Part shown: one piece after another, positions 1-64,000 of the stretch
How positions within the stretch are numbered: the first letter of the stretch is position 1
Layout: every line of letters starts with the position of its first letter
NCBI RefSeq assembly: GCF_947494055.1
Contig: NZ_CANLTR010000003.1
Location: 186,001 to 250,000 of the forward strand
Direction: 5' to 3'
DNA: 64,000 bases
Source: an uncultured Jannaschia sp.
GTDB taxonomy: Bacteria > Pseudomonadota > Alphaproteobacteria > Rhodobacterales > Rhodobacteraceae
Program-made: the position numbers and the translations under genes
Notes under the pieces: model-generated
Databases searched by the model: none
Told to the model about the DNA's origin: nothing
Seen by the model: only the letters and a program-made list of their open reading frames with translations

Positions 1-271
1 GCAACGCGGCGATCTGCTGGTCCACCGGATCGCCGGCCGGGACCATGAGGATGATCGAACGGGGCTTCGCGATGGCGGCCACGAAATCCTCGAGGCTCTC
101 GGCGGGCGTGAAGCGGGGGGCGAGGTCGCCGGCTTCGGCCACGAAGTCCCGCGTCACCTGCGTGGTGCGGTTGAACACCGCGATGTCGAAGCCCTTCTCG
201 GCGATGTTGGACGCGAGCGCCGCGCCCATCGTGCCGAGGCCGATCAGGCCGATCCGTGCTGTTGCGTCCAT
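1..271 (-). CDS. gnd: 6-phosphogluconate dehydrogenase, N-terminal part (3' end outside window)
   Basis: This is the first 90 residues of an NAD(P)-dependent dehydrogenase whose C-terminal part lies left of base 1. The start is the ATG at 271. The Rossmann motif G-L-G-T-M-G (residues 11-16) and the following A-S-N-I-A-E-K-G-F and V-F-N-R-T are typical of 6-phosphogluconate dehydrogenase (Gnd), which oxidises and decarboxylates 6-phosphogluconate to ribulose 5-phosphate in the cytosol. The related 3-hydroxyisobutyrate dehydrogenases share the fold, but the A-V-F-N-R-T and M-V-P-A-G-D-P-V-D stretches favour Gnd. It runs away from the sox cluster and is not part of it. Confidence 0.8.
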   Translation of the reverse strand, partial: MDATARIGLIGLGTMGAALASNIAEKGFDIAVFNRTTQVTRDFVAEAGDLAPRFTPAESLEDFVAAIAKPRSIILMVPAGDPVDQQIAAL

Positions 272-360
272 GTCCACTTCCCCCGCTGTACCGTCCGGGA
301 CGGCTAGAGCGTCGGCGCGGAATTGGGAACCCCGGCGGGATTCGCTTTGCCCCGACGCGA

Positions 361-387
361 ACGGGCGGCCCCGGCGGGACCGCCCGT
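361..387 (-). terminator. Hairpin downstream of the 22-codon gene
   Basis: A perfect 8-bp inverted repeat (ACGGGCGG at 361-368 with CCGCCCGT at 380-387) starts 23 nt after the stop of the small minus-strand gene. There is no clear T-run, so an intrinsic terminator is likely but not certain. Confidence 0.4.
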
Positions 388-410
388 CCTGTTCCTGACC
401 GGCAGGCGGA

Positions 411-479
411 TCAGAGGACGAAACTTACGATCGCCACGACCACGACCACCACGCCGATTATGTAGAAGATGCTGTTCAT
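411..479 (-). CDS. Tiny hydrophobic peptide, 22 residues
   Basis: A 22-codon ORF encodes a peptide that is almost entirely one membrane segment: M-N-S-I-F-Y-I-I-G, then a run of valines and V-S-F-V-L. A good ribosome binding site (GAGGAG, about 8 nt before the ATG at 479) and a hairpin just downstream support a real gene. I recall similar 20-25 residue single-span peptides in Rhodobacteraceae but know no function. It is divergent from soxV with 172 nt between them, so the two may share a promoter region. Confidence 0.55.
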   Translation of the reverse strand: MNSIFYIIGVVVVVVAIVSFVL

Positions 480-651
480 TGCGGTTGCTCCTCGTGCGGA
501 CGGGACCGGTCCTCGGCCCCGTGGTGCGGAGACAACGCCGCCGGCCCGTTCACGTTCCCGCGACCGTAGCGTCGCCCGCTTCGTCCCGATCGACGGTTGC
601 ATTGCCGGCGGCCTCCGCCGACGTTCGGTCTCGAGCTTTGGAGGGTGACGG

Positions 652-1380
652 ATGTTCGACGTGACCATCGCCGGCGCGCTTGCCGCCGGACTTCTGTCCT
701 TTCTGTCGCCCTGCATCCTGCCGATGGTGCCGTTCTACCTGTCCTACCTCGCCGGCGGCAGCGTGCAGGCATTCGAGGCGGGTGCGGCGCCGGCGGGCAC
801 GCGCCGCCGCGCCGTGATCGCGGCCCTGGCCTTCGCGGCGGGGGTCGCGACGATCTTCGTCGGGCTCGGCGCGACGGCCACGGTGTTCGGGCAGGTCGTG
901 CGGGACTGGCTCGACGTGTTGCGCTGGCTGGCGGCCGCGATCATCCTCGCGATGGGGCTGCACTTTCTGGGCGTCGTCCGGATCGGCCTGCTCTACCGCT
1001 CCTTCGGGCAGGGGACCGGGACCGGCGGCTCCGGCGGGATCGTCTCGGGCTACGTGATCGGCCTCGCCTTCGCCTTCGGCTGGACCCCTTGCGTCGGACC
1101 GGTCCTCGCGGCCATCCTGTTCATGGCGGGCGCGCAGGAGAGCGTGTCGCGCGGCATGGTGCTGCTCCTGACCTACGCGGTGGGCATGACGGCGCCCTTC
1201 GTGCTGGCCGCGGCCTTCGTCGGGCCGTTCATGCGCTGGATGCGGGGGTTCCGGCGGCACCTGCCGAAGGTGGAGCGGATCATGGGGGCGGCGCTCGTGG
1301 TCTTCGCCGTGCTGATCGCGACGCAATCGATGAACGCGATCGGGAACTGGATGCTGCGATTCTGGCCGAATATCGGCTGA
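652..1380 (+). CDS. soxV: SoxV, CcdA-type thiol-disulfide membrane transporter
   Basis: A 242-residue CcdA-family membrane protein with about six hydrophobic segments. The two family cysteines are present in F-L-S-P-C21-I-L-P and F-G-W-T-P-C147-V-G-P. CcdA/SoxV proteins carry reducing equivalents from cytoplasmic thioredoxin across the membrane; in Sox systems SoxV reduces SoxW and keeps the SoxY carrier cysteine reactive. The ATG at 652 follows GGAGG with 7-nt spacing. soxW begins 11 nt downstream, so this is the head of a soxVWXYZAB run. On its own it would be called CcdA; the SoxV name rests on context. Confidence 0.9.
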   Translation: MFDVTIAGALAAGLLSFLSPCILPMVPFYLSYLAGGSVQAFEAGAAPAGTRRRAVIAALAFAAGVATIFVGLGATATVFGQVVRDWLDVLRWLAAAIILAMGLHFLGVVRIGLLYRSFGQGTGTGGSGGIVSGYVIGLAFAFGWTPCVGPVLAAILFMAGAQESVSRGMVLLLTYAVGMTAPFVLAAAFVGPFMRWMRGFRRHLPKVERIMGAALVVFAVLIATQSMNAIGNWMLRFWPNIG

Positions 1381-1391
1381 GGGAGGACGTG

Positions 1392-1952
1392 ATGAGGGAA
1401 TGGATCTTGGGTGCCGCGACCTGCCTCGCGCTCGCGAGCGGGGCCGGGGCGGTGGAGCTCAATTCGGACGGGTTGCATGCGGCGCCCTGGATCGAGGAGA
1501 CGTTCAAGGATCTTCGCGAGGATCTGGACGACGCCAACGCGGCGGGGCAGCGGCTGATGCTCATCGTCGAGCAGCGCGGCTGCATCTACTGCGAACGGAT
1601 GCACGAGGAGGTCTTCGTCGTGCCCGACATCGAGGCGTCGCTCGCGGAGGACTTCTACGTCGTGCGGCTCGACCTCTACGGCGGGGTCGAGGTCACCGAT
1701 TTCGACGGCGAGGTCCTGACCGAAAAGGCGGCGGCCCGGAAATGGGGTCTGAACTTCACGCCGACCATGCTGTTCCTGCCGGAAGCCGTGCCCGAGGGCG
1801 CGACCGCCGAAACCGCCGCAATCGCCACCGTGCCCGGCGCCTTCGAGGCGGACACGGTGCGGCACATGTTCAGCTGGGTGCTGGCCCACGGCTACGAGGG
1901 CGACGAGACATTCCAGGAGTACCATTCCCGCCTGCTTCGCGCGGGCGAGTAG
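1392..1952 (+). CDS. soxW: SoxW, exported thioredoxin-like protein
   Basis: A 186-residue thioredoxin-fold protein. Residues 1-20 form a secretion signal ending A-G-A, and the active site is G-C64-I-Y-C67, followed by a cis-proline region (F-T-P-T-M-L-F). SoxW is the periplasmic partner of SoxV and passes electrons towards SoxYZ, keeping the SoxY cysteine free of oxidative damage. GGGAGG lies 6 nt before the ATG, and only 11 nt separate it from soxV. The product is longer than a bare thioredoxin and matches the SoxW/thioredoxin_2-like group. Confidence 0.88.
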   Translation: MREWILGAATCLALASGAGAVELNSDGLHAAPWIEETFKDLREDLDDANAAGQRLMLIVEQRGCIYCERMHEEVFVVPDIEASLAEDFYVVRLDLYGGVEVTDFDGEVLTEKAAARKWGLNFTPTMLFLPEAVPEGATAETAAIATVPGAFEADTVRHMFSWVLAHGYEGDETFQEYHSRLLRAGE

Positions 1953-2034
1953 TGCGGCCCGCGGTTATGCGGTCCTGCGGGTCCCGTTGCAAGCGCGGGT
2001 CACGCGCGCTAGATCCTCGATCGAAGGAAGGGAG

Positions 2035-2535
2035 ATGCCTGCGATGAAACGACCCCTGACCGGCCCCCTCGTCGGCATCGTCCTGTCGCTCATCTTTGGC
2101 GGCGCGGCACTCGCGGCCGAAATCGTGCCGCCGGCGGAGGTTCCGTTCGACGAATACGGCTCGGTCGAGACCTCGCTGACCGGCACGCCCGGCGATCCCG
2201 AGAACGGCCGCGCGCTGATGAACAAGGGCGCGGGGAACTGCATCGCCTGCCACCGCGTCACCGAACTCGAGGAGCTGGGCTTTCTCGGCACGATCGGTCC
2301 GGTGCTCGACGGGGCCGCCGATCGGTGGACGGAGGCCGATCTTCGCGGGATCGTGGCGGATGCCAAGCGGACCTTCCCCGAGACGATGATGCCGTCCTTC
2401 TACAAGGCCGGCGGCTATGTCCGGCCCGGCGACGGGTTCACCGGCACGGCCGCCGAGGGCGAACTCGCGCCGCTGCTCGCGGCGCAGGAGGTCGAGGATC
2501 TGGTGGCCTATCTCATGACGCTCCACGAAGGCTGA
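2035..2535 (+). CDS. soxX: SoxX, monohaem cytochrome c subunit of SoxAX
   Basis: A 166-residue exported c-type cytochrome with a signal peptide ending near A-L-A-A and one haem site, C69-I-A-C72-H73. The Met-rich stretch E-T-M-M-P-S-F contains the likely axial methionine. SoxX is the electron-accepting subunit of SoxAX, which oxidatively couples thiosulfate to the SoxY cysteine in the periplasm. Two starts are close: ATG 2035, 6 nt after AAGGA and used here, and ATG 2044, 9 nt after GGGAG. An 82-nt gap separates it from soxW, so an internal promoter is possible. Confidence 0.9.
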   Translation: MPAMKRPLTGPLVGIVLSLIFGGAALAAEIVPPAEVPFDEYGSVETSLTGTPGDPENGRALMNKGAGNCIACHRVTELEELGFLGTIGPVLDGAADRWTEADLRGIVADAKRTFPETMMPSFYKAGGYVRPGDGFTGTAAEGELAPLLAAQEVEDLVAYLMTLHEG

Positions 2536-2568
2536 GGGGCGAACGCTGATGCGGAGAGGATCGACACG

Positions 2569-2994
2569 ATGCAAGTGACACGACGCGACACCCTGGCGCT
2601 CGGGCTCGGCGCGGCCGCGCTGGCGGCGCTGCCGCTGCGCGCGCAGACGGCCAATGCGAATATCGAGGCGGCGATCCTCGACTTCACCGGCGATGCCGAA
2701 CTCGCGGACGGAGGCGTGACGCTCACCGCGCCCGAGATCGCCGAGAACGGAAACACCGTGCCGATCAAGGTGGAAGCGCCGGGCGCGAGCGAGATTCTCG
2801 TCCTCGCCGCCGGCAACCCGAACCCCCAGGTCGGCCGCTTCGCCTTCGGCCCGCTCGCGGCCAGCCAATACGCCTCGACCCGCATCCGGCTCGCCCAGAC
2901 GCAGGACGTCATCGCCATCGCCAAGCTCGAGGACGGCAGCTTCGCGCGCACCTCGCAGGAGGTGAAGGTCACCATCGGCGGCTGCGGCGGCTGA
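2569..2994 (+). CDS. soxY: SoxY, sulfur-substrate carrier subunit
   Basis: A 141-residue protein with a twin-arginine signal (T-R-R-D-T-L-A-L-G) and the diagnostic C-terminal swinging arm G-G-C139-G-G. Sulfur intermediates are covalently bound to this cysteine while SoxAX, SoxB and, where present, SoxCD act on them. SoxY is exported by Tat as a folded complex with SoxZ, encoded 17 nt downstream. The length and the G-G-C-G-G terminus match the family exactly. Confidence 0.95.
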   Translation: MQVTRRDTLALGLGAAALAALPLRAQTANANIEAAILDFTGDAELADGGVTLTAPEIAENGNTVPIKVEAPGASEILVLAAGNPNPQVGRFAFGPLAASQYASTRIRLAQTQDVIAIAKLEDGSFARTSQEVKVTIGGCGG

Positions 2995-3011
2995 ACCCAG
3001 AGGAGAGACAC

Positions 3012-3341
3012 ATGGCAGACGGCGTGAAACCCCGCGTCCGCGTCCCCGACGAGGCAACGGCCGGGGAGGTGATCCAGATCAAGACCCTGATCAGCCACCC
3101 GATGGAATCCGGGCAGCGGCGGGACGACGACGGCAACCTGATCCCGCGCTCGATCATCAACCGCTTCACGGTGGAGTTCGGGGGCGAGAGCGTGATCGAC
3201 GTCGCGCTGGAGCCGGCGATCTCGTCGAACCCGTATTTCGAGTTCGAGGCGACGGTTCCCTCTTCGGGCACCTTCGTCTTCACGTGGTACGACGACGACG
3301 GCGACGTCTATACCGAAGAAAAGACGGTTACCGTCGCCTGA
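3012..3341 (+). CDS. soxZ: SoxZ, partner of the SoxY carrier
   Basis: A 109-residue immunoglobulin-like SoxZ protein without its own signal peptide, which fits co-export with SoxY through the SoxY Tat signal. Family features include the start K-P-R-V-R-V-P and the T-L-I-S-H-P-M-E-S-G-Q-R-R-D loop. SoxZ buttresses SoxY and provides the platform recognised by the other Sox enzymes. GAGGAGA lies 6 nt before the ATG, and soxA starts 29 nt after the stop. Confidence 0.95.
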   Translation: MADGVKPRVRVPDEATAGEVIQIKTLISHPMESGQRRDDDGNLIPRSIINRFTVEFGGESVIDVALEPAISSNPYFEFEATVPSSGTFVFTWYDDDGDVYTEEKTVTVA

Positions 3342-3370
3342 ACGCGGCCGGGATCGCGGGGAGGATCGAA

Positions 3371-4213
3371 ATGAAGACGCGCATGCTCACGCTGGCCGGC
3401 CTGCTGCTGACGGGCCCGGCTCTGGCCGATCCGGACGACGACGCGCTCGTCATCAACGGCGAAATCGAGATCGTGACCGAGGCGCCGGCGCCCGTGCATC
3501 TCTCGGACGTGTTCGACACGATCTATTCCGGCTGGCGCTACCGCAACGACGAGACGCAGGTGATGGAGTCCGACGATTTCGAGAACCCCGGCATGCTGGG
3601 CGTCGAGGCGGCGCGCGACGACTGGGTCGAGGTTGCGGGCACCGAGGAGGAAAGCTGCGCCTCCTGCCACGGCGAGCCGGAGGAGATGGCCGGCGTGCGA
3701 CCGGTCTATCCGAAGTGGAACGAGGATGCGGGCGAGGTCCGCACGCTGGAGATGCAGATCAACGATTGCCGCACGTCCCGCATGGGGGCGGAACCCTGGA
3801 AATACGCGGGCGAGGACATGGTCGACATGGTCGCGCTGATCTCTTCGGTCTCGCGCGGGATGCCGGTGGACGTGGCGACCGACGGGCCCGCGCAATCGAC
3901 CTGGGAGGCCGGGCGCGACATCTACTACACCCGCTACGGGCGGCTGGAACTGGCCTGTGCGAATTGCCACGAGGACAACAGCGGCAACATGATCCGCGCC
4001 GACCATCTGAGTCAGGGGCAGATCAACGGTTTCCCGACCTATCGCCTGAAGAACGCGCAGCTCAACGCGGTGCAGTCGCGCTTCAAGGGCTGCATTCGCG
4101 ACACGATGGCGGAGACGTTCGAGCCGGGCTCGCCCGAGCTTGTCGCGCTGGAGCTCTACGTGGCCTCGCGCGGCAATGGCCTGTCGGTCGAGGGGCCGAG
4201 CGTCCGCAACTGA
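3371..4213 (+). CDS. soxA: SoxA, dihaem cytochrome c subunit of SoxAX
   Basis: A 280-residue exported dihaem cytochrome with a signal peptide ending A-L-A-D. Haem sites are C96-A-S-C99-H100 and C196-A-N-C199-H200. C133 (N-D-C-R) and C241 (F-K-G-C-I-R) occupy the places of the axial cysteine ligands; the second corresponds to the active-site cysteine that becomes a persulfide in characterised SoxA. Presence of both haems marks the dihaem type found in Paracoccus and Rhodovulum. GGAGG is 6 nt before the ATG. It works with SoxX to attach thiosulfate to SoxY. Confidence 0.95.
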   Translation: MKTRMLTLAGLLLTGPALADPDDDALVINGEIEIVTEAPAPVHLSDVFDTIYSGWRYRNDETQVMESDDFENPGMLGVEAARDDWVEVAGTEEESCASCHGEPEEMAGVRPVYPKWNEDAGEVRTLEMQINDCRTSRMGAEPWKYAGEDMVDMVALISSVSRGMPVDVATDGPAQSTWEAGRDIYYTRYGRLELACANCHEDNSGNMIRADHLSQGQINGFPTYRLKNAQLNAVQSRFKGCIRDTMAETFEPGSPELVALELYVASRGNGLSVEGPSVRN

Positions 4214-4238
4214 ACCGACCGACACGTGGGGACGCACG

Positions 4239-5927
4239 ATGATCGCACGGCGCGACTTCCTGCAGGCGGCGATGGCGGCCTCGGCGATCTGGGGCGGCGG
4301 CGCGAACTGGTCCCGGCTCGCCGCGCAGCAGGCGATGACGCAGGACGACCTGCTGGCCTTCGAGACGACCGGCAACGTCACGCTGATCCACATCACCGAC
4401 ATCCACGCACAGCTCGTGCCCGTCTGGTTCCGCGAGCCGGGCGTCAATATCGGCGTGGGCGCCGCCGCAGGCAAGCCGCCGCATCTGACGGGCGACGCCT
4501 TCCTGCGCCACTACGGGATCGCGCCGAACGCGCCCGCGCAATACGCGCTGACGTCGGAGGATTTCGTCGCGCTCGCCCGGGCCTACGGGCAGATGGGCGG
4601 CGCCGACCGCATCGCCACGGCGGTCAAGGCCATCCGCGCCGATCGGCCCGACGCGCTGCTCCTCGACGGCGGCGATACCTGGCAGGGGAGCCTGACGGCG
4701 CTCCGGACCGGCGGGGCGGACATGGTGCGCGTGTTCAACGCGCTGGGCACAGCCGCGATGACCGGCCACTGGGAGTTCACGCTCGGCCTCGACCGGGTGA
4801 ACGAGATCATCGACGGCGAGCTCGCCCACCCCTTCCTCGGCGCCAACATCTTCGACGCCGAATGGGACGAGCCCGCCTACGAGCCCTACACCATGTTCGA
4901 GCGCGGCGGCGTGCCGGTCGCCGTGATCGGCCAGGCCTTCCCCTACACGCCGATCGCCAATCCGGACTGGATGTTTCCGGGCCTGAGCTTCGGCGTGCGC
5001 GAGGCGCGCATGGCCGAAGTGGTGCGTCAGGCCCGCGCGGCCGGCGCGCAGGCGGTGATCCTGCTGAGCCACAACGGCTTCGACGTGGACCGCAAGATGG
5101 CGGCGAACGTGCCGGGCATCGACGTGATCCTGAGCGGGCACACCCACGACGCGCTGCCCGAACCGGTCATCGTCGGGCGCACGCACGTGATCGCATCGGG
5201 CAGCCACGGCAAGTTCCTGAGCCGCGTCGACCTCGACGTGCGCGACGGGGCGGTGCAGGCCGTCGCCCACAAGCTGATCCCGATCTTTTCGGACGTGATC
5301 GCCCCCGATCCGGACATGGCCGCCCTCGTCGCGGCGGAACGCGCGCCCTTCGCGGAGGAGCTCGGGGCGGTAATCGGGCGGACGGATTCGCTCCTCTACC
5401 GGCGCGGCAACTTCAACGGCACCTGGGACGACCTGATCTGCCGCGCGCTGCTGGAGGAACGCGAGGCCGACATCGCGCTGTCCCCCGGTTTCCGCTGGGG
5501 CGCGAGCCTGTTGCCGGAACAGGACATCACCCGCGAGGACATCTTCAACGTCACCGCGATGACCTATCCCGAAGCCTACCGCACCCCGATGACGGGCGAG
5601 CAGCTCCATACGATTCTCGAGGACGTGGCCGACAACCTGTTCCACCCCGACCCCTATTACCAGCAGGGCGGCGACATGGTCCGCGTCGGCGGCATGGGCT
5701 ACCGGATCGACGTCGCCGCACCGCGCGGCAGCCGGATCGGCGACATGACGCTTCTCGCGACGGGCGCGGCGATCGAACCGTCCGCGACCTATCAGGTCGC
5801 CGGCTGGGCCAGCGTGACCGAAGGGGTCGAGGGGCCGCCGATCTGGGACGTGGTCGAGCGCTACGTCGCCCGCACGGGCACCGTTTCGGTGGAGGCGAAC
5901 GACGTCGTGCAGGTCGTCGGGCCCTGA
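4239..5927 (+). CDS. soxB: SoxB, dimanganese sulfate thiohydrolase
   Basis: A 562-residue metallophosphatase-fold enzyme with a Tat signal (A-R-R-D-F-L-Q). Metal and catalytic motifs are T-D54-I-H56, G-G-D146-T-W-Q-G, M-T-G-H-W-E-F (the SoxB variant of the 5'-nucleotidase G-N-H-E motif), L-S-H-N-G-F-D and S-G-H-T-H-D-A-L-P-E. SoxB hydrolyses terminal sulfate from SoxY-bound sulfonate. The start is the ATG at 4239, 25 nt after soxA and preceded by GGGGA. It ends the cluster; a tRNA gene on the other strand begins 17 nt later, so soxCD does not follow. Confidence 0.95.
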   Translation: MIARRDFLQAAMAASAIWGGGANWSRLAAQQAMTQDDLLAFETTGNVTLIHITDIHAQLVPVWFREPGVNIGVGAAAGKPPHLTGDAFLRHYGIAPNAPAQYALTSEDFVALARAYGQMGGADRIATAVKAIRADRPDALLLDGGDTWQGSLTALRTGGADMVRVFNALGTAAMTGHWEFTLGLDRVNEIIDGELAHPFLGANIFDAEWDEPAYEPYTMFERGGVPVAVIGQAFPYTPIANPDWMFPGLSFGVREARMAEVVRQARAAGAQAVILLSHNGFDVDRKMAANVPGIDVILSGHTHDALPEPVIVGRTHVIASGSHGKFLSRVDLDVRDGAVQAVAHKLIPIFSDVIAPDPDMAALVAAERAPFAEELGAVIGRTDSLLYRRGNFNGTWDDLICRALLEEREADIALSPGFRWGASLLPEQDITREDIFNVTAMTYPEAYRTPMTGEQLHTILEDVADNLFHPDPYYQQGGDMVRVGGMGYRIDVAAPRGSRIGDMTLLATGAAIEPSATYQVAGWASVTEGVEGPPIWDVVERYVARTGTVSVEANDVVQVVGP

Positions 5928-5944
5928 AGATGGTCGCGGGAGGT

Positions 5945-6021
5945 TGGTGGCGGTGCAGGGACTTGAACCCCGGACACGCGGATTATGATTCCGCTGCTCT
6001 AACCAACTGAGCTACACCGCC
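5945..6021 (-). tRNA. tRNA-Met (CAU), elongator type
   Basis: Read on minus, this 77-nt gene folds as a full cloverleaf: acceptor GGCGGTG/CACCGCC, a D-loop with A-G-C-T-C-A-G-T-T-G-G, an anticodon stem GCGGA/TCCGC enclosing loop ATCATAA with anticodon CAU, and a T-arm with GTTCAAG. The CCA end is encoded at 5945-5947. A paired first position and an ordinary D-arm argue for elongator methionine rather than initiator. A lysidine-modified tRNA-Ile (CAU) cannot be excluded by anticodon alone. Confidence 0.93.
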
Positions 6022-6124
6022 ACTGGCGCGCGGGATACGGTTCGCGGCGAGGTCCGTCAAGGCCCGTCGGCGCTGCTTTTCATCGCCGGCCTTGCGTGAC
6101 ACATCCGGGGTGGGAGGCATCGGC

Positions 6125-7516
6125 ATGAAGGACGATCGACAGACGGCGCTCGACGCGCTGCGGGACGTGCTGGGCGACCGGCATGTCCTGACCGGACAGG
6201 AGACCGAGCGCTTCGCGCGGGACTGGACCGGGAAGTGGCACGCGGCGCCGGTCGCGGTCGTCCGTCCGGCCGATACCGACGAGGTCGTGCGCGTCGTCCG
6301 GATCGCCGCACGACACGACCTCGCCATCGTTCCGGTCGGCGGCAATACCGGCCTGGTCGGCGGCACGTCGAACGACGGCGCGCTGATGGTCTCGCTCGAG
6401 CGGCTGACCGGGATCGCGGTCAACCCGGACACCGCCACCATGGAGGCCGGTGCCGGGGCGATCCTGTCGGATGTCCACGACCGGGCGGCTGCCCACGATC
6501 TGATCTTCCCGCTGACCTTCGGCGCGCGTGGGTCGGCGCGGGTCGGCGGGTTCCTCTCGACCAATGCTGGCGGCTCCAACGTCGTGCGCTACGGCTCGAC
6601 GCGCGGCCTCGTCCTGGGGCTGGAGGTCGTGCTGGCGGACGGGCGCGTGCTCGACCTGATGAGCCACCTGCGCAAGGACAATACCGGCTACGACCTGCGC
6701 GACCTCTTCATCGGGGCGGAGGGCACGCTCGGCATCGTCACCGCCGCGGTCCTGCGCCTCCTGCCGAAGCCGAGCCACCACGCCGCCGCGCTGGTCGCGG
6801 TGCGCGACCTGCCGACCGCGCTGTCGCTCCTGCGGCGCCTGCAGACCGCGACCGACGGCGCCGTGGAGGCGTTCGAGTACATGCCCCGGGCCTACATGGC
6901 CGCGTTGGCCGCTCACCGGCCCGACCTGCGACAGCCCTTCGGCCTCCACGACCATACCGTGATGATCGATCTGGGTGGCTTATCGCGGCCATTGAGCGCG
7001 GCGCTGGAGGACGTGCTGACCGAGGCGGTCGAGGCGGAACACGTCCTCGACGCGATGATCGCGCAGAACGAGGCGCAGCGGGCGCATATCTGGGCCATGC
7101 GCGAGGCGGCCGCCGAGATCACCTTCACCCGCCTGCCGATCGTCGATACCGACGTCGCCCTGCCGCTCGACGCGGTGGCGGATTTCGTTCAGGAAATGGA
7201 GGATCGTCTCGCACGGCTCGACGCGGGGGCCGAACATCTGATCGTGGCGCATCTGGGCGACGGCAATATCCACCTCACGATCTACCCTACGCGGGACGCG
7301 TCCGACCATCTCGATGCCATCCGGGAGATGGTGGAGGACGTCACCGTCGAGATGAACGGCTCGATCAGCGCGGAGCACGGGATCGGCCTGTCGAAGCTCG
7401 CGACCCTGTCCCGCCGCAAGGATCCGGTCGCGCTCGACGTGATGCGGGCGATCAAGACGGCGCTCGACCCGGAGAACCGGATGAATCCCGGCAAGGTCGT
7501 TCCGCCCCGGACATGA
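6125..7516 (+). CDS. FAD-binding 2-hydroxyacid dehydrogenase (D-2-hydroxyglutarate / D-lactate / glycolate type)
   Basis: A 463-residue cytosolic or peripheral flavoprotein of the GlcD/DLD family. The N-terminal FAD domain carries P-V-G-G-N-T-G-L-V-G-G (about residues 72-82) and F-G-A-R-G-S-A-R-V-G-G-F-L-S-T-N-A-G-G; the C-terminal domain has H-L-G-D-G-N-I-H, a metal/substrate site, and E-H-G-I-G-L-S-K. The substrate is probably a D-2-hydroxyacid such as D-2-hydroxyglutarate, but sequence alone does not fix it. GGGAGG precedes the ATG. It stands alone after the tRNA gene; a small membrane-peptide gene follows 104 nt later. Confidence 0.85.
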   Translation: MKDDRQTALDALRDVLGDRHVLTGQETERFARDWTGKWHAAPVAVVRPADTDEVVRVVRIAARHDLAIVPVGGNTGLVGGTSNDGALMVSLERLTGIAVNPDTATMEAGAGAILSDVHDRAAAHDLIFPLTFGARGSARVGGFLSTNAGGSNVVRYGSTRGLVLGLEVVLADGRVLDLMSHLRKDNTGYDLRDLFIGAEGTLGIVTAAVLRLLPKPSHHAAALVAVRDLPTALSLLRRLQTATDGAVEAFEYMPRAYMAALAAHRPDLRQPFGLHDHTVMIDLGGLSRPLSAALEDVLTEAVEAEHVLDAMIAQNEAQRAHIWAMREAAAEITFTRLPIVDTDVALPLDAVADFVQEMEDRLARLDAGAEHLIVAHLGDGNIHLTIYPTRDASDHLDAIREMVEDVTVEMNGSISAEHGIGLSKLATLSRRKDPVALDVMRAIKTALDPENRMNPGKVVPPRT

Positions 7517-7620
7517 CGCCGCACGGACCGGCGGAGGGATGCCGCATGACGCGTACGGACTTGGCGTCAGCCTGTACCGTGCTATCGTCGCCATCGAGGT
7601 TGCCGTTCGAGGATTGGCGC

Positions 7621-7734
7621 ATGACGGAATTTTTTACACTCTCCGCTCTCGGCTTCGTCCTGTTCGCCGCCGTGAAATTCCTGACGCTTCGCCCCGCCGA
7701 GGAGGAGCCGTCCGACGAGCCGCAGGGCCGCTAG
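7621..7734 (+). CDS. Small single-span membrane protein, 37 residues
   Basis: A 37-codon ORF whose product has one hydrophobic segment (T-L-S-A-L-G-F-V-L-F-A-A-V-K-F-L) and an acidic tail (P-A-E-E-E-P-S-D-E). A CGAGGA element lies about 7 nt before the ATG. Its stop overlaps that of convergent trhO by 3 nt, the tight end-to-end packing typical of real genes here. A longer in-frame start at 7545 is possible. Function unknown. Confidence 0.5.
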   Translation: MTEFFTLSALGFVLFAAVKFLTLRPAEEEPSDEPQGR

Positions 7735-8630
7735 CCGCCGAGATGCCGTGTCCCGCGCGTGCGGGCCAGCGCGATCTGCCGCATCCGTTCGCGGAACCGG
7801 GCCCGGTCCGGGGCGCTGAACTCGTTCACGCAGCGATGGCAGGCGATTCCGGCCTCGTAATCGGGGTGGCGGGTCTCCGCGACCGATAGCGGTCGGCGGC
7901 AGGCGTGACAGAGGACATGATCGCCGGGCCGCAATCCGTGCCCCACGCTGACCCGGTCGTCGAAGACGAAGCACCCGCCGCGCCACAGGCTCTCGGCTTC
8001 CGGCACGCGCGCGAGGTAGTCGAGGATGCCCCCGTCGAGATGCACGACATCCGCGACCCCGTCGGCCCGCAGGAACGCCGTGGCCTTCTCGCACCGGATG
8101 CCGCCCGTGCAGAACATCGCGACGCGCTTGCCCGAATGGGCCTCGCGATTGGCCGCCCACCATTCGGGGAACGCGCCGAACGTCTCCGTTCCCGGGTCGA
8201 CGGCGCCCGCGAAGCTGCCGATCGCGACCTCGTAGGCGTTCCGCGTGTCGATCACCACCGTGTCCGGATCGGCGATCACCGCGTTCCAGTCCTCGGCCGC
8301 GATCTTCCGGCCGACCGTCGTGGGGTCGAGGCCGGGCTGCCCCATCGTGACGATCTCCCGCTTGAGCCGGACGCGCATCTTCCCGAAGGGCAGCGTCGCG
8401 GCCTCGCTGAATCGCGGGGCAAGACCGGCGCAGCCGGGCAGGGCGCGCAGATGCGACAGCACGGCGGCCACCCCGTCGGCGCGGCCGGCGATCGTGCCGT
8501 TCAGGCCCTCCCGCGCCAGCAACAGGGTGCCCCGCACGCCCGACGCCGCGCAGACCTCCATGAGCGGTCCGCGCAGCGCGGCCGGGTCGGCGAAGGGCGT
8601 GAAGCGGTAGAGGGCGGCGACGGTGAACAC
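7731..8630 (-). CDS. trhO: TrhO, rhodanese-family tRNA uridine-34 hydroxylase
   Basis: A 299-residue protein with the TrhO (YceA) layout: an N-terminal ferredoxin-like domain starting V-F-T-V-A-A-L-Y-R-F, a rhodanese domain with catalytic C174 in M-F-C-T-G-G-I-R-C, and a C-terminal zinc-binding region (C241-x2-C244 and C264-x2-C267). TrhO makes 5-hydroxyuridine at the wobble position of tRNA with oxygen. The start is taken as the GTG at 8630 because the family usually begins at this point; the frame stays open upstream and no strong ribosome binding site is visible. Confidence 0.88.
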   Translation of the reverse strand: MFTVAALYRFTPFADPAALRGPLMEVCAASGVRGTLLLAREGLNGTIAGRADGVAAVLSHLRALPGCAGLAPRFSEAATLPFGKMRVRLKREIVTMGQPGLDPTTVGRKIAAEDWNAVIADPDTVVIDTRNAYEVAIGSFAGAVDPGTETFGAFPEWWAANREAHSGKRVAMFCTGGIRCEKATAFLRADGVADVVHLDGGILDYLARVPEAESLWRGGCFVFDDRVSVGHGLRPGDHVLCHACRRPLSVAETRHPDYEAGIACHRCVNEFSAPDRARFRERMRQIALARTRGTRHLGG

Positions 8631-8696
8631 GCCCGGCGAATAGGCGATTGCCCCCGCCGCCTCAACCGATAGGCTCGGGGCGCAAGGAGACCCGCC

Positions 8697-9293
8697 ATGA
8701 CCCGCGCCCTCATCGTGATCGACGTCCAGCTCGGCTTCTGCCCCGGCGGCAACCTCGCCGTGCCCGACGGTGGCGCCATCGTGCCGGGGATCAACGCGCT
8801 GATGCCCGAATTCCCGCATGTGATCCTGACGCAGGACTGGCACCCGGCGGGCCATTCCTCCTTCGCCTCCTCGCACGAGGGGCGCGCGCCCTACGACGTG
8901 GTCGACATGCCCTACGGTCCGCAGGTCCTCTGGCCCGACCACTGCATCCAGGGCAGCGTCGACGCCGCCTTCCACCCCGATCTCGACGCCGTCCGCGCCC
9001 GGGCCATCGTCCGCAAGGGCATGAACCCCGCCATCGACAGCTACTCCGCCTTCTTCGAGAACGACCACGCGACGCCGACCGGGCTCGACGGCCTGCTCCG
9101 CACCCTCGGCGTCACCGACCTGACGCTGGTCGGCCTCGCCCTCGACTTCTGCGTGAACTTCTCCGCAATCGACGCCGCGCGCCTCGGCTACGCCGTAACC
9201 GTGCGCGAGGACCTGACCCGCGCCATCGACCTCGACGGCTCCCGCGAGGCCGCCCGCGACGGCATGGCGGAGGCCGGCGTCACGCTCGCCTGA
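8697..9293 (+). CDS. pncA: Nicotinamidase
   Basis: A 198-residue isochorismatase-fold amidohydrolase. The catalytic triad is visible as D9 (V-I-D-V-Q), K107 (V-R-K-G-M-N) and C152 (A-L-D-F-C-V). Metal ligands are in D47-W-H49-P-A-G-H53. It converts nicotinamide to nicotinate in the cytosol. pncB lies 75 nt downstream on the same strand, so the pair encodes the Preiss-Handler entry of NAD salvage. A ribosome binding site (CAAGGAGA) precedes the ATG. Confidence 0.95.
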   Translation: MTRALIVIDVQLGFCPGGNLAVPDGGAIVPGINALMPEFPHVILTQDWHPAGHSSFASSHEGRAPYDVVDMPYGPQVLWPDHCIQGSVDAAFHPDLDAVRARAIVRKGMNPAIDSYSAFFENDHATPTGLDGLLRTLGVTDLTLVGLALDFCVNFSAIDAARLGYAVTVREDLTRAIDLDGSREAARDGMAEAGVTLA

Positions 9294-9368
9294 ACCCGCC
9301 CGGCGGAACACGCTTCCCCTCGCGCCCCCGCCTTGCTTTAACCCGTCACGCACGGCCCGGAGGGACAC

Positions 9369-10661
9369 ATGCAGGACATCGCCACGCGCGTCTGGAACCA
9401 CAAGTGGAAGATCGACCCGATCGTCCGCTCCCTGATCGACACCGACTTCTACAAGCTGCTGATGTGCCAGTCCGTGTTCCGCAACCGCCCGGACACGCAG
9501 GTCACCTTCTCCCTCATCAACCGCTCCGCCCATGTCCCCCTCGCGCGCCTCATCGACGAGGGGGAGCTGCGGGAGCAGCTCGACCACGTCCGCTCCCTGT
9601 CGCTGGCGCGCGGCGAATCCACCTGGCTTCGCGGCAACACCTTCTACGGCAAGCGCCAGATGTTCCGCCCAGATTTCATGGAATGGTTCGAGGCCCTGCG
9701 CCTGCCGCCCTACGATCTGCAGCGCGTGGGCGACCAGTACGAGCTCACCTTCGAGGGTGCCTGGCCCGAGGTCATGCTGTGGGAGATCCCGGCGCTGGCC
9801 ATCCTCATGGAACTCCGCTCCCGCGCCACGCTCGCCGATATGGGCCGGTTCGAGCTGCAGGTCCTCTACGCCCGCGCCATGACCCGCGTCTGGGAGAAGG
9901 TGGAGCGCCTGCGCAAGCTCCCTGACCTGCGCCTCGCCGATTTCGGCACGCGGCGGCGCCATTCTTTTCTCTGGCAGGACTGGTGCGTGCAAGCCCTGCG
10001 CGAGGGGCTGGGGAAGAACTTCGCCGGCACTTCGAACTGCCTCGTCGCCAAGAACCGCGACCTCGAGGCGATTGGCACCAACGCGCACGAGCTGCCGATG
10101 GTCTATTCCGCGCTGGCCGACGGCGATGCCGCGCTCGCCCGCGCGCCCTACGACGTGCTGGCCGACTGGCACGAGGAGCACGAGGGCAACCTGCGCATCA
10201 TCCTGCCCGACACCTACGGCACGCCCGGTTTTCTGGAGCGCGCGCCGGACTGGCTGGCGGGCTGGACCGGCATCCGCATCGATTCCGGCGACCCGGCCGA
10301 GGCGGCGGAGACGGCCATCGCCTGGTGGAAGTCCCGCGGCGAGGACCCGGCCACCAAGCTCATCATCTTCTCCGACGGCCTCGACGTGGAGCTCATCGAG
10401 ACCCTCCACACCCGCTTCCACGGCCGCGTCCGCCTGTCCTTCGGCTGGGGCACGCTGCTCACAAACGACTTCCGCGGACTGGCCCCGGAGGACGGGCTGG
10501 CCCCGTTCTCGCTGGTTTGTAAAGCCGTGGCGGCGGAGGGGAGGCCGACCGTCAAGCTCTCGGACAATCCCCGGAAGGCGATGGGACCGGAGCGGGAGGT
10601 GGCGCGCTACAAGCGGGTCTTCGGGGTGGGGGCGCAGGAAGCGTTGGAGGTGGTGGTTTAA
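9369..10661 (+). CDS. pncB: Nicotinate phosphoribosyltransferase
   Basis: A 430-residue enzyme that joins nicotinate and PRPP to give nicotinate mononucleotide with ATP hydrolysis. Family motifs include L-I-D-T-D-F-Y-K-L near the N-terminus, F-G-T-R-R-R-H-S-F, the active-site histidine in T-N-A-H-E-L-P-M and I-R-I-D-S-G-D. It follows pncA as the second step of NAD salvage. It is GC-rich like the rest of the chromosome (44 of 60 bases are G or C in the line starting at 10201), and composition drops sharply right after its stop codon, marking the left edge of the AT-rich island. Confidence 0.95.
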
Positions 10662-12960
10662 GAAGAAATGCCGCGTGCTGCTACTACTATTGGTTCAGAA
10701 GAGACAGATGGCGAAGAAATTATGTCGATAGCCTGTTTTCGAAGCTGACGGTTAGCCGCATAGGATCTTTTGCCTTGTCGCCCATTTTGAATTGCAAATC
10801 CATACCTTACAAGGAGATCGATAATTTCGGGGCAATCATGCGGCTGCGATGATCTAAGCCACGCAGAAGAGCGCTTTCAAGCCGTCCGCTTCCGGACTGA
10901 AGGTAAATTTTTCTAAGACTAACAATCAGCACTCTCAAGCCTAGCGGAAGTTCAGTGTCGAGAATATGATCCGCAGTCTCGAAAAAACCTCCAAAATCAT
11001 CGACATCGCAAGATACGAACTGATCTTGCGATAAATCGAACTCATTCAACCTGCCCTCTAAATAGCCGATAAGGCAGCCGCGAAAAACAACGTTAGAGTA
11101 AAATTCATCTGGTTGCGGCAGAGTCAGCCTTGAAATGATTGAGTCAACGAAGGTAAACTGCGCGCCATCGAACTCCTCGTTGGACAGATCAATATGGTTA
11201 ACTTGTATGCCTTGAAGGGTCAAACTAGGCTTACTACCCCCACCTCTACAGATCAAAACTGCTATGTCAAAAGCTACTTGATTTTTTTCTACCTGCATAG
11301 CGTATTCTAAGGCTGCTCTGACTACACCAGCATCCGTTTTCCTTACCTTCAAATCAGCATTTGACACAAGTAATCCTAAGTCAGAAACAGGTTCACTTAC
11401 GTCTTCGTGCTCCGATTGTAAGAACCCGTCGCCATACGGCGAGCGAACGTAATCTGAAAGTGCAATACCTGCACAAGCATTTTGAAAATCTTCATCAATA
11501 AAGCTGCGGTTTCCCTCCTGATCACTCGCTACTCCGAGCCCCGGAAGCCGCAAAAGTAAGTTCCTATCTTCTTCTAAAATAGAATTCCCAGTAATTGCTA
11601 GAAACACAGACTCAATCTCTGTCTGGGAGAAGCTCTTTTGACCGAGTGGCGTCTGGCGGGCTCGCACCGCAAGACCGCCTAGAAATCTTTTCATCGTTTC
11701 AGCGTCTACGCCTTCAGATTGACCCGCTTCACGAGAGAATATCATCTCCATAAGGTTCAACCACGTTGCGCCTCGCTGAATGTCTCCATCGGCCTGCTGT
11801 TCCGTAATTTTTTCAAGTATTCTAGACGATGCAAGATAGGTCAAAAGCAAAGGGCGGCTCGGTAGCCAGTCAGGTAGAGCCGAGCTTAGCCCTTTCTTTT
11901 TAAGAAAAAGCTCAGCTTGAGCTTCATCAAACGGTTGAAGCTCTAACTCGCAGAAGCTATCCGATTTAAGACCTAAAGCACTTCGAAGTTCGCTTCTAGA
12001 GTCGAAGTATCCATCTCGACCAACGAGTATAACGCCGCATCGTTGTGGTGTACCGTCAATCAAAGCTCGAACGCCTTGGTGAACACGTTTGCGGTATTCG
12101 CGAAGCTTTCTGATATCGCCAGTCCAGCCTCGTGTCGATATTTCATCAAAGCCGTCGATTAACAGATCGACGTAACCAGCTCCCCATGCCTTAACTAAAC
12201 CTTGAGGGTCAACTCCGATATTTCGAGCGTGGCGCTCCAGTATTTCTTCTGGGTAGTCTTGACTATTGTGTTGGCGAAGATTGATTGCAACCGGCGTTCT
12301 GAAATAGCTTCCTGTTCGTGAATCGTCCTTTAGCTTGAAGAACAGTTCACGTAAAAGCATACTCTTCCCCAATCCATAGCCTGATGTTACAATATATCTT
12401 TGACCTTGTTTTATATTTCGACTCAGTTCGTCCACTGAAATATTAATTTGGCTATCAATAGTTGAAATCGTAGGTTCTACATAATCGTTCCGTGGGATCT
12501 CGTAGCCTTTTTCAAAATGATCATAGACACTGCCAAAAGGTCGATTTGATCGGCACTGGATGTACTCTACGGTATCGAATAGCTTTCCCCGTAATGAACT
12601 AAAGCTTATTAACCAAACAGTATTAAAGCGTGCGTATTGCTTCGCTGCGTCTCTTTGATCGGCTGTAGGTTCCTGTTCAGTAACGACATACCCCTTAGCC
12701 ATATTACCTGCGGTTCTGCACTTTCGTACGAGATCGTGCGTTTTTTTGAGGTCATTCTCAGCTTTTAAGTTACTCTTTCCGGTTGTTGCTTCGACAACCG
12801 TGATAAAATCGCCGTTCCAAAACACACCGTCTCTTTCTCGGCCTCCAACATTTGTAGCGCCCTGCGTTTCTGAGCCCCCAAACAAGCGCCGGGCAACGCG
12901 AATGACTTCGTCCTCGAAGGCTTGATGGTCTGGATTTGTCATTTGCGCCTTCTTGTTCGT
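10662..12960. mobile_element. AT-rich accessory island carrying one gene
   Basis: Base composition changes abruptly after pncB and recovers in arfB. Hand counts give 29/60 G+C in the line at 10921 and 21/60 in the line at 12361, against 44/60 inside pncB. The segment holds a single long ORF on minus plus 145 nt of AT-rich non-coding DNA at 10662-10806. I saw no integrase, transposase, tRNA target or terminal repeat, so the mode of arrival is unknown. Confidence 0.7.
10807..12942 (-). CDS. Nuclease-like/NACHT STAND NTPase, probable anti-phage defence protein
   Basis: A 711-residue protein in four parts. Residues 1-130 resemble a restriction-endonuclease-like (PD-(D/E)xK/Mrr-type) domain with E11, R-D38-G-V and V-V-E51-A-T, where the usual lysine is threonine. 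Residues 165-400 form a NACHT-type NTPase: Walker A S-G-Y-G-L-G-K193-S, Walker B L-I-D263-G-F-D-E and a sensor-like V-G-R-D-G-Y-F. Residues 400-560 are helical, including F-I-D-E-D-F-Q. Residues about 575-650 look like degenerate pentapeptide repeats. Such signal-transducing NTPases commonly act in phage defence by sensing a phage protein and triggering an effector. AAGG lies 7 nt before the ATG. Composition and codon use are foreign to the flanks. The exact family is not assigned; defence is inferred. Confidence 0.8.
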   Translation of the reverse strand: MTNPDHQAFEDEVIRVARRLFGGSETQGATNVGGRERDGVFWNGDFITVVEATTGKSNLKAENDLKKTHDLVRKCRTAGNMAKGYVVTEQEPTADQRDAAKQYARFNTVWLISFSSLRGKLFDTVEYIQCRSNRPFGSVYDHFEKGYEIPRNDYVEPTISTIDSQINISVDELSRNIKQGQRYIVTSGYGLGKSMLLRELFFKLKDDSRTGSYFRTPVAINLRQHNSQDYPEEILERHARNIGVDPQGLVKAWGAGYVDLLIDGFDEISTRGWTGDIRKLREYRKRVHQGVRALIDGTPQRCGVILVGRDGYFDSRSELRSALGLKSDSFCELELQPFDEAQAELFLKKKGLSSALPDWLPSRPLLLTYLASSRILEKITEQQADGDIQRGATWLNLMEMIFSREAGQSEGVDAETMKRFLGGLAVRARQTPLGQKSFSQTEIESVFLAITGNSILEEDRNLLLRLPGLGVASDQEGNRSFIDEDFQNACAGIALSDYVRSPYGDGFLQSEHEDVSEPVSDLGLLVSNADLKVRKTDAGVVRAALEYAMQVEKNQVAFDIAVLICRGGGSKPSLTLQGIQVNHIDLSNEEFDGAQFTFVDSIISRLTLPQPDEFYSNVVFRGCLIGYLEGRLNEFDLSQDQFVSCDVDDFGGFFETADHILDTELPLGLRVLIVSLRKIYLQSGSGRLESALLRGLDHRSRMIAPKLSISL

Positions 12961-12981
12961 TGTCGTGTGATTCGATTATTT

Positions 12982-13404
12982 TTATCGAAAGCTGGCCGGG
13001 TTTCGAAGAGTCTTGATTTCCGCGCGCCGCTTCTTCGCTTCCAGCCGCTTGCGCTTCTGGTTGGCCGAGACGCGCGTCTTCACCCGCTTCTTCGGCGCCA
13101 CGCTCGCCGCCCGCAGGAGCGCCGCGAGCCGGTCGCGGGCGATCTCGCGGTTGCGGGTCTGGGAGCGTTCCTCGGAGACCTGGATCACCACCGCCCCGTC
13201 CTTGGTCCAGCGCCGCCCGGCCAGCCGCCGGAGCCGCGCCTTCACCGGGCCGGGCAGGGCCGGGGAGCGCTCCGCCTCGAAGCGCAGCTCCACCGCCGAG
13301 GACACCTTGTTGACGTTCTGCCCGCCCGGCCCGGAGGCGCGCACGAACTGCTCCGTCATCTCCCAGTCCTGGATCTCGATCTGCGGGGTCACGTGAAGCG
13401 GCAC
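12982..13404 (-). CDS. arfB: ArfB, alternative ribosome-rescue factor
   Basis: About 140 residues of an RF1-like hydrolase domain with the catalytic motif S-G-P-G-G-Q-N-V-N-K, a W-T-K-D-G-A segment, and the basic C-terminal tail (K-K-R-V-K-T-R, K-R-K-R-L-E-A-K-K-R) that enters the empty mRNA channel. ArfB releases peptides from stalled ribosomes. No ATG fits the family N-terminus (H-V-T-P-Q-I-E-I); the GTG at 13404 is the best choice, with GAGGA about 13 nt upstream. smpB, the trans-translation partner, also lies in this window at 19250. Confidence 0.85.
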   Translation of the reverse strand: MPLHVTPQIEIQDWEMTEQFVRASGPGGQNVNKVSSAVELRFEAERSPALPGPVKARLRRLAGRRWTKDGAVVIQVSEERSQTRNREIARDRLAALLRAASVAPKKRVKTRVSANQKRKRLEAKKRRAEIKTLRNPASFR

Positions 13405-13449
13405 GGGCGGAGCGACATCCTCGTCGGGGGCGGGGGGCGTGTGACACGG

Positions 13450-13482
13450 CCATAACACAGCCGTAACACAGCCGTAACACGC
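13450..13482. repeat. Three tandem 11-bp repeats upstream of arfB
   Basis: Three direct copies, CCATAACACAG, CCGTAACACAG and CCGTAACACGC, occur back to back 46 nt before the proposed arfB start. The spacing is about one helical turn, so they could be an operator array. They are too few and short for CRISPR. Confidence 0.6.
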
Positions 13483-13554
13483 GGCGAACACGGGGTTTGA
13501 GGGGGGTCCACGGGCCGCGTCAGGCGCCCGTCGGAGGCGCGGATCGGGGGCATC

Positions 13555-13596
13555 CGAAAACGAAAGAAGGCCGCTCCTCGACACGGGAACGGCCTT
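13555..13596 (-). terminator. Intrinsic terminator after the 18-codon ORF
   Basis: On minus, AAGGCCG (13596-13590), a 16-nt loop and CGGCCTT (13573-13567) form a stem followed by a T-rich tract (TTTCGTTTTC). A second hairpin, GGCGGGTC with GACCCCGCC (13611-13639), lies just before it. Together they end the short transcript that starts after yhhQ. Confidence 0.6.
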
Positions 13597-13665
13597 CCGA
13601 AAGTTCAGGAGGCGGGGTCGGTTAGGTCATTGACCCGCCACGGAAATAAGTGCCGAGGGGCTGCC

Positions 13666-13722
13666 CTAGACACGGCCCTCCGAAGTTGTCCCGACCGCAT
13701 TCTCCACCATCTTTCTAGACAC
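13666..13722 (-). CDS. 18-codon ORF with 14-nt perfect anti-SD complement
   Basis: A GTG-started ORF of 18 codons reads M-S-R-K-M-V-E-N-A-V-G-T-T-S-E-G-R-V and ends with TAG. It is preceded by AAAGGAGGTGATCC (13737-13724), the exact complement of the last 14 nt of 16S rRNA, with GGAGG 7 nt from the GTG. The ORF is followed by a hairpin and an intrinsic terminator before arfB, so it seems to be a separate short unit. A TTGACC -35-like element lies just after the yhhQ stop, but I see no good -10. It may be a leader peptide, an independent micropeptide, or an RNA whose job is to bind ribosomes. I do not recognise it. Confidence 0.5.
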   Translation of the reverse strand: MSRKMVENAVGTTSEGRV

Positions 13723-13793
13723 TGGATCACCTCCTTTCGCTGGGTTGTCGATACGCCGGACCTTGCCATAGATTTCGTACCGGTCAACCCCCC

Positions 13794-14432
13794 TCACACC
13801 ATCCGTCGCCGAAACTTCATGACCACAACCCGGAACGGCACCAGCGCCACCAGCGCCACCCCGAGCTTCACGGTCCAGTCCGCCAGCGCCAGCGCCACCC
13901 AGAGCGGCCCGAACGCCGTCCCCTCCTGCGCCCAGGCCACGTCGCCCCACGCGGCCGGCAGCGCCACGAAGCCGGCGAAGGCGATCGAGAAGAACAGTGC
14001 CGTGTCCACCACCGAGCCGATGATGGATGATGCGAGCGGCGCCACGAACCAGCGCCGGTCGCGCAGGCGGGAGAACACGCCGAGGTCGATGAGCTGCGCC
14101 GCGAGGAACGCCGTGGCTGAGGCGAGCGCGATGCGCAGGGTCACCAGCGGGCCGAACTCGCCCATGATCTGCGTGCCGACGAGCGAGCAGAGAAGGCCGG
14201 TCGCGAAGCCGGCGAAGACGACCTTTCGCGCCGCGTCCGGTCCCTGCAGGCGATTGGTCAGGTCGGTGACGAGGAAGGCTAGCGGGTAGCTGAACGCACC
14301 CCAAGTGAGCCAGCCGTCGGCGATTAGGAACTGCACGCCGATATTGGAGGCGACGACGATGACGGCCATCGCGGCGATGGCGGGAAGGAGAGACATTCCG
14401 GATACCCGTTTTGACATGGTGGTCGGAGACAT
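13794..14432 (-). CDS. yhhQ: Queuosine precursor transporter (YhhQ/VUT family)
   Basis: A 212-residue inner-membrane protein with about six hydrophobic segments and the family signature Y-P-L-A-F-L-V-T-D-L-T-N-R near residue 55. YhhQ/QPTR imports queuosine precursors such as preQ0 and preQ1. Starts at 14432, 14417 and 14396 are all possible and none has a convincing ribosome binding site; the longest is listed. It follows the FAD oxidase gene by 23 nt on the same strand, placing two tRNA-wobble-modification functions side by side. Confidence 0.85.
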   Translation of the reverse strand: MSPTTMSKRVSGMSLLPAIAAMAVIVVASNIGVQFLIADGWLTWGAFSYPLAFLVTDLTNRLQGPDAARKVVFAGFATGLLCSLVGTQIMGEFGPLVTLRIALASATAFLAAQLIDLGVFSRLRDRRWFVAPLASSIIGSVVDTALFFSIAFAGFVALPAAWGDVAWAQEGTAFGPLWVALALADWTVKLGVALVALVPFRVVVMKFRRRMV

Positions 14433-14455
14433 GGCCCCGAAAGGCAGCCCGCCCT

Positions 14456-15496
14456 CTAATCCGCGCCGGACCAGGGCGCAAGTCCGGCCGTCGAGAACGC
14501 CTCCGGGATCCTGTCGTGGCCCTCGAGAATCAGGTCCGCCATCACCTCCGCCACCTTCGGTGCCATCCCGAAACCGATCTTGAAGCCCCCGTTGGCGATG
14601 AAGTGTTCCGGTCGCCCGGGCCAGGCCCCAAGAAGCGGCGCGCGCGAGCGGGCGCGCGGACGGATGCCGGCCCAGCGTTGCAGAACGCCCGCGTGAGCGA
14701 GGTCAGGCACCGCGGCGCGGGCGCCCACGAGGAGGGCGTCGAGCCGTGCGTCCGTGCCCGCGTCATCGAAGTCGCGTTCGGTGGTGGAGCCGACGGCCGT
14801 CGTCCCGTCGGCATGCGGCACGACATGTAACCCGTCCACGAAGAGTTGCGGCCGGTCTCGCCGGTCGAGATCGAGGAGCACTGCCTGCCCCTTCACGCCC
14901 ACGCCCGCGGTCCGGCCCTGCGCGTCCGAGAGCGTTCCGAGGCCCTGCCACCCTGTCGCGTGAAGGACTGCGCCGCTCGTCGGGCCCGTGGAGACGATCT
15001 CCGCACCCTGCGCGTCGAGCGCCCGTTCGAGCGCATCGCAGGCACGCGCGGGATGGATGCGGGCGGAGAGCGTGTCGCGGATCACGCGGGGCGTGCCGGG
15101 CGACCACGCCTCCGGCGCCGGCTCGACCTGCCACGTCGCAGCGCCGCGCCAGAGGTGCCGTGCCCCCTCGGCCCGGTCTGCCGCGAGCGCTTCCGCCGCC
15201 GCGTCGGAAATCGGCTGCAGGCGGCCCGTGCGCGCGTAGCCGGGATCGCCGCCGCCCGCCGCCGCGACCTCGGCCCACCAGGCTTCGGACATCAGCAGGC
15301 TGTCGAGCTGGAACGCCTTCTTCGCGTTCCATTGCTCCGGCACGTGCGGCGCAAGCGCCCCGACGATGCCGCCGGAGGCGCCGGACGCGACGCCGTTGGG
15401 GTCGATCACGCGCACCCGCGCTCCGCGTCGAGCCATCGCCCAGGCGCAGGACAGGCCGAAAATGCCGGCCCCGAGGATCGTCGCGTCGATTGCCAA
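14456..15496 (-). CDS. FAD-dependent oxidoreductase, likely the MnmC oxidase half
   Basis: A 346-residue DAO-family flavoprotein with the dinucleotide motif G-A-G-I-F-G at residues 9-14 and the C-terminal G-I-R-P-R-A-R-S-R-A-P-L-L-G and N-G-G-F-K-I-G-F-G-M-A-P regions. It is divergent from mnmD with 55 nt between. In enterobacteria MnmC fuses an MnmD-like methyltransferase to an FAD domain that removes carboxymethyl from cmnm5U34 of tRNA. This separate FAD protein beside separate MnmD therefore probably supplies the oxidase step. Glycine or D-amino-acid oxidase is the alternative. Confidence 0.75.
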   Translation of the reverse strand: MAIDATILGAGIFGLSCAWAMARRGARVRVIDPNGVASGASGGIVGALAPHVPEQWNAKKAFQLDSLLMSEAWWAEVAAAGGGDPGYARTGRLQPISDAAAEALAADRAEGARHLWRGAATWQVEPAPEAWSPGTPRVIRDTLSARIHPARACDALERALDAQGAEIVSTGPTSGAVLHATGWQGLGTLSDAQGRTAGVGVKGQAVLLDLDRRDRPQLFVDGLHVVPHADGTTAVGSTTERDFDDAGTDARLDALLVGARAAVPDLAHAGVLQRWAGIRPRARSRAPLLGAWPGRPEHFIANGGFKIGFGMAPKVAEVMADLILEGHDRIPEAFSTAGLAPWSGAD

Positions 15497-15551
15497 AGCC
15501 GGTCCTTCGCGTCATGCCGTCGGTTCGATCGCACGGCGAATAGGGCAGGGG

Positions 15552-16208
15552 ATGCGCGACGGAAACCCATCGCCGGAACTGGACTGGCGCGACGGCACGC
15601 CGGTGGCCCGCCGTTTCGACGATCCCTACTTTTCCCTCGCCGACGGGGTGGAGGAGACACGGCATGTCTTCCTCGGCGGCAACGACCTGCCCGCGCGCCT
15701 GCGCACCGGCTTCCATATCGCCGAGCTCGGTTTCGGAACCGGCCTCAACGCGCTCGTCCTGGCGGAGGCCTGGACCGGACCCGGTCGGCTGCGCTTCACG
15801 TCCTTCGAGGCCTGGCCGATGGCGCGGGACGACATGGCGCGAGCGCTCGCGGCCTTTCCTGCGCTCGACGCGACGGCGCTGCTCGACCAATGGCCGGCGC
15901 GACGCATCGCGCTCGCGGGCATGGATGTCGAGATCGTCGAAGGCGATGCACGGCGAACGCTCTCCGTATGGGACGGGCGGGCCGACGCCTGGTTCCTCGA
16001 CGGGTTCTCGCCGGCGCGGAACCCGGAGATGTGGGGGGCGCCGCTGATGGCGGAGGTCGCGCGCCACACTGCGCCGGGCGGAACCTTCGCGACCTACACC
16101 GCCGCCGGCCACGTCCGGGCCTCGCTCGCCGAGGCGGGGTTCGCGGTCGAGCGGCGCCCGGGCTACGGACGCAAGCGGCACATGACCCGAGGCGTCCTGC
16201 CGGCCTGA
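15552..16208 (+). CDS. mnmD: MnmD, tRNA (5-methylaminomethyl-2-thiouridine)-methyltransferase
   Basis: A 218-residue protein equivalent to the N-terminal half of MnmC. The SAM-binding motif is [12 protein letters not shown], and the [17 protein letters not shown] signature is diagnostic. It methylates nm5U34 to mnm5U34 in wobble uridines. The ATG at 15552 follows AGGGCAGGGG. It is divergent from the FAD oxidoreductase gene and convergent with the lytic transglycosylase gene, with only 4 nt between stops. Confidence 0.92.
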
Positions 16209-16212
16209 CGGC

Positions 16213-18192
16213 TCACTCGTTCCGGGTCGAGCGCACGCCGTGGCGTTTCAGGTCGCCGTAGCCGCCCTTCAGCCAGTCCATGAGCGGCACGCGGTCGACT
16301 TCGCCCGTCATTCGCGCGTGGTAGGGCAGCAGGCTCTCGGAGACGCGCATGATGTAGTTCCGGGTCTCCGAGAAGGGCACGTCCTCGATCCAGTCCACCA
16401 CGTCGACCGCGTCCGAACCCGGATGTCCCATCTCGTCCGACCAGCGCCGGGCCCGCGACGGCCCGGCATTGTAGGCGGCCGGCACGAGGATCGGGGATTG
16501 CCCGAACTCGACTTCCAGCTCGCCCAGATAGGCGGTGCCGAGGCGCGCATTGTAGAGCGGCTCCAGCGTGAGCGCGGTCTGCCGGTAGGGCAGGCCGACG
16601 AGTCCCGCCATCGCGCGCGCCGTGCCGGGCATGAGCTGCATCAGGCCCGCCGCGCCGGCATGGGAGACGACGACCGGATCGAACTCGCTCTCCCGCCGTG
16701 CGATCGACAGCGCGAGCTCGGGAGCGACCGGGCTTTCGAGCTTCGCCAGGTCGGTGACCGGGAAGTAGCCCCGATGCAGCTCGTGCCCGCCCTGCGCCGC
16801 GCGCTTGGCGATCAGGAGCGCGACATGCGTGTCGTCCATCTCGTCGAGCGCGACGTCGATCAGGGTGCCGATCTCCTCGCGCTGAAGGCTCTCGGCCAGG
16901 TGCGTCAGGAACCGCTCCGCGAGGCTCCGCTCCCCCATGCCGTCGAGGATGCGCGCCGCGGCGAGGACGGAGCTGTCGGCGAAGGACGTCTCCTCGAGCG
17001 GCGGGAAGACCTCCGTCCCCGTCAGCAGCGGGTCGGCCGGCAGGTCGGCGCGTGCGGCGGCGAGCTGCCCGTAGAAGCTGGTCTGGTAGCGGGCCCCGGC
17101 GGCATAGGCCGCGCCGGCCCCGTCGAGATCGCCGGCCGCCTCGAGCGCACGGCCGAGCCAGTAGCCGGCCCGCCCCTTGGAGATCGGCGAGGCGACGTTC
17201 GCATCGAAGTTGCGGAAATGCGCGGCCGCCGCGTCGGGCCGGTCGAGGAAGCGCAGCGCGATGTATCCGGCGAGCCATTCATTGCCCGCGATCTCGGGGT
17301 CGCCCTCGGGCAGGTAGTGGCTCGCGGCCAGGCGGTAGGCCTCGGCATGGTGACCGTCCTGCATCAGGACGCGTGCGAGGCGTTCCCGATGCACGCCCCA
17401 AGCCGCCGGATTGCCCAGCGTGTCCGCGTTGTCGTCGTAGGCGAAGAGAAGTTCCAGCGCGCTCTCCGTCCGTCCCTTGCCGAGGCGCCAGCGGAAGCGC
17501 TCGTAGGCGAGGCCGGGATGGTCGCGGAACCCGTCGGGCACGGCGGCGATGAGCGTGTCGACATTCCCCGCGCCCACCCGGAGCGCGATTCGCGCGCGGG
17601 CCAGCGCCGCCTCCGGCCCGGTCACGCGGCGCAACGTCCGCTCCGCGGAATCGGTGTCGCCCGCCCAGAGGAGCGCGTCGAGCCGCGCTGCGTCGAAGGG
17701 GCGAAGCAACTCGCCGAAGAGCTCCAGGAAACCCGCCTCCGTCGACGCGGTCATCGGCAGGCCGAGCCAGGCTTCGACCGCGACCACCTCCGCTTCCGTC
17801 GGTCGGTCCAGCGCGCGAAGCGCGACCGCAAGCAGCAGCGCGCCCTTGCCGGTCTGCGGCGGACCCGCGGCGAAAAAGGCCGTGATCCGGTCGGGCGCGG
17901 TGGTCACGGGGATGTCGAGTTCCACCCGCGCGCGCAGGAGATCCAGTCCCGGCCAGTCGCCGTTGCGCGCGAGGAACGCCTCGCCCTCGGCGAAACTGCC
18001 TCGCCGCACGCGCAGGAGGTGCCAGAGCAGGACGTCCCGCGCGACCGGATCGACGATCTCGGGCAGGGTGGCGCGGGCTTCGTCGAGTTGCCCGCTGCGC
18101 AGCGCCGAGAGGCCCCGTTCGAGCGCGGGATCGGCCGCACCTGGCAGGGACAGGAAGATGACGGCGAGGGAGGCGAGGAGAAATCGGATCAT
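16213..18192 (-). CDS. slt: Soluble lytic murein transglycosylase (Slt family)
   Basis: A protein of about 659 residues with an N-terminal signal ([16 protein letters not shown]), a long alpha-helical superhelix and a C-terminal catalytic domain. The catalytic glutamate is in A-R-R-E-S-E-F-D-P, followed by [13 protein letters not shown] and Y-N-A-G-P-S-R. It cleaves peptidoglycan between MurNAc and GlcNAc in the periplasm. Starts at 18192, 18201 and 18207 are in frame; 18192 begins directly at the signal peptide. It is divergent from dapA. Confidence 0.9.
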
Positions 18193-18330
18193 GTCGGCCA
18201 TCCGCATAGCGCGATTTTCGCCGCGGCGCGACTGACGACGGCGCGAGTTTCGCAAAAATGCTTCGTCTTGCCGCGCCTGCGGGCCGCGGATAGGAACGGC
18301 GCGACGATTTCGCCGCAGGAGGACGACGCG

Positions 18331-19203
18331 ATGTTCAGAGGCTCGATGACCGCCCTGGTGACGCCGTTCAAATCCGGCGAGGTCGATTTCGCGACGCTCG
18401 ACGCGCTGGTCGACTGGCAGATCGAGGAGGGGACGCACGGGCTCGTCCCCGTCGGCACGACCGGGGAGAGCCCGACGCTCACCCACGCGGAGCACGAGGC
18501 CGTCATCGCGGCAGTCGTGAAACGTGCCGCCGGCCGAGTGCCGGTGATCGCGGGGGCCGGGTCGAACAACACCGCCGAGGCGCAGCGCTTCGTCGAATAC
18601 GCCCGCGAGGTCGGCGCGGACGCGGCGCTTGTCGTGACGCCCTATTACAACAAGCCGACGCAGGCCGGGCTGATCGCGCATTTTTCCGCGCTGGCGGAGG
18701 TCGGGCTTCCGATCGTCATCTACAACATCCCCGGCCGGTCCGTGGTCGACATGAACCCGGTCACGATGGGCGAACTGGCGAAGCTGCCCAGCATCGTCGG
18801 CGTGAAGGACGCGACGGGCGACATCGCCCGGGTCAGCGCGCAGCGCATCACCTGCGGCCCCGACTTCGTGCAGCTTTCGGGCGAGGACGCGACGGCGCAC
18901 GGATACAACGCGCAGGGTGGGGTCGGCTGCATCTCGGTAACGGCCAACGTCGCGCCGCGCCTCTGCGCGGAGTTGCAGCAAGCCTGCCTCGACGGCGACT
19001 ACGCTCGCGCGGTCGAGATTCAGGACCGGCTCATGCCCTTGCATCAGGCGATCTTCGCGGAGCCGGGCGTGGTGGGCGCGAAGGCCGCGCTCTCGATGCT
19101 GGGTCGCTGCTCGGACGAGGTCCGCCTGCCGATCACCCCCGTGACCGACGGCACGCGTGCGTTGATCGAGGCGGCGATGCGCCACGCCGACCTGCTGAGC
19201 TGA
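18331..19203 (+). CDS. dapA: 4-hydroxy-tetrahydrodipicolinate synthase
   Basis: A 290-residue TIM-barrel aldolase that condenses pyruvate with aspartate semialdehyde in lysine and diaminopimelate synthesis. Catalytic residues are K159 (G-V-K-D-A), Y131 (Y-N-I-P-G-R), T44/T45 (G-T-T-G-E) and Y105 (T-P-Y-Y-N-K-P). AGGAGG stands 7 nt before the ATG. smpB follows 46 nt downstream and may be cotranscribed. Next to a peptidoglycan hydrolase gene, but on the other strand. Confidence 0.96.
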
Positions 19204-19249
19204 GCCGGGCCCGGTGGACAGCGCCGGCCCGGATGCCTAATTGCTCGTC

Positions 19250-19726
19250 ATGGCCAAGGATACCAAGGACAAGAACTACAAGGTGATCGCCGAGAACCGG
19301 CGGGCGCGATACGATTACGCCATCGAGGACGATCTCGAATGCGGCATCATGCTCGAAGGGTCAGAGGTGAAGTCGCTGCGTCAGGGCGGCAGCAACATCG
19401 CCGAGAGCTATGCCGAGGTGAAGGACGGTGAATTGTGGCTGGTGAACGGCTACATCGCGCCCTACGCGCAGGCCAAGACCTTCGGCCACGAGGAGCGGCG
19501 GCGGCGTAAGCTTCTGGCGTCGAAGCGGGAGCTGTCAGGATTGTGGAACGCGAGCGCGCGCGAAGGCTACACGATCGTCCCGCTGGTGATGTATTTCAAT
19601 CACCGCGGCATGGTGAAGCTCAAGGTCGGCGTCGGCAAGGGCAAGAAGATCCACGACAAGCGCGAGACCGCGGCCAAGCGGGACTGGCAGCGGCAGAAGT
19701 CGCGCCTGCTGAAGGAGCACGGCTGA
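19250..19726 (+). CDS. smpB: SmpB, tmRNA-binding protein
   Basis: A 158-residue SmpB that delivers alanyl-tmRNA to stalled ribosomes. Family motifs are [29 protein letters not shown] and the basic C-terminal tail (K-I-H-D-K-R-E-T and Q-K-S-R-L-L-K-E). The start is the ATG at 19250. It faces lldD convergently and its TGA lies in an inverted repeat shared with the lldD stop. The tmRNA gene itself was not identified here. Confidence 0.95.
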
Positions 19727-19752
19727 GGGCGGCGGCGCGCTCCCGGCTCAGC
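19722..19752. terminator. Inverted repeat across convergent smpB/lldD stops
   Basis: GCTGAG (19722-19727) and CTCAGC (19747-19752) each contain one gene's TGA stop, giving a 6-bp stem with a GC-rich loop. Possible two-way terminator without a T-run. Confidence 0.35.
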
Positions 19753-20929
19753 TGTTCCGCCGGTAGGGCTCCCACGCATCGCGGAACCCCTTCGGGATGA
19801 GCAGGTTCTGCGGCCCGACATCGTGGATGTTCTTCTCGCCGCAGAGCGCCATCGTCGTGTCGAGTTCCTTGCGGATCACCTCGAGCGCATGGGTCACGCC
19901 CGGCTCGCCCATCGCGCCCAGCCCGTAGACGAAGGCGCGCCCGATATAGGTGCCCTTCGCGCCGAGCGCGATCGCCTTCAACACGTCCTGACCGGAGCGG
20001 ATGCCGCCATCCATGTGGACCTCCACCTCGGAGCCCACGGCGTCCACGATCTCGGGCAGGAGGCGGATCGAGGAGAGCGCACCGTCGAGTTGCCGGCCGC
20101 CGTGGTTCGAGACCACGATCGCGTCGGCGCCGACCTGCAGCGCCATGCGCGCGTCCTCGGCATCGAGGATGCCCTTCAAAATCAGCTTGCCGCCCCACTT
20201 CTCCTTGATCCGCCGGATCTTGTCCCAGTCGAGGCGCGGGTCGAACTGCTCCGCCGTCCAGGACGACAGGGAGGACGCGTCGCCCACGCCCTTCGCGTGA
20301 CCGACGATGTTGCCGAAGAACCGCCGCTTGGTCCTGAGCATCCCCAAGCCCCACTGCACGCGGGTCATCATGTCGGCGATGGATTTGGCCGTCAGCTTCG
20401 GCGGGGCGGAGAGGCCGTTCTTCAGATCCTTGTGCCGCTGCCCGAGGATCTGCAGGTCGAGCGTGAGTACCAGCGCGTCGCAGCCCGCCGCCCGGGCCCG
20501 CTCGATCAGGCGGTCGATGAAGTCCTCGTCGCGCATCACGTAGAGCTGGAACCAGAACGGCACCTGCGTCTCGCGCGCCACGTCCTCGATGGAGCAGATC
20601 GACATGGTCGAAAGCGTGAACGGCACGCCGAACTTCTCGGCCGCCCGCGCCGCGAGGATCTCGCCATCGGCATGCTGCATCCCTGTCAGCCCGACCGGTG
20701 CGAGCGCGACGGGCATCGACACGTCGCGGCCGATCATCTTCGTCTCGATCGAGCGGCCCTCCATGTCGACGGCGACCCGCTGGCGCAGTCGGATCAGGTC
20801 GAAATCGGTCTCGTTCTCGCGGAAGGTCTGCTCGGTCCAGCTGCCGGACTGGCAATAGTCGTAGAACATTTTCGGCACGCGCCGACGGTAGATCTCGTGC
20901 AGGTCGTCGACATTGGTGATGACGGGCAT
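19748..20929 (-). CDS. lldD: FMN-dependent L-lactate dehydrogenase / 2-hydroxyacid oxidase
   Basis: A 393-residue FMN-dependent alpha-hydroxyacid dehydrogenase. Visible motifs are Y-Y/F-D-Y at the N-terminus, A-P-V-G-L-T-G-M, the FMN-lysine region L-I-L-K-G-I-L and the catalytic histidine in V-V-S-N-H-G-G-R-Q-L-D-G, plus M-D-G-G-I-R-S-G. It oxidises L-lactate or a related 2-hydroxyacid and passes electrons to the respiratory chain. GGGAGG precedes the ATG. It lies 27 nt downstream of truA on the same strand. The substrate within the family is not certain. Confidence 0.88.
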   Translation of the reverse strand: MPVITNVDDLHEIYRRRVPKMFYDYCQSGSWTEQTFRENETDFDLIRLRQRVAVDMEGRSIETKMIGRDVSMPVALAPVGLTGMQHADGEILAARAAEKFGVPFTLSTMSICSIEDVARETQVPFWFQLYVMRDEDFIDRLIERARAAGCDALVLTLDLQILGQRHKDLKNGLSAPPKLTAKSIADMMTRVQWGLGMLRTKRRFFGNIVGHAKGVGDASSLSSWTAEQFDPRLDWDKIRRIKEKWGGKLILKGILDAEDARMALQVGADAIVVSNHGGRQLDGALSSIRLLPEIVDAVGSEVEVHMDGGIRSGQDVLKAIALGAKGTYIGRAFVYGLGAMGEPGVTHALEVIRKELDTTMALCGEKNIHDVGPQNLLIPKGFRDAWEPYRRNS

Positions 20930-20956
20930 GGCGGCCTCCCAAAGCTTCGGCGCTTG

Positions 20957-21760
20957 CTAGTCCCTCGACGCGGGGCTGTCCACGCGGCCGTCCGCCGCGA
21001 AGGGGTCGTGGGGATAGACGACCCCGGTCAGGACCAGCCCGTCCGGCGGCGCGACCGGCCCGCAGGCTGCGCGGTCGCGGGCGGCGAGCGCCGCGGCCAC
21101 GCGCTCCGGCGGCCAGGCCCCGGCGCCCACGCGTTCGAGCGTGCCGGCGATGGAGCGGACCTGATTGTGCAGGAACGACCGCGCCCGCAGGTGCAGGCGG
21201 ATGTCCTGCCCGCCGGGGAAGGGCCGTTCCTCCACGGTGATCTCGTCCAGCGTCTTCACCGGCGACTTCGCCTGACAGATCGACGCCCGGAACGTCGTGA
21301 AGTCGTGCCGTGCCGTCAGATGCGCGGCCCCCGCCCGCATGAGGTCCGCGTCGAGCGGTCCGATCACGCGCCAGGCCTGTCCCGCGTCCAGCGTCAACGG
21401 TGCACGTCGGGCGAGGATGCGGAACGTGTAGCGTCGCTCGACCGCGGAGAAGCGCGCGTGCCACTCGTCCGTTACCCGCGCGCAGGCGGTGATCGCGACC
21501 GGCGCGGGCTTCAGATGCCAGTTCACCGCCTCCGACAGGCGGAACGGAATCCAGTCGCGTGCGAGGTCGGCATGCGCGACCTGTCCGGTCGCATGGACCC
21601 CGGCATCGGTCCGACCCGCGGCGGCGATGGAGGGCATGTCCGGCTCCAGCCGGCGCAGCGCCTCCTCGAACGTCTGCTGCACGGAGGCGGGGCCGTCCTG
21701 CCGCTGCCAGCCGGCGAAGGGGCGACCGTCGTATTCGATGCGGAAGGCGTAGCGCGGCAT
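20957..21760 (-). CDS. truA: tRNA pseudouridine(38-40) synthase
   Basis: A 267-residue TruA. The catalytic aspartate is D52 in [10 protein letters not shown]; other family motifs are G-W-Q-R-Q, Y-T-F-R-I and R-S-F-L-H-N-Q-V-R. It makes pseudouridine at tRNA positions 38, 39 and 40. The start is the ATG at 21760, which gives the standard N-terminus [12 protein letters not shown]. It is divergent from ycjX with about 100 nt between. Confidence 0.95.
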
Positions 21761-21863
21761 GGCCGCCGGATAGGCCGGACGGGTCGGGACAGGCAAGCCG
21801 CGCGGCATCGCTTTCCCTCCCGGCGCGCCGCCCCTATCTAGGGCCGGACCGGAGGGGGCGCGG

Positions 21864-23276
21864 ATGGTGATCGGACGGCTGGCGGATGCGGTGACGCGCG
21901 GGGTGGGCGACCTCGCCCACGGCGTGACGGAGGCGTTCGACCCGACGCTGCGCCTCGGCGTGACCGGCCTCAGCCGCGCGGGCAAGACCGTGTTCATCAC
22001 CTCGCTCGTCGCCAACCTGATCGACCGCGGCCGGATGCCCGGCTTCACCGCCGGATCGCGGATCGAGACGGCGTTCCTGCAACCGCAGCCCGACGACACG
22101 GTGCCGCGCTTCGACTACGAAGGGCATCTCGCGTCGCTCACCGCCCGCGCGCCGCACTGGCCGGAGGGGACGCGTGCCGTCTCCGAGCTGCGCCTGTCGC
22201 TCCGGGTGCGCCCGGCGGGGATGCTCGCGGGCCTGCGCGGGGTGCGGACGGTGCATCTCGACATCGTGGACTATCCCGGCGAGTGGCTGCTCGATCTCGG
22301 ATTGATGGAGAAGGATTACGACGAATGGTCGGCGCGCGCGCTGGCGCGGCTGCAATCCTGGGGCGCGACGGAGTACGCCGACGCGATGGCGGCCATCGAT
22401 CCGACCGCGAAGCTGGAGGAGCCGGTGGCCAAGGCGCTGGCCCGCGCCTACACCGATGCCCTCCAGGCCGCGCGCGAGGCGGGCGCCTACGACCTGACGC
22501 CCGGACGCTTCCTGCTTCCCGGCGAGATGGAGGGCTCGCCCGCGCTGACCTTCGCGCCGCTGCCGCCCGGCGAGGCTCCGCGGGGCAGCCTGCGCCGCGA
22601 GATGGCCCGGCGGTTCGAGGCCTACAAGTCCCACGTCGTCCGGCCCTTCTTCCGCGACCACTTCGCCCGGCTCGACCGGCAGGTCGTCCTGCTCGACGTC
22701 CTGGGCGCGATCCGGCGCGGCCCCCGCGCGGTGGAGGAGATGCGCGCGGCGATGGCGGATGTCCTTATGGCGTTCCGCCCCGGCGCGATCGGCTGGCTCA
22801 TGTCGCTGCTCGGTGGGCGCCGCGTGGACCGTCTGCTCTTCGTCGCGACGAAGGCCGACCATCTCCACCATACGCAGCACGCGCGGCTGACCGCGCTGAC
22901 CGAGGCGATGGTGAAGGAGGCGCGGGCGCGGGCCGACTTCGCGGGGGCCGAAACGAAGGCGATCTCGATGGCCGCCCTCCGCGCCACCGTGGAGGAGACG
23001 CGCGAACACGATGGCGAGGTGCTGCCCGTGGTGCGCGGTCGCCTGATGAACGCGGAGGGCACGCCCGGGCGGGAAGCCGCGCTCTACCCGGGCGAACTGC
23101 CCTCCGATCCGGCGCATCTGCTCGTGCCGGCGCGGAAGGGAGCGGAGGCGTGGCTCGATGGTGACTACGACCTGATGGAGTTCGCGCCGGCGCCGCTGAC
23201 GCTCCGCCCGGGGGAGGGGCCACCGCATATCCGGCTCGACCGGGCGGCGGAGTTCCTGCTGGCGGATCGGCTGTGA
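21864..23276 (+). CDS. ycjX: YcjX-family P-loop protein (DUF463)
   Basis: A 470-residue predicted nucleotide-binding protein. The Walker A motif is G35-L-S-R-A-G-K41-T, followed by [12 protein letters not shown], which resembles a GTPase switch motif, and T-K-A-D-H, a guanine-specificity type motif. YcjX is conserved next to YcjF and linked in some bacteria to envelope stress, but its biochemical role is not settled. The next gene starts 14 nt after the stop, so the pair is an operon. It is GC-rich and native in composition. Confidence 0.88.
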
Positions 23277-23290
23277 GCGGGGAGGACGGG

Positions 23291-24379
23291 ATGAACGACG
23301 AGACTGGGCCCAGGGCGCGCCGCCGCGCGATCCTCTTCGACGTCGACGCGGCGCCCGCGCCCGAGCGACGCGAGGGCCGGGTGATCGAGGTGCCGGGCGG
23401 CCCGCTCGATCCGGCCGCCGCGCCACCGGTCCCCGATGTCGAGGAGGTGCCGCAGGCCTCGGGCCGCGCGATGCAGACGCTGGCGCTTCTGGCGGCGCGG
23501 CGCGAGACCGGGCTCGCGCGATGGTTCTGGGGCACGCTCTCCGCCGTGCTGGGCTTCGCCATCTCCGTCGCGGCCTGGGACTTCGTGACGAGCCTCCTCG
23601 AGACCCGCCCCGTCCTCGGCCTGATCGCGGCGGCGCTCGTCGTGGCGTTCCTCGTCGCCACGCTCGCCATCGCCCTGCGCGAGATCGTGGCGCTGTCCCG
23701 GCTCGGGCGGATCGACGAATTGCGGGAGATGGCGCGGCAGGCGACGGACCTAAAATCTGCCCGCGCGCTGTCGGATCGGGTGGCCGTCTTCTACGCCGGC
23801 CGCGCCGACACGCGATGGGGACGGGAGGAACTCACGACCCGCCGGGACGACGTGTTCGACGCCGACGGCATGGTCGCCCTGACCGAGCGCACGCTGCTCG
23901 CGCCGCTCGATGCCGCTGCGACGCGCGAGGTGGAGGCGGCGGCGCGGCAGGTCGCGATGGTCACGGCCGTCGTGCCGCTCGCGCTCGCCGACGTCGCCGC
24001 CGCGTTGACGAGCAACCTGCGCATGATCCGGCGCATTGCGCTGATCTACGGCGGGCGAAGCGGTACGCTCGGCTCTTGGCGGCTGGCGAAGACCGTGCTT
24101 ACGCATCTGGCCGCGACGGGCGCGGTGGCCGTCGGCGACGACCTGATCCACTCGGTCGCGGGCGGAGGATTGCTGGCAAAGCTGTCGCGGCGTTTCGGCG
24201 AGGGGATGGTGAACGGGGCGCTGACCGCACGCGTCGGCGTCGCGGCGATGGAGATCTGCCGGCCGCTGCCCTTCACGCACGAACGGCCGCCGCGCGTGAC
24301 GGGGATCATCCAGAGGTCGCTGACCGGCCTCTTCGGCCCGGGCGACGCCGGAAAGCCCGACCGGGCCGACGCAGGCTAG
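23291..24379 (+). CDS. YcjF-like membrane protein (TIGR01620 family)
   Basis: A 362-residue inner-membrane protein with a disordered N-terminus, two transmembrane segments (about residues 75-96 and 105-130) and a soluble domain containing L-I-Y-G-G-R-S-G-T-L-G-S-W and the glycine-rich A-V-G-D-D-L-I-H region. It forms a conserved pair with YcjX. The ATG at 23291 has GGAGG 6 nt upstream and is preferred; a GTG at 23273 overlapping the ycjX stop by 4 nt would add six residues. The function is not established. Confidence 0.82.
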   Translation: MNDETGPRARRRAILFDVDAAPAPERREGRVIEVPGGPLDPAAAPPVPDVEEVPQASGRAMQTLALLAARRETGLARWFWGTLSAVLGFAISVAAWDFVTSLLETRPVLGLIAAALVVAFLVATLAIALREIVALSRLGRIDELREMARQATDLKSARALSDRVAVFYAGRADTRWGREELTTRRDDVFDADGMVALTERTLLAPLDAAATREVEAAARQVAMVTAVVPLALADVAAALTSNLRMIRRIALIYGGRSGTLGSWRLAKTVLTHLAATGAVAVGDDLIHSVAGGGLLAKLSRRFGEGMVNGALTARVGVAAMEICRPLPFTHERPPRVTGIIQRSLTGLFGPGDAGKPDRADAG

Positions 24380-24389
24380 TGCCCGCCGG

Positions 24390-24485
24390 TCAGCAGGATT
24401 TCGAACGCTTCCGGATCGGTAGGCAGAGCGGAACCAGCACGAAGGTGGACGTGCCGAGAAAAGCGATGATCAACGATAGCGACAT
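24390..24485 (-). CDS. Small membrane peptide, 31 residues
   Basis: A 31-codon ORF gives M-S-L-S-L-I-I-A-F-L-G-T-S-T-F-V-L-V-P-L-C-L-P then a basic tail I-R-K-R-S-K-S-C. That is one membrane span with a positively charged end. AGGAGG sits about 9 nt before the ATG. It is convergent with the ycjF-like gene. A reading frame upstream of a divergent ileS promoter region could arise by chance, so I rate it as probable only. Confidence 0.45.
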   Translation of the reverse strand: MSLSLIIAFLGTSTFVLVPLCLPIRKRSKSC

Positions 24486-24563
24486 GGCGGCATCCTCCTG
24501 AGTCGCGTATCTGCCTGCGCTTTGTAAAACTTTCGCTAAGCTTGACGCCCGGCGTACTGCGAC

Positions 24564-24593
24564 TTGCCGTCCGCGGCCCGCGAGGCCTATAAC
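24564..24593 (+). promoter_or_regulatory. Candidate sigma-70 promoter for ileS
   Basis: TTGCCG (24564-24569) and TATAAC (24588-24593) are separated by 18 nt, a good vegetative promoter for this group. Transcription would start near 24600, leaving a leader of about 130 nt before the ileS ATG. Confidence 0.45.
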
Positions 24594-24732
24594 GCGCCCG
24601 ATGACGCAGCGCGCGCGGATGGCCATTCGAATTACCGCCCCGGCGCCCTGAGAGTTCGGGGCGGCCGGGCAAAAGGTGCTGGCTGGGCCGCGCCGAACTC
24701 ATTCCCTCTGCTGATCCGAAGGACTCCGCCCC

Positions 24733-27700
24733 ATGAGCGTCGACGCGCCCGACTACAAAGCTACGCTGAACCTGCCCCGGACCGACTTCCCGATGCGCGC
24801 GGGCCTGCCCAAGCGGGAGCCGGACTGGCTGGCCCGCTGGGCGCGGATCGGTATCTACGACCGGCTGCGGGAAAAGGAGGGGCGGGAGCCGTTCACGCTG
24901 CACGACGGGCCGCCCTACGCGAACGGGCACCTGCATATGGGCCACGCGCTCAACAAGACCCTCAAGGACATGGTCGTTCGCAGCCATCAGATGATGGGTT
25001 TCGACGCGCGCTACGTGCCCGGCTGGGATTGCCACGGCCTGCCGATCGAGTGGAAGATCGAGGAGGCCTACCGGGCGAAGGGGCGCGACAAGGACGCCGT
25101 CGACGTGGTCGAGTTCCGTCGCGAATGCCGCGACTTCGCCGCGGGTTGGGTCGACGTGCAGCGCGCCGAGTTCGAGCGTCTGGGCATCACCGGCAACTGG
25201 GCCGATCCCTACCTGACGATGGATTTCCACGCCGAGGCGGTGATCGCCGGCGAGTTCCAGAAGTTCCTGATGACCGGCCTCGTCTACCAGGGCTCGAAGC
25301 CGGTCATGTGGTCCCCGGTCGAGAAGACGGCGCTGGCCGAGGCGGAGGTCGAGTATCACGATCGCCAGACCGACGCGATCTGGGTGTCCTTCCCGGTGAT
25401 CCACGCCCATTCGGATCTCTACGACCACGAGACCTCCTACACCTTCGAGGAGGAGACGCAGGAGGCGCGGGCCGATATCGTCGAGGCGGCGCAGAACCGG
25501 GAGGCGCAGCTTCTGGCGGCCCGCGTCCTGATCTGGACGACGACGCCCTGGACCATTCCGCAGAACCGCGCGATCTGCTTCTCCCCCGACGTGGCATACG
25601 GGCTCTACGAGGTGACGGGCACGCCCGAGGAATGCTGGGCCGAAATCGGGCAGACCTACATCATCGCCGATGCGCTGGCCGAGGCGACGCTGAAGGCTGC
25701 CCGGCTTGAGCCGTCGATGTGGCGCCGGCTGCGTGCCGTGCAGACCGAGGAGCTGGCCGCGCTGCGCTGCGCGCATCCGCTGCGGGGCGCGGACGGGGCC
25801 GGGGGCGAATGGGACTACGACGTCCCGCTTTTCCCCGGCGACCACGTGACCGACGACGCGGGCACGGGCTTCGTCCATACCGCGCCGAGCCACGGCGACG
25901 ACGATTACCAGATCGGGCTGAAGTACGGCCTGCCGATGACCTACAACGTGGAAGCCGACGGGACGCTGCGCGCCGACCTGCCGTTCTTCGGCGGCGAGGC
26001 CATCATCCGGCCGAACGGCAAGCCGGGCGGCGCGAACAAGGCGGTGATCGACAAGCTGGTCGAGGTCGGCGCGCTTCTCGCCCGTGCGCGGATCACCATC
26101 TCCGACGCGCATAGCTGGCGTTCGAAGGCGCCCGTCATCCGACTCAACCGCCCGCAATGGTTTGCCGCGATCGACCGTCCCGTCGGCGACGGGCGGGACG
26201 AATACGGCAAGACGGTCCGCGAACGAGCGCTGACCTCGATCGACGAGCTCGTGACCTGGACGCCGAAAACCGGCCGCAACCGGCTCCATTCGATGATCGA
26301 GAACCGGCCCGACTGGGTGCTGTCGCGGCAGCGCGCCTGGGGTGTGCCGCTGACCTGCTTTACCAGGGTCGGCGCGAAGGCGGACGATCCGGACTTCCTG
26401 CTCCGCGACCCCGCCGTCAACGAACGCATCGTCGCCGCCTTCGAGGCGGAGGGCGCGGATGCCTGGTACGAGCCGGGCGCGAAAGCGCGCTTCCTCGGCG
26501 ACGATTACAACCCTGCCGAATGGGAGCAGGTCTTCGACATCCTCGACGTCTGGTTCGATTCCGGCTCGACCCATGCCTTCGTCCTGCGCGACCGGCCCGA
26601 CGGGACGGCGGACGGCATCGCCGACGTCTATCTCGAGGGCACGGACCAGCATCGCGGCTGGTTCCACTCCTCGATGCTGCAGGGCTGCGGCACGATGGGG
26701 CGCGCGCCCTACCGCGCCGTCGTCACGCATGGCTTCACGCTCGATGCGAAGGGCGTGAAGATGTCGAAGTCACTGGGCAACATCACGGCCCCGCAGGAGG
26801 TGGTGGATCAGTACGGCGCCGACATCCTGCGCCTCTGGGTGGCGCAGGTCGATTACACCGCCGACCACCGGATCGGGCCGGAGATCCTCAAGGGCGTGGC
26901 CGACGGCTACCGGCGCCTGCGCAACACGATGCGCTTCATGCTGGGCTCGATGACCGACGACGCGCCGGTCGACACGCTGGAGATGCCGGAACTCGAACGC
27001 TGGGTGCTGCATCGCCTGTCCGAGCTCGACGAGAGCGTGCGCCGGCACTACGCGGCCTACGACTTCGCCGGCGTCTGGCAGGCGATCTTCCAGTTCGCGA
27101 CGATCGACCTGTCGGCCTTCTACTTCGACATCCGCAAGGACGCCCTCTATTGCGACGGCGATACGCCCCGCCGCCGGGCCGCGCGAACGGTGTTACGGAT
27201 GCTGCACGCGCGGCTGACGGCTTGGCTCGCGCCGATCCTGCCCTTCACGATGGAGGAGGTCTGGCTCGAGGCCCATCCGGGCGAGGACTCCTCGGTCCAC
27301 CTGCAGGACTTCCCCGAGCCGCGGCCCGGCTGGCGCGATGACGCGCTCGCCGCCCGCTGGACGCGCATCCGGGCGGTGCGCCGCGCGGTGACCGGCGCGC
27401 TGGAGACCGCGCGGCGCGACAAGGTCATCGGCGCCTCGCTTGAGGCCGCGCCGGTGGTGCATGTCGATGCCGAAACGGCGGCGCTGCTGGCGGAGGTGAA
27501 CTTCGACGACATCTGCATCGTCAGCGGCATCACCGTCACCGACGCCCCGGCCCCGCCGGACGCCTACCGGAGCGAGGAGGTCGCCGGTGTGGCCGTCGTC
27601 TTCCATCAGGCCGAGGGCGGAAAGTGTCAGCGCTGCTGGAAGATCCTGGCCGATGTCGGGCTCCACGGCCATGACGGCGTTTGCGCCCGCTGCGACGAGG

Positions 27701-27744
27701 CCCTGTCCGAGGAGGGGGTCGTGGTCGAGCAGGGCGCGTCCTGA
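24733..27744 (+). CDS. ileS: Isoleucyl-tRNA synthetase
   Basis: A 1003-residue class I synthetase. The HIGH motif is H-M-G-H at residues 68-71 (A-N-G-H-L-H-M-G-H) and the KMSKS motif is V-K-M-S-K-S-L-G-N near residue 678. Between them lies the CP1 editing domain, with T-T-P-W-T-I-P and H-T-A-P-S-H-G-D-D-D. The C-terminal zinc finger is C-Q-R-C-W ... C-A-R-C-D. It charges tRNA-Ile and edits valine. The frame is complete, with no frameshift. A sigma-70-like promoter lies upstream. Confidence 0.97.
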   Translation: MSVDAPDYKATLNLPRTDFPMRAGLPKREPDWLARWARIGIYDRLREKEGREPFTLHDGPPYANGHLHMGHALNKTLKDMVVRSHQMMGFDARYVPGWDCHGLPIEWKIEEAYRAKGRDKDAVDVVEFRRECRDFAAGWVDVQRAEFERLGITGNWADPYLTMDFHAEAVIAGEFQKFLMTGLVYQGSKPVMWSPVEKTALAEAEVEYHDRQTDAIWVSFPVIHAHSDLYDHETSYTFEEETQEARADIVEAAQNREAQLLAARVLIWTTTPWTIPQNRAICFSPDVAYGLYEVTGTPEECWAEIGQTYIIADALAEATLKAARLEPSMWRRLRAVQTEELAALRCAHPLRGADGAGGEWDYDVPLFPGDHVTDDAGTGFVHTAPSHGDDDYQIGLKYGLPMTYNVEADGTLRADLPFFGGEAIIRPNGKPGGANKAVIDKLVEVGALLARARITISDAHSWRSKAPVIRLNRPQWFAAIDRPVGDGRDEYGKTVRERALTSIDELVTWTPKTGRNRLHSMIENRPDWVLSRQRAWGVPLTCFTRVGAKADDPDFLLRDPAVNERIVAAFEAEGADAWYEPGAKARFLGDDYNPAEWEQVFDILDVWFDSGSTHAFVLRDRPDGTADGIADVYLEGTDQHRGWFHSSMLQGCGTMGRAPYRAVVTHGFTLDAKGVKMSKSLGNITAPQEVVDQYGADILRLWVAQVDYTADHRIGPEILKGVADGYRRLRNTMRFMLGSMTDDAPVDTLEMPELERWVLHRLSELDESVRRHYAAYDFAGVWQAIFQFATIDLSAFYFDIRKDALYCDGDTPRRRAARTVLRMLHARLTAWLAPILPFTMEEVWLEAHPGEDSSVHLQDFPEPRPGWRDDALAARWTRIRAVRRAVTGALETARRDKVIGASLEAAPVVHVDAETAALLAEVNFDDICIVSGITVTDAPAPPDAYRSEEVAGVAVVFHQAEGGKCQRCWKILADVGLHGHDGVCARCDEALSEEGVVVEQGAS

Positions 27745-27751
27745 AACGCGA

Positions 27752-27779
27752 GGGCGCGGCCGAATCCCCGGTCGCGCCC
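27752..27779. terminator. Two-way terminator between ileS and the emfourin gene
   Basis: GGGCGCGGCC (27752-27761) pairs with GGTCGCGCCC (27770-27779) around an 8-nt loop, with one G-T wobble. It starts 8 nt after the ileS stop and lies 5 nt beyond the stop of the minus-strand gene. Confidence 0.5.
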
Positions 27780-27784
27780 CGGCG

Positions 27785-28066
27785 CTACATCGCGTCGATC
27801 AGGTCCAGCATTTCCGGCGGCAGCGCATCCTCGCGGAGGCGGAAGACGTGGCGCCGGTTCTCGTCATCCGTCACGGCGATCGTGTAGGTCTGCATGTCCG
27901 CCGCTCCGGGATTCGGCTCCCGCGCCTCGAGGCGGGAGAGCGCGCCCGGATCGAAGGTCTCGCAATAGGTCTGCTGGCTGTCGGCATCCGTCACGTCGAG
28001 CTGCTTGGATACGCCACCTGCGGCGAACCCGCCGAACCCCCCGCTGGACGCCACCTCGATCATCAT
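27785..28066 (-). CDS. Emfourin-like inhibitor of the adjacent M4 protease
   Basis: A 93-residue protein starting M-M-I-E-V-A-S-S-G-G-F-G-G-F and ending R-E-D-A-L-P-P-E-M-L-D-L-I-D. The R-S/S-S-G-G-F-x-G start and the L-P-P-E ... L end are the hallmarks I know from emfourin, the proteinaceous inhibitor encoded beside protealysin-type M4 proteases. It follows the M4 gene by 51 nt on the same strand. A longer in-frame start at 28102 adds 12 residues, but the family N-terminus argues for 28066. It probably acts in the cytoplasm, as no signal peptide is seen. Confidence 0.75.
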   Translation of the reverse strand: MMIEVASSGGFGGFAAGGVSKQLDVTDADSQQTYCETFDPGALSRLEAREPNPGAADMQTYTIAVTDDENRRHVFRLREDALPPEMLDLIDAM

Positions 28067-28117
28067 CACCGCACATCCCGCTGCCAGGGTTCCGCATGCC
28101 ATTGCCCCAAGATAGGC

Positions 28118-29215
28118 TCAGCAGGCGATCCCGACAAGCCGCCAGGCCCGGCGCAGCATGACCTGCTCGTGGCTGCCCGCGCCGAACAGCGCGATCGCCG
28201 CGTCCAGCGTCTCCGCCGCCCAGTCGTGGAACGTGGCCATCGGGTTGTTGATCTGCTGCAGCGCCCGGTACCAGACCTGTCCCGGACGCTCCCACGCGTT
28301 CCCGCCGAGATACATGCAGTAGAGGTAGAAGGCGTGGTTCGGGATGCCCGAGTTGATATGCACGCCCCCGTTGTCGTCGGTCGTGTCGACGTAGAGGTCC
28401 ATGTGGTAGGGCTGCGGGTCCTGCCCGAGCAGCGCGTCGTGATAGGCCGTCCCCGGCGCCTTCATGCTGCGTAGCGCCCGCCCGTTGATCTCCGGCCCGA
28501 GAATGCCGGTTCCCACCAGCCAATCCGCCTCGTAGACGTCCTGGCCGAGCTTGCGCTGCACGGTCATCGTGCCGAACACGTCGGCCACGCTCTCGTTCAA
28601 AGCGCCGGACTGCCCCTGATAGAGCAGGCCGCCGGAATACTGCACGACCCCGTGCGACATCTCGTGGCCGATCACCGAGAGCTCGGTGAAGGTGCGGAAG
28701 ATCTTTCCGTCCCCGTCGCCATAAGCCATCTGCGTGCCGTTCCAGAACGCGTTGTTGTAGTTCTGCCGGTGATGCACCGTCGCCGTCAGCGGTATGCCCG
28801 CCCCGTCGAGCGAGTTCCGCCCGAAGGCCTCGGAATAGAGATCGAACACCGTCCCGGCCCCGTCATAGGCCCGGTCCACCTCCGCGTCGCCGGTGGGCGC
28901 GTCACCTTCGGAGCGAACCGGATTGCCGGGCAGGGCGGCCTTCCCTTCGCCGTCGAAGATGCGCCGGTTGCAGACATGGCGCTCCGGCACGCTTCGCGCC
29001 AGCGCGCTCGACATGAAGAGACCCGTCCGTCCGTCCTCGGGCACAACGCCGCCGGTCATGTGCTCGGCCCGCTCCTCGCGCACCTCCTCGTTCTGATACA
29101 GGAGCGCGCGCGCCATCTGCTGCACCGAGGTGTCGCCGCGAAGCGCCATGACGCGCAGCATGTGCGGCGGGACGATGCAATGGATCGGGTTGTGGCAATG
29201 GACGGGACCGCACAT
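28118..29215 (-). CDS. M4 metalloprotease of the protealysin type
   Basis: A 365-residue thermolysin-family protease without a signal peptide. The N-terminus carries a short propeptide with I-V-P-P-H-M-L-R, the protealysin-type signal in place of the long FTP/PepSY propeptide. Zinc and catalytic residues are H184-E-M-S-H188, E208 in N-E-S-V-A-D and the later H-I-N-S-G-I-P-N-H catalytic-histidine segment. Protealysin-like enzymes are made in the cytoplasm, and some take part in host-cell invasion or bacterial competition. An inhibitor gene follows directly. An unusually Cys- and His-rich start (M-C-G-P-V-H-C-H) precedes the propeptide motif. Confidence 0.9.
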   Translation of the reverse strand: MCGPVHCHNPIHCIVPPHMLRVMALRGDTSVQQMARALLYQNEEVREERAEHMTGGVVPEDGRTGLFMSSALARSVPERHVCNRRIFDGEGKAALPGNPVRSEGDAPTGDAEVDRAYDGAGTVFDLYSEAFGRNSLDGAGIPLTATVHHRQNYNNAFWNGTQMAYGDGDGKIFRTFTELSVIGHEMSHGVVQYSGGLLYQGQSGALNESVADVFGTMTVQRKLGQDVYEADWLVGTGILGPEINGRALRSMKAPGTAYHDALLGQDPQPYHMDLYVDTTDDNGGVHINSGIPNHAFYLYCMYLGGNAWERPGQVWYRALQQINNPMATFHDWAAETLDAAIALFGAGSHEQVMLRRAWRLVGIAC

Positions 29216-29286
29216 GTCGAGCTTGCTCCGGTGAGAGGTTTCGCGGGATCGTAGCGCGCATGGCCCCGTCCCACAGGAAGGATGCG

Positions 29287-29538
29287 ATGATTATCGACGA
29301 GCGGCGCATCGCGGAAGAGGTCCTGCGCCTGACCCGGGCGCGCGCGCCGAAGACGATCTGCCCATCCGAGGTGGCACGGGCGCTTCGGCCCGAGGGCGAG
29401 GCCTGGCGCGACCTGATGCCGGAGGTCCGACGCGTGGCCGCGGCGCTGCCGGGGATCGTGGCGACGCAGGGCGGACAGCCGGTCGATGCGGCGGCCGCCC
29501 GCGGGCCGATCCGCCTGTCGTGCGACGCCGCGGACTGA
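29287..29538 (+). CDS. DUF3253 protein
   Basis: An 83-residue protein with the DUF3253 pattern: R-A-P-K-T-I-C-P-S-E-V-A-R-A-L, W-R-D-L-M-P-E-V-R-R-V-A-A-A-L and V-A-T-Q-G-G-Q-P-V-D ... A-R-G-P-I-R-L. The fold is predicted to be a small winged helix, and the function is unknown. The ATG at 29287 has AGGAAGG upstream; an ATG at 29260 is less likely. It is divergent from the M4 protease gene and convergent with cobO, its stop 7 nt from the cobO stop. Confidence 0.75.
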   Translation: MIIDERRIAEEVLRLTRARAPKTICPSEVARALRPEGEAWRDLMPEVRRVAAALPGIVATQGGQPVDAAAARGPIRLSCDAAD

Positions 29539-29545
29539 GTGCGCG

Positions 29546-30157
29546 TCAGTACTCCACGCCCATCTGCGCCTTCACGCCGGCGCGGAACGGATGCTTCACC
29601 AGCTCCATTTCGGTCACGAGATCGGCCAGCTCGATCAGTTCCTCCTTCGCGTTCCGTCCGGTCAGGACGACATGCGTCATCGGCGGCTTCTCGTCCTGCA
29701 GGAACGCGACGACTTCGGCCACGTCCACGTAGTCGTAGCGCAGCGCGATGTTGATCTCGTCGAGCAGGACCATCCGGTTGCGCTCGTCGCGGATCAGCTC
29801 CTTGGCCTTTGCCCAGGCCGCCTGCGCCATCTCGACGTCCCGGGACTTGTCCTGCGTCTCCCAGGTGAAGCCCTCGCCCATCGTGTGGAACGCGCAGACA
29901 TCCTGGAACTGACCGAGGATCAGGTCGCGCTCGCCCGTCGACATGCCGCCCTTGATGAACTGCACGACGGCACAGGGCATGCCATGCGCGATGCAGCGGA
30001 AGATCATCCCGAACGCGGCCGAGGACTTTCCCTTTCCCTTGCCGGTATGGACGATCACCAAGCCCCGCTCGTCGGTCTTGGTGGCCATGATCTTGTCGCG
30101 CGCGGCCTTCTTCTTGGCCATCTTCGCATTGTGGCGGGCGCTGTCGTCGTCGTTCAT
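29546..30157 (-). CDS. cobO: Cob(I)yrinic acid a,c-diamide adenosyltransferase
   Basis: A 203-residue CobO/CobA/BtuR-type enzyme. The P-loop T-G-K-G-K-G-K-S-S-A-A-F-G binds ATP, and V-V-Q-F-I-K-G-G, F-T-W-E-T-Q-D and L-L-D-E-I-N-I-A-L are family motifs. It adds the upper adenosyl ligand to reduced corrinoids. It is the last gene of the B12-riboswitch operon cbiM-cobW-cobN-kinase-cobO, 109 nt after the kinase gene. The start is the ATG at 30157 with GGAGG about 11 nt upstream. Confidence 0.93.
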   Translation of the reverse strand: MNDDDSARHNAKMAKKKAARDKIMATKTDERGLVIVHTGKGKGKSSAAFGMIFRCIAHGMPCAVVQFIKGGMSTGERDLILGQFQDVCAFHTMGEGFTWETQDKSRDVEMAQAAWAKAKELIRDERNRMVLLDEINIALRYDYVDVAEVVAFLQDEKPPMTHVVLTGRNAKEELIELADLVTEMELVKHPFRAGVKAQMGVEY

Positions 30158-30266
30158 CGCATGCGGTCCTCCGGAACTCGGCCGACCTTCCGATCCGCGA
30201 CGGAGGAGGTCAAGCCGGAGGCACGGCGACGGCTTGCAGCTGCAACAAGGAACCGCGCAAGCATCC

Positions 30267-31280
30267 TCACGTGGCAATCCGATCCGACCAGCGCGGCCGC
30301 AGGAGACGGCGACGCACGAGGCGACCGGGTCGCGAGGCCCCCGCGCGCTCCGGAAGGCCCCGGGCCGCGAGCGCTTGCGTCGTCGCCGCGACCCGTTCGA
30401 AGGGCGGGTCGGCGATGGTGCTGTGGCGCAGCCAGCGCGCGACGAGCAGCTGGTCCTCGATCATGTCGAGCAGCGGCACGTCTCCGGCATCGAGCGCGCC
30501 GTAACCCGCGAAGAAGGCCCGCCGGTCGGCATCGACCGTGCCGGCCTGCCGCGTGCCGAGCGCTTCCGCCTCGTAGCGATCCAGCTCCATCGCCGTCAGG
30601 AAACTGGCCGCATCGTGCAGCGGCAGCCCGGGCTTGATCGGTCCGACGTCGAAGCCGACGATGCCGCGCTCCGTCACGAAGAGATTGCGCGGCTTGAAGT
30701 CCCAATGGAGCGGCACGCCGGCCCGCTCGACCCGCCCGATCCCGCTTGCCCGCTGGTCCAGCGCATCCAGAAGCCTGTCGGCCTCCACGCTCCGGGCGGA
30801 CGCGAACCGGGTCCGAAGCCGTCCGCAGAGGTTCCGGAAGTCGCGCACCACCTGGCGGCGTGGGCGGCCGCTGGCGTGGAGGCTGGCGAGCCATTGTCCG
30901 GCCTGCCGCAGGCACGTGGCCCGCTGCCCCTCCGACGACCGAAGCAGCAGCGTGTGGGCCCGGGGCGCGGCCAGCCACGCCGTGGCAAGAACGCGGCCGT
31001 CGAGGAAGACGGGCGCGACCAGCGGCGCGGTACCGCGGCCGAGCGCCTCGAGACTTGCCCATTCGTCCTGCGCCTGCGACGCGACCTCGCACCATTTGAC
31101 CGCGAGGGACCGCTCGCCTCCCGGATGGTTGGCCTGGAACACGTAGCGGTGGGTTCCGGGCGTCGCGTTCACGGCCACCTCTTCGAGGGCCCAGCCATCG
31201 CGGCCGAAACCGGTCTTGTTCACGAGCGCCGTGCGGATGTCAGCCTCCACATCCTCGGGCCGGGGCGGGCGCCTGTTCAT
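30267..31280 (-). CDS. APH-fold phosphotransferase inside the B12 operon
   Basis: A 337-residue aminoglycoside-phosphotransferase-fold small-molecule kinase. The catalytic loop is L-H-W-D-F-K-P-R-N and the metal-binding segment is V-G-F-D-V-G-P. The ATP lysine is likely in L-A-V-K-W. Its ATG overlaps the cobN stop by 4 nt (ATGA) and cobO follows, so it is cotranscribed with cobalamin genes. Antibiotic resistance is unlikely in this setting. A kinase is needed to make L-threonine phosphate for CobC, and this is a reasonable candidate, but choline, ethanolamine or another alcohol are alternatives. Confidence 0.75.
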   Translation of the reverse strand: MNRRPPRPEDVEADIRTALVNKTGFGRDGWALEEVAVNATPGTHRYVFQANHPGGERSLAVKWCEVASQAQDEWASLEALGRGTAPLVAPVFLDGRVLATAWLAAPRAHTLLLRSSEGQRATCLRQAGQWLASLHASGRPRRQVVRDFRNLCGRLRTRFASARSVEADRLLDALDQRASGIGRVERAGVPLHWDFKPRNLFVTERGIVGFDVGPIKPGLPLHDAASFLTAMELDRYEAEALGTRQAGTVDADRRAFFAGYGALDAGDVPLLDMIEDQLLVARWLRHSTIADPPFERVAATTQALAARGLPERAGASRPGRLVRRRLLRPRWSDRIAT

Positions 31281-34200
31281 GCGGGCCGCGCTTCCGGCGC
31301 ACGGGCGAACCGCTCGATCAGGGCGCGCGCGGAATTGGACCGTGGCCGCCAGAGACCGCGCTCGATCGCTTCCCCGAGGCGGTCGGCGATGTCGGCGAGC
31401 GCCGGGGCGTTGGCTTCCGCGATGAAGTCCCGCGTCTCCTCGTCCTCGAGCACGGCGGCGTGGACGAGATCGAAATGGTGGTCGCGCACCGCCCCGGTCG
31501 TCGCGGCGAAGGCGAAGAGGTAGTCGACACTCGCCGCGATCTCGAAGGCGCCCTTGTAGCCGTGCCGCTTCACGCCCGCGATCCATTTCGGGTTCACCAT
31601 ACGGGAGCGCACGACCCGGCCGATCTCGTCCTCCAGCGTGCGGATCACGGGGCGCTCGGGTCGGGAATGGTCGTTGTGATAGACCGGACGCCGTGCGCCC
31701 TGCAGCATCTCGACCGCCGCCGCGGCCCCGCCTTCGAACTGGTAGTAATCGTCGCTGTCGAGCAGGTCGTGTTCGCGGTTGTCCTGGTTCTGGACGATCG
31801 CCTCCACCTGTCCCAGACGTTCGCGCAGGCCGGCGCGGTCGGGCGTGCCCTCGCCGGTGCCGTAGGCGTAGCCGCCCCAGTCGAGATAGGCCCGACCCAG
31901 ATCGGCCGTCTCGGACCAGAGCCGCTCGTCGATCATCGCCTGCAGCCCGGCGCCGTAGGCCCCCGGCTTCGATCCGTACACCCGCGCCTGTCCCTCGCCG
32001 GCCCGGGCGCGGGCGGCGGCGGGGTTGTCCTCCGCCGGTTCGTCGAGCGCCTGCACCGCGCGGGCGGCGGCGTCGACGAGCGCCATCTGCTGCGGGAACG
32101 CGTCGCGAAAGAAGCCCGACACGCGCAGGGTTACGTCCACGCGTGGCCGTCCCAGGGCGGTGGCGGGGATGATCTCGAAGCCGACGACGCGCCGGTTTGC
32201 CGAATCCCATCGGGGCTTCACTCCCATCAGCGCCAAGGTCTGCGCGATGTCGTCGCCGCCGGTGCGCATGTTGGCGGTGCCCCAGGCCGTCACCAGCATC
32301 GCCCGCGGCCAGTCGCCGTGATCCTGCAGGTGCCGCTCGACAAGGAGGGATGCGGACTTCCAGCCAAGGGCCCAGGCCGTGGGCGTTGGCACGGCGCGAC
32401 TGTCGACCGAGTAGAAGTTCCGCCCTGTTGGCAGGACGTCGGGCCGCCCGCGGGTGGGTGCGCCGGACGGCGCCGGGGCGACGAAGCGCCCCTCGAGGGC
32501 GGTGAGGAGCCCCGCCCCCTCCGCGGGGCCGCAGGCGCGGATCGTCTCGCGAAGTCGCGCCGCGTCCTCGAGCACGGCTTGCGTGCGGGGACCGGGGGGC
32601 GAGGCCTCGCCCCGGAGCAGTCGCGCGGAAAGGCCCTCGATCCGCTCCACGCTGTCGCCCGCGCTGCGCCAGACGCCGTCGCCGGAGAGCGCGTCCGGGC
32701 GCGGCCCGTCCCACGGCGCGGCCATGTCGCAATCGAGCGGGTCGAAGTCGAGGTCCAGATCGGTGGCGATGGCACGCGGCAGGCTCTCGGCCTCGCCCCG
32801 CGGCAGGCGCACCAGCGCCTGCAGCAGGTCGTCCTGCAGCCGGCCTTCGGGCGATTGCCCGAAGACGTGCAGCCCGTCCCGGATCTGCGCTTCCTTCAAT
32901 TCGCAAAGATAGGCGTCGAGGCGGGCGAGGTCGTCCGTGCCCTGCATCCCCGCATCGACATCGAGCCCGGTCGCCTGCGCGAGGCTCACGATCTCGCGCC
33001 GCAGATGGTCGATCCGCCGTGGATCGACGCCCGCGGCCTCGTAATATTCGTCCACCAGCGCCTCGAGGTCGCGCATCGGCCCGTAGCTCTCCGCACGCGT
33101 GAGGGGCGGGGTCAGGTGATCGACGATGACCGCCTGGGAGCGGCGCTTGGCCTGCGTGCCCTCGCCGGGATCGTTGACGATGAACGGATAGACATGCGGC
33201 ATCGGCCCGAGCGCGATCTCCGGCCAGTCGTCCCCGCCCAGCGCGACCGCCCGGCCCGGCAGCCATTCGAGGTTGCCGTGCTTGCCCATGTGAACGATCG
33301 CATCCGCCTCGCGCCGCAGCCAGGCATAGAAGGCGAGGTAGTTATGCGGCGGGACAAGATCGGGGCTGTGGTAGCTGTCGGTCGGATCGACGTTGTATCC
33401 GCGCGCCGGCTGCAGGGCGACGACGGCCTTGCCGAAGCGGTGGATCGACAGCGCGAAGTGCCCGTTCGGCGCCGCGTCGGATTCGAGTATTTCTGCCAAG
33501 AAGAAAAGGTCGTTCTCGGGCGGGCCCCATCGATCCTCGATGCGCTGCCGTGCGGCCAGGGGGAGGGTCGCGTAGAAGGCACGGTACTCGGCGAGGCTCA
33601 GGCGCTCGCCGCCTTGCCGCTCGGCGCGGTCCGTGAGCCAGTTCGTCGGCCCCGCGAGCAGTTGCGCCATCAGCGCGGCGCTATCCTCGGGGGGGTTCGT
33701 GTCGTAGCCCGCGTCGCCCAGAAGGCCGAGCACGTGGACCGTGGAAGCGGGCGTGTCGAGACCAACGCCGTTGGCCAGCCGTCCGTCGCGATTGGGATAG
33801 TTCGCCAGCACGAGCGCGACGCGGCGTTCGCCCGCTTGCATCCGGCGCAGGCGGCACCAGCCTCCGACGAGGTCGGCCACGAAGGCGATCCGGTCGCCCT
33901 GCGCCTTCCATGTGGCGATCGGGCACTGGGTCGCCTCGTCGTAGAACGCCTCGCCCTTGAAGCCGATCGCGCGGGTCAGGACCCGTCCGTCGAGCTCGGG
34001 CAAGGCCACGTTCATCGCGATGTCGCGCGCCGAGAGGCCGGTCGTGCCGGCCTCCCAAGCCTGCTCCGTTCCGCCCGACAGGACCGCCTGGAAGACCGGA
34101 GCGCCGTTCGCGAAGGGCGCGGCGAGCGGGTTCGTTTTCGTATCGCCCACGGCGAAGCTCGTTAGGTTCACGATCGCGTCCGGCGGCGCCTCGGAAAAGA

Positions 34201-34951
34201 GCGCCTCGAGCGTGGCCCGGCTCACCGCCTCCTTGAGCGACGCGACGAAGACCGGCATCGGGTTCATCCCTGCCCGGAGCAGGGCCTTCACCATCCGGTT
34301 CACCGGATTGAGCCCGGCCCCCTGCAGCAACGCCCGGTAGAAGACGAGGGGGACGACGGGCGCGTCGTCCTGCCAGTTCGCGCGGATCGCGGCGAGGTCG
34401 GCCTCGGGCGTGCCGGGCCAGTAGAGCCCCGCACGCAGCAGCGGACGAGCCGGAGCGGGGCGGGGGGCGTCGCGGATCATCGCGCGGGCATGGACGAGGA
34501 AAGTCGTCGCGTTCTGCGGCCCGCCTTCAACGAGACAGGACCAGAGCGCATCGTAATCCTCGCCCGAGACGGTCGAGAGCTCGCGCAGTTCGGCGTCCGG
34601 CTTGTCGTCGCCCGGCAGGGCGGCGAACGGCACGCCCGCCTCGTGCAGCCGGGCGGCGTATTGCTCGAGCCCGTAGCTCCAGTAGCCGCGCCCGCCGAGG
34701 ATGCGCGCGACGACGAGCTCCGAGCGGGTCGCGCATTGGTCGAGATGCAGGTCCACCGACATCGGGTGGCGCAGGTGCAGGAGGCTGATCAGCCGCGTCT
34801 CCGGCGCATCGGCCATCGCGGCACGCGCCTCCGACAGGGCGGCGAGTTCCGTGTCGGCGGCGGTGATGACGACGAGCTCGGCCGGGGTCTGGCCCGGATC
34901 GACGGGTTCGCCCTCGTCGATCGTGCCCGGCTGCGCGGCGAGAAGGTGCAT
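31277..34951 (-). CDS. cobN: Cobaltochelatase subunit CobN
   Basis: A 1224-residue CobN, the large subunit of the aerobic cobalt chelatase CobNST that inserts cobalt into hydrogenobyrinic acid a,c-diamide. Length and motifs such as Y-Q-P-A-R-G-Y (as L-Q-P-A-R-G-Y-N-V-D-P), H-M-G-K-H-G-N-L-E-W-L-P-G and Y-G-S-K-P-G-A-Y-G-A-G match the family. It starts 6 nt after cobW and overlaps the kinase gene by 4 nt. CobS and CobT chelatase subunits were not seen in the window; the cobS and cobT named later are different genes. Confidence 0.95.
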   Translation of the reverse strand: MHLLAAQPGTIDEGEPVDPGQTPAELVVITAADTELAALSEARAAMADAPETRLISLLHLRHPMSVDLHLDQCATRSELVVARILGGRGYWSYGLEQYAARLHEAGVPFAALPGDDKPDAELRELSTVSGEDYDALWSCLVEGGPQNATTFLVHARAMIRDAPRPAPARPLLRAGLYWPGTPEADLAAIRANWQDDAPVVPLVFYRALLQGAGLNPVNRMVKALLRAGMNPMPVFVASLKEAVSRATLEALFSEAPPDAIVNLTSFAVGDTKTNPLAAPFANGAPVFQAVLSGGTEQAWEAGTTGLSARDIAMNVALPELDGRVLTRAIGFKGEAFYDEATQCPIATWKAQGDRIAFVADLVGGWCRLRRMQAGERRVALVLANYPNRDGRLANGVGLDTPASTVHVLGLLGDAGYDTNPPEDSAALMAQLLAGPTNWLTDRAERQGGERLSLAEYRAFYATLPLAARQRIEDRWGPPENDLFFLAEILESDAAPNGHFALSIHRFGKAVVALQPARGYNVDPTDSYHSPDLVPPHNYLAFYAWLRREADAIVHMGKHGNLEWLPGRAVALGGDDWPEIALGPMPHVYPFIVNDPGEGTQAKRRSQAVIVDHLTPPLTRAESYGPMRDLEALVDEYYEAAGVDPRRIDHLRREIVSLAQATGLDVDAGMQGTDDLARLDAYLCELKEAQIRDGLHVFGQSPEGRLQDDLLQALVRLPRGEAESLPRAIATDLDLDFDPLDCDMAAPWDGPRPDALSGDGVWRSAGDSVERIEGLSARLLRGEASPPGPRTQAVLEDAARLRETIRACGPAEGAGLLTALEGRFVAPAPSGAPTRGRPDVLPTGRNFYSVDSRAVPTPTAWALGWKSASLLVERHLQDHGDWPRAMLVTAWGTANMRTGGDDIAQTLALMGVKPRWDSANRRVVGFEIIPATALGRPRVDVTLRVSGFFRDAFPQQMALVDAAARAVQALDEPAEDNPAAARARAGEGQARVYGSKPGAYGAGLQAMIDERLWSETADLGRAYLDWGGYAYGTGEGTPDRAGLRERLGQVEAIVQNQDNREHDLLDSDDYYQFEGGAAAAVEMLQGARRPVYHNDHSRPERPVIRTLEDEIGRVVRSRMVNPKWIAGVKRHGYKGAFEIAASVDYLFAFAATTGAVRDHHFDLVHAAVLEDEETRDFIAEANAPALADIADRLGEAIERGLWRPRSNSARALIERFARAPEARPA

Positions 34952-34957
34952 TCCGCG

Positions 34958-36052
34958 TCAGGCGTAGGTCGGGGCGTCGGCCGTTTGCTGCAGCGCCTGC
35001 GTGATCGCCGCGCGGTCGAGCCCGCTCTGGCCGATCACGACGAGCCGGGCGCCACGCGCATCGCTGCCAAGCGGACGGTCGAAGTAATGGTCCACCCGCG
35101 GACCGACTGCCTGAATCGTCAGGCGCATCGGCTTCCCGGCGACGGAGGCGAAGCCCTTGAGCCGCAGGATGCCATGGTCGCGGATGATCTCGGAGATGCG
35201 GGCGGCGAAAACGGCAGGGTCGTCGATCTCGGGCGCCTCGACGGTGAAGCTCTCGAAGGCGTCGTGGCCATGCTCGTGCGCGTGATCGTGGTGATCGTCG
35301 TCGTGGTGATCGTCGTCCTCGTCGTGGTCGTGATGGTGGTGCAGTTCGTGACGCGCGGCGAGGTCGTCCTCGGCGCCCTGACCCCGGCCCAGCACGACTT
35401 CGACCGGCAGCGTCCCCATCGTGGCGGGGACGACCTGCACGCCCGGGCGCGCCTCGGACCGGATACGCGCGACCAGCGCGTCCGTCTCCGCGCCCAGCAG
35501 GTCGGCCTTGCCCACCACGATCATGTCGGCACAGGCGACCTGGTCGGCATAAAGCTCGGAGAGCGGCGTCTCGTGGTCGAGCCCGTCATCGGCGGCGCGC
35601 TGCGCGTCGATGCGGGCGACGTCGGCGGCGAATGTCCCGGCGGCCACGGCGGGTCCGTCGAGCACGGTAACGACGCCGTCGACGGTGACGCGGGTCTTGA
35701 GGCCCGGCCAGTTGAAGGCGCGGACCAGCGGCTGCGGCAGGGCGAGGCCGGAGGTCTCGATCACGATGTGGTCGGGCGGCGTCTCGCGTGCGAGCAGCGC
35801 CTCCATCGTCGGTATGAAATCGTCGGCGACGGTGCAGCAGATGCAGCCATTCGACAGCTCCACCACGTCGTCGTCCGAACAGCTCTCGATGCCGCAGCCT
35901 TTCAGGATGCCGCCGTCGACGCCCAGATCGCCGAACTCGTTGATGATGAGCGCGATCCGCCGACCGCCGGCATTCTGCAGGAGGTGGCGGATCAGCGTCG
36001 TCTTCCCGGCGCCGAGGAAGCCGGTGACGATGGTGGCGGGGATCTTGGGCAT
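34958..36052 (-). CDS. cobW: CobW, G3E-family metal-chaperone GTPase
   Basis: A 364-residue P-loop GTPase with Walker A G11-F-L-G-A-G-K-T-T and the metal-binding G-C70-I-C72-C73 motif typical of COG0523 proteins. A histidine- and aspartate-rich insert of about 30 residues lies near positions 236-266. CobW proteins are thought to deliver cobalt for CobNST. It sits between cbiM (76 nt upstream) and cobN (6 nt downstream) in the riboswitch-controlled operon, which supports cobalt rather than zinc. Confidence 0.92.
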   Translation of the reverse strand: MPKIPATIVTGFLGAGKTTLIRHLLQNAGGRRIALIINEFGDLGVDGGILKGCGIESCSDDDVVELSNGCICCTVADDFIPTMEALLARETPPDHIVIETSGLALPQPLVRAFNWPGLKTRVTVDGVVTVLDGPAVAAGTFAADVARIDAQRAADDGLDHETPLSELYADQVACADMIVVGKADLLGAETDALVARIRSEARPGVQVVPATMGTLPVEVVLGRGQGAEDDLAARHELHHHHDHDEDDDHHDDDHHDHAHEHGHDAFESFTVEAPEIDDPAVFAARISEIIRDHGILRLKGFASVAGKPMRLTIQAVGPRVDHYFDRPLGSDARGARLVVIGQSGLDRAAITQALQQTADAPTYA

Positions 36053-36128
36053 GGGGCGGCTCCGTGCGGACGCGGGAATGGCGGCCCCCGGCGAGCGAAG
36101 GCCGCACGATGTCGGGGCAGACGGACGG

Positions 36129-36806
36129 TCAGGCGGCGTGGAACACGCGCGGCTGGACCAGCGGGCCGTGCAGGTTGCTGCGGTACGCCTTGGCCAGTGC
36201 CAGCACGGCGAGATCCGCGACCGGCTCGATCACGACGACCGCCATGTAGGCCGTGCCGAATGCAAGGAGCGAGGCCAGCGTGTCGGCCCCCGCGCCCTGA
36301 CCGTAGAGGACCCAGAACGCGACCCAGGCGACGACGCCGCCTTGATAGGCGGTCGAAAGCTTCAGCGCCTGTCCGTAGGTCAGGTCGACATAGGCCGTCC
36401 CGGCGGGCACGACCTTCCGCGCCAGCGCGGCGATCGCGAAGAGCGGGACCAGGAGCGTCGTCAGGTTCACGAGATACATCGGCAGGTCGGTCGGCGCAAA
36501 GAACAGCCCTTGGATCAGGAGACCCGCCATGAGCCCGATCGCGGCGGGCGCGGTGCCGAGCAGAAGGAGCAGCGTGGTGCCGAGGATGAAGTGCACCTCG
36601 GAGACGCCGACCGCGAAATGCGGCAGCACCTCGAAGAAGACGAAGGTTCCGACCGTGGCGAACGCGCTGCGCAGGGCGAGGGCCGTGGCGCCATGGGACT
36701 TCACGTCCGCGAGGGCGAGCTTCGACGTATAGCCGGCCGCGCCGGCGGCGGTCGCGCAAGCCAGCGCCATCTTGGCGCCGTGCACGATCCCGGGTTCGAT
36801 ATGCAT
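36129..36806 (-). CDS. cbiM: CbiM-type cobalt uptake membrane protein
   Basis: A 225-residue integral membrane protein starting M-H-I-E-P-G-I-V-H-G-A-K, the N-terminal His2 motif that binds metal in CbiM/NikM substrate components of energy-coupling-factor transporters. About six hydrophobic segments follow. It is the first gene after the cobalamin riboswitch. No CbiN, CbiQ or CbiO partner is adjacent, so either partners are elsewhere or this is a stand-alone variant. GGAGAGA lies before the ATG and could be masked by the hairpin at 36825-36842. Confidence 0.82.
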   Translation of the reverse strand: MHIEPGIVHGAKMALACATAAGAAGYTSKLALADVKSHGATALALRSAFATVGTFVFFEVLPHFAVGVSEVHFILGTTLLLLLGTAPAAIGLMAGLLIQGLFFAPTDLPMYLVNLTTLLVPLFAIAALARKVVPAGTAYVDLTYGQALKLSTAYQGGVVAWVAFWVLYGQGAGADTLASLLAFGTAYMAVVVIEPVADLAVLALAKAYRSNLHGPLVQPRVFHAA

Positions 36807-36849
36807 TGTCGTCTCTCCGATCTGCCCGTCACACCCGACGGGTTCGTAT

Positions 36850-37050
36850 TGCGTTTCGGCAGGGCTGGTCTCCTGGCTCGCGGGTCGAAGCTTGGCGCCG
36901 CCTTCCCGGGGTGACCCCAGTGGCATCGTGGCGCCGCGCTCACCGCTTACAGTCGCGGGGGCGGCTGCGGCTTCGGGTCCCTGCTTGGGTCCCCCTCACC
37001 GCATTCCCATTTCATCCCCCGATGGCCTTGGGCCGGGGGAACCTTGCCCT
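36850..37050 (-). promoter_or_regulatory. Cobalamin (B12) riboswitch
   Basis: Read on minus, the leader has the AdoCbl-riboswitch landmarks in order: A-G-G-T-T-C-C-C near 37043, G-A-A-x-x-G-G-G-A-A, the C-C-G-C-G-A-C-T-G-T-A-A-G core, G-C-C-A-C-T-G and the B12 box GCCAGGAGACCAGCC (36877-36863). A stem CCCGTC/GACGGG (36842-36825) lies between box and cbiM start and may mask the ribosome binding site. A TTGACC -35-like element is at 37084-37079. It should switch off cbiM-cobW-cobN-kinase-cobO when coenzyme B12 is plentiful. Confidence 0.93.
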
Positions 37051-37230
37051 GTCGTGATGCGCCGTGTCGCGCTCCGCGGTCAAGCACGTTAACGACCCGG
37101 TACGGCATGGCGGCGACCCGGCCGATCACCGGTACGGATCTTTTCCCGACATCTTGTGGTGCGACGCCGGTCCGGCGCCATATCGGCCTTGCCGCTTGAC
37201 GTCGGGGCCAAGGTTGCGGGAACACGGGCC

Positions 37231-40200
37231 ATGCGGTTCTCGCGCCTGAGTCTCAACGGCTTCAAGTCCTTCGTCGACCCGACCGACCTCGTGATCGCGG
37301 ACGGGCTGACCGGCGTCGTCGGCCCGAACGGCTGCGGCAAGTCGAACCTGCTCGAGGCACTGCGCTGGGTGATGGGGGAGAACCGCCCGACCGCGATGCG
37401 CGGCGGCGGCATGGAGGACGTGATCTTCGCCGGCGCGCAATCCCGCCCGGCGCGGAACTTCGCGGAAGTGACGCTCGCGCTCGACAATGCCGACCGGAGG
37501 GCGCCCGCAATCTTCAACGACGCCGAGACGCTCGACGTCGTGCGGCGGATCACGCGCGACGTGGGCTCCGCCTACCAGGTGAACGGTCGCGAGGTGCGGG
37601 CGCGGGACGTGCAGATGCTGTTCGCCGACGCGTCCACCGGCGCGCATTCCCCGTCACTCGTCCGGCAGGGGCAGATCAGCGAGCTCATCAACGCGCGGCC
37701 GCAGCGGCGGCGGCGGGTGCTGGAGGAGGCTGCGGGGATCTCGGGCCTCTACCAGCGGCGCCACGAGGCCGAGCTGAAGCTGAACGCGACCGAGGCGAAC
37801 CTGGCGCGGATCGACGATCTGGTGGACCAGCTCTCGGTGCGGCTCGCCTCGCTCTCCCGGCAGGCGCGACAGGCGGCGCGCTACCGCGAGATCGCCGCGG
37901 CGCTGCGGCAGGCCGAGAGGATGCTGCTCTATCGCCGCTGGCGCGAGGCGGAGGCGGCGCGGATCGGAGCGGAGGAGACGTTGCGCAGGCGGCTGGGTGA
38001 CGCGGCGGCGGCGGAGCGGCGTGCGATCCTGGCGGAGGACGCGCGGGCCGCGGCCGAGGCGGTGCTGCCGGAGTTGCGCGAGGAGGAGACGGTCGCGCGC
38101 GCGATCCTTCAGCGCGCGCACGTCGCCCGGGACGGCCTGGCCGAGCGGGAGCGCCAGGCGACGGCGGAGATTGCCCGGCTCGAGGCGCGGATCGATCAGA
38201 TCGACGCCGATACGCAGCGCGAGGGTACGCTGAACCGCGACGCGGGCGAGAGTATCGCCCGGCTCGAAGTCGAGGCGGCCGAGCTCGGCGCAGCCGGCGA
38301 CGGACAGGATGACATGCTGGCCGGGGCGGAGGCCGCGGCCCGGGACGCGGCGGCGGTGCTTCGCGAACGCGAGGAGGAGCTCTCCACGCTGACCGAGGAT
38401 CTGGCGCGGCTCGCGGCCCGGCACCAATCGACCATCCGCGTGGCCACCGAGGTCGAGGCGCGGGTGACCCGGATCGAGGCGGAGGCATCAGGGGCGCGCG
38501 ATGCCGCCGCCGGGGCGCGGACCGCGATGGGTGCCGAAGCCGAGGCGGCGCGTGCTGCCATGGACGCACAGGCCCGGCTGCAATCCGACGCCGCGGCAGC
38601 GGAGGTCACGCTGGCGGAGGCGGAGACGGCCCGGGAAGCGGCACAGGACGCCGAGGGCCGCGCCCGGGCCGACCGGGCTGGGGCGGAAGGCGAAGCGCGC
38701 ACCCTGGCGGCGGAGATCGCCGCGCTCGAGAAGCTCCTCTCCGGCGATGACGGGGACGGCGCGCCGCTGCTGGACCGCTTGCAGGTCGAGACGGGGTTCG
38801 AGGCGGCGCTCGGCGCGGCGCTCGGCGACGATCTCCGTGCGTCAGGGATCGGGGCGGAGGAAACCGAAAAGGCCGGCTGGACCACGCTCCCGCCTTACAA
38901 CCGACCGTCGGCACTGCCGCACGAGGCGACGCCGTTGGCGAACCGCGTGACGGCGCCCGCCGCCCTGTCCCGGGCGCTGTCGCAGGTCGGCCTCGTCGAA
39001 CCGAACACGGCCGAGCGTTTGCAGGCGCAGCTGCGGCCGGGGCAGGTGCTGGTCTCGACGAAGGGCGATCTGTGGCGTTGGGACGGGTTCCGCGTCCCGG
39101 CCGGGTCCGCCCCTTCGGCCGCCGCGCTTCGCCTGCGGCAGACCAACCGGCTCGTGCGTCTGCGCGCGGAGCATGCGGCGGCAGAAGGGCGGGCCGAGGC
39201 CACGCGTGACGACCACGCGGCGCAAGCCCGGCGGTTGACGGAAGCCCGGTCGGCCGAGGCGGCGGCGCGCGATGCGCGGCGCGATACGGACCGGGCGCTG
39301 AGCGAGGCGGGGCGGCGGCTTGCACAGGCCGAGGGCGCGCGTGGCACGGCCGAAGCGCGGCTCGAGACGGCCCGGAGGGCAGTGGACCGCCTCGACGGCG
39401 AGCTGCGCGACGCCCGGGGCGCGTTGCAGGAGGCGGAGGCGGCGCGGCGGGACCTTCCCCCTCTCGACGCGACGCGCGCGGCGCTGGAGACGCTTCGGGG
39501 CAGCGTCGAGGGTGCGCGGATGGCGATGATGGGTCGCCGGGCCGAGGTCGAGGAGCTGAAGCGCGACGCGGAGGCACGGGCGAAGCGGCTTCGCACGGTG
39601 GTTAAGGATCTTTCGGACTGGCGCGCACGCTTGGCCTCCGCCGATACGCGGCTCGGGGATCTGACCGCGCGGCGCCGGGCGATCGGGACGGAGCTCGAGG
39701 CTGCGCGGGGCGTTCCGGCTTCGCTCGCGGACGAGCGCGACGAACTGGCGCGGGAGATTGCGCGGGCGGAAAGCCGGCGGGACGCCGCGCGGGCCGCGCG
39801 TGTGTCGGGCGAGGCCGCCGCGCGGGATGCGATGCAGGCGGCGCGGGAGGCGGAGCGCGCGGCAGGCGAGGCACGGGAAGCGCGGGCGCGGGCGGAGGCG
39901 CGACGGGACGCGGCCGGCGAAACGCTGGGTCTGGCCGAAGCGCGGATCGCGGAGGCGCTGGACTGCACGCCGGCGGAACTGCTCGACGCGCTCGGCACCG
40001 ATGCGGACACGATGCCGTCCGTCGCGACGGTCGAGACGAGGGTCGCGGCGCTTCGCCGGCAGCGTGACGGGCTCGGCGCGGTCAACCTGCGCGCCGAGGA
40101 GGATGCCCGCGAGGTGCAGGTGGAGTGCGACCAGCTCTCGACCGAGCGGACCGATCTCGAACAGGCGGTGGGTCAGCTGCGCGCCGGGATCGCGTCGCTC

Positions 40201-40692
40201 AACCGCGAGGGACGGCAGCGGCTGCTCGACGCGTTCGACACCGTGAACGAGAATTTCGCCACGCTCTTCCGGCACCTGTTCCAGGGCGGCGAGGCGCGGC
40301 TGGAACTGGTGGAGAGCGACGACCCGCTGGAGGCGGGGCTCGAGATCCTGTGCCAGCCGCCGGGCAAGAAGCTCTCGACGCTGAGCCTGCTGTCGGGCGG
40401 CGAGCAGACGTTGACCGCGCTGGCACTGATCTTCGCGGTGTTCCTCGCCAATCCCGCGCCGATCTGCGTGCTCGACGAGGTCGACGCGCCGCTCGACGAC
40501 GCCAACGTCACGCGGTTTTGCGACATGCTCGACGAGATGACCCGCCGCACCTCGACCCGCTTCCTCATCATCACGCACCACGCGGTGACGATGGCCCGGA
40601 TGGACCGTCTGTTCGGCGTGACGATGGTCGAGCCCGGGGTGAGCCAGCTCGTCAGCGTCGATCTGCGGAAAGCCGAGACGCTCGTCGCTTGA
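37231..40692 (+). CDS. smc: SMC chromosome-segregation ATPase
   Basis: A 1153-residue SMC protein. The N-terminal head has Walker A G31-P-N-G-C-G-K-S; two very long Ala/Arg/Glu-rich coiled coils flank a hinge near residues 520-620; the C-terminal head has the signature L-L-S-G-G-E-Q-T-L and Walker B I-C-V-L-D-E-V-D-A-P-L. It organises and segregates the chromosome, normally with ScpA and ScpB. The start is ATG 37231, giving the family N-terminus M-R-F-S-R-L-S-L-N-G-F-K-S-F. It is divergent from the B12 operon. Confidence 0.96.
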   Translation: MRFSRLSLNGFKSFVDPTDLVIADGLTGVVGPNGCGKSNLLEALRWVMGENRPTAMRGGGMEDVIFAGAQSRPARNFAEVTLALDNADRRAPAIFNDAETLDVVRRITRDVGSAYQVNGREVRARDVQMLFADASTGAHSPSLVRQGQISELINARPQRRRRVLEEAAGISGLYQRRHEAELKLNATEANLARIDDLVDQLSVRLASLSRQARQAARYREIAAALRQAERMLLYRRWREAEAARIGAEETLRRRLGDAAAAERRAILAEDARAAAEAVLPELREEETVARAILQRAHVARDGLAERERQATAEIARLEARIDQIDADTQREGTLNRDAGESIARLEVEAAELGAAGDGQDDMLAGAEAAARDAAAVLREREEELSTLTEDLARLAARHQSTIRVATEVEARVTRIEAEASGARDAAAGARTAMGAEAEAARAAMDAQARLQSDAAAAEVTLAEAETAREAAQDAEGRARADRAGAEGEARTLAAEIAALEKLLSGDDGDGAPLLDRLQVETGFEAALGAALGDDLRASGIGAEETEKAGWTTLPPYNRPSALPHEATPLANRVTAPAALSRALSQVGLVEPNTAERLQAQLRPGQVLVSTKGDLWRWDGFRVPAGSAPSAAALRLRQTNRLVRLRAEHAAAEGRAEATRDDHAAQARRLTEARSAEAAARDARRDTDRALSEAGRRLAQAEGARGTAEARLETARRAVDRLDGELRDARGALQEAEAARRDLPPLDATRAALETLRGSVEGARMAMMGRRAEVEELKRDAEARAKRLRTVVKDLSDWRARLASADTRLGDLTARRRAIGTELEAARGVPASLADERDELAREIARAESRRDAARAARVSGEAAARDAMQAAREAERAAGEAREARARAEARRDAAGETLGLAEARIAEALDCTPAELLDALGTDADTMPSVATVETRVAALRRQRDGLGAVNLRAEEDAREVQVECDQLSTERTDLEQAVGQLRAGIASLNREGRQRLLDAFDTVNENFATLFRHLFQGGEARLELVESDDPLEAGLEILCQPPGKKLSTLSLLSGGEQTLTALALIFAVFLANPAPICVLDEVDAPLDDANVTRFCDMLDEMTRRTSTRFLIITHHAVTMARMDRLFGVTMVEPGVSQLVSVDLRKAETLVA

Positions 40693-40757
40693 TTGCCGCG
40701 GCGCAGAAGATTAACGGCAGGACAGGGAACTCGCCGCCGGTATTCGTGTAGGACCAG

Positions 40758-41534
40758 ATGGACATCATCATCAATTCAGAACTCAGCTACGATTTCGCCG
40801 CGCCGACCGACGTCCTGCTGCAGATCGAGCTGGCGCATGTCGCCGGCCAGACGATCGGCGAGGAGGGGCTGTTCACGACGCCAGTGAAGGACTTCAACCG
40901 CATCCCGGGCGAGCAGGCCTTCGGGCAGCGGGCCTGGATGCAGGCCGAGGGCCGGCTCGACATCACCTACAAGGCCGAAGTCACGATCACCCGGCCCGAC
41001 AGCGATTTCGACCACTTGGAGGCCAGCCCGCCACGAACCATGACGTCCGAGGCGACGTCGTTCCTAATGCCGTCGCGCTATTGTCCGTCCGACGAGTTCC
41101 AGGCCTTCGTCGCGGCCGAGTTCGGCAACCTGAGGGGCGGCCCGCTGATCGCGGCGATGCGGCAATGGATCGAGCGGAACTTCAGCTACGTGTCGGGATC
41201 GAGCAACGTGGCCACGACCGCGCGGGAGACGTTCGTGCAGCGACAGGGCGTGTGCCGCGACTACGCCCATGTGATGATCGCCTTCGCGCGCGCCGCGGGC
41301 ATTCCCGCCCGCATCGTCTCGGTCTATGCGCCGCATGTCGATCCGCCCGACTTCCACGCCGTGGCCGAAGTCTGGCTGGAGGATGCCTGGCACCTCGTCG
41401 ACGCGACCGGCATGGCGAAGCCCTCGGAGATCGCGATGATCGGTGTCGGCCGCGACGCGGCGGACGTCTCGTTCCTGCAATCCTTCGGGATGGCGACGAT
41501 GGTGCGCCAGCAGGTGACCGTACGCGAAGCCTGA
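40758..41534 (+). CDS. Transglutaminase-like cysteine protein
   Basis: A 258-residue protein with an N-terminal beta domain and a transglutaminase core. The triad is visible as Cys in Q-G-V-C-R-D-Y-A-H, His in F-H-A-V-A-E-V-W-L and Asp in L-V-D-A-T-G. Proteins of this type act as peptidases or amidases on protein or peptide substrates; the target is unknown. There is no signal peptide. TAGGA precedes the ATG. It is convergent with cbiB, with both stops in one palindrome. Confidence 0.85.
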   Translation: MDIIINSELSYDFAAPTDVLLQIELAHVAGQTIGEEGLFTTPVKDFNRIPGEQAFGQRAWMQAEGRLDITYKAEVTITRPDSDFDHLEASPPRTMTSEATSFLMPSRYCPSDEFQAFVAAEFGNLRGGPLIAAMRQWIERNFSYVSGSSNVATTARETFVQRQGVCRDYAHVMIAFARAAGIPARIVSVYAPHVDPPDFHAVAEVWLEDAWHLVDATGMAKPSEIAMIGVGRDAADVSFLQSFGMATMVRQQVTVREA

Positions 41535-41545
41535 CCGCGTCAGGC
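41529..41545. terminator. Palindrome holding both stops of the transglutaminase gene and cbiB
   Basis: GCCTGAC (41529-41535) and GTCAGGC (41539-41545) form a perfect 7-bp stem with a 3-nt loop. Each arm contains one gene's TGA. Confidence 0.45.
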
Positions 41546-42454
41546 CAGATGCCCCACCAGGCCGAGGACGGCCACCACGATCAGGGCCAGCCCCCAGGCA
41601 CGCCACAGGGCGGCACAGGCCGCGTCGATATCCGCCGAGTTCGTCGTGCGCCGTCCGCCCGCGTTGACCCAAGGGAAGTCCTGCATCCGGCCGTCGTAGC
41701 TGCGCGGCCCGGCCAGCGCGAGGCCGAGGATCGGGGCCAGCGCCGCTTCGGGCCAGCCGGCATTCGGCGACCGGTGGCGGCGCGCGTCGCCGGGAACGCG
41801 CGACAGATGGTGCAGCGCGCCGTGGCTCGCGAGCAAGACGAGCGCGGTCAGGCGCGCGGGCATCCAGTTCATCACGTCGTCGAGCCGCGCGGCGGCCCAG
41901 CCGAACGCTTCGTGGCGGGGCGTGCGATAGCCGATCATGCTGTCGGCCGTGTTGACGACCTTGTAGACCATCATGCCGGGCAGGCCGGCGATCATGTACC
42001 AGAAGATCGGAGCGATCACGCCGTCGGACAGGTTCTCCGCCGCGCTCTCGATCGCCGCGCGGGCGATCTGGGCCGCGTCCATGTCGCGCGTATCACGCCC
42101 GACGATCCGCGACACCGCCTCCCGCCCGGCTTCCGGCGAGGCGCGGAGGGCCCGTGCCACGGCACGGACGTGATCCACGAGCGACCGATGGGCCAGGAGG
42201 ATCGCGGCAAAGGCGATCTCGAGCAGGCCGAGATCGGGGATTGCGGTGATCGTCAGTCCCGCGAGCGCGGCTCCGGCGACGAGAAGTAGGATCGCCGCCA
42301 CGCCCCGTGCCCGCCGCATGGCCCCGCGATTCAGACGGGCGTCGAGTCCGGCGACGCCCCGTCCCATCGTCACCGCGGGGTGCGGGAACCGCCGCCACAA
42401 CCAGTCGGGCTCGCCCAGCCAGGCGTCGAGCAGCATGGCCAGCGTCAGGATCAC
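41540..42454 (-). CDS. cbiB: Adenosylcobinamide-phosphate synthase (CobD/CbiB)
   Basis: A 304-residue inner-membrane enzyme that attaches aminopropanol phosphate to adenosylcobyric acid. Motifs are D-A-W-L-G-E-P ... P-H-P-A-V, A-A-E-N-L-S-D-G-V-I-A-P and N-T-A-D-S-M-I-G-Y. The start is chosen as GTG 42454, which overlaps the cobC stop as GTGA; ATG 42481 and ATG 42436 are alternatives. Called cobD in Pseudomonas and Rhodobacter naming. Its substrate is made by CobC, encoded just upstream. Confidence 0.93.
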   Translation of the reverse strand: MILTLAMLLDAWLGEPDWLWRRFPHPAVTMGRGVAGLDARLNRGAMRRARGVAAILLLVAGAALAGLTITAIPDLGLLEIAFAAILLAHRSLVDHVRAVARALRASPEAGREAVSRIVGRDTRDMDAAQIARAAIESAAENLSDGVIAPIFWYMIAGLPGMMVYKVVNTADSMIGYRTPRHEAFGWAAARLDDVMNWMPARLTALVLLASHGALHHLSRVPGDARRHRSPNAGWPEAALAPILGLALAGPRSYDGRMQDFPWVNAGGRRTTNSADIDAACAALWRAWGLALIVVAVLGLVGHLA

Positions 42455-43386
42455 GCCAGCACGGCCTCGAGACGCGGCCATCCTTCGGCCGGTGGCAGGC
42501 CGAGGCGAAGCCAGATGTCGGAATAGGGAAAGGTCCGGGACCAGATGCGGTGGTGCGCCAATCGGCTCTGAAACGCCGACGCATCGGGGAGGGCGTAGAG
42601 CCGGAAAAGCGTCGTGCCGCCGAGGCAGGTGCCATGCGGCGCCATCAGCGCGTCGAGTCGTGCCGCATCGCGTGCCAGCCGCGCGCGGGTCCGATCGGCC
42701 CAATCCGCGTCGCCGAGGGCCGCCGTCCCGATGGCCAGCGCCGGCCCCGCGACAGGCCACGGCCCGAGCGCGTCGGCAAGTCGTGCGATCGTTTCGGGCC
42801 GGGCGATGGCGAAGCCGAGGCGCAGCCCGGCCAGTCCCCAGAACTTCCCGAAGCTCTTGAGCACGACCGTCCCCGGACGCTCTGCCAGCCGGATGAGGGA
42901 GGCGTCCGGGGTCACGTCGCAGAAGCTCTCGTCGATGATCGCAAGCGGGGCGTCCGCATCGGTCTCCGAATGCAGGCGGCCGTCGGGATTGTTGGGATGG
43001 ACGATCACGATCGCCTCGCCCCCCGCCGCCGTCACCGTCCAGCCCGCCATCCGGAAGGCCGCTTCGTGCTCGTTGTAGGTCGGTCCGGGAATGGCGACGC
43101 GGCCGCGCGGCGCGAGATACGGCAGCCGGGGAATGAGGGCGGAAACGCCCGGCGCGGCGAGGATCTCCGCCCCGTCCGGCACGGACCAGGCCTGTCGTGC
43201 GGCGGCGCGCAGGGCGGCTTGCGCGTTCCGGTCGGGCAGCGTCGCCCAGGCGCGGGCGGACAGGTGCGGGATCGGGTAGGGTTCGGGATTGATGCCCGTG
43301 GACAGGTCGAGCCAGGCCTCGGCGCCTCCCCCGAACCGGGCGCGCGCGGCGTCTAGACCGCCGCCGTGGTCGAGGTCCGGACTCAC
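42451..43386 (-). CDS. cobC: Threonine-phosphate decarboxylase-type aminotransferase (CobC)
   Basis: A 311-residue PLP fold-type I enzyme. The PLP lysine is in V-L-K-S-F-G-K-F-W-G-L-A-G-L-R-L, and H-P-N-N-P-D-G and D-E-S-F-C-D are class motifs. It decarboxylates L-threonine O-phosphate to (R)-1-amino-2-propanol phosphate for CbiB. The GTG start at 43386 overlaps the DUF1636 stop as GTGA, and its own TGA overlaps the cbiB start, so three genes are translationally chained. Confidence 0.9.
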   Translation of the reverse strand: MSPDLDHGGGLDAARARFGGGAEAWLDLSTGINPEPYPIPHLSARAWATLPDRNAQAALRAAARQAWSVPDGAEILAAPGVSALIPRLPYLAPRGRVAIPGPTYNEHEAAFRMAGWTVTAAGGEAIVIVHPNNPDGRLHSETDADAPLAIIDESFCDVTPDASLIRLAERPGTVVLKSFGKFWGLAGLRLGFAIARPETIARLADALGPWPVAGPALAIGTAALGDADWADRTRARLARDAARLDALMAPHGTCLGGTTLFRLYALPDASAFQSRLAHHRIWSRTFPYSDIWLRLGLPPAEGWPRLEAVLA

Positions 43387-43748
43387 TCGGGGAGGGGCGG
43401 GTGCCGCGTGACGAAGTGCCCCTTGATCGCCGCCGGCCAGTCCCGGTACGGCACGACCCCGGTCGCGCTCGCGGCGTGCCGCGCAGCGTAGTCGATCAGG
43501 CCCGCCGCGACATCCTCGGACGGTTCGAACCCGCCCAGCGTGTACGCCATCTTTCCCGGCGATTGCAGCGTCACGTTGCAGGCACGAGAGCAGCCCATCA
43601 GGCAGGAATGCCGCCGCGTCCGGACTTCCGCCGCGTCCGACGACAGGGCTTCGACCAGCTCGGCCAGGGCCTCTCCGTCGGTGCGGCCGGACGCGCTCGT
43701 CCAGTCGTCGCGTTTGCAGGTATCGCAGATGGTAATCGTCGTGGTCAT
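43383..43748 (-). CDS. DUF1636 cysteine-rich metal-binding protein
   Basis: A 121-residue protein with a ferredoxin/thioredoxin-like cysteine pattern: I-C-D-T-C-K-R near the N-terminus and S-C-L-M-G-C-S-R-A-C in the middle. This layout suggests a 2Fe-2S or other metal site. Members of DUF1636 often sit with cobalamin genes in Rhodobacteraceae, as here at the head of DUF1636-cobC-cbiB. A role as electron donor or metal carrier for B12 synthesis is an inference. The start is the ATG at 43748. Confidence 0.8.
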   Translation of the reverse strand: MTTTITICDTCKRDDWTSASGRTDGEALAELVEALSSDAAEVRTRRHSCLMGCSRACNVTLQSPGKMAYTLGGFEPSEDVAAGLIDYAARHAASATGVVPYRDWPAAIKGHFVTRHPPLPE

Positions 43749-43923
43749 CCCGCCCCCTGGATCGTCCGGCGGAGATAGACCGCGCGTTCCGGACATTGCA
43801 ATGAGCAGGATTCCGCCGAGGCCGCGGCGGATCCGGTTTGTTAACCCCTGTCCTCCGCCACCGCCCGACACTGCGCCGATTGCAAGGCGTTCGCGTAACG
43901 GTAACGGGTTGGGAGTGGGTGAG

Positions 43924-44406
43924 ATGACGCAACGGGTACACCGGGCCCTCGTGGTCGGGTCGAGCTACGGCGATGACGACAGGCGGCAGCAGGCGATCGA
44001 CACTCTGTCCCGGGAAGGGGTAGAGATGCACTTCGCCGCGAGTCAGCACGAGGCCGGGGTCTGGCTTTGCGAGAACAACCCGTCGGTCGTCCTGATCGAC
44101 CTGACGCTGGAGGATGGAAGTCCGCTGGCGGTCGCGAATTTCTGCAGCTATCGCCGCCCGGACGCGCGGGTCGTCCTGCGCGGGTGCGGGCGTCTCTTCA
44201 CCGACGGCTCGATCTTCGCCCTGATCGACAACGTCCATGCGCTGGTCGCCGACCACACGACGGAAGACGACCTCTCCGCGCTACTCTCCTTTCATGCCTC
44301 CGCGCCACGCGACGGGGTGGCGCAAAAGGACGGGGCGGTTTTCGAGCCGCACTTATCCGCGCGTCCCGCCGGGCTAGCCCCGCCCGTGGGGCGCGTTCCA
44401 GTCTAG
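43924..44406 (+). CDS. Atypical response-regulator receiver protein
   Basis: A 160-residue single-domain protein with a CheY-like outline: R-A-L-V-V-G-S-S-Y-G-D-D-D at strand 1, the possible phosphoacceptor D59 in V-V-L-I-D-L-T-L-E-D-G and V-V-L-R-G-C-G at strand 4, then a C-terminal extension. The conserved strand-5 Lys is not visible. No kinase or output domain is nearby, so its partner is unknown. The last 33 nt overlap the 3' end of the convergent GST gene. Confidence 0.6.
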   Translation: MTQRVHRALVVGSSYGDDDRRQQAIDTLSREGVEMHFAASQHEAGVWLCENNPSVVLIDLTLEDGSPLAVANFCSYRRPDARVVLRGCGRLFTDGSIFALIDNVHALVADHTTEDDLSALLSFHASAPRDGVAQKDGAVFEPHLSARPAGLAPPVGRVPV

Positions 44407-45348
44407 GTCCGGCCCGATGGGCACGATCCGATGCGGGTTAATCGTGTCGTGGCTGTAATGGTAGTGCTGCCGGATGTGCTCCATGTCCACCGTCCCGGCC
44501 ACGCCCGGCACTTGGTAGAGTTCGCGGGCCCAGCCCCATAGGTTCGGGTAATCGACGATCCGCCGGCGGTTGCACTTGAAGTGGCCGTGATAGACCTGAT
44601 CGAAGCGGACGATCGTGGTGAAGAGGCGCCAATCCGCCTCGGTCAGCCGGTCACCGGTCAGGTAACGGTTCCCGGACAGAATGCCTTCCAGCCAGTCGAG
44701 CGCCTCGAACAGGGCATGCACGGGCGCCTCGTAGGCGTCCTGCGTCGTGGCGAAGCCGGCCTTGTAGACCCCGTTGTTCACGTCGTCGTAGACGCGGTCG
44801 TTGATACGGTCGATCTCCTCGCGCAGGTCCTCGGGGTAGTAATCCGCGTCGTTGCCCGTCAGCCCGTCGAAGGCCGAATTGAACATCCGGATGATCTCCG
44901 CGCTCTCGTTGGAGACGATCGCGTCGGATTTCGTGTCCCAGAGCACGGGGACGGTCACCCGCCCGGAGATGTCGGGCTTCGCCTTCGTGTAGATGTCGCG
45001 CAGGAAGGGCAGGCCGAACAGCCGATCCCCGGTCGCCCCCTTCATGTCGTCGCGGAAGGTCCAGCCCTCCGACAGCATGTGCGCATGGACGACGGAGACG
45101 GGGATCAGGTCCTCGAGCCCCTTCAACGCGCGCAGGATGAGCGTCCGGTGCGCCCAGGGACAGGCCAGCGAGACATAGAGATGGTAGCGTCCGCCCTCGG
45201 CCGCGAAGCCGCCTTCGCCGCCCGGCCCGGGCGCGCCGTCGGGCGTGATCCAGTTGCGGAACTCGGTCTCGGAACGGACGAACGCGCCGCCCGTCTCCTC
45301 GGTGTCGTACCAGACGTCCTGCCATTTTCCGTCGACCAGCTTGCCCAT
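44374..45348 (-). CDS. yqjG: Glutathionyl-hydroquinone reductase (xi-class GST)
   Basis: A 324-residue ECM4/YqjG-type glutathione transferase. The N-terminal thioredoxin fold carries the catalytic cysteine in S-L-A-C-P-W-A-H-R-T; the C-terminal helical domain has F-A-T-T-Q-x-A-Y-E and L-T-E-A-D-W-R-L-F-T-T. It reduces glutathionyl-hydroquinones in the cytosol. AAGGAGG lies 6 nt before the ATG at 45348, which sets the start. No operon partner is seen. Confidence 0.93.
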   Translation of the reverse strand: MGKLVDGKWQDVWYDTEETGGAFVRSETEFRNWITPDGAPGPGGEGGFAAEGGRYHLYVSLACPWAHRTLILRALKGLEDLIPVSVVHAHMLSEGWTFRDDMKGATGDRLFGLPFLRDIYTKAKPDISGRVTVPVLWDTKSDAIVSNESAEIIRMFNSAFDGLTGNDADYYPEDLREEIDRINDRVYDDVNNGVYKAGFATTQDAYEAPVHALFEALDWLEGILSGNRYLTGDRLTEADWRLFTTIVRFDQVYHGHFKCNRRRIVDYPNLWGWARELYQVPGVAGTVDMEHIRQHYHYSHDTINPHRIVPIGPDLDWNAPHGRG

Positions 45349-45411
45349 CGTTCCCTCCTTCAACGCGTCACACACACCTAGCGGCTGGCCGCGCCATGAG
45401 AAGTGATGGCC

Positions 45412-45430
45412 CCGCGCAGGCCCTGCGCGG
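45412..45430 (-). terminator. Hairpin downstream of greA
   Basis: CCGCGCAG (45412-45419) and CTGCGCGG (45423-45430) form an 8-bp stem with a 3-nt loop, 20 nt after the greA stop on minus. No clear T-run. Confidence 0.4.
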
Positions 45431-45450
45431 TTGCGAACAGGGGCGCGGGC

Positions 45451-45921
45451 CTACTTGTAGGCGACGGTGGCGACCTCGTAATCCTTGGTGCCGCCCGGCG
45501 TGCGGACCTCGACGCTGTCGCCCTCCTCCTTGCCGATCAGCGCGCGGGCCAGCGGCGAGCGGATGTTGAGGAGCCCGTTCTCGATATCGGCCTCCTGCTC
45601 GCCCACGATCTGGTAGGTCTTCTCCTCCTCCGTGTCCTCGTCGACGAGGGTGACGGTGGCGCCGAACTTGATCGGGCCGCTGAGCTTGGCCGGGTCGATG
45701 ACCTCGGCGCGGGAAATCAGGCCCTCGAGTTCCTTGATGCGCCCCTCCACGAAGGATTGCTTCTCGCGGGCGGAATGGTACTCGGCGTTCTCCGACAGGT
45801 CGCCATGCTCGCGCGCCTCGGAGATGGCGCGGATGATGGCCGGCCGCTCCTCGGACTTCAGCTTCTTCAGTTCGGATTGCAGCGCGGTCATGCCGCGCGG
45901 CGTCATCGGTACTTTGTCCAC
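45451..45921 (-). CDS. greA: Transcript-cleavage factor GreA
   Basis: A 156-residue GreA with the N-terminal coiled coil ([14 protein letters not shown]) bearing the tip acidic residues in G-D-L-S-E-N-A-E-Y, and the C-terminal FKBP-like domain. It rescues backtracked RNA polymerase by RNA cleavage. The GTG start at 45921 gives the standard N-terminus ([10 protein letters not shown]) and follows GGGGGAGAA. It lies 85 nt beyond the small lipoprotein gene on the same strand. Confidence 0.94.
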
Positions 45922-46006
45922 GGACTTCTCCCCCAGGGGCCCGATGGCCCCCGTTCCTTGCGTTGTTCCGACTGTATCAGCGGCAAGCACAGGCGCAACA
46001 CGCGCG

Positions 46007-46162
46007 TCAGAAGGTCCGGGCGATCCCCGCGCTGGCCGAGCCGGAGACGGTGATGGCCGGCTCGACGGTACGCGCCTCGGGTTCGACCTGCGACGGCGGG
46101 ACGGGGCGTCCGTCGATCCCGCAGCCGGCAAGAAGGAGGACGAGCGGCAGCAGGCGCATCAT
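46007..46162 (-). CDS. Small lipoprotein (LptM-like)
   Basis: A 51-residue lipoprotein precursor: [14 protein letters not shown] with lipobox L-L-A-G-C, then G-I-D-G-R-P-V-P-P. The short form and G-C-G-x-x-G-R-P-x-x-P pattern resemble LptM (YifL). Its ATG overlaps the argH stop by 4 nt (ATGA). In related genomes as I recall, such a gene often links argH to lysA, but no lysA is present here. LptM assists LptD assembly in E. coli; the role here is inferred. Confidence 0.7.
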
Positions 46163-47559
46163 GCGAGGCGCTCTTTCCAGCGAGCGACCTGCGCGCGGAC
46201 GTTCGCGGGCGCGGTGCCGCCGTAGGAGGTGCGCGACGCGACCGAGTTGCGGACGCCCAGCACGTCGAACACGCCCTCGGTGATCCGCGGCTCGACCGCG
46301 TGCATCTGCTCGATGCTGAGCTCCGGCAGGTCGATTCCCGCCTCCTCGGCCAGCTTCACCAGTGCGCCGGTGACGTGGTGCGCCTCCCGGAACGGCAGGT
46401 CGAGCTCGCGGACGAGCCAGTCGGCGAGGTCGGTCGCCGTCGAGAAGCCGGAGGCCGCCGCCGCCTCCAGCGCTTCGCGGTTGGCGTTCATGTCGCCCAC
46501 CATCCCCGTCATCGCGGCGAGCGCGAGCATCAGGCTGTCGGCAGCGTCGAAGACCTGTTCCTTGTCCTCCTGCATGTCCTTCGAATAGGTCAGCGGCAGC
46601 CCCTTCATCACCATCAGGAGCGCGGCCTGCGCGCCGAAGATCCGTCCGATCTTGGCGCGCAGGAGCTCGGCCGCGTCCGGGTTCTTCTTCTGCGGCATGA
46701 TCGAGGATCCGGTGGTCCAGCGGTCCGACAGGCGCACGAAGCGGAACTGCGCGGAGGACCAGATCACCAGCTCCTCCGCGAGCCGGCTCAGATGCATCGC
46801 GCAGATCGTGGCGGCGGACAGGAACTCGAGGGCGAAGTCCCGGTCGGATACCCCGTCGAGCGAATTGGCGCAGGGCCGGTCGAAGCCGAGCGCGTCCGCC
46901 GTCATCTCCCGGTCGATGGGGAAGGACGTGCCGGCCAGCGCCGCGGTGCCGAGCGGGCACTCGTTCATCCGGCGGCGGGCATCCTCGAAGCGTCCGAGGT
47001 CGCGACCGAACATCTCCGCGTAGGCCAGCATATGGTGGCCCCAGGTGACCGGCTGCGCGGTTTGCAGATGGGTGAAGCCCGGCATGACCCAGTCCGCGCC
47101 CTGCTCGGCCTGCGCGACCAGCGCGCCGATCAGGCGCGGCAGGGCGTCGATGGCGGCATCGGCCTGATCGCGGACCCACATCCGGAAATCGAGCGCGACC
47201 TGGTCGTTGCGCGACCGCGCGGTATGGAGTCGTCCGGCGGCCGGGCCGACGAGTTCGGTCAGGCGGGCCTCCACGTTCATGTGGATGTCCTCGAGCGCGG
47301 TGGAATACTCGAACCGGCCCTCCTCGATCTCCCTGAGCACGTCGAGAAGCCCCGCCCGGATCGCCTCGGTATCGGCCTCGGAGACGATGCCCTGCGCGGC
47401 GAGCATCGCGGCGTGGGCGCGGCTGCCCTCGATGTCCTGACGGGCCATGCGCCGGTCGAAGCCGATCGAGGCGTTGATCGCCTCCATGATCGCGTCGGGC
47501 CCTTCCGCGAACCGGCCGCCCCACATCTTGTTCGACTTCTTCTCCGATGGCTCGGACAT
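46159..47559 (-). CDS. argH: Argininosuccinate lyase
   Basis: A 466-residue lyase of the fumarase/aspartase superfamily. The signature [11 protein letters not shown] contains the catalytic serine, and T-A-R-S-R-N-D-Q and [10 protein letters not shown] are other active-site segments. It makes arginine and fumarate from argininosuccinate. The ATG at 47559 follows GAGAGGCG. A small lipoprotein gene overlaps its end. argF and argD are elsewhere in the window (58343-60531). Confidence 0.96.
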
Positions 47560-47971
47560 GGAACGCCTCTCGCTGTGATCTGCCCCCGCGCTATATGGCC
47601 TGCCTCGGTGCATCGCCACCCCCGGCGCCCGCGGCGCGCCTGTCGCGCGGGCGGTCGTGTCCCGACCGGCTTGCGAGTGGCCCGGATCCGGCCCGGGGCC
47701 GGCATCGAAATGGGATCGGCGACGTGGATCGGGGCCGCGACGTCCTGTCGGCGCGCAAGATGCTCGCGTCGATGGAGGCCGACAGCGCGCCGGGCATGGG
47801 TGCGGCGTCCTGCGGGGACAGGCTCGCCATTGTCACCTCAAGCGGTCCGAGGTCATCTTTCGGCAATACGACATGATCGAGTCAAACTCGTGACATTCGC
47901 CGGACGCTGGCTAACCCATCGGTAACGTCTCCCCGGCGATGTCCTGCCTCCAAGGAACCGGAGCAGGATCG
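47560..47971. other. Intergenic region without a recognisable gene
   Basis: Four hundred bases separate argH from the divergent 5TM gene. Short ORFs are present but none has a credible product or ribosome binding site. A TATAGC -10-like element for argH is at 47595-47590 on minus, with a poor -35. The direct repeat GGATCGG near 47714 and 47729 is too short to interpret. I see no RNA gene. Confidence 0.5.
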
Positions 47972-49147
47972 ATGATGAGCTTTGACCTCTTGATGGATTT
48001 CGTCGGGTCCCTCGCGGTCCTCGGCATGCTCGTGCTGGCCTACGGGACGCTGCGCCACCGGTTACCGGAGCACGGGGCCGTGGGCGTCGTGAAGGGGGCG
48101 CTCTTCGGTCTCGTCTCGGTCCTGCAGATGTACTACGCCTTCAGCCCCGCCGAGGGCATCATCATCGACCTGCGTTGCGTTCCCGTCGTGCTGGCCGGCG
48201 CGTTCCTCGGCCTGCGCGCCTGTCTCGTCTGCGTCTTCATCGCCGCCGCCACGCGGCTGCAGCTGGGCGGGATCGGCGCGATGACCGGCGTTGCCGGCAT
48301 CCTGCTGGCCGGTGCGGCGGGCCTGCTGTGGCGCGGGCTCATCGGACATCGCCGGGGAATCACGGCGATGCTCTGGCTCGCCGCCATCGCGAGCTGCCAT
48401 CTGTGTGCGATCGTGCTGCTGCCCTACGACAACGCGATCTGGTTCCTGCGGGAAGCCGCCCTCGTCCTCGTCGCGGCCTACTTCCTCGCCATTCCGCCGA
48501 TCGGTCTCCTGATGGAGCGCGAGCGCCTCCGCATCCGCGATGAAACGCGGCTCCGCGCCGATGCGATCGCGGGGCTGGGCGACCGGTTCATGCCGCGCCA
48601 GGCCTTCGAATGGGCGCTGACCCAGGCCGCGACCTCGGGCACGTTGCGCGGCGAGGTCGTCGTGGTCGGTCTGCACCTGCACCGTCGCAACCGGATGCTG
48701 CAGCTCTGGGGTCCGGAGGCGGAGGACATTGCGATGCGGGCCATGCGCGACCGTCTCGACGGGATCGCGCCGAAGGGCAGCTTGGCCGGTGCGGTGCGCG
48801 ACGAACTCGTCCTGCTGGCGCTGCCCGGCCTGCCGGAGCAGAGCGTCGACGCGCTGCTTGCGCGGGTCCGCCGCGAGATCACCGAGATGCCCGTGAAGGT
48901 CGCGGGCACGGCGTCCCTGCGACTTTCAATCGACGTGACGGTACGGCGCTATCCGCAACTGCCGGCCTTCGCGGAGGTCGTCGAAGACCTGGCGATACGG
49001 AAACCGCTGCTCCCCGTTCCCGCCCGTACGCCTGCCAAAGCGGCGCCTGCCGAGGATTTGCGGCATGGCCCGGGCACGCTGGCGGGGCCCGACATGCTTT
49101 TCGAGACGTTCGACCGCCTGCACGCGCTGCGCTTCGGCTCGGTCTGA
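47972..49147 (+). CDS. 5TM receptor-like protein with degenerate GGDEF domain
   Basis: A 391-residue membrane protein. Residues 1-190 have about six hydrophobic segments in the LytS-type 5TM pattern, with D-L-R-C-V-P-V-V-L-A-G-A-F-L-G at the centre. Residues about 200-340 look like a diguanylate-cyclase fold in which the GGDEF signature is replaced by A-V-R-D-E-L, so cyclase activity is unlikely. The C-terminal 50 residues are low-complexity. It may be a sensor with a non-catalytic GGDEF output. The ATG at 47972 has AGCAGGA upstream. Confidence 0.65.
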   Translation: MMSFDLLMDFVGSLAVLGMLVLAYGTLRHRLPEHGAVGVVKGALFGLVSVLQMYYAFSPAEGIIIDLRCVPVVLAGAFLGLRACLVCVFIAAATRLQLGGIGAMTGVAGILLAGAAGLLWRGLIGHRRGITAMLWLAAIASCHLCAIVLLPYDNAIWFLREAALVLVAAYFLAIPPIGLLMERERLRIRDETRLRADAIAGLGDRFMPRQAFEWALTQAATSGTLRGEVVVVGLHLHRRNRMLQLWGPEAEDIAMRAMRDRLDGIAPKGSLAGAVRDELVLLALPGLPEQSVDALLARVRREITEMPVKVAGTASLRLSIDVTVRRYPQLPAFAEVVEDLAIRKPLLPVPARTPAKAAPAEDLRHGPGTLAGPDMLFETFDRLHALRFGSV

Positions 49148-49223
49148 CCGGCGCGATGTTGCATAGGCCCGCCGGCCCCGTCATATCGGATCGCATGGTT
49201 CGGACGGACGGGACGCAGCGGGC

Positions 49224-50186
49224 ATGACGCAATATCTCGATTTCGAGAAACCCTTGTCGGAGGTCGAGGGCAAGGCCGAGGAGCTGCGCGCGATGGCGCG
49301 GTCGGATTCCAAGGTCGATGTCGAGAAGGAGGCCTCCCAGCTCGACCAGAAGGCGCGCGACATGCTCGCCAACCTCTACCGGAACCTCTCTCCCTGGCAG
49401 AAGGCGCAGGTCGCCCGCCACGCCGAACGGCCGCATTGCAAGGACTATATCGAGCGCATCTTCACCGAATGGACGCCGCTCGCCGGCGACCGGAACTTCG
49501 CCGACGACCATGCGGTGATGGGCGGGCTCGCCCGGCTCGACGGACGGTCGGTGATGGTGATCGGCCACGAGAAGGGCCACGACACCCGCACCCGGATCGA
49601 GCGGAACTTCGGCATGGCGCGTCCGGAGGGCTACCGCAAGGCGATCCGCCTGATGCAGATGGCCGACCGGTTCGGCCTGCCCGTGGTCACGCTGATCGAT
49701 ACGCCCGGCGCCTATCCCGGCAAGGGCGCGGAGGAGCGGGGCCAGTCCGAGGCCATCGCGCGGTCGACGCAGGAATGCCTCCGCCTCGGCGTGCCGCTCG
49801 TCAGCGTGGTGATCGGGGAGGGCGGCTCCGGTGGCGCCGTGGCCTTCGCGACGGCGAACAGCGTGGCGATGCTGGAGCACTCGATCTATTCGGTGATCTC
49901 GCCCGAGGGCTGCGCCTCGATCCTGTGGAAGGATGCCGAGAAGATGCGCGAGGCGGCGGAAGCGCTGCGGCTCACCGCGCAGGACCTGCTCAAGCTCGGC
50001 GTGATCGACCGGATCGTGGCCGAGCCGCTGGGCGGGGCGCATCGCGACCGCCACGCCGCCATCGCCTCCGTCGGCACGGCGCTGACCGCCATGCTCGCCG
50101 AGTTCGACGGCCAGAACGCCGAGACCCTGCGCGGACAGCGCCGCGCCAAGTATCTCGGCATGGGCTCGAAAGGCCTCGCGGCCTGA
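49224..50186 (+). CDS. accA: Acetyl-CoA carboxylase carboxyltransferase subunit alpha
   Basis: A 320-residue AccA. Motifs include Y-L-D-F-E-K-P-L at the start, [18 protein letters not shown] and G-E-G-G-S-G-G-A, the oxyanion-hole region of the carboxyltransferase crotonase fold. With AccD it transfers carboxyl from biotin to acetyl-CoA for fatty acid synthesis. It follows the 5TM gene by 76 nt and is convergent with a small gene whose stop shares its inverted repeat. Confidence 0.96.
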
Positions 50187-50204
50187 CGACCGCGACGGGT
50201 CAGG
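50182..50204. terminator. Inverted repeat across accA and downstream gene stops
   Basis: CCTGAC (50182-50187) and GTCAGG (50199-50204) each contain a TGA stop of the convergent pair. The loop is 11 nt. Confidence 0.35.
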
Positions 50205-50433
50205 TGCGCCGGTACACGCCCTCGGGAAGGTTCAGCGCGGTGACGAGGTCGCGCAGCTGCCCGTTGGTCAGCGTCACCCGGATCGGCTCCCCGCTGCGGG
50301 GGTCGAGTTGCGTCAGGGTCACGCACTCCTCGAAGGCCGAGACGACGACGTCCTCGCCCGGCGGCGTGCCGGGTTCGCCCTCGTCCACCAGCGTGACCAC
50401 CGTGGCGTCGAATCCGTGTTCGATCGAGAACAT
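50200..50433 (-). CDS. Conserved hypothetical protein, 77 residues
   Basis: A small acidic protein (M-F-S-I-E-H-G-F-D-A-T-V-V-T-L-V-D-E-G-E) without membrane segments or known motif. A strong AAGGAGG lies 4 nt before the ATG at 50433. Composition is native. The predicted structure is mainly beta. It is divergent from the M48 lipoprotein gene. I do not recognise the family. Confidence 0.65.
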   Translation of the reverse strand: MFSIEHGFDATVVTLVDEGEPGTPPGEDVVVSAFEECVTLTQLDPRSGEPIRVTLTNGQLRDLVTALNLPEGVYRRT

Positions 50434-50537
50434 CCGTCCTCCTTCGCTATCCCATAACCATATCGCGACTTTGCGCTGACATCGCCAACGTCCATCCTGT
50501 AGACAGCCAGAATCTAACGTTTTCCGGGGAGAGATCC

Positions 50538-51245
50538 ATGCGCCTTCCTTTCTTCGCCGCGCTGGCGGGATGCCTTCTTTCGGCCTGCGTCGCGGTCGAG
50601 TCCTCCGCGCCGAGGGCCCCGCTGCCGGAAGGGCCGGTCCCCGACCGGGTCTCGAGCGCCACGGCGACGACGAACTTCCGCACCGCCGTGAACCGGGTGG
50701 AGCCGGCGGCGGAGTCGCTCTGCCGCCAGCGATCGCAGGGCATCAACTGCGACTACCTCATCCGCATCGATCCGAACCCCAGCGCGCCGCCGAACGCGTT
50801 CCAGTCCCTCGATCCGAACGGACGGCCGATCATCACCTTCACCCGCAGCCTGATCGCGGAAGCGCGCAACGTCGACGAGATCGCCTTCGTCGTCGGCCAC
50901 GAGAGCGCACACCACATCGAGCAGCACATCGCCCGACAGCGGCAATCGGCGGCGACCGGCGCGCTGGTCGGCGGGCTCATCGCCTCGGTCGCGGGCGCGG
51001 ACGGACGCACCGTCAACGAGATCAGCCGGCTCGGCGCCGGGGTCGGCGCGCGCCGCTTCTCCAAGGATCACGAGCTGGAGGCCGATGCGCTCGGCACGAT
51101 CATCGTCGCGCGGGCGGGCTACGATCCGGTCCGGGGCGCGCAGTTCTTCACCCGCATCCCCGATCCCGGCGACAGCTTCCTCGGAACGCATCCGCCCAAT
51201 GCCGACCGCATCGATATCGTGCGCCGGACCGCGGCCGGGCTCTGA
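50538..51245 (+). CDS. M48-family metalloprotease lipoprotein
   Basis: A 235-residue lipoprotein precursor with lipobox L-L-S-A-C17 and an M48 zinc-protease core. The zinc motif is H121-E-S-A-H125 in V-G-H-E-S-A-H-H, and the third ligand is in H-E-L-E-A-D. It should be anchored in the outer membrane facing the periplasm, like a short BepA/YfgC or LoiP relative without TPR repeats. The role is probably envelope protein quality control. The ATG at 50538 follows GGGGAGAG. Confidence 0.85.
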   Translation: MRLPFFAALAGCLLSACVAVESSAPRAPLPEGPVPDRVSSATATTNFRTAVNRVEPAAESLCRQRSQGINCDYLIRIDPNPSAPPNAFQSLDPNGRPIITFTRSLIAEARNVDEIAFVVGHESAHHIEQHIARQRQSAATGALVGGLIASVAGADGRTVNEISRLGAGVGARRFSKDHELEADALGTIIVARAGYDPVRGAQFFTRIPDPGDSFLGTHPPNADRIDIVRRTAAGL

Positions 51246-51329
51246 TCGTCCGATCAGAAATTTGTGATTTCACGGGCGGGCGTCCCGCGTCGATCCTACG
51301 TCCTCGCCGATGACGGAAGGAGGGCCGCC

Positions 51330-51824
51330 ATGATCCATAGACGTAAAGTGCTGTTCGGGGGCGCCGCCGCAGCGGCCCTGGCGGCGGGGGCCGGCATCTG
51401 GCTGACCAACGACACGGTCGCCGGAGGTACATTCGCGCTGGATCTGTCCGAGGAGGAATGGCGCGCGCGGCTGACGCCCGAGGAATATGCCGTGCTGCGA
51501 AAGGGCGCCACGGAGCGGCCTTTCTCGAGCCCGCTGAACGACGAAAGCCGGGACGGCGTCTTCACCTGCGGCGGCTGCGCGGAGGCGCTCTACCGCGCGG
51601 AGACGAAATTCGAGAGCGGCACAGGCTGGCCGTCCTTCACGCAGGCCATCGACGGCGCCGTCGGGACCAAGCCGGACCGGTCGCTCCTGATGGTGCGGAC
51701 GGAGGTGCATTGCGCGAATTGCGGCGGCCATCTGGGCCACATCTTCGACGACGGGCCGGAGCCGACCGGCAAGCGGCATTGCCTGAACGGCGCCGCACTC
51801 GACTTCGAGCCGGCCGCGGCCTGA
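51330..51824 (+). CDS. msrB: Exported peptide-methionine (R)-S-oxide reductase
   Basis: A 164-residue MsrB with an N-terminal export signal (H-R-R-K-V-L-F-G-G-A-A-A-A), possibly Tat-type. Zinc cysteines are C80/C83 and C128/C131; the catalytic C151 is in R-H-C-L-N-G; G-T-G-W-P-S-F is the substrate-site motif. It repairs methionine-R-sulfoxide, here in the periplasm judging from the signal. GGAAGGAGG precedes the ATG. It is convergent with rimO, stops 4 nt apart. Confidence 0.92.
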   Translation: MIHRRKVLFGGAAAAALAAGAGIWLTNDTVAGGTFALDLSEEEWRARLTPEEYAVLRKGATERPFSSPLNDESRDGVFTCGGCAEALYRAETKFESGTGWPSFTQAIDGAVGTKPDRSLLMVRTEVHCANCGGHLGHIFDDGPEPTGKRHCLNGAALDFEPAAA

Positions 51825-51828
51825 CCGC

Positions 51829-53193
51829 TCAGACCACGCGACCCCAGAGGTCGTACTCGCTGGCCTCGTCCACTTCGACGTCGAGGATGTCGCCGGGGGC
51901 CAGCGTCTCGAACCCTTCGTCGATGAAAAGGTTGCCGTCGATCTCCGGCGCGTCGGCTTTCGTTCGGCAGGTCGCGCCCTCCGCATCGACCGTGTCCACG
52001 ATCACCGCCTGCCGCGTGCCGACCTTGGCCGCGAGTTTCGCGGCCGAGATCGCCTGCGCGCGCTCCATGAAGCGGGCGAACCGCTCCTCCTTGACGTCTT
52101 CGGGCACGTGGTCGGGCAGGGCGTTCGAGCGCGCCCCGGCCACGTTCTCGTAGCGGAAGGCGCCGACCCGGTCGAGCTGCGCCTCGTCGAGCCAGTCGAG
52201 GAGCGTCTCGAACTCGGCCTCGGTCTCGCCGGGATAGCCGACGATGAAGGTGGAGCGCAGCGTGATCCCGGGACAGATCGCGCGCCATTCGGCGATCCGG
52301 TCGAGCGTCCGCTCCGCCGCCGCCGGACGCGCCATGCGGCGCAGCGTGTCGGGATGCGCGTGCTGGAACGGCACGTCGAGATAGGGCAGCACCGCGCCCT
52401 CCGCCATCAACGGCACGAGGTCGCGCACGAACGGGTAGGGATAGACGTAGTGCAGCCGAACCCAGGCGCCGAGGGAGCCCAGATCGCGCGCGAGGTTCAC
52501 GATATGCGATCCCGCCCCCGCGCGGTCCTTCCAGTCGGTGCCGTAGGCGGAGGTGTCCTGACTGATGACCAGCAATTCCTTCACGCCTGCCTCGACCAGC
52601 TTCTCCGCCTCGCGCATCACCGCCCGGTGCGGGCGCGAGGCGAGGCGGCCCCGCATGTCGGGGATGATGCAGAACCGGCACTTGTGATTGCAGCCCTCGG
52701 AAATCTTCAGATAGCTGAAATGCCGTGGCGTCAGCGTGACGCCGGAGGCCGGCAGCAGGTCCACGAACGGGTCCGGCGCGGGCGGGACGCTGGCATGGAC
52801 GGCGTCCAGCACCTGCTCGTATTGTTGCGGCCCGGTGACGGCCAGCACCTTCGGATGCGCGCCGGTGATGTAGTCCGGCTCCGCGCCGAGGCAGCCGGTG
52901 ACGATCACCCGCCCGTTCTCGCGCAGCGCCTCGCCGATAGCGTCGAGGCTTTCGGCCTTGGCGCTGTCGAGGAAGCCGCAGGTATTCACGATCACCGCCT
53001 CGGCGCCCGCGTAGTCCGGGCTGATCGCGTAGCCCTCGGCGCGCAGCCGCGTCAGGATGCGCTCGCTGTCCACCAGCGCCTTGGGGCAGCCGAGGCTGAC
53101 CATGCCGATCTTCGGTTGGCCGGGCCGGGCATCGCCCGGCAGGACGGCGCGCGGCGCAAGGTCGGGGCGGAGCTCGGGCGGGTTCTGCGACAT
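51829..53193 (-). CDS. rimO: Ribosomal protein S12 methylthiotransferase
   Basis: A 454-residue radical-SAM methylthiotransferase. The N-terminal UPF0004 domain has [17 protein letters not shown] and T-G-C-L-G cysteines for the auxiliary cluster; the radical-SAM motif is C-N-H-K-C-R-F-C; the C-terminal TRAM domain is present. The G-C-P-K and [10 protein letters not shown]-x-S-R motifs separate RimO from MiaB. It modifies Asp88 of S12. The ATG at 53193 is used. Confidence 0.95.
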
Positions 53194-53281
53194 GGGGCGG
53201 CACATAGGCGCGCCGGAGACCGGGCGGAAGCCCTTGCGGCTTTTCGATGCGCGTTTCATCGTCCGCAAAAAGGGGCCGGGC

Positions 53282-55255
53282 ATGAAATGGATCGTTCGGG
53301 GCGTGATCGCGCTCCTTTTGCTCGCGGTGGTCCTGGTGGGGGCCGTGTGGCTGATCCCGACGGAGCGGATCGCCCGGCTCGCCACCGACCGGATCGAGGC
53401 CGCGACCGGTCGCGCGTTGACGATCGAAGGATCGGTCTCGGCGACGCTCTGGCCTCGGCTCGGCGTCCGGGCAGAGGGGATCACGCTGGCCAATGCAGAC
53501 TGGTCGGTGGCCGGGCCGATGCTCGTGGCGGAAGCGTTCGAGATCGGCATGTCGCCCGGCATCCTGCTCGGCGGCGACGTCCGGATCGACAGCCTGACGG
53601 TCGATGGCGCGCGGCTCGTGCTGGAGCGCCGTGCGAACGGGAGCGGAAACTGGATTTTCGATACGGGGCCGGACGACACCGCGCCGGACGACGAAGGGAC
53701 GGCCGGCCCCGGGACGGGATCGGACGCGTCGATGACGGATCTGGCGGTCGACGACGCGGTCCTGATGGACTCGGAAATCGTCTGGATCGACCATGCTACC
53801 GACCGGCGGATCGAACTGCGGGACGTGAACCTGCAAACCGCCTTCGCCGGGATCGACGCGCCGGTCGAGCTCTCCGGCAGCGCGGCCCTCGGCGAACATC
53901 CCGTCCGGTTGGACGCGCGCCTCGAGGCGTCCGCATCGCTTCTCGACGGCGCGCCGGCCGCCGTGACCGTCTCGCTGGATACAGAAGCGATGGCGCTCGA
54001 CTTCGACGGGCGGCTCGGTATCGACCCGGTGTCGCTCGAAGGCGTCGCCACGGTCGCCTCCTCCGATGGCTTCGCCCCGCTCGAGGCGTTGGGCGTGGCG
54101 CCGCCAGCGCTGCCGCCGGGTCTCGGCGCGGCGCAGGTGGATGTCGCCGCGTCCGTCACGCTCACACCGCAAGGCACGCTGCACCTTCGCGACATCGCGG
54201 CGGCGTTCGACGGCAACCGCATCACCGGCGATCTGGACCTCGATCCGACCGGCGAGCGACCGCGTCTCGTCGGTGCGCTCGCGGCGGACGCGCTGACGTT
54301 TCCCCGCCCCGACGGGTCCGGTGGGGCGGGGAACAACGCGGGTGGCGGCAGGGAAGGGTGGTCCGCGGACCCGATCGACGTCTCGGGCCTCTTCGCGCTC
54401 GACGCCGAACTGACCGTCGACACGGGGGCCATCGCCTACGGCGACGTCGGCATCGACGCGCTCACGGCGGCCCTGACGCTGGAGAACGGCCGCGCCGTCC
54501 TCCGGCTCGACCCGCTCCGCGCCTACGGCGGGGCGGTAACGGGCCGGGTGGTGGTGAACGGGCGCGGCGGGCTGTCGAGCCGGGCCGTGCTGGACGTGAC
54601 CGGGTTGGAACTGCAATCGCTCCTGACCGACCTCGCCGGGCAGGACCGGCTCAGCGCGACCGGCGCGGCATCCATCGACCTGCTGGGCTCGGGCGAGAGC
54701 TTGCGCGCACTGATGGCCGGGCTCGAAGGCGAGGTGTCCTTGCGGCTCGGGCCAGGGACCTTCGCCGGCCTCGACATAGCTGGAATGGTGCGGACCCGCG
54801 ACCTCGGGTATCGCGGTGAAGGGCAGCAAACGGTGTTCGAAGCGTTGTCGGCCTCCTTCGACGTCGCGCAGGGCGTCGCGCGCGGCGACGACCTGACGAT
54901 CGAGGCGCCCTACCTTACAGCGACGGGGGCGGGGGCCATCGACCTCGGGCGGCGGAGTCTCGACTACCAGCTGATCCCGACCCTGCGCCCGGACGGCGAC
55001 GGCGACGGCCTTACCGTCCCTCTTCTGATCGACGGCCCGTGGGACGATCCGCGCGTGCGTCCCGACCTGGAATACGTCGCGCGGCAGCAGCTCGACGTCG
55101 ACGGCGTGCAGGACCGGGCCGAGGATCGCGTCCGCGAGAAGCTGGCCGAGGAACTGGAGGTCGCGCCCGAACGGCTCGACAGTCGCGAGGCCATCGAGGA
55201 CGCGATCCGCGAGCGGGTGGGCGATCGGCTCAGGGGCCTGCTCGGCGATCGTTGA
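53282..55255 (+). CDS. AsmA-family envelope protein
   Basis: A 657-residue protein with an N-terminal membrane anchor ([16 protein letters not shown]) and a long repetitive beta-rich body, with the AsmA start ([22 protein letters not shown]) and the C-terminal [12 protein letters not shown] block. AsmA-like proteins bridge the periplasm and move or organise phospholipid. The C-terminus is acidic and charged. It is 88 nt from divergent rimO and followed 63 nt later by psd. Confidence 0.88.
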
Positions 55256-55318
55256 CGCCCGGTCGCTGGACCCGAACCCGTCGGCGCGGTATCAGCGCGA
55301 CAACCTGAAAGGGATTCC

Positions 55319-56014
55319 ATGAGCGTCAGCCTCACCAGCACCTTCATCAAACCGGTCCATCGCGAGGGCCCGAAGTTCATCGCCGCCTTCGCGGTCGTCA
55401 CCGCCATCCTCTGGCTCCTGTGGGAACCCCTGGGTCTCGTCGGGCTCGTGCTGACGGTGTGGTGCTACTACTTCTTCCGCGATCCGGAGCGGACGGTTCC
55501 GATGGACGAGGGGCTGATCGTCTCGCCCGCCGACGGCATCGTCTCGCTGATCGGACCGGCCATCCCGCCGGCGGAGCTCGACCTCGGACCCCAGCCGCTG
55601 ATGCGTGTCTCTGTCTTCATGTCGGTCTTCGACTGCCACGTGAACCGCGCGCCCGTCGCGGGCGAGGTGACGGAAGTGGCCTACCGGCCCGGCAAGTTCT
55701 TCTCCGCCGAGCTCGACAAGGCGTCGGAGGAAAACGAGCGCAACGGGCTGGTCCTCACGATGGCCGACGGCACGCGGCTCGGCGTGGTGCAGATCGCGGG
55801 CCTCGTGGCGCGGCGCATCCTCTGCGAGGTCGATGCCGGCGCCCAGCTCGAGCGGGGCGACCGGTTCGGCCTGATCCGCTTCGGCTCCCGCCTCGACGTC
55901 TATCTGCCCGAAGGCACCGCGCCGCGCGTCGCGGTAGGGCAGGTGATGACTTCGGGCGAATCGATCCTCGCCGTGATCGGCCGCGACGATACCGCCACCG
56001 CGAGGACGGAATGA
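55319..56014 (+). CDS. psd: Phosphatidylserine decarboxylase
   Basis: A 231-residue short-form (archaeal/alphaproteobacterial type) proenzyme. A membrane segment lies near residues 22-50, Y-Y-F-F-R-D-P-E-R follows, and the self-cleavage site is G189-S190 in R-F-G-S-R-L-D; the serine becomes the pyruvoyl group. It converts phosphatidylserine to phosphatidylethanolamine. Its TGA overlaps the pssA start as ATGA. Confidence 0.94.
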
Positions 56015-56754
56015 CCGCCCCGCGCGAGCCGCGGGAGACGCCGTTCCCGGTCGTCCTGCTGCTGCCGAACCTCGTGACGATCCTCGGCCTGTGCTTCGGC
56101 CTGACCTCGATCCGCTTCACCTTCGCCGATCAGTACAGCTGGGCCGCGGGCTTCCTCGTGCTCGCGGCGCTCGTCGACGGGATGGACGGGCTGCTGGCGC
56201 GGCGCCTGAACGCGGCTTCGCCCTTCGGGGCAGAGCTCGACTCGCTGTCGGACTTCGTCTGCTTCGGCGTGTCTCCCGCGCTTCTGGTCTACAATTTCGG
56301 GCTCGAGGGTCTGTCGGGGATGGGGTGGGTCGCCGCGCTGACCTTCGCGATCTGCTGTTGCCTCCGGCTCGCACGGTTCAACGTCAACGCGAAGGCGGAG
56401 ACGAACTCGAAAGGATCCTTCACCGGCGTGCCGGCGCCGGCGGGGGCGATGCTGGGCATCTTTCCCGTCTCGCTGCACCTCGCCGGGTTCCTCGACCTGC
56501 GCGACGTGCCGATCCTGATCGCGGTCTGGATGATCTTCGTGGGCGGGCTGATGGTCGCGCGGTTCAAGACCGTCTCGCTGAAATCGGTCCGCATCAGCCG
56601 GGAGAACGCCGTCTACGTCCTGATCGGCGCGACCGTGGCGATCGGCTTCATGCTGACGCGGCTCTGGTTGTTCCACGTCCTGATGTCGGTGATCTATCTC
56701 TGCATGCTGCTGCAGGGGATGATCGCCCAGCGGCGTCGCCGCCGGGCAGGCTGA
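56011..56754 (+). CDS. pssA: CDP-diacylglycerol-serine O-phosphatidyltransferase
   Basis: A 247-residue membrane enzyme with the CDP-alcohol phosphotransferase motif [10 protein letters not shown] ... [10 protein letters not shown] and about seven hydrophobic segments. It makes phosphatidylserine, the substrate of Psd encoded immediately upstream with a 4-nt overlap. Order psd-pssA is usual in alphaproteobacteria. Its stop lies in a palindrome shared with gcrA. Confidence 0.95.
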
Positions 56755-56769
56755 TCCGCCTGGATCAGC
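56750..56769. terminator. Palindrome holding both stops of pssA and gcrA
   Basis: GCTGATCC (56750-56757), 4-nt loop and GGATCAGC (56762-56769) form a perfect 8-bp stem. The pssA and gcrA TGA codons lie one in each arm. Confidence 0.45.
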
Positions 56770-57370
56770 GACGACGGTCCCGACGCGAGGACATCGGCTG
56801 GAACGCGACGGAGACATGCGCCTCGCAATAGGGTTTGCCGGCCTGGACCTGCAGGCCGCAGAACCAGAACTTCTCTGTCGCAGGGTCGCCGATCGGCCAT
56901 TTGCAGGTCCGCTCGGTCAGCTCCATCAGCGAGATCTTCTTCGCCGTCTTCTCGACCGCGTTCACCTTCGCGAGCGCCTCGGGCGAGATCTCGTTGGCCG
57001 AAGGCTGCGGCGGCAGCGGCTGGCCGGCCATCAACGGCTTGCGTAGGGGCGTGACGGAGGCGCCGTGCGGCACCGCGGCCATCGTGCGCGGCTCGTCGTC
57101 GTCGGGCTCCGGCTCGGGTTCCGCCGCCGCCGCCGGCGCCTCATCGGGCACGACCGACGGCTCGGGATCCGCGGCGACGTCCGCGAGGGGGGCGGTGTCC
57201 GCGACCGGCTTCGCTTCCTCGGTGCCGCGGTTCGACAGGCCCAGCCGGTGAACCTTGCCGATCACGGCATTACGCGTCACGCCGCCAAGTTCCTTGGCAA
57301 TCTGCGAGGCCGAGGCGCCCTCGGTCCACATCCGCTTCAGCGTCTCGACACGCTCGTCCGTCCAGGCCAT
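56765..57370 (-). CDS. gcrA: GcrA cell-cycle regulator
   Basis: A 201-residue GcrA. The N-terminal DNA-binding part is M-A-W-T-D-E-R-V-E-T-L-K and I-A-K-E-L-G-G-V-T-R-N-A-V-I-G-K-V-H-R-L; a proline/acid-rich linker follows; the C-terminal domain has R-T-C-K-W-P-I-G-D-P and F-C-G-L-Q, which contacts sigma-70. GcrA activates promoters with methylated GANTC sites made by CcrM. The ATG at 57370 is the family start. It marks the host as an alphaproteobacterium. Confidence 0.95.
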   Translation of the reverse strand: MAWTDERVETLKRMWTEGASASQIAKELGGVTRNAVIGKVHRLGLSNRGTEEAKPVADTAPLADVAADPEPSVVPDEAPAAAAEPEPEPDDDEPRTMAAVPHGASVTPLRKPLMAGQPLPPQPSANEISPEALAKVNAVEKTAKKISLMELTERTCKWPIGDPATEKFWFCGLQVQAGKPYCEAHVSVAFQPMSSRRDRRR

Positions 57371-57498
57371 CGATGTCTCCTTGTCTGCCCGCTCCGGCCG
57401 CCAGCACGCGCGAGGGGTGGCGATCCCGAAGGAAAGACTATTGTAAGCATCCCGCGGCGGCGCGACAAGGCGGCCCGCCCGAGATGGAGGCACAGGAC

Positions 57499-58329
57499 AT
57501 GACCGACACGACCGCGATGCAACAGGACGCGCAGGCCGCCCGCCACGGGGTACGCCGGTTCGGGCGAGTCAACTGGCTCGGGCTGCAGACGCTGATCCTG
57601 CGCGAGGTGCGGCGTTTCAGCTCGGTCTGGACCCAGACGCTGCTGGCGCCGCTCGCCACCGCGGCGCTGTTCCTGCTGGTCTTCTCGCTCGCCGTCGGCA
57701 CGCGCCGGGGGGACGTGATGGGGTTGCCCTTCGTGCATTTCCTAGCGCCCGGCATCCTGATGATGACGGTGATCCAGAACAGCTTCGCCAACGTCTCCTC
57801 CTCGATCGTGATTTCCAAGGTGCAGGGCAACATCGTCGACACGCTGATGCCGCCGCTCTCGGGGGGCGAACTGGTGGTGGGCTACCTCGCCGGCGGGATC
57901 GCGCGTGGCCTCGTCGTCGCGGTCGCGATCGCGGTGCTGATGTTTCCGTTCCTCGGCCTCGGCATCCACAATCCACTGATGGCGCTCGTCTGGGTCGCGC
58001 TCGGCGGCGCGTTCCTCGGCGCGCTCGGGCTCGTCGCGGGGGTGTTCGCCAACAAGTTCGACCAGATGGCGGCGATCACCAACTTCATCATCACGCCGCT
58101 GAGCTTCCTGTCGGGCACGTTCTACTCGATCGACGGCCTGCCGCCGGTGATGCGGGCGCTGAGCCACGTCAATCCGGTGTTCTACCTGATCGACGGGCTG
58201 CGATCCGCCGTGCTCGGCGTATCGGACAGCTCGCCGGTGCTGGGCTTCTTCGTCGTATCGGCCGCCACGTTCGCCGTCGCGCTGCTCGGATGGTGGATGT
58301 TCCGGACGGGCTACCGCCTGAAGTCCTGA
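57499..58329 (+). CDS. ABC-2 type transporter permease
   Basis: A 276-residue permease with six predicted membrane segments and the ABC-2 signature M-A-A-I-T-N-F-I-I-T-P-L-S-F-L-S-G-T-F-Y. GGAGG lies 8 nt before ATG 57499. The exported substrate (polysaccharide, lipid or drug) is unknown. The ATPase that must drive it is not adjacent: gcrA is divergent upstream and argF convergent downstream. Confidence 0.85.
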   Translation: MTDTTAMQQDAQAARHGVRRFGRVNWLGLQTLILREVRRFSSVWTQTLLAPLATAALFLLVFSLAVGTRRGDVMGLPFVHFLAPGILMMTVIQNSFANVSSSIVISKVQGNIVDTLMPPLSGGELVVGYLAGGIARGLVVAVAIAVLMFPFLGLGIHNPLMALVWVALGGAFLGALGLVAGVFANKFDQMAAITNFIITPLSFLSGTFYSIDGLPPVMRALSHVNPVFYLIDGLRSAVLGVSDSSPVLGFFVVSAATFAVALLGWWMFRTGYRLKS

Positions 58330-58342
58330 GAGGCGGGCGGCC

Positions 58343-59269
58343 TCAGACGTCGAGGCACCAGCGCATGATCGCCTTCTGCGCGTGCAGCCGGTTCTCGGCC
58401 TCGTCGAAGACGATGGATTGCGGCCCGTCGAGCACTTCGTCGGTGATCTCCTCGCCGCGATGGGCGGGCAGGCAATGCATGACCAGCGCGTGCTCCGGCG
58501 CGGCCGCCATCAGGCGGGCGTTTACCTGGTAGGGGCGCAGCAGGTTGTGGCGGCGCTGGCGCGAGGATTCCGCGTCGCCCATCGACACCCAGGTATCGGT
58601 CACGACGAGATCGGCGTCCCGCACCGCCGCTTCGGGGTCGCGCTCGATGCGGACCTCGCAGCCGGCCTGCCGCGCAGCGCCGACGAGCGCCTCGTTCGGG
58701 TCGAGCTGCGCGGGGCCGGCGAAGGTGAAGTCGAAACCGAAGCTCGCCGCCGCGTGCAGGAAGCTCTGCGCGACGTTGTTGCCGTCGCCCATCCAGGCGA
58801 CGCGCTTGCCGGCGATCGGGCCGCGATGCTCCTCGAAGGTCATCACGTCGGCCATGATCTGGCAGGGATGGGAGTTGTCGGTCAGGCCGTTGATGACCGG
58901 CACGGTCGCGTGCTCGGCCATCTCGCTCAGGATGTCCTCGCCGAAGGTGCGCAGCATGATGAGGTCGACATAGCGCGACAGGACGCGCGCGGTGTCGGCG
59001 ATGGTCTCGCCGTGGCCGAGCTGCATCTCCGCGCCCGAGAGGACCATGCTCGTGCCGCCCATCTGGCGGACGCCGACGTCGAAGCTGACGCGGGTGCGGG
59101 TGGAGGGCTTCTCGAAGATCAGCGCGACGACCCGGCCGGCGAGCGGCAACTCGTCGTCGGGCGTGCCCTTGGGCCGGTCCCCCCGTGCCGCCTTCATCGC
59201 GTTCGCGCGATCGAGGATGGCGCGCAGCGCGGCCGGGTCGGTGCGGTGGATGTCGAGGAAATGGGTCAT
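58343..59269 (-). CDS. argF: Ornithine carbamoyltransferase
   Basis: A 308-residue OTC. The carbamoyl-phosphate motif is S-T-R-T-R-V-S-F, the ornithine-side motif is H-C-L-P-A-H-R-G, and [11 protein letters not shown] is conserved. It makes citrulline in arginine synthesis. It follows argD on minus with 74 nt between, a gap filled mostly by an inverted-repeat element. Confidence 0.96.
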
Positions 59270-59289
59270 GGGGATCTCCGGTCGGAAGG

Positions 59290-59341
59290 CGCCGGGGGCT
59301 GTCTGCCCCCGGACCCCCGAGGATATTTCGGAAGCAAAGAC
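59290..59341. repeat. Rhodobacteraceae-type intergenic repeat between argD and argF
   Basis: The segment contains a strong hairpin (CCGGGGGC ... GCCCCCGG, 59293-59312), then GACCCCCGAGGATATTT and GAAGCAAAGA. I recall near-identical elements scattered between genes in Rhodobacter and Roseobacter genomes. Only one copy is in this window. It could attenuate or process the argD-argF message. Confidence 0.65.
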
Positions 59342-59343
59342 GG

Positions 59344-60531
59344 TCAGACGTCCGCAGGCTCGGTGATCGCCGCCGCGACCCGGTCGAGCCGCGTCAGCGC
59401 CTCCCGCAGGTCCGCGTCCTCGATGTTAAGGGCGGGAAGCAGGCGGACGACGTTGTCGGCGGCCGGGACGAGGCAGACCTGCTCGCGGTAGGCGCCCTGG
59501 ATCACGTCCGCGTTCGGAACCTTGCATTTCAGGCCCAGCATCAGGCCCGAGCCGCGCACCGCATCGAAAACGTCGGGGTAGGAGGCGACGAGGCCTTCCA
59601 GTCCCTGCCGGAACATGCCGGCCTTGCGCCGCACATCCGACAGGAAGCCGTCGGTTGCCACGATCTCCATCACGGCGTTGCCGACGGCGCAGGCCAGCGG
59701 GTTGCCCCCGTAGGTCGAGCCGTGCGTGCCTGCCGTCAGCCCGACCGCCGCCGCTTCGGTCGCCAGCAGCGCGCCGAGGGGGAAGCCACCGCCAATGCCC
59801 TTCGCCACCATCATGATGTCGGGCGCGACGCCCGCCCATTCATGCGCGAAGAGCTTGCCGGTCCGCCCCATCCCGCATTGCACCTCGTCGAAGACGAGAA
59901 GCGTGCCGGTCGCGTCGCAGAGTTCGCGCAGGCCGCGCAGGCACTGGTCGGGCACCGGGACGATCCCGCCCTCGCCCTGCACCGGCTCGACGATGATGGC
60001 GGCCACGTCGTCGGCCTCCATCGCCGCGCGGAGCAGGTCGTGGTCGCCGAAGGGAAGGTGACGGAAGCCGGGCAGAAGGGGGCCGAAGCCGCGGGTCATC
60101 TTCTCGGACCCGGCGGCGGCGATGCCGGCGGCGGAGCGGCCGTGGAAGCTGCCGGTGAAGGCGAGGATGACGTTGCGTTCGGGCGCGCCCTTCTCGAACC
60201 AGTACTTGCGCGCCATCTTGACCGCGAGCTCGCAGGCCTCGGTGCCCGAATTGGTGAAGAAGCAGGTATCGGCGAAGGTCGCCGCGACGAGCCGCTCGGC
60301 CAGCGCCTCCTGCTGGGGAATGTGGTAGAGGTTCGACGTGTGCCAGAGCGCCTGCGCCTGCTCGGTCAGCGCACGGGTCAGGCCGGGATGCGCGTGGCCC
60401 AGCACGTTGACCGCGATCCCCGCGCCGAGATCGAGAAAGCGTCGCCCGTCCGCTTCCACCAGCCAGGACCCTTCGCCCGAGACGAAGCTCAGGGGGGCGC
60501 GGTTGTAGGTGGGAAGGATGGCGGAGATCAT
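59344..60531 (-). CDS. argD: Acetylornithine aminotransferase
   Basis: A 395-residue class III PLP aminotransferase. The PLP lysine is in [14 protein letters not shown], with [13 protein letters not shown] upstream and G-S-F-H-G-R-S near the phosphate site. It converts N-acetylglutamate semialdehyde to N-acetylornithine and often also acts in lysine synthesis. It is upstream of argF on minus. Confidence 0.95.
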
Positions 60532-60679
60532 GGCCGGGTCCTGTCGGTTGAAGGGTCAGGCGTTCGGGGTGGCCGAATTACGGGGGTCTGTCAATTCTGG
60601 CGCCGCATGCCTCGGGGCGACCCGCAATCGCCCGACCCTCCCTCGACATCGCCCCGCCGAGTGGGCAAGGGTTAACGGC

Positions 60680-61375
60680 ATGTGGCCCCGTACCCGCGCT
60701 CTTTCCGTTCACCTCCTGACCGCCACCGGCGCGGTCTTCGCGATGCTGTCGCTTCTCGCGGCGGTGGAGGGGGCGTGGTCCGGCATGTTCCTGTGGCTGC
60801 TGATGGCGCTGATCGTCGACGGGGTGGACGGTCCGCTCGCCCGCCGCTGGGACGTGACGTTGCACGCCGCGCGGTTCGACGGGGTGCTCCTCGACCTTAT
60901 CATCGACTACCTGACCTACGTTTTCATCCCAGTCTACGCGCTCTACGCGAGCGGTCTCGTGCCGGGCTGGCCGGGCTGGGGCATCCTGATCGTGGTGCCG
61001 TTCGCCTCCGCGCTGTATTTCTGCGACACGCGAATGAAGACACCGGATGCGAGCTTCGAGGGGTTCCCCGGCTGCTGGAACATGGTGGCGCTCGTGGTCT
61101 TCGTGCTGGAGCCGAATCCGTGGCTGACGCTCGGCGTGTCGATCCTGCTGGCTGTGGCGATGTTCATGCCGTGGCGGTTCGTCCATCCGGTGCGGACGGA
61201 ACGCTGGCGGCCGGTCACGCTGGCCATCACCTCGGCCTGGATGGTGCTGGCGCTGATCGCGGCCTGGGGCGAGTTCGGCCTAGGCGAGGTGCTGGGCTGG
61301 GCCTTCGCGATCTGCAGCGTCTACCTGCTCTGTGCCGGTCTGGTGCAGCAGGCGACTGAAAGCGTGCGCGCCTAG
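60680..61375 (+). CDS. pcs: Phosphatidylcholine synthase
   Basis: A 231-residue CDP-alcohol phosphotransferase with D-G-V-D-G-P-L-A-R-R-W ... F-D-G-V-L-L-D-L-I-I-D-Y and seven to eight membrane segments. The motif variant D-G-x-D-G-P-L-A-R and the F-I-P-V-Y-A-L and T-E-R-W-R-P segments mark Pcs, which condenses CDP-diacylglycerol directly with choline. With psd and pssA in the window the cell can make PS, PE and PC. Its stop overlaps that of the minus-strand gene by 4 nt. Confidence 0.9.
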   Translation: MWPRTRALSVHLLTATGAVFAMLSLLAAVEGAWSGMFLWLLMALIVDGVDGPLARRWDVTLHAARFDGVLLDLIIDYLTYVFIPVYALYASGLVPGWPGWGILIVVPFASALYFCDTRMKTPDASFEGFPGCWNMVALVVFVLEPNPWLTLGVSILLAVAMFMPWRFVHPVRTERWRPVTLAITSAWMVLALIAAWGEFGLGEVLGWAFAICSVYLLCAGLVQQATESVRA

Positions 61376-61725
61376 AGGTCCACCGGGCCGTCCGGGTTCG
61401 ATTCGGACTCGGCGTCCGGATCGGTCGTCAGCGGCTCTTTCCGGCGGATAATGATGTCGCCGTTCTCTAGGATCTCCGGCGCCTCGTAAGCATCGACATC
61501 CTCGACCACGTCGCTGAGGTTGCGCTGCAGCTCCTCGAGATAGGGGCGGGCGTCCTCCGCCAGCCCCTGGAAGCCGCGCAGCGCCGGCTCCACCTCCTCG
61601 CGCAGCCCGTCCATGAAGAGCCGCAGGCCGCGTTCCATCGAAGAAGATCCGTCTTCGGGGGACGGCGCCGTCTCCTGCGCGGCGGCGGGAACGGCGAGGA
61701 GCAGGGCGAGCACGACGTGTTTCAT
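61372..61725 (-). CDS. Exported hypothetical protein, 117 residues
   Basis: A secreted protein with a short signal (V-V-L-A-L-L-L-A-V-P-A-A-A-Q), a helical middle with amphipathic repeats (M-E-R-G-L-R-L-F-M-D-G-L, A-R-P-Y-L-E-E-L-Q-R-N-L) and a conserved-looking E-I-L-E-N-G-D-I-I-I-R-R-K-E-P. I recall similar proteins in Rhodobacteraceae sometimes labelled AAA+ ATPase, but no P-loop exists here, so that label does not apply. Function unknown. Confidence 0.7.
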   Translation of the reverse strand: MKHVVLALLLAVPAAAQETAPSPEDGSSSMERGLRLFMDGLREEVEPALRGFQGLAEDARPYLEELQRNLSDVVEDVDAYEAPEILENGDIIIRRKEPLTTDPDAESESNPDGPVDL

Positions 61726-61799
61726 AGATTGGCAGATGTAGCGGGAACCGGGTCGGTCAAGGCCGCTCCCGGTGACGTATGCAGGGCGGCCCATAGCCA

Positions 61800-62477
61800 T
61801 CACGCCGCGCCGGCCTGTATCCGCTCCCAGGCGCGGTTGACCGCGACCAGCCGCTTCTCGGCGAGCTTCACCGCCTCCTCCGGCAGGCCGCGCGCCATCA
61901 ACCGGTCGGGATGCGTCTCGCGCACCGCTTGGCGCCAGGCGGCGCGGATCTGTGGCAGCGGCGTGTCCGGCGCCACGCCCAACACCTCGTAGCAATCGGG
62001 CTCGCCCGCGCCGAAGCGGGCCCGGAGCGAGCGGAACTCCCGGTCGTTCAACCCGAAGATCGCGGCGACACGGGCGAGGAACGCGTCCTCGCCCTCATGG
62101 TAGGTCCCGTCCGCCATCGCGATGTGGAACAGCCCGTCCATCAGGTCGCGCAGCGTCTCGTGATCGTCGGCGAACATCCGGTGGATCCGACGGGCGTAAT
62201 CCTCGAACCCGGCCACGTCCGTGCGGGCGAGGTCGAAGACGCGGGCAGCGTTGTCCTCTTCCTCGGGCGGGATGGTGAAGATCTCCCGGAATGCGGCGAC
62301 TTCGGCCCGGCTCACATGCCCGTCGGCCTTTGCCATCTTCGCGCCGAGCGCGATCACCGCGATGGTGAAGGCGACCGAGCGCTCGGGCGGGGCGCGCAGG
62401 CGGTCGAACAGGTTCGAGAGCGCTTCGCCCGGCGCGAGGCTGGCGAGGGCCGCGAGGATGCGGGACCAGAGATTCAT
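61800..62477 (-). CDS. TerB-like plus J-domain co-chaperone (DjlA-like)
   Basis: A 225-residue protein. Residues about 30-150 form a TerB/DjlA-type helical domain (G-A-K-M-A-K-A-D-G-H-V-S and I-A-M-A-D-G-T-Y-H). Residues about 160-225 are a J domain with the H-P-D motif in R-E-T-H-P-D-R-L. It should stimulate a DnaK-type chaperone. Unlike E. coli DjlA, it lacks a clear membrane segment at the N-terminus. cobS lies 10 nt upstream on the other side of the same strand. Confidence 0.85.
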   Translation of the reverse strand: MNLWSRILAALASLAPGEALSNLFDRLRAPPERSVAFTIAVIALGAKMAKADGHVSRAEVAAFREIFTIPPEEEDNAARVFDLARTDVAGFEDYARRIHRMFADDHETLRDLMDGLFHIAMADGTYHEGEDAFLARVAAIFGLNDREFRSLRARFGAGEPDCYEVLGVAPDTPLPQIRAAWRQAVRETHPDRLMARGLPEEAVKLAEKRLVAVNRAWERIQAGAA

Positions 62478-62487
62478 GGCCGCGACC

Positions 62488-63219
62488 CTAGCCGCTCGTC
62501 AGCGCGACGAGAACGGCGATCTCGGAAAGTTGCTGCACCGCGCCCAGGACGTCCCCCGTCTGGCCGCCGATCCGGGCGCGGGCGAGACGGCCGAGCCCCC
62601 AGAGCACGCCCACGACGAGCGCGCCGGCGAGCAGACCGTGCGCGCCGTGCAGGACGAGCGCCCCGGTCGCCAGCGCCACGGCGATGTAGGCCGCGCGTGC
62701 GGGGGGCCGCCCGGTCCCGCGCGACAGCCCGTCCGGGCGGGCGGCCGGCAGCCAGCGCATCGCCACCGCCATCGGCGCACGGCTGACCAGCGCGGCGGTG
62801 AGAACGACCGCGAAGAACTGCCCCTGCATCAGCGCCGTCACCACGAGCGACCAGCGCAGCATCAGCGACAGGACGAGCGCGATCGTCCCGTAAGTGCCGA
62901 TCCGGCTGTCGCGCATGATCTCGAGCCGCCGCGCAGGATCTCCGCCGCCCCAGAGCCCGTCGGCGGTATCGGCCAGTCCGTCCTCGTGCAGCGCGCCGGT
63001 GAGCAGGACGGAGACCGCCACCGTCACCGCCGCCGCCACGGCCTGCGTCGCGCCGAGCCCCCAGGCGAGCCAGCCGCAGGCGGCCGCGACGATTCCCACG
63101 AGGAGACCGATCAACGGCCAGGCCCAGGCGGCCTCGGCGGCGCGCGGGGTCGGCGTGCCCCGGACGGGCAGGCGGGTGAGAAGCATCGCCGCTGCGGTCA
63201 GGTCGGTTTTCAGGCTCAT
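62488..63219 (-). CDS. cobS: Adenosylcobinamide-GDP ribazoletransferase (cobalamin synthase)
   Basis: A 243-residue membrane enzyme with motifs L-T-R-L-P-V, H-E-D-G-L-A-D-T-A-D-G-L-W-G-G, R-L-E-I-M-R-D-S-R-I-G-T-Y-G and several hydrophobic segments. It joins adenosylcobinamide-GDP with alpha-ribazole, the last step of coenzyme B12 assembly (CobV in Pseudomonas naming). It is divergent from cobT, which makes the alpha-ribazole phosphate, with 93 nt between them. No second B12 riboswitch is visible there. Confidence 0.94.
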   Translation of the reverse strand: MSLKTDLTAAAMLLTRLPVRGTPTPRAAEAAWAWPLIGLLVGIVAAACGWLAWGLGATQAVAAAVTVAVSVLLTGALHEDGLADTADGLWGGGDPARRLEIMRDSRIGTYGTIALVLSLMLRWSLVVTALMQGQFFAVVLTAALVSRAPMAVAMRWLPAARPDGLSRGTGRPPARAAYIAVALATGALVLHGAHGLLAGALVVGVLWGLGRLARARIGGQTGDVLGAVQQLSEIAVLVALTSG

Positions 63220-63312
63220 GTCGCACCCGTCTGGTGAAGTGACGCACCGTCGCATATCGCTGCCGCCGATGCCGGTAAAGCCGGCGACGGACCACGAATG
63301 ACGGAGCATCCC

Positions 63313-64000
63313 ATGACCGACCTCGCCACCTTCGCGGATCTCCGTGCCGCGCTGGCCGACATGCCCGGCCCCGATGCGACCGCCCGGACCGCGGCCGCGG
63401 AACGCAACGGGCAGCTGACCAAGCCTCCCGGTTCGCTCGGACGGCTCGAGGACCTGGCGATCTGGTACGCGGGCTGGGTCGGCGAGCCGCGGCCCGCGCT
63501 CGACGCGCCGCAGGTGCTGGTTTTCGCCGGCAATCACGGCGTCGCGTCGCGGGGCGTTAGCGCCTTTCCGACCGAGGTGACGGCGCAGATGGTCGGAAAC
63601 TTCCGCGCGGGCGGGGCGGCGATCAATCGGCTCTCGGACCTCGCCGGGGCCCGGATGGACGTGCACGCGCTCGAACTCGACCGCCCGACCGAGGACTTCA
63701 CCGAAGGCCCTGCCATGTCCGAGGCAGAGATGTGCGCAGCCTTCGCGACCGGCTGGAACGCGGTCGATCCGGCGGCGGATCTCCTCGTCACCGGCGAGAT
63801 GGGCATCGGCAACACGACATCGGCCGCCGCCATCGCCTCGGCGCTCCTCGGCGGGACCGACTGGGCCGGGCGCGGGACGGGCGTGGACGATTCGGGCCTC
63901 GCGCGGAAGGAGGCGGCGATCGCCGCGGGCCTCGCCGCCAATCCGGGGCGCAGCGGGTTCGAGGTCCTGGCCGCGCTCGGCGGGCGGGAGATCGCCGCGA
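63313..64000 (+). CDS. cobT: Nicotinate-nucleotide-dimethylbenzimidazole phosphoribosyltransferase, 5' part
   Basis: The first 229 codons are present and the gene runs off the right edge. Motifs are [20 protein letters not shown] and [13 protein letters not shown], all typical of CobT/CobU. It makes alpha-ribazole phosphate, the lower-ligand precursor for CobS. GGAG lies 7 nt before the ATG. The catalytic glutamate near the C-terminus is outside the window. Confidence 0.95.

Follow-up and report, generated by a model that had tools for sequence, protein, structure and literature searches.

Our analysis of a 64,000-nucleotide stretch of DNA from an uncultured Jannaschia sp. (the window) suggests that a lone, low-G+C reading frame of 711 residues belongs to a family of horizontally transferred, single-gene STAND (NLR-related) anti-phage proteins, and that the copy found here is probably inactive. 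We would place the probability of this reading, which comes from sequence comparison, at roughly 0.68. An anti-phage role is favoured because the domain order and motifs are conserved over 57 diverse members, because the gene is patchily present, low in G+C and also carried by phage, plasmid and viral records, and because other genes occupying the same chromosomal site match PADLOC models.

The extent and length of the reading frame are as a preliminary description of this DNA had given them, on the minus strand and with an ATG start (Table 1). The AT-rich setting noted there is equally clear, with a G+C content of 0.459 for the gene in a window at 0.692 and a drop that closely tracks the gene limits, and the remark that the gene stands alone between housekeeping genes is correct as far as we have seen. 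From their sequences we take the two neighbours to be pncB and arfB. One copy of the gene is present in the genome, a draft of 276 contigs. Searched by itself, the window protein matched no PADLOC family at E ≤ 10 (nor any Avs model), no structure in a single-sequence search of the PDB, and a single NCBIfam model at a score far below that model's cut-off. Promoter-like sites are at chance level (2 versus 2.0 expected), terminator-like sites number 6 against 3.3 ± 1.9 expected, and no convincing repeats bounding the insert were found.

Table 1. Features of the NACHT gene and its flanks, in window coordinates.
Feature	Coordinates	Strand	Evidence or remarks
pncB-type gene, upstream flank	9369..10661	+	matched in 20/20 genus genomes
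C-terminal domain remainder, 53 aa, in a frame other than that of the ORF	10661..10819	-	matches to relatives
ORF, 711 aa: Mrr-like domain, NACHT NTPase, beta-helix-like region, start of C-terminal domain	10807..12942	-	
Conserved C-terminal domain, first part, in the ORF frame, residues ~660-705	10828..10965	-	alignment
Pentapeptide-like beta-helix region, residues ~575-655 (limits approximate)	10978..11220	-	2w7z match, F-x-x-C-x-I repeats
NACHT domain, residues 189-348	11899..12378	-	Pfam PF05729, E=1.1e-5
Walker B, residues 259-267	12142..12168	-	D263, G264, D266 and E267 in 57/57
Walker A core, residues 190-194	12361..12375	-	G190, G192, K193 and S194 in 57/57
Mrr/PD-(D/E)XK-like N-terminal domain, residues 3-121	12580..12936	-	hhalign to Mrr_cat; conservation
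arfB-type GGQ protein gene, downstream flank (start codon uncertain)	12982..13584	-	matched in 20/20 genus genomes

Conservation was read from a 57-row alignment of the window protein with 56 of the 94 loci found in searches of species genomes and viral contigs; the 38 loci left out were interrupted, cut, of uncertain start, near-duplicates or limited to the NACHT region, and one member retained (L016) lies at a contig end and lacks the N-terminus. The NACHT NTPase with intact Walker A and Walker B motifs that had been read from the sequence at the outset is borne out, both motifs being conserved in every member. The Pfam NACHT score of the window protein (25.8 bits) is slightly below the cut-off of 26.7, and the domain is detected at E ≤ 0.5 in 56/57 members, with a best value of 1e-12. 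In the window protein, NACHT was the only Pfam domain matched at E ≤ 1, a result that bears on an NCH1 domain behind it only if Pfam models one.

The restriction-like N-terminus proposed in the preliminary description is supported by profile-profile comparison and by one relative (L077) that exceeds the Pfam cut-off for Mrr_cat (21.8 bits against 21). With hhalign, a profile of residues 1-150 aligned over 114 columns with 20 Mrr_cat domains from genomes of the Rhodobacteraceae, the two directions of comparison giving 92.7 and 93.9%, while pncB and four other slices of the same NACHT family, used as controls, gave 0.5% or less. Pfam Mrr_cat is found at E ≤ 0.5 in 2/57 aligned members, and the window protein by itself has no such match. 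On this evidence the N-terminus is a restriction-fold domain by descent and a predicted nuclease. Its E10 and D38 are kept in all 56 rows that have a residue there, E51 is invariant in all 57, and K60 (56/57), D64 (54/57), K67 (53/57) and T53 are also conserved, position 56 being K or R in 40/57. The family N-terminus is thus homologous to Mrr restriction endonucleases over the length of the domain, yet it is fused to NACHT and departs from the catalytic D...[E/Q]-x-K of those enzymes: D38 and E51 are kept, and E51 is followed by x-Thr or x-Ser, never by x-Lys, in all 57 members (E51 is equated with the Mrr [E/Q] by motif, the hhalign path running two columns off in that strand). Because E51-x-[T/S] replaces E-x-K throughout, catalysis is not assured. 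A nearby lysine or arginine can replace the catalytic lysine in enzymes of this kind, and K60, K67 or the residue at position 56 might act as such a stand-in. The same substitution, together with weak matches to Pfam's NACHT-associated inactive REase, NA-iREase1 (PF22722), in 7/57 members (best E=0.019, the window protein having none), would fit a catalytically dead restriction fold with which the protein binds DNA or a partner and does not cut. We consider this unlikely, since E10, D38, E51, K60, D64 and K67 are fixed across ten phyla, which would be unusual for a dead site, and since the basic residues just named could serve in catalysis.

Behind the NTPase, the pentapeptide-like C-terminus of the preliminary description finds weak yet consistent support. 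The pentapeptide protein 2w7z in the PDB was matched at E=0.0016 by the whole-family profile and at 0.052 by the C-terminal profile, and an F-x-x-C-x-I pattern is repeated through the beta-helix-like region; the Pfam pentapeptide family gave no match to the window protein. Next comes a conserved domain in which K, R and RGL residues are invariant and which might, on thin support, be read as a winged helix: Pfam GntR is matched in 6/57 members (best 6.6e-5, the position within the protein not being displayed), it is absent from ten members scanned in detail, and the C-terminal profile matched no winged-helix structure in the PDB. STAND proteins such as MalT regulate transcription, and this precedent, with the GntR matches, would allow the family to be an NTPase with a DNA-binding domain that acts as a transcription regulator and not as an immune protein. 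Such a role appears very unlikely to us given that GntR gave no match in 10 phage, plasmid and viral records containing a member, that no common partner was seen beside the four closest relatives among the matches listed, and that the scattered presence, restriction-type N-terminus, carriage by phages and plasmids, and location in a slot common to defence-type genes all speak for defence.

The window copy itself departs from the family near its end. Its reading frame leaves the alignment after residue 705, a column beyond which all 56 aligned relatives continue for at least 45 residues, and the four closest relatives (among the matches listed) are 758-760 residues long, in keeping with the typical family length of ~760 aa. 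The missing part lies directly downstream in another frame, as a 53-aa piece that matches an Azospirillum relative (42% over 52 aa, E=8e-14) and a Massilia relative (47% over 43 aa). The early stop of the frame had gone unnoticed in the preliminary description. A break within the C-terminal domain probably leaves the window copy inactive, unless the break is an error of the assembly, which is possible in a draft of 276 contigs; the copy is probably either inactive or mis-assembled. Intact copies are present in relatives. Since the window copy is probably not intact, the label of single-gene system, proposed for this locus, fits the family and is less safely applied to the window copy. We give roughly even odds to a reading in which the family is a defence system and the gene in this Jannaschia strain is decaying and no longer serves a function: the relatives extend further without exception and the missing part is recovered out of frame, yet the NTPase and N-terminal motifs are intact, a single interruption is seen, the draft assembly may be at fault, and a shortened protein might still work.

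The distribution of the family is patchy and mobile. Among 394 genomes of the Rhodobacteraceae, three have a match, the window genome included; the other two (L002 at 47% and L003 at 29%) are the same places and the same ORFs as Phaeovulum veldkampii (L006) and Actibacterium ureilyticum (L042). Within the genus, the gene is found in 1/20 genomes. Of the two outcomes that had been named as refuting a defence system, neither was seen: the protein matched no conserved metabolic or regulatory family, and it is not universal at this locus in relatives. A housekeeping or metabolic family is rejected because none of the other 19 genus genomes carries the gene. This presence-absence variation and the NACHT match (E=1.1e-5 in the window protein) were the two lines of support that the preliminary description had looked for, and both favour its candidate phage-defence reading, defence itself being what we infer from them.

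Beyond the Rhodobacteraceae, a scan of species genomes with a five-sequence alignment gave at least 96 relatives, of which the best 80 were kept, the last six being weak and partial. In viral contigs the alignment search gave 14 matches, 10 long and 4 weak and limited to the NACHT region, while a single-sequence search matched a pattern in two stretches, neither of them a relative. Phage records at E ≤ 1e-5 include one relative, CDS0030 of Pseudomonas phage Haddon (31.8%, 99% covered), and plasmids also one, in Erwinia persicina (25.8%, 92% covered), which has an integrase and a toxin-antitoxin pair as neighbours; 11 further plasmid matches are short, confined to the NACHT region and have E values up to 1. 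A tree of 59 rows spans at least ten phyla (Pseudomonadota, Actinomycetota, Nitrospirota, Acidobacteriota, Spirochaetota, Lentisphaerota, Planctomycetota, Myxococcota, Bacteroidota and Bacillota) and groups the window with Phaeovulum, Sinirhodobacter, Azospirillum and the betaproteobacterium Massilia at a support of 100/100, Haddon and the viral contigs falling among proteobacterial rows. Horizontal transfer is indicated because these close kin in Azospirillum and Massilia group with the Rhodobacteraceae rows. The Pseudomonadota label requires 8 changes on this tree, at least 6 of them forced by starred branches, with long branches and paralogy limiting what can be drawn from the count. In each of the 52 full-length relatives (of 56) that have 4 kb or more of flanking DNA, the gene is lower in G+C than that DNA, by at least 10 points in 40 of them, and the Massilia and Azospirillum copies are low-G+C DNA between high-G+C neighbours. 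By eye, an integrase-like ORF was labelled near the Phaeovulum copy and a transposase-like ORF near that of Sinirhodobacter. Carriage by phage Haddon, by a plasmid and by viral contigs could mean that the protein is a superinfection-exclusion module that defends its phage or plasmid and not the host. We regard this as rather improbable: no complete mobile element surrounds the window copy or its four closest relatives in the stretches read, and the mechanism would in any case be identical.

The site occupied by the gene is itself variable. The arfB gene lies within ~2.1 kb of pncB in 13/19 other genomes of the genus, and low-G+C DNA follows directly behind pncB in 17/19, among them L127, whose contig is short; behind the pncB of L126 stands a gene that by eye resembles dnaE2, without a drop in G+C, and in L137 the low-G+C genes stand ~2 kb further away. 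Most cargo consists of one or two ORFs, and over 13 pncB-arfB intervals ORFs are shared (BLASTP, 1e-10) only between L123 and L133. The cargo of L132 and L136 looks alike by eye. We scanned 20 cargo proteins with Pfam, and the cargo with PADLOC, reading the PADLOC matches as candidate systems; the prefixes HEC and PDC are, we presume, PADLOC's names for such candidates. Eight of the 19 other genomes have matches at 1e-20 or better: HEC-09 for an NYN protein in L122 (6e-41), HEC-07 in L123 (2e-162) and its homologue in L133 (counted by homology, not scanned itself), SoFic for a Fic protein in L124 (3.6e-21), HEC-02A/B in L125 (1.6e-136 and 5e-32), PDC-M02A/B in L134 (2e-52 and 1.5e-128), a capP-like protein in L135 (2e-23) and PD-T4-10_B in L138 (6.7e-21). 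Four matches are weaker, namely PDC-M24B in L137 (5e-17), part of a nitrilase in L128 (5e-14), PDC-S33 for a RelA_SpoT protein in L130 (1e-9) and PDC-M28B over 39 residues only in L132. The other seven (L120, L121, L126, L127, L129, L131 and L136) lack a counted match or testable cargo: at 1e-5 PADLOC matched nothing in L120 (RTX/Calx-beta), L121, L129 (Schlafen AlbA_2) or L131 (P-loop), and it left the HEPN-like protein of L136 unmatched; of two PDC-M28B matches, the second is probably the ParA-like partner of that protein. No integrase was found among the 20 cargo proteins with Pfam. The pncB-arfB site is a cargo slot, mostly holding other foreign, often defence-type genes.

The gene ends that border this slot are G-rich. 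Counted over the 18 genus carriers, among them the window, the final ten wobble positions of pncB comprise 134 G and 9 C (0.94 G); in codons 160-430, numbered from the end, the G fraction is 0.36. When two carriers from other genera are included the G:C ratio is 147:9 in 20 carriers against 47:31 in 10 non-carriers (Fisher p=3e-10), a p-value that is descriptive because the hotspot was noticed after looking and the rows share ancestry. Genomes outside the genus had been split by the G+C behind pncB before the gene ends were printed, L160 and L163 being the carriers, and L167, a genome of ~0.53 G+C, was first set aside and then counted as a non-carrier. Wobble identity in the pncB tail is 0.79 among carriers, the bulk of the gene being only slightly lower (0.70-0.71). 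Genus carriers compare at 0.76 with the two outside carriers and at 0.47 with outside non-carriers, and the value among the latter is 0.62. The last 15 wobble positions of arfB in 12 genomes (L125 omitted) likewise hold 129 G and 23 C, against 670 to 391 further in, and the stop codon is TAG in 9/12, with exceptions in L124 (8 to 7) and in the arfB gene of the window, where the final ten give 2 to 3. Over 39 window genes, with pncB among them, the 3' ends have 168 G to 173 C and show no general G bias; one other window gene has 8 G to 1 C at its 3' end.

A displaced pncB end beyond the cargo, the signature of an integrase, was not found in 19 genomes with a peptide pattern; by base alignment only L121 rose above shuffles (14 versus at most 13), and a 15-base pncB-end motif has no further copies in the window genome with up to one mismatch. 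Since the pncB tails nearly lose wobble C beside the cargo and no displaced end is seen, this is not the ordinary att-site pattern of integrases. Homologous exchange between shared gene ends, a recombinase acting in trans, or strand-biased mutation beside foreign DNA are possible causes. A more specific proposal is tentative and on balance doubtful: the pncB gap in this genus would serve as a dedicated one-cassette defence slot whose contents are lost and replaced by way of the matching G-rich 3' ends of the two convergent flanking genes, with no integrase belonging to the slot, and the NACHT family would be one such cassette. A slot with such odd flanks was the more surprising by-product of this work.

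The nuclease-NACHT layout is known from other systems. Like the clade 6 proteins bNACHT25 and bNACHT32, the family has a PD-(D/E)XK-type N-terminus and a central NACHT in a single protein of NLR-related layout; in the available part of the source, these proteins are described as degrading DNA on infection in a manner that requires the nuclease residue (PMC12169576). They carry NCH1 helical domains, whereas the tail of the NACHT family consists of a beta-helix-like region and one more conserved domain, as far as the available description allows the two to be compared (PMC12169576). Mrr_cat-STAND proteins are named, in the part of the source available, among the genes of P4-satellite defence hotspots (PMC9122126). 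Such nuclease-STAND proteins of P4-like satellites (Mrr_cat or BpuSI_N) share with the family an Mrr-type effector, a STAND NTPase, C-terminal repeats and a life as mobile cargo, a likeness of layout, as they are known by domain description alone in the accessible text (PMC9122126). By this analogy, the family may work like bNACHT25/32 and the Mrr_cat-STAND proteins. The effector-STAND-sensor logic of Avs (AVAST) STAND NTPases would be common to the NACHT family as well, with the beta-helix-like region and the conserved domain behind it as the putative sensor, yet the window protein matches no Avs model, and one of the 57 members matches Avs2 at E=0.0047. Mad8 of the MADS system is matched by PADLOC in 26/57 members; membership in MADS was rejected because the five matches with coordinates seen span only ~40-90 residues around the P-loop. 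Likewise, in ten members shown in detail the PADLOC matches are partial, mostly short, and lie around the P-loop or the nuclease motif. In these terms the family is new in falling outside the PADLOC families, in a tail that, by description, seems to differ from NCH1 and in its altered E-x-K. The comparison by sequence with known defence systems covered the PADLOC models. Neither the domain order nor a defence slot at pncB is named in the literature searched, largely without subscription papers and preprints.

Taken as a STAND anti-phage protein, a member of the family would be kept off at rest as a monomer by its C-terminal part, until a phage product, or a host component altered by phage, binds that part. 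The NACHT module would then open in an ATP-dependent manner, with oligomerisation as is general for STAND proteins, and the oligomer would bring the Mrr-like domains together so that DNA is cut and phage growth is stopped at the cost of the cell. The gene travels as lone cargo and here occupies the slot behind pncB. As a source of more, as yet unknown defence genes, that slot is simple and lends itself to testing, and some of its occupants (L121, L131) match nothing at E ≤ 1e-5. The family adds to the NLR-related proteins of bacteria a widespread NACHT group that carries an Mrr-type domain with an altered active-site motif.

The slot directly behind pncB is a genus-wide cargo site. Low-G+C cargo lies immediately 3' of the gene in 17 of the 19 other genomes of the genus (L120-L138; position 10661 in the window), and these cargoes are largely unrelated to one another. 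PADLOC models of defence proteins match at the slot in eight of the 19 (≤1e-20). The corresponding DNA from two genomes of other genera (L160 and L163) seems to carry cargo behind pncB as well.

Where foreign cargo follows, C is nearly absent from the third positions of the final ten pncB codons (147 G vs 9 C), compared with 47 G and 31 C in the set without foreign cargo; a G-rich 3' end is also found in arfB in most cases.

Coordinates of the pncB gene end and of selected NACHT-family members
Feature	Location	Remark
pncB 3' end	window 10617-10661; L120-L138, L160, L163	wobble counts
NACHT gene, Pseudomonas phage Haddon	L004 13749-16049	
NACHT-family member, Rhodoplanes elegans	L077 2584-4956	
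NACHT-family copy, Erwinia persicina plasmid	L005 11875-14112	

In phage Haddon, a few small ORFs separate the NACHT gene from the endolysin; the 8-kb stretch is matched by 98 phage records, none of which spans most of it except Haddon itself. The Erwinia plasmid copy has a separate pentapeptide-repeat gene on one side and an integrase with a toxin-antitoxin pair on the other. Among the matches listed, the Rhodoplanes protein gives the clearest Mrr_cat match of the family members; it also weakly matches CARF-linked PD-(D/E)XK nucleases and sits on a very long branch of the family tree. Cellulomonas sp. HZM contig4 carries two copies with identical match statistics (L028 and L029), also among the matches listed; they are oppositely oriented and separated by about 29 kb.

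Because the best open frame only partly covers the match in seven of the listed relatives (L010, L043, L052, L053, L061, L074 and L079), interrupted members of the NACHT family may not be uncommon.
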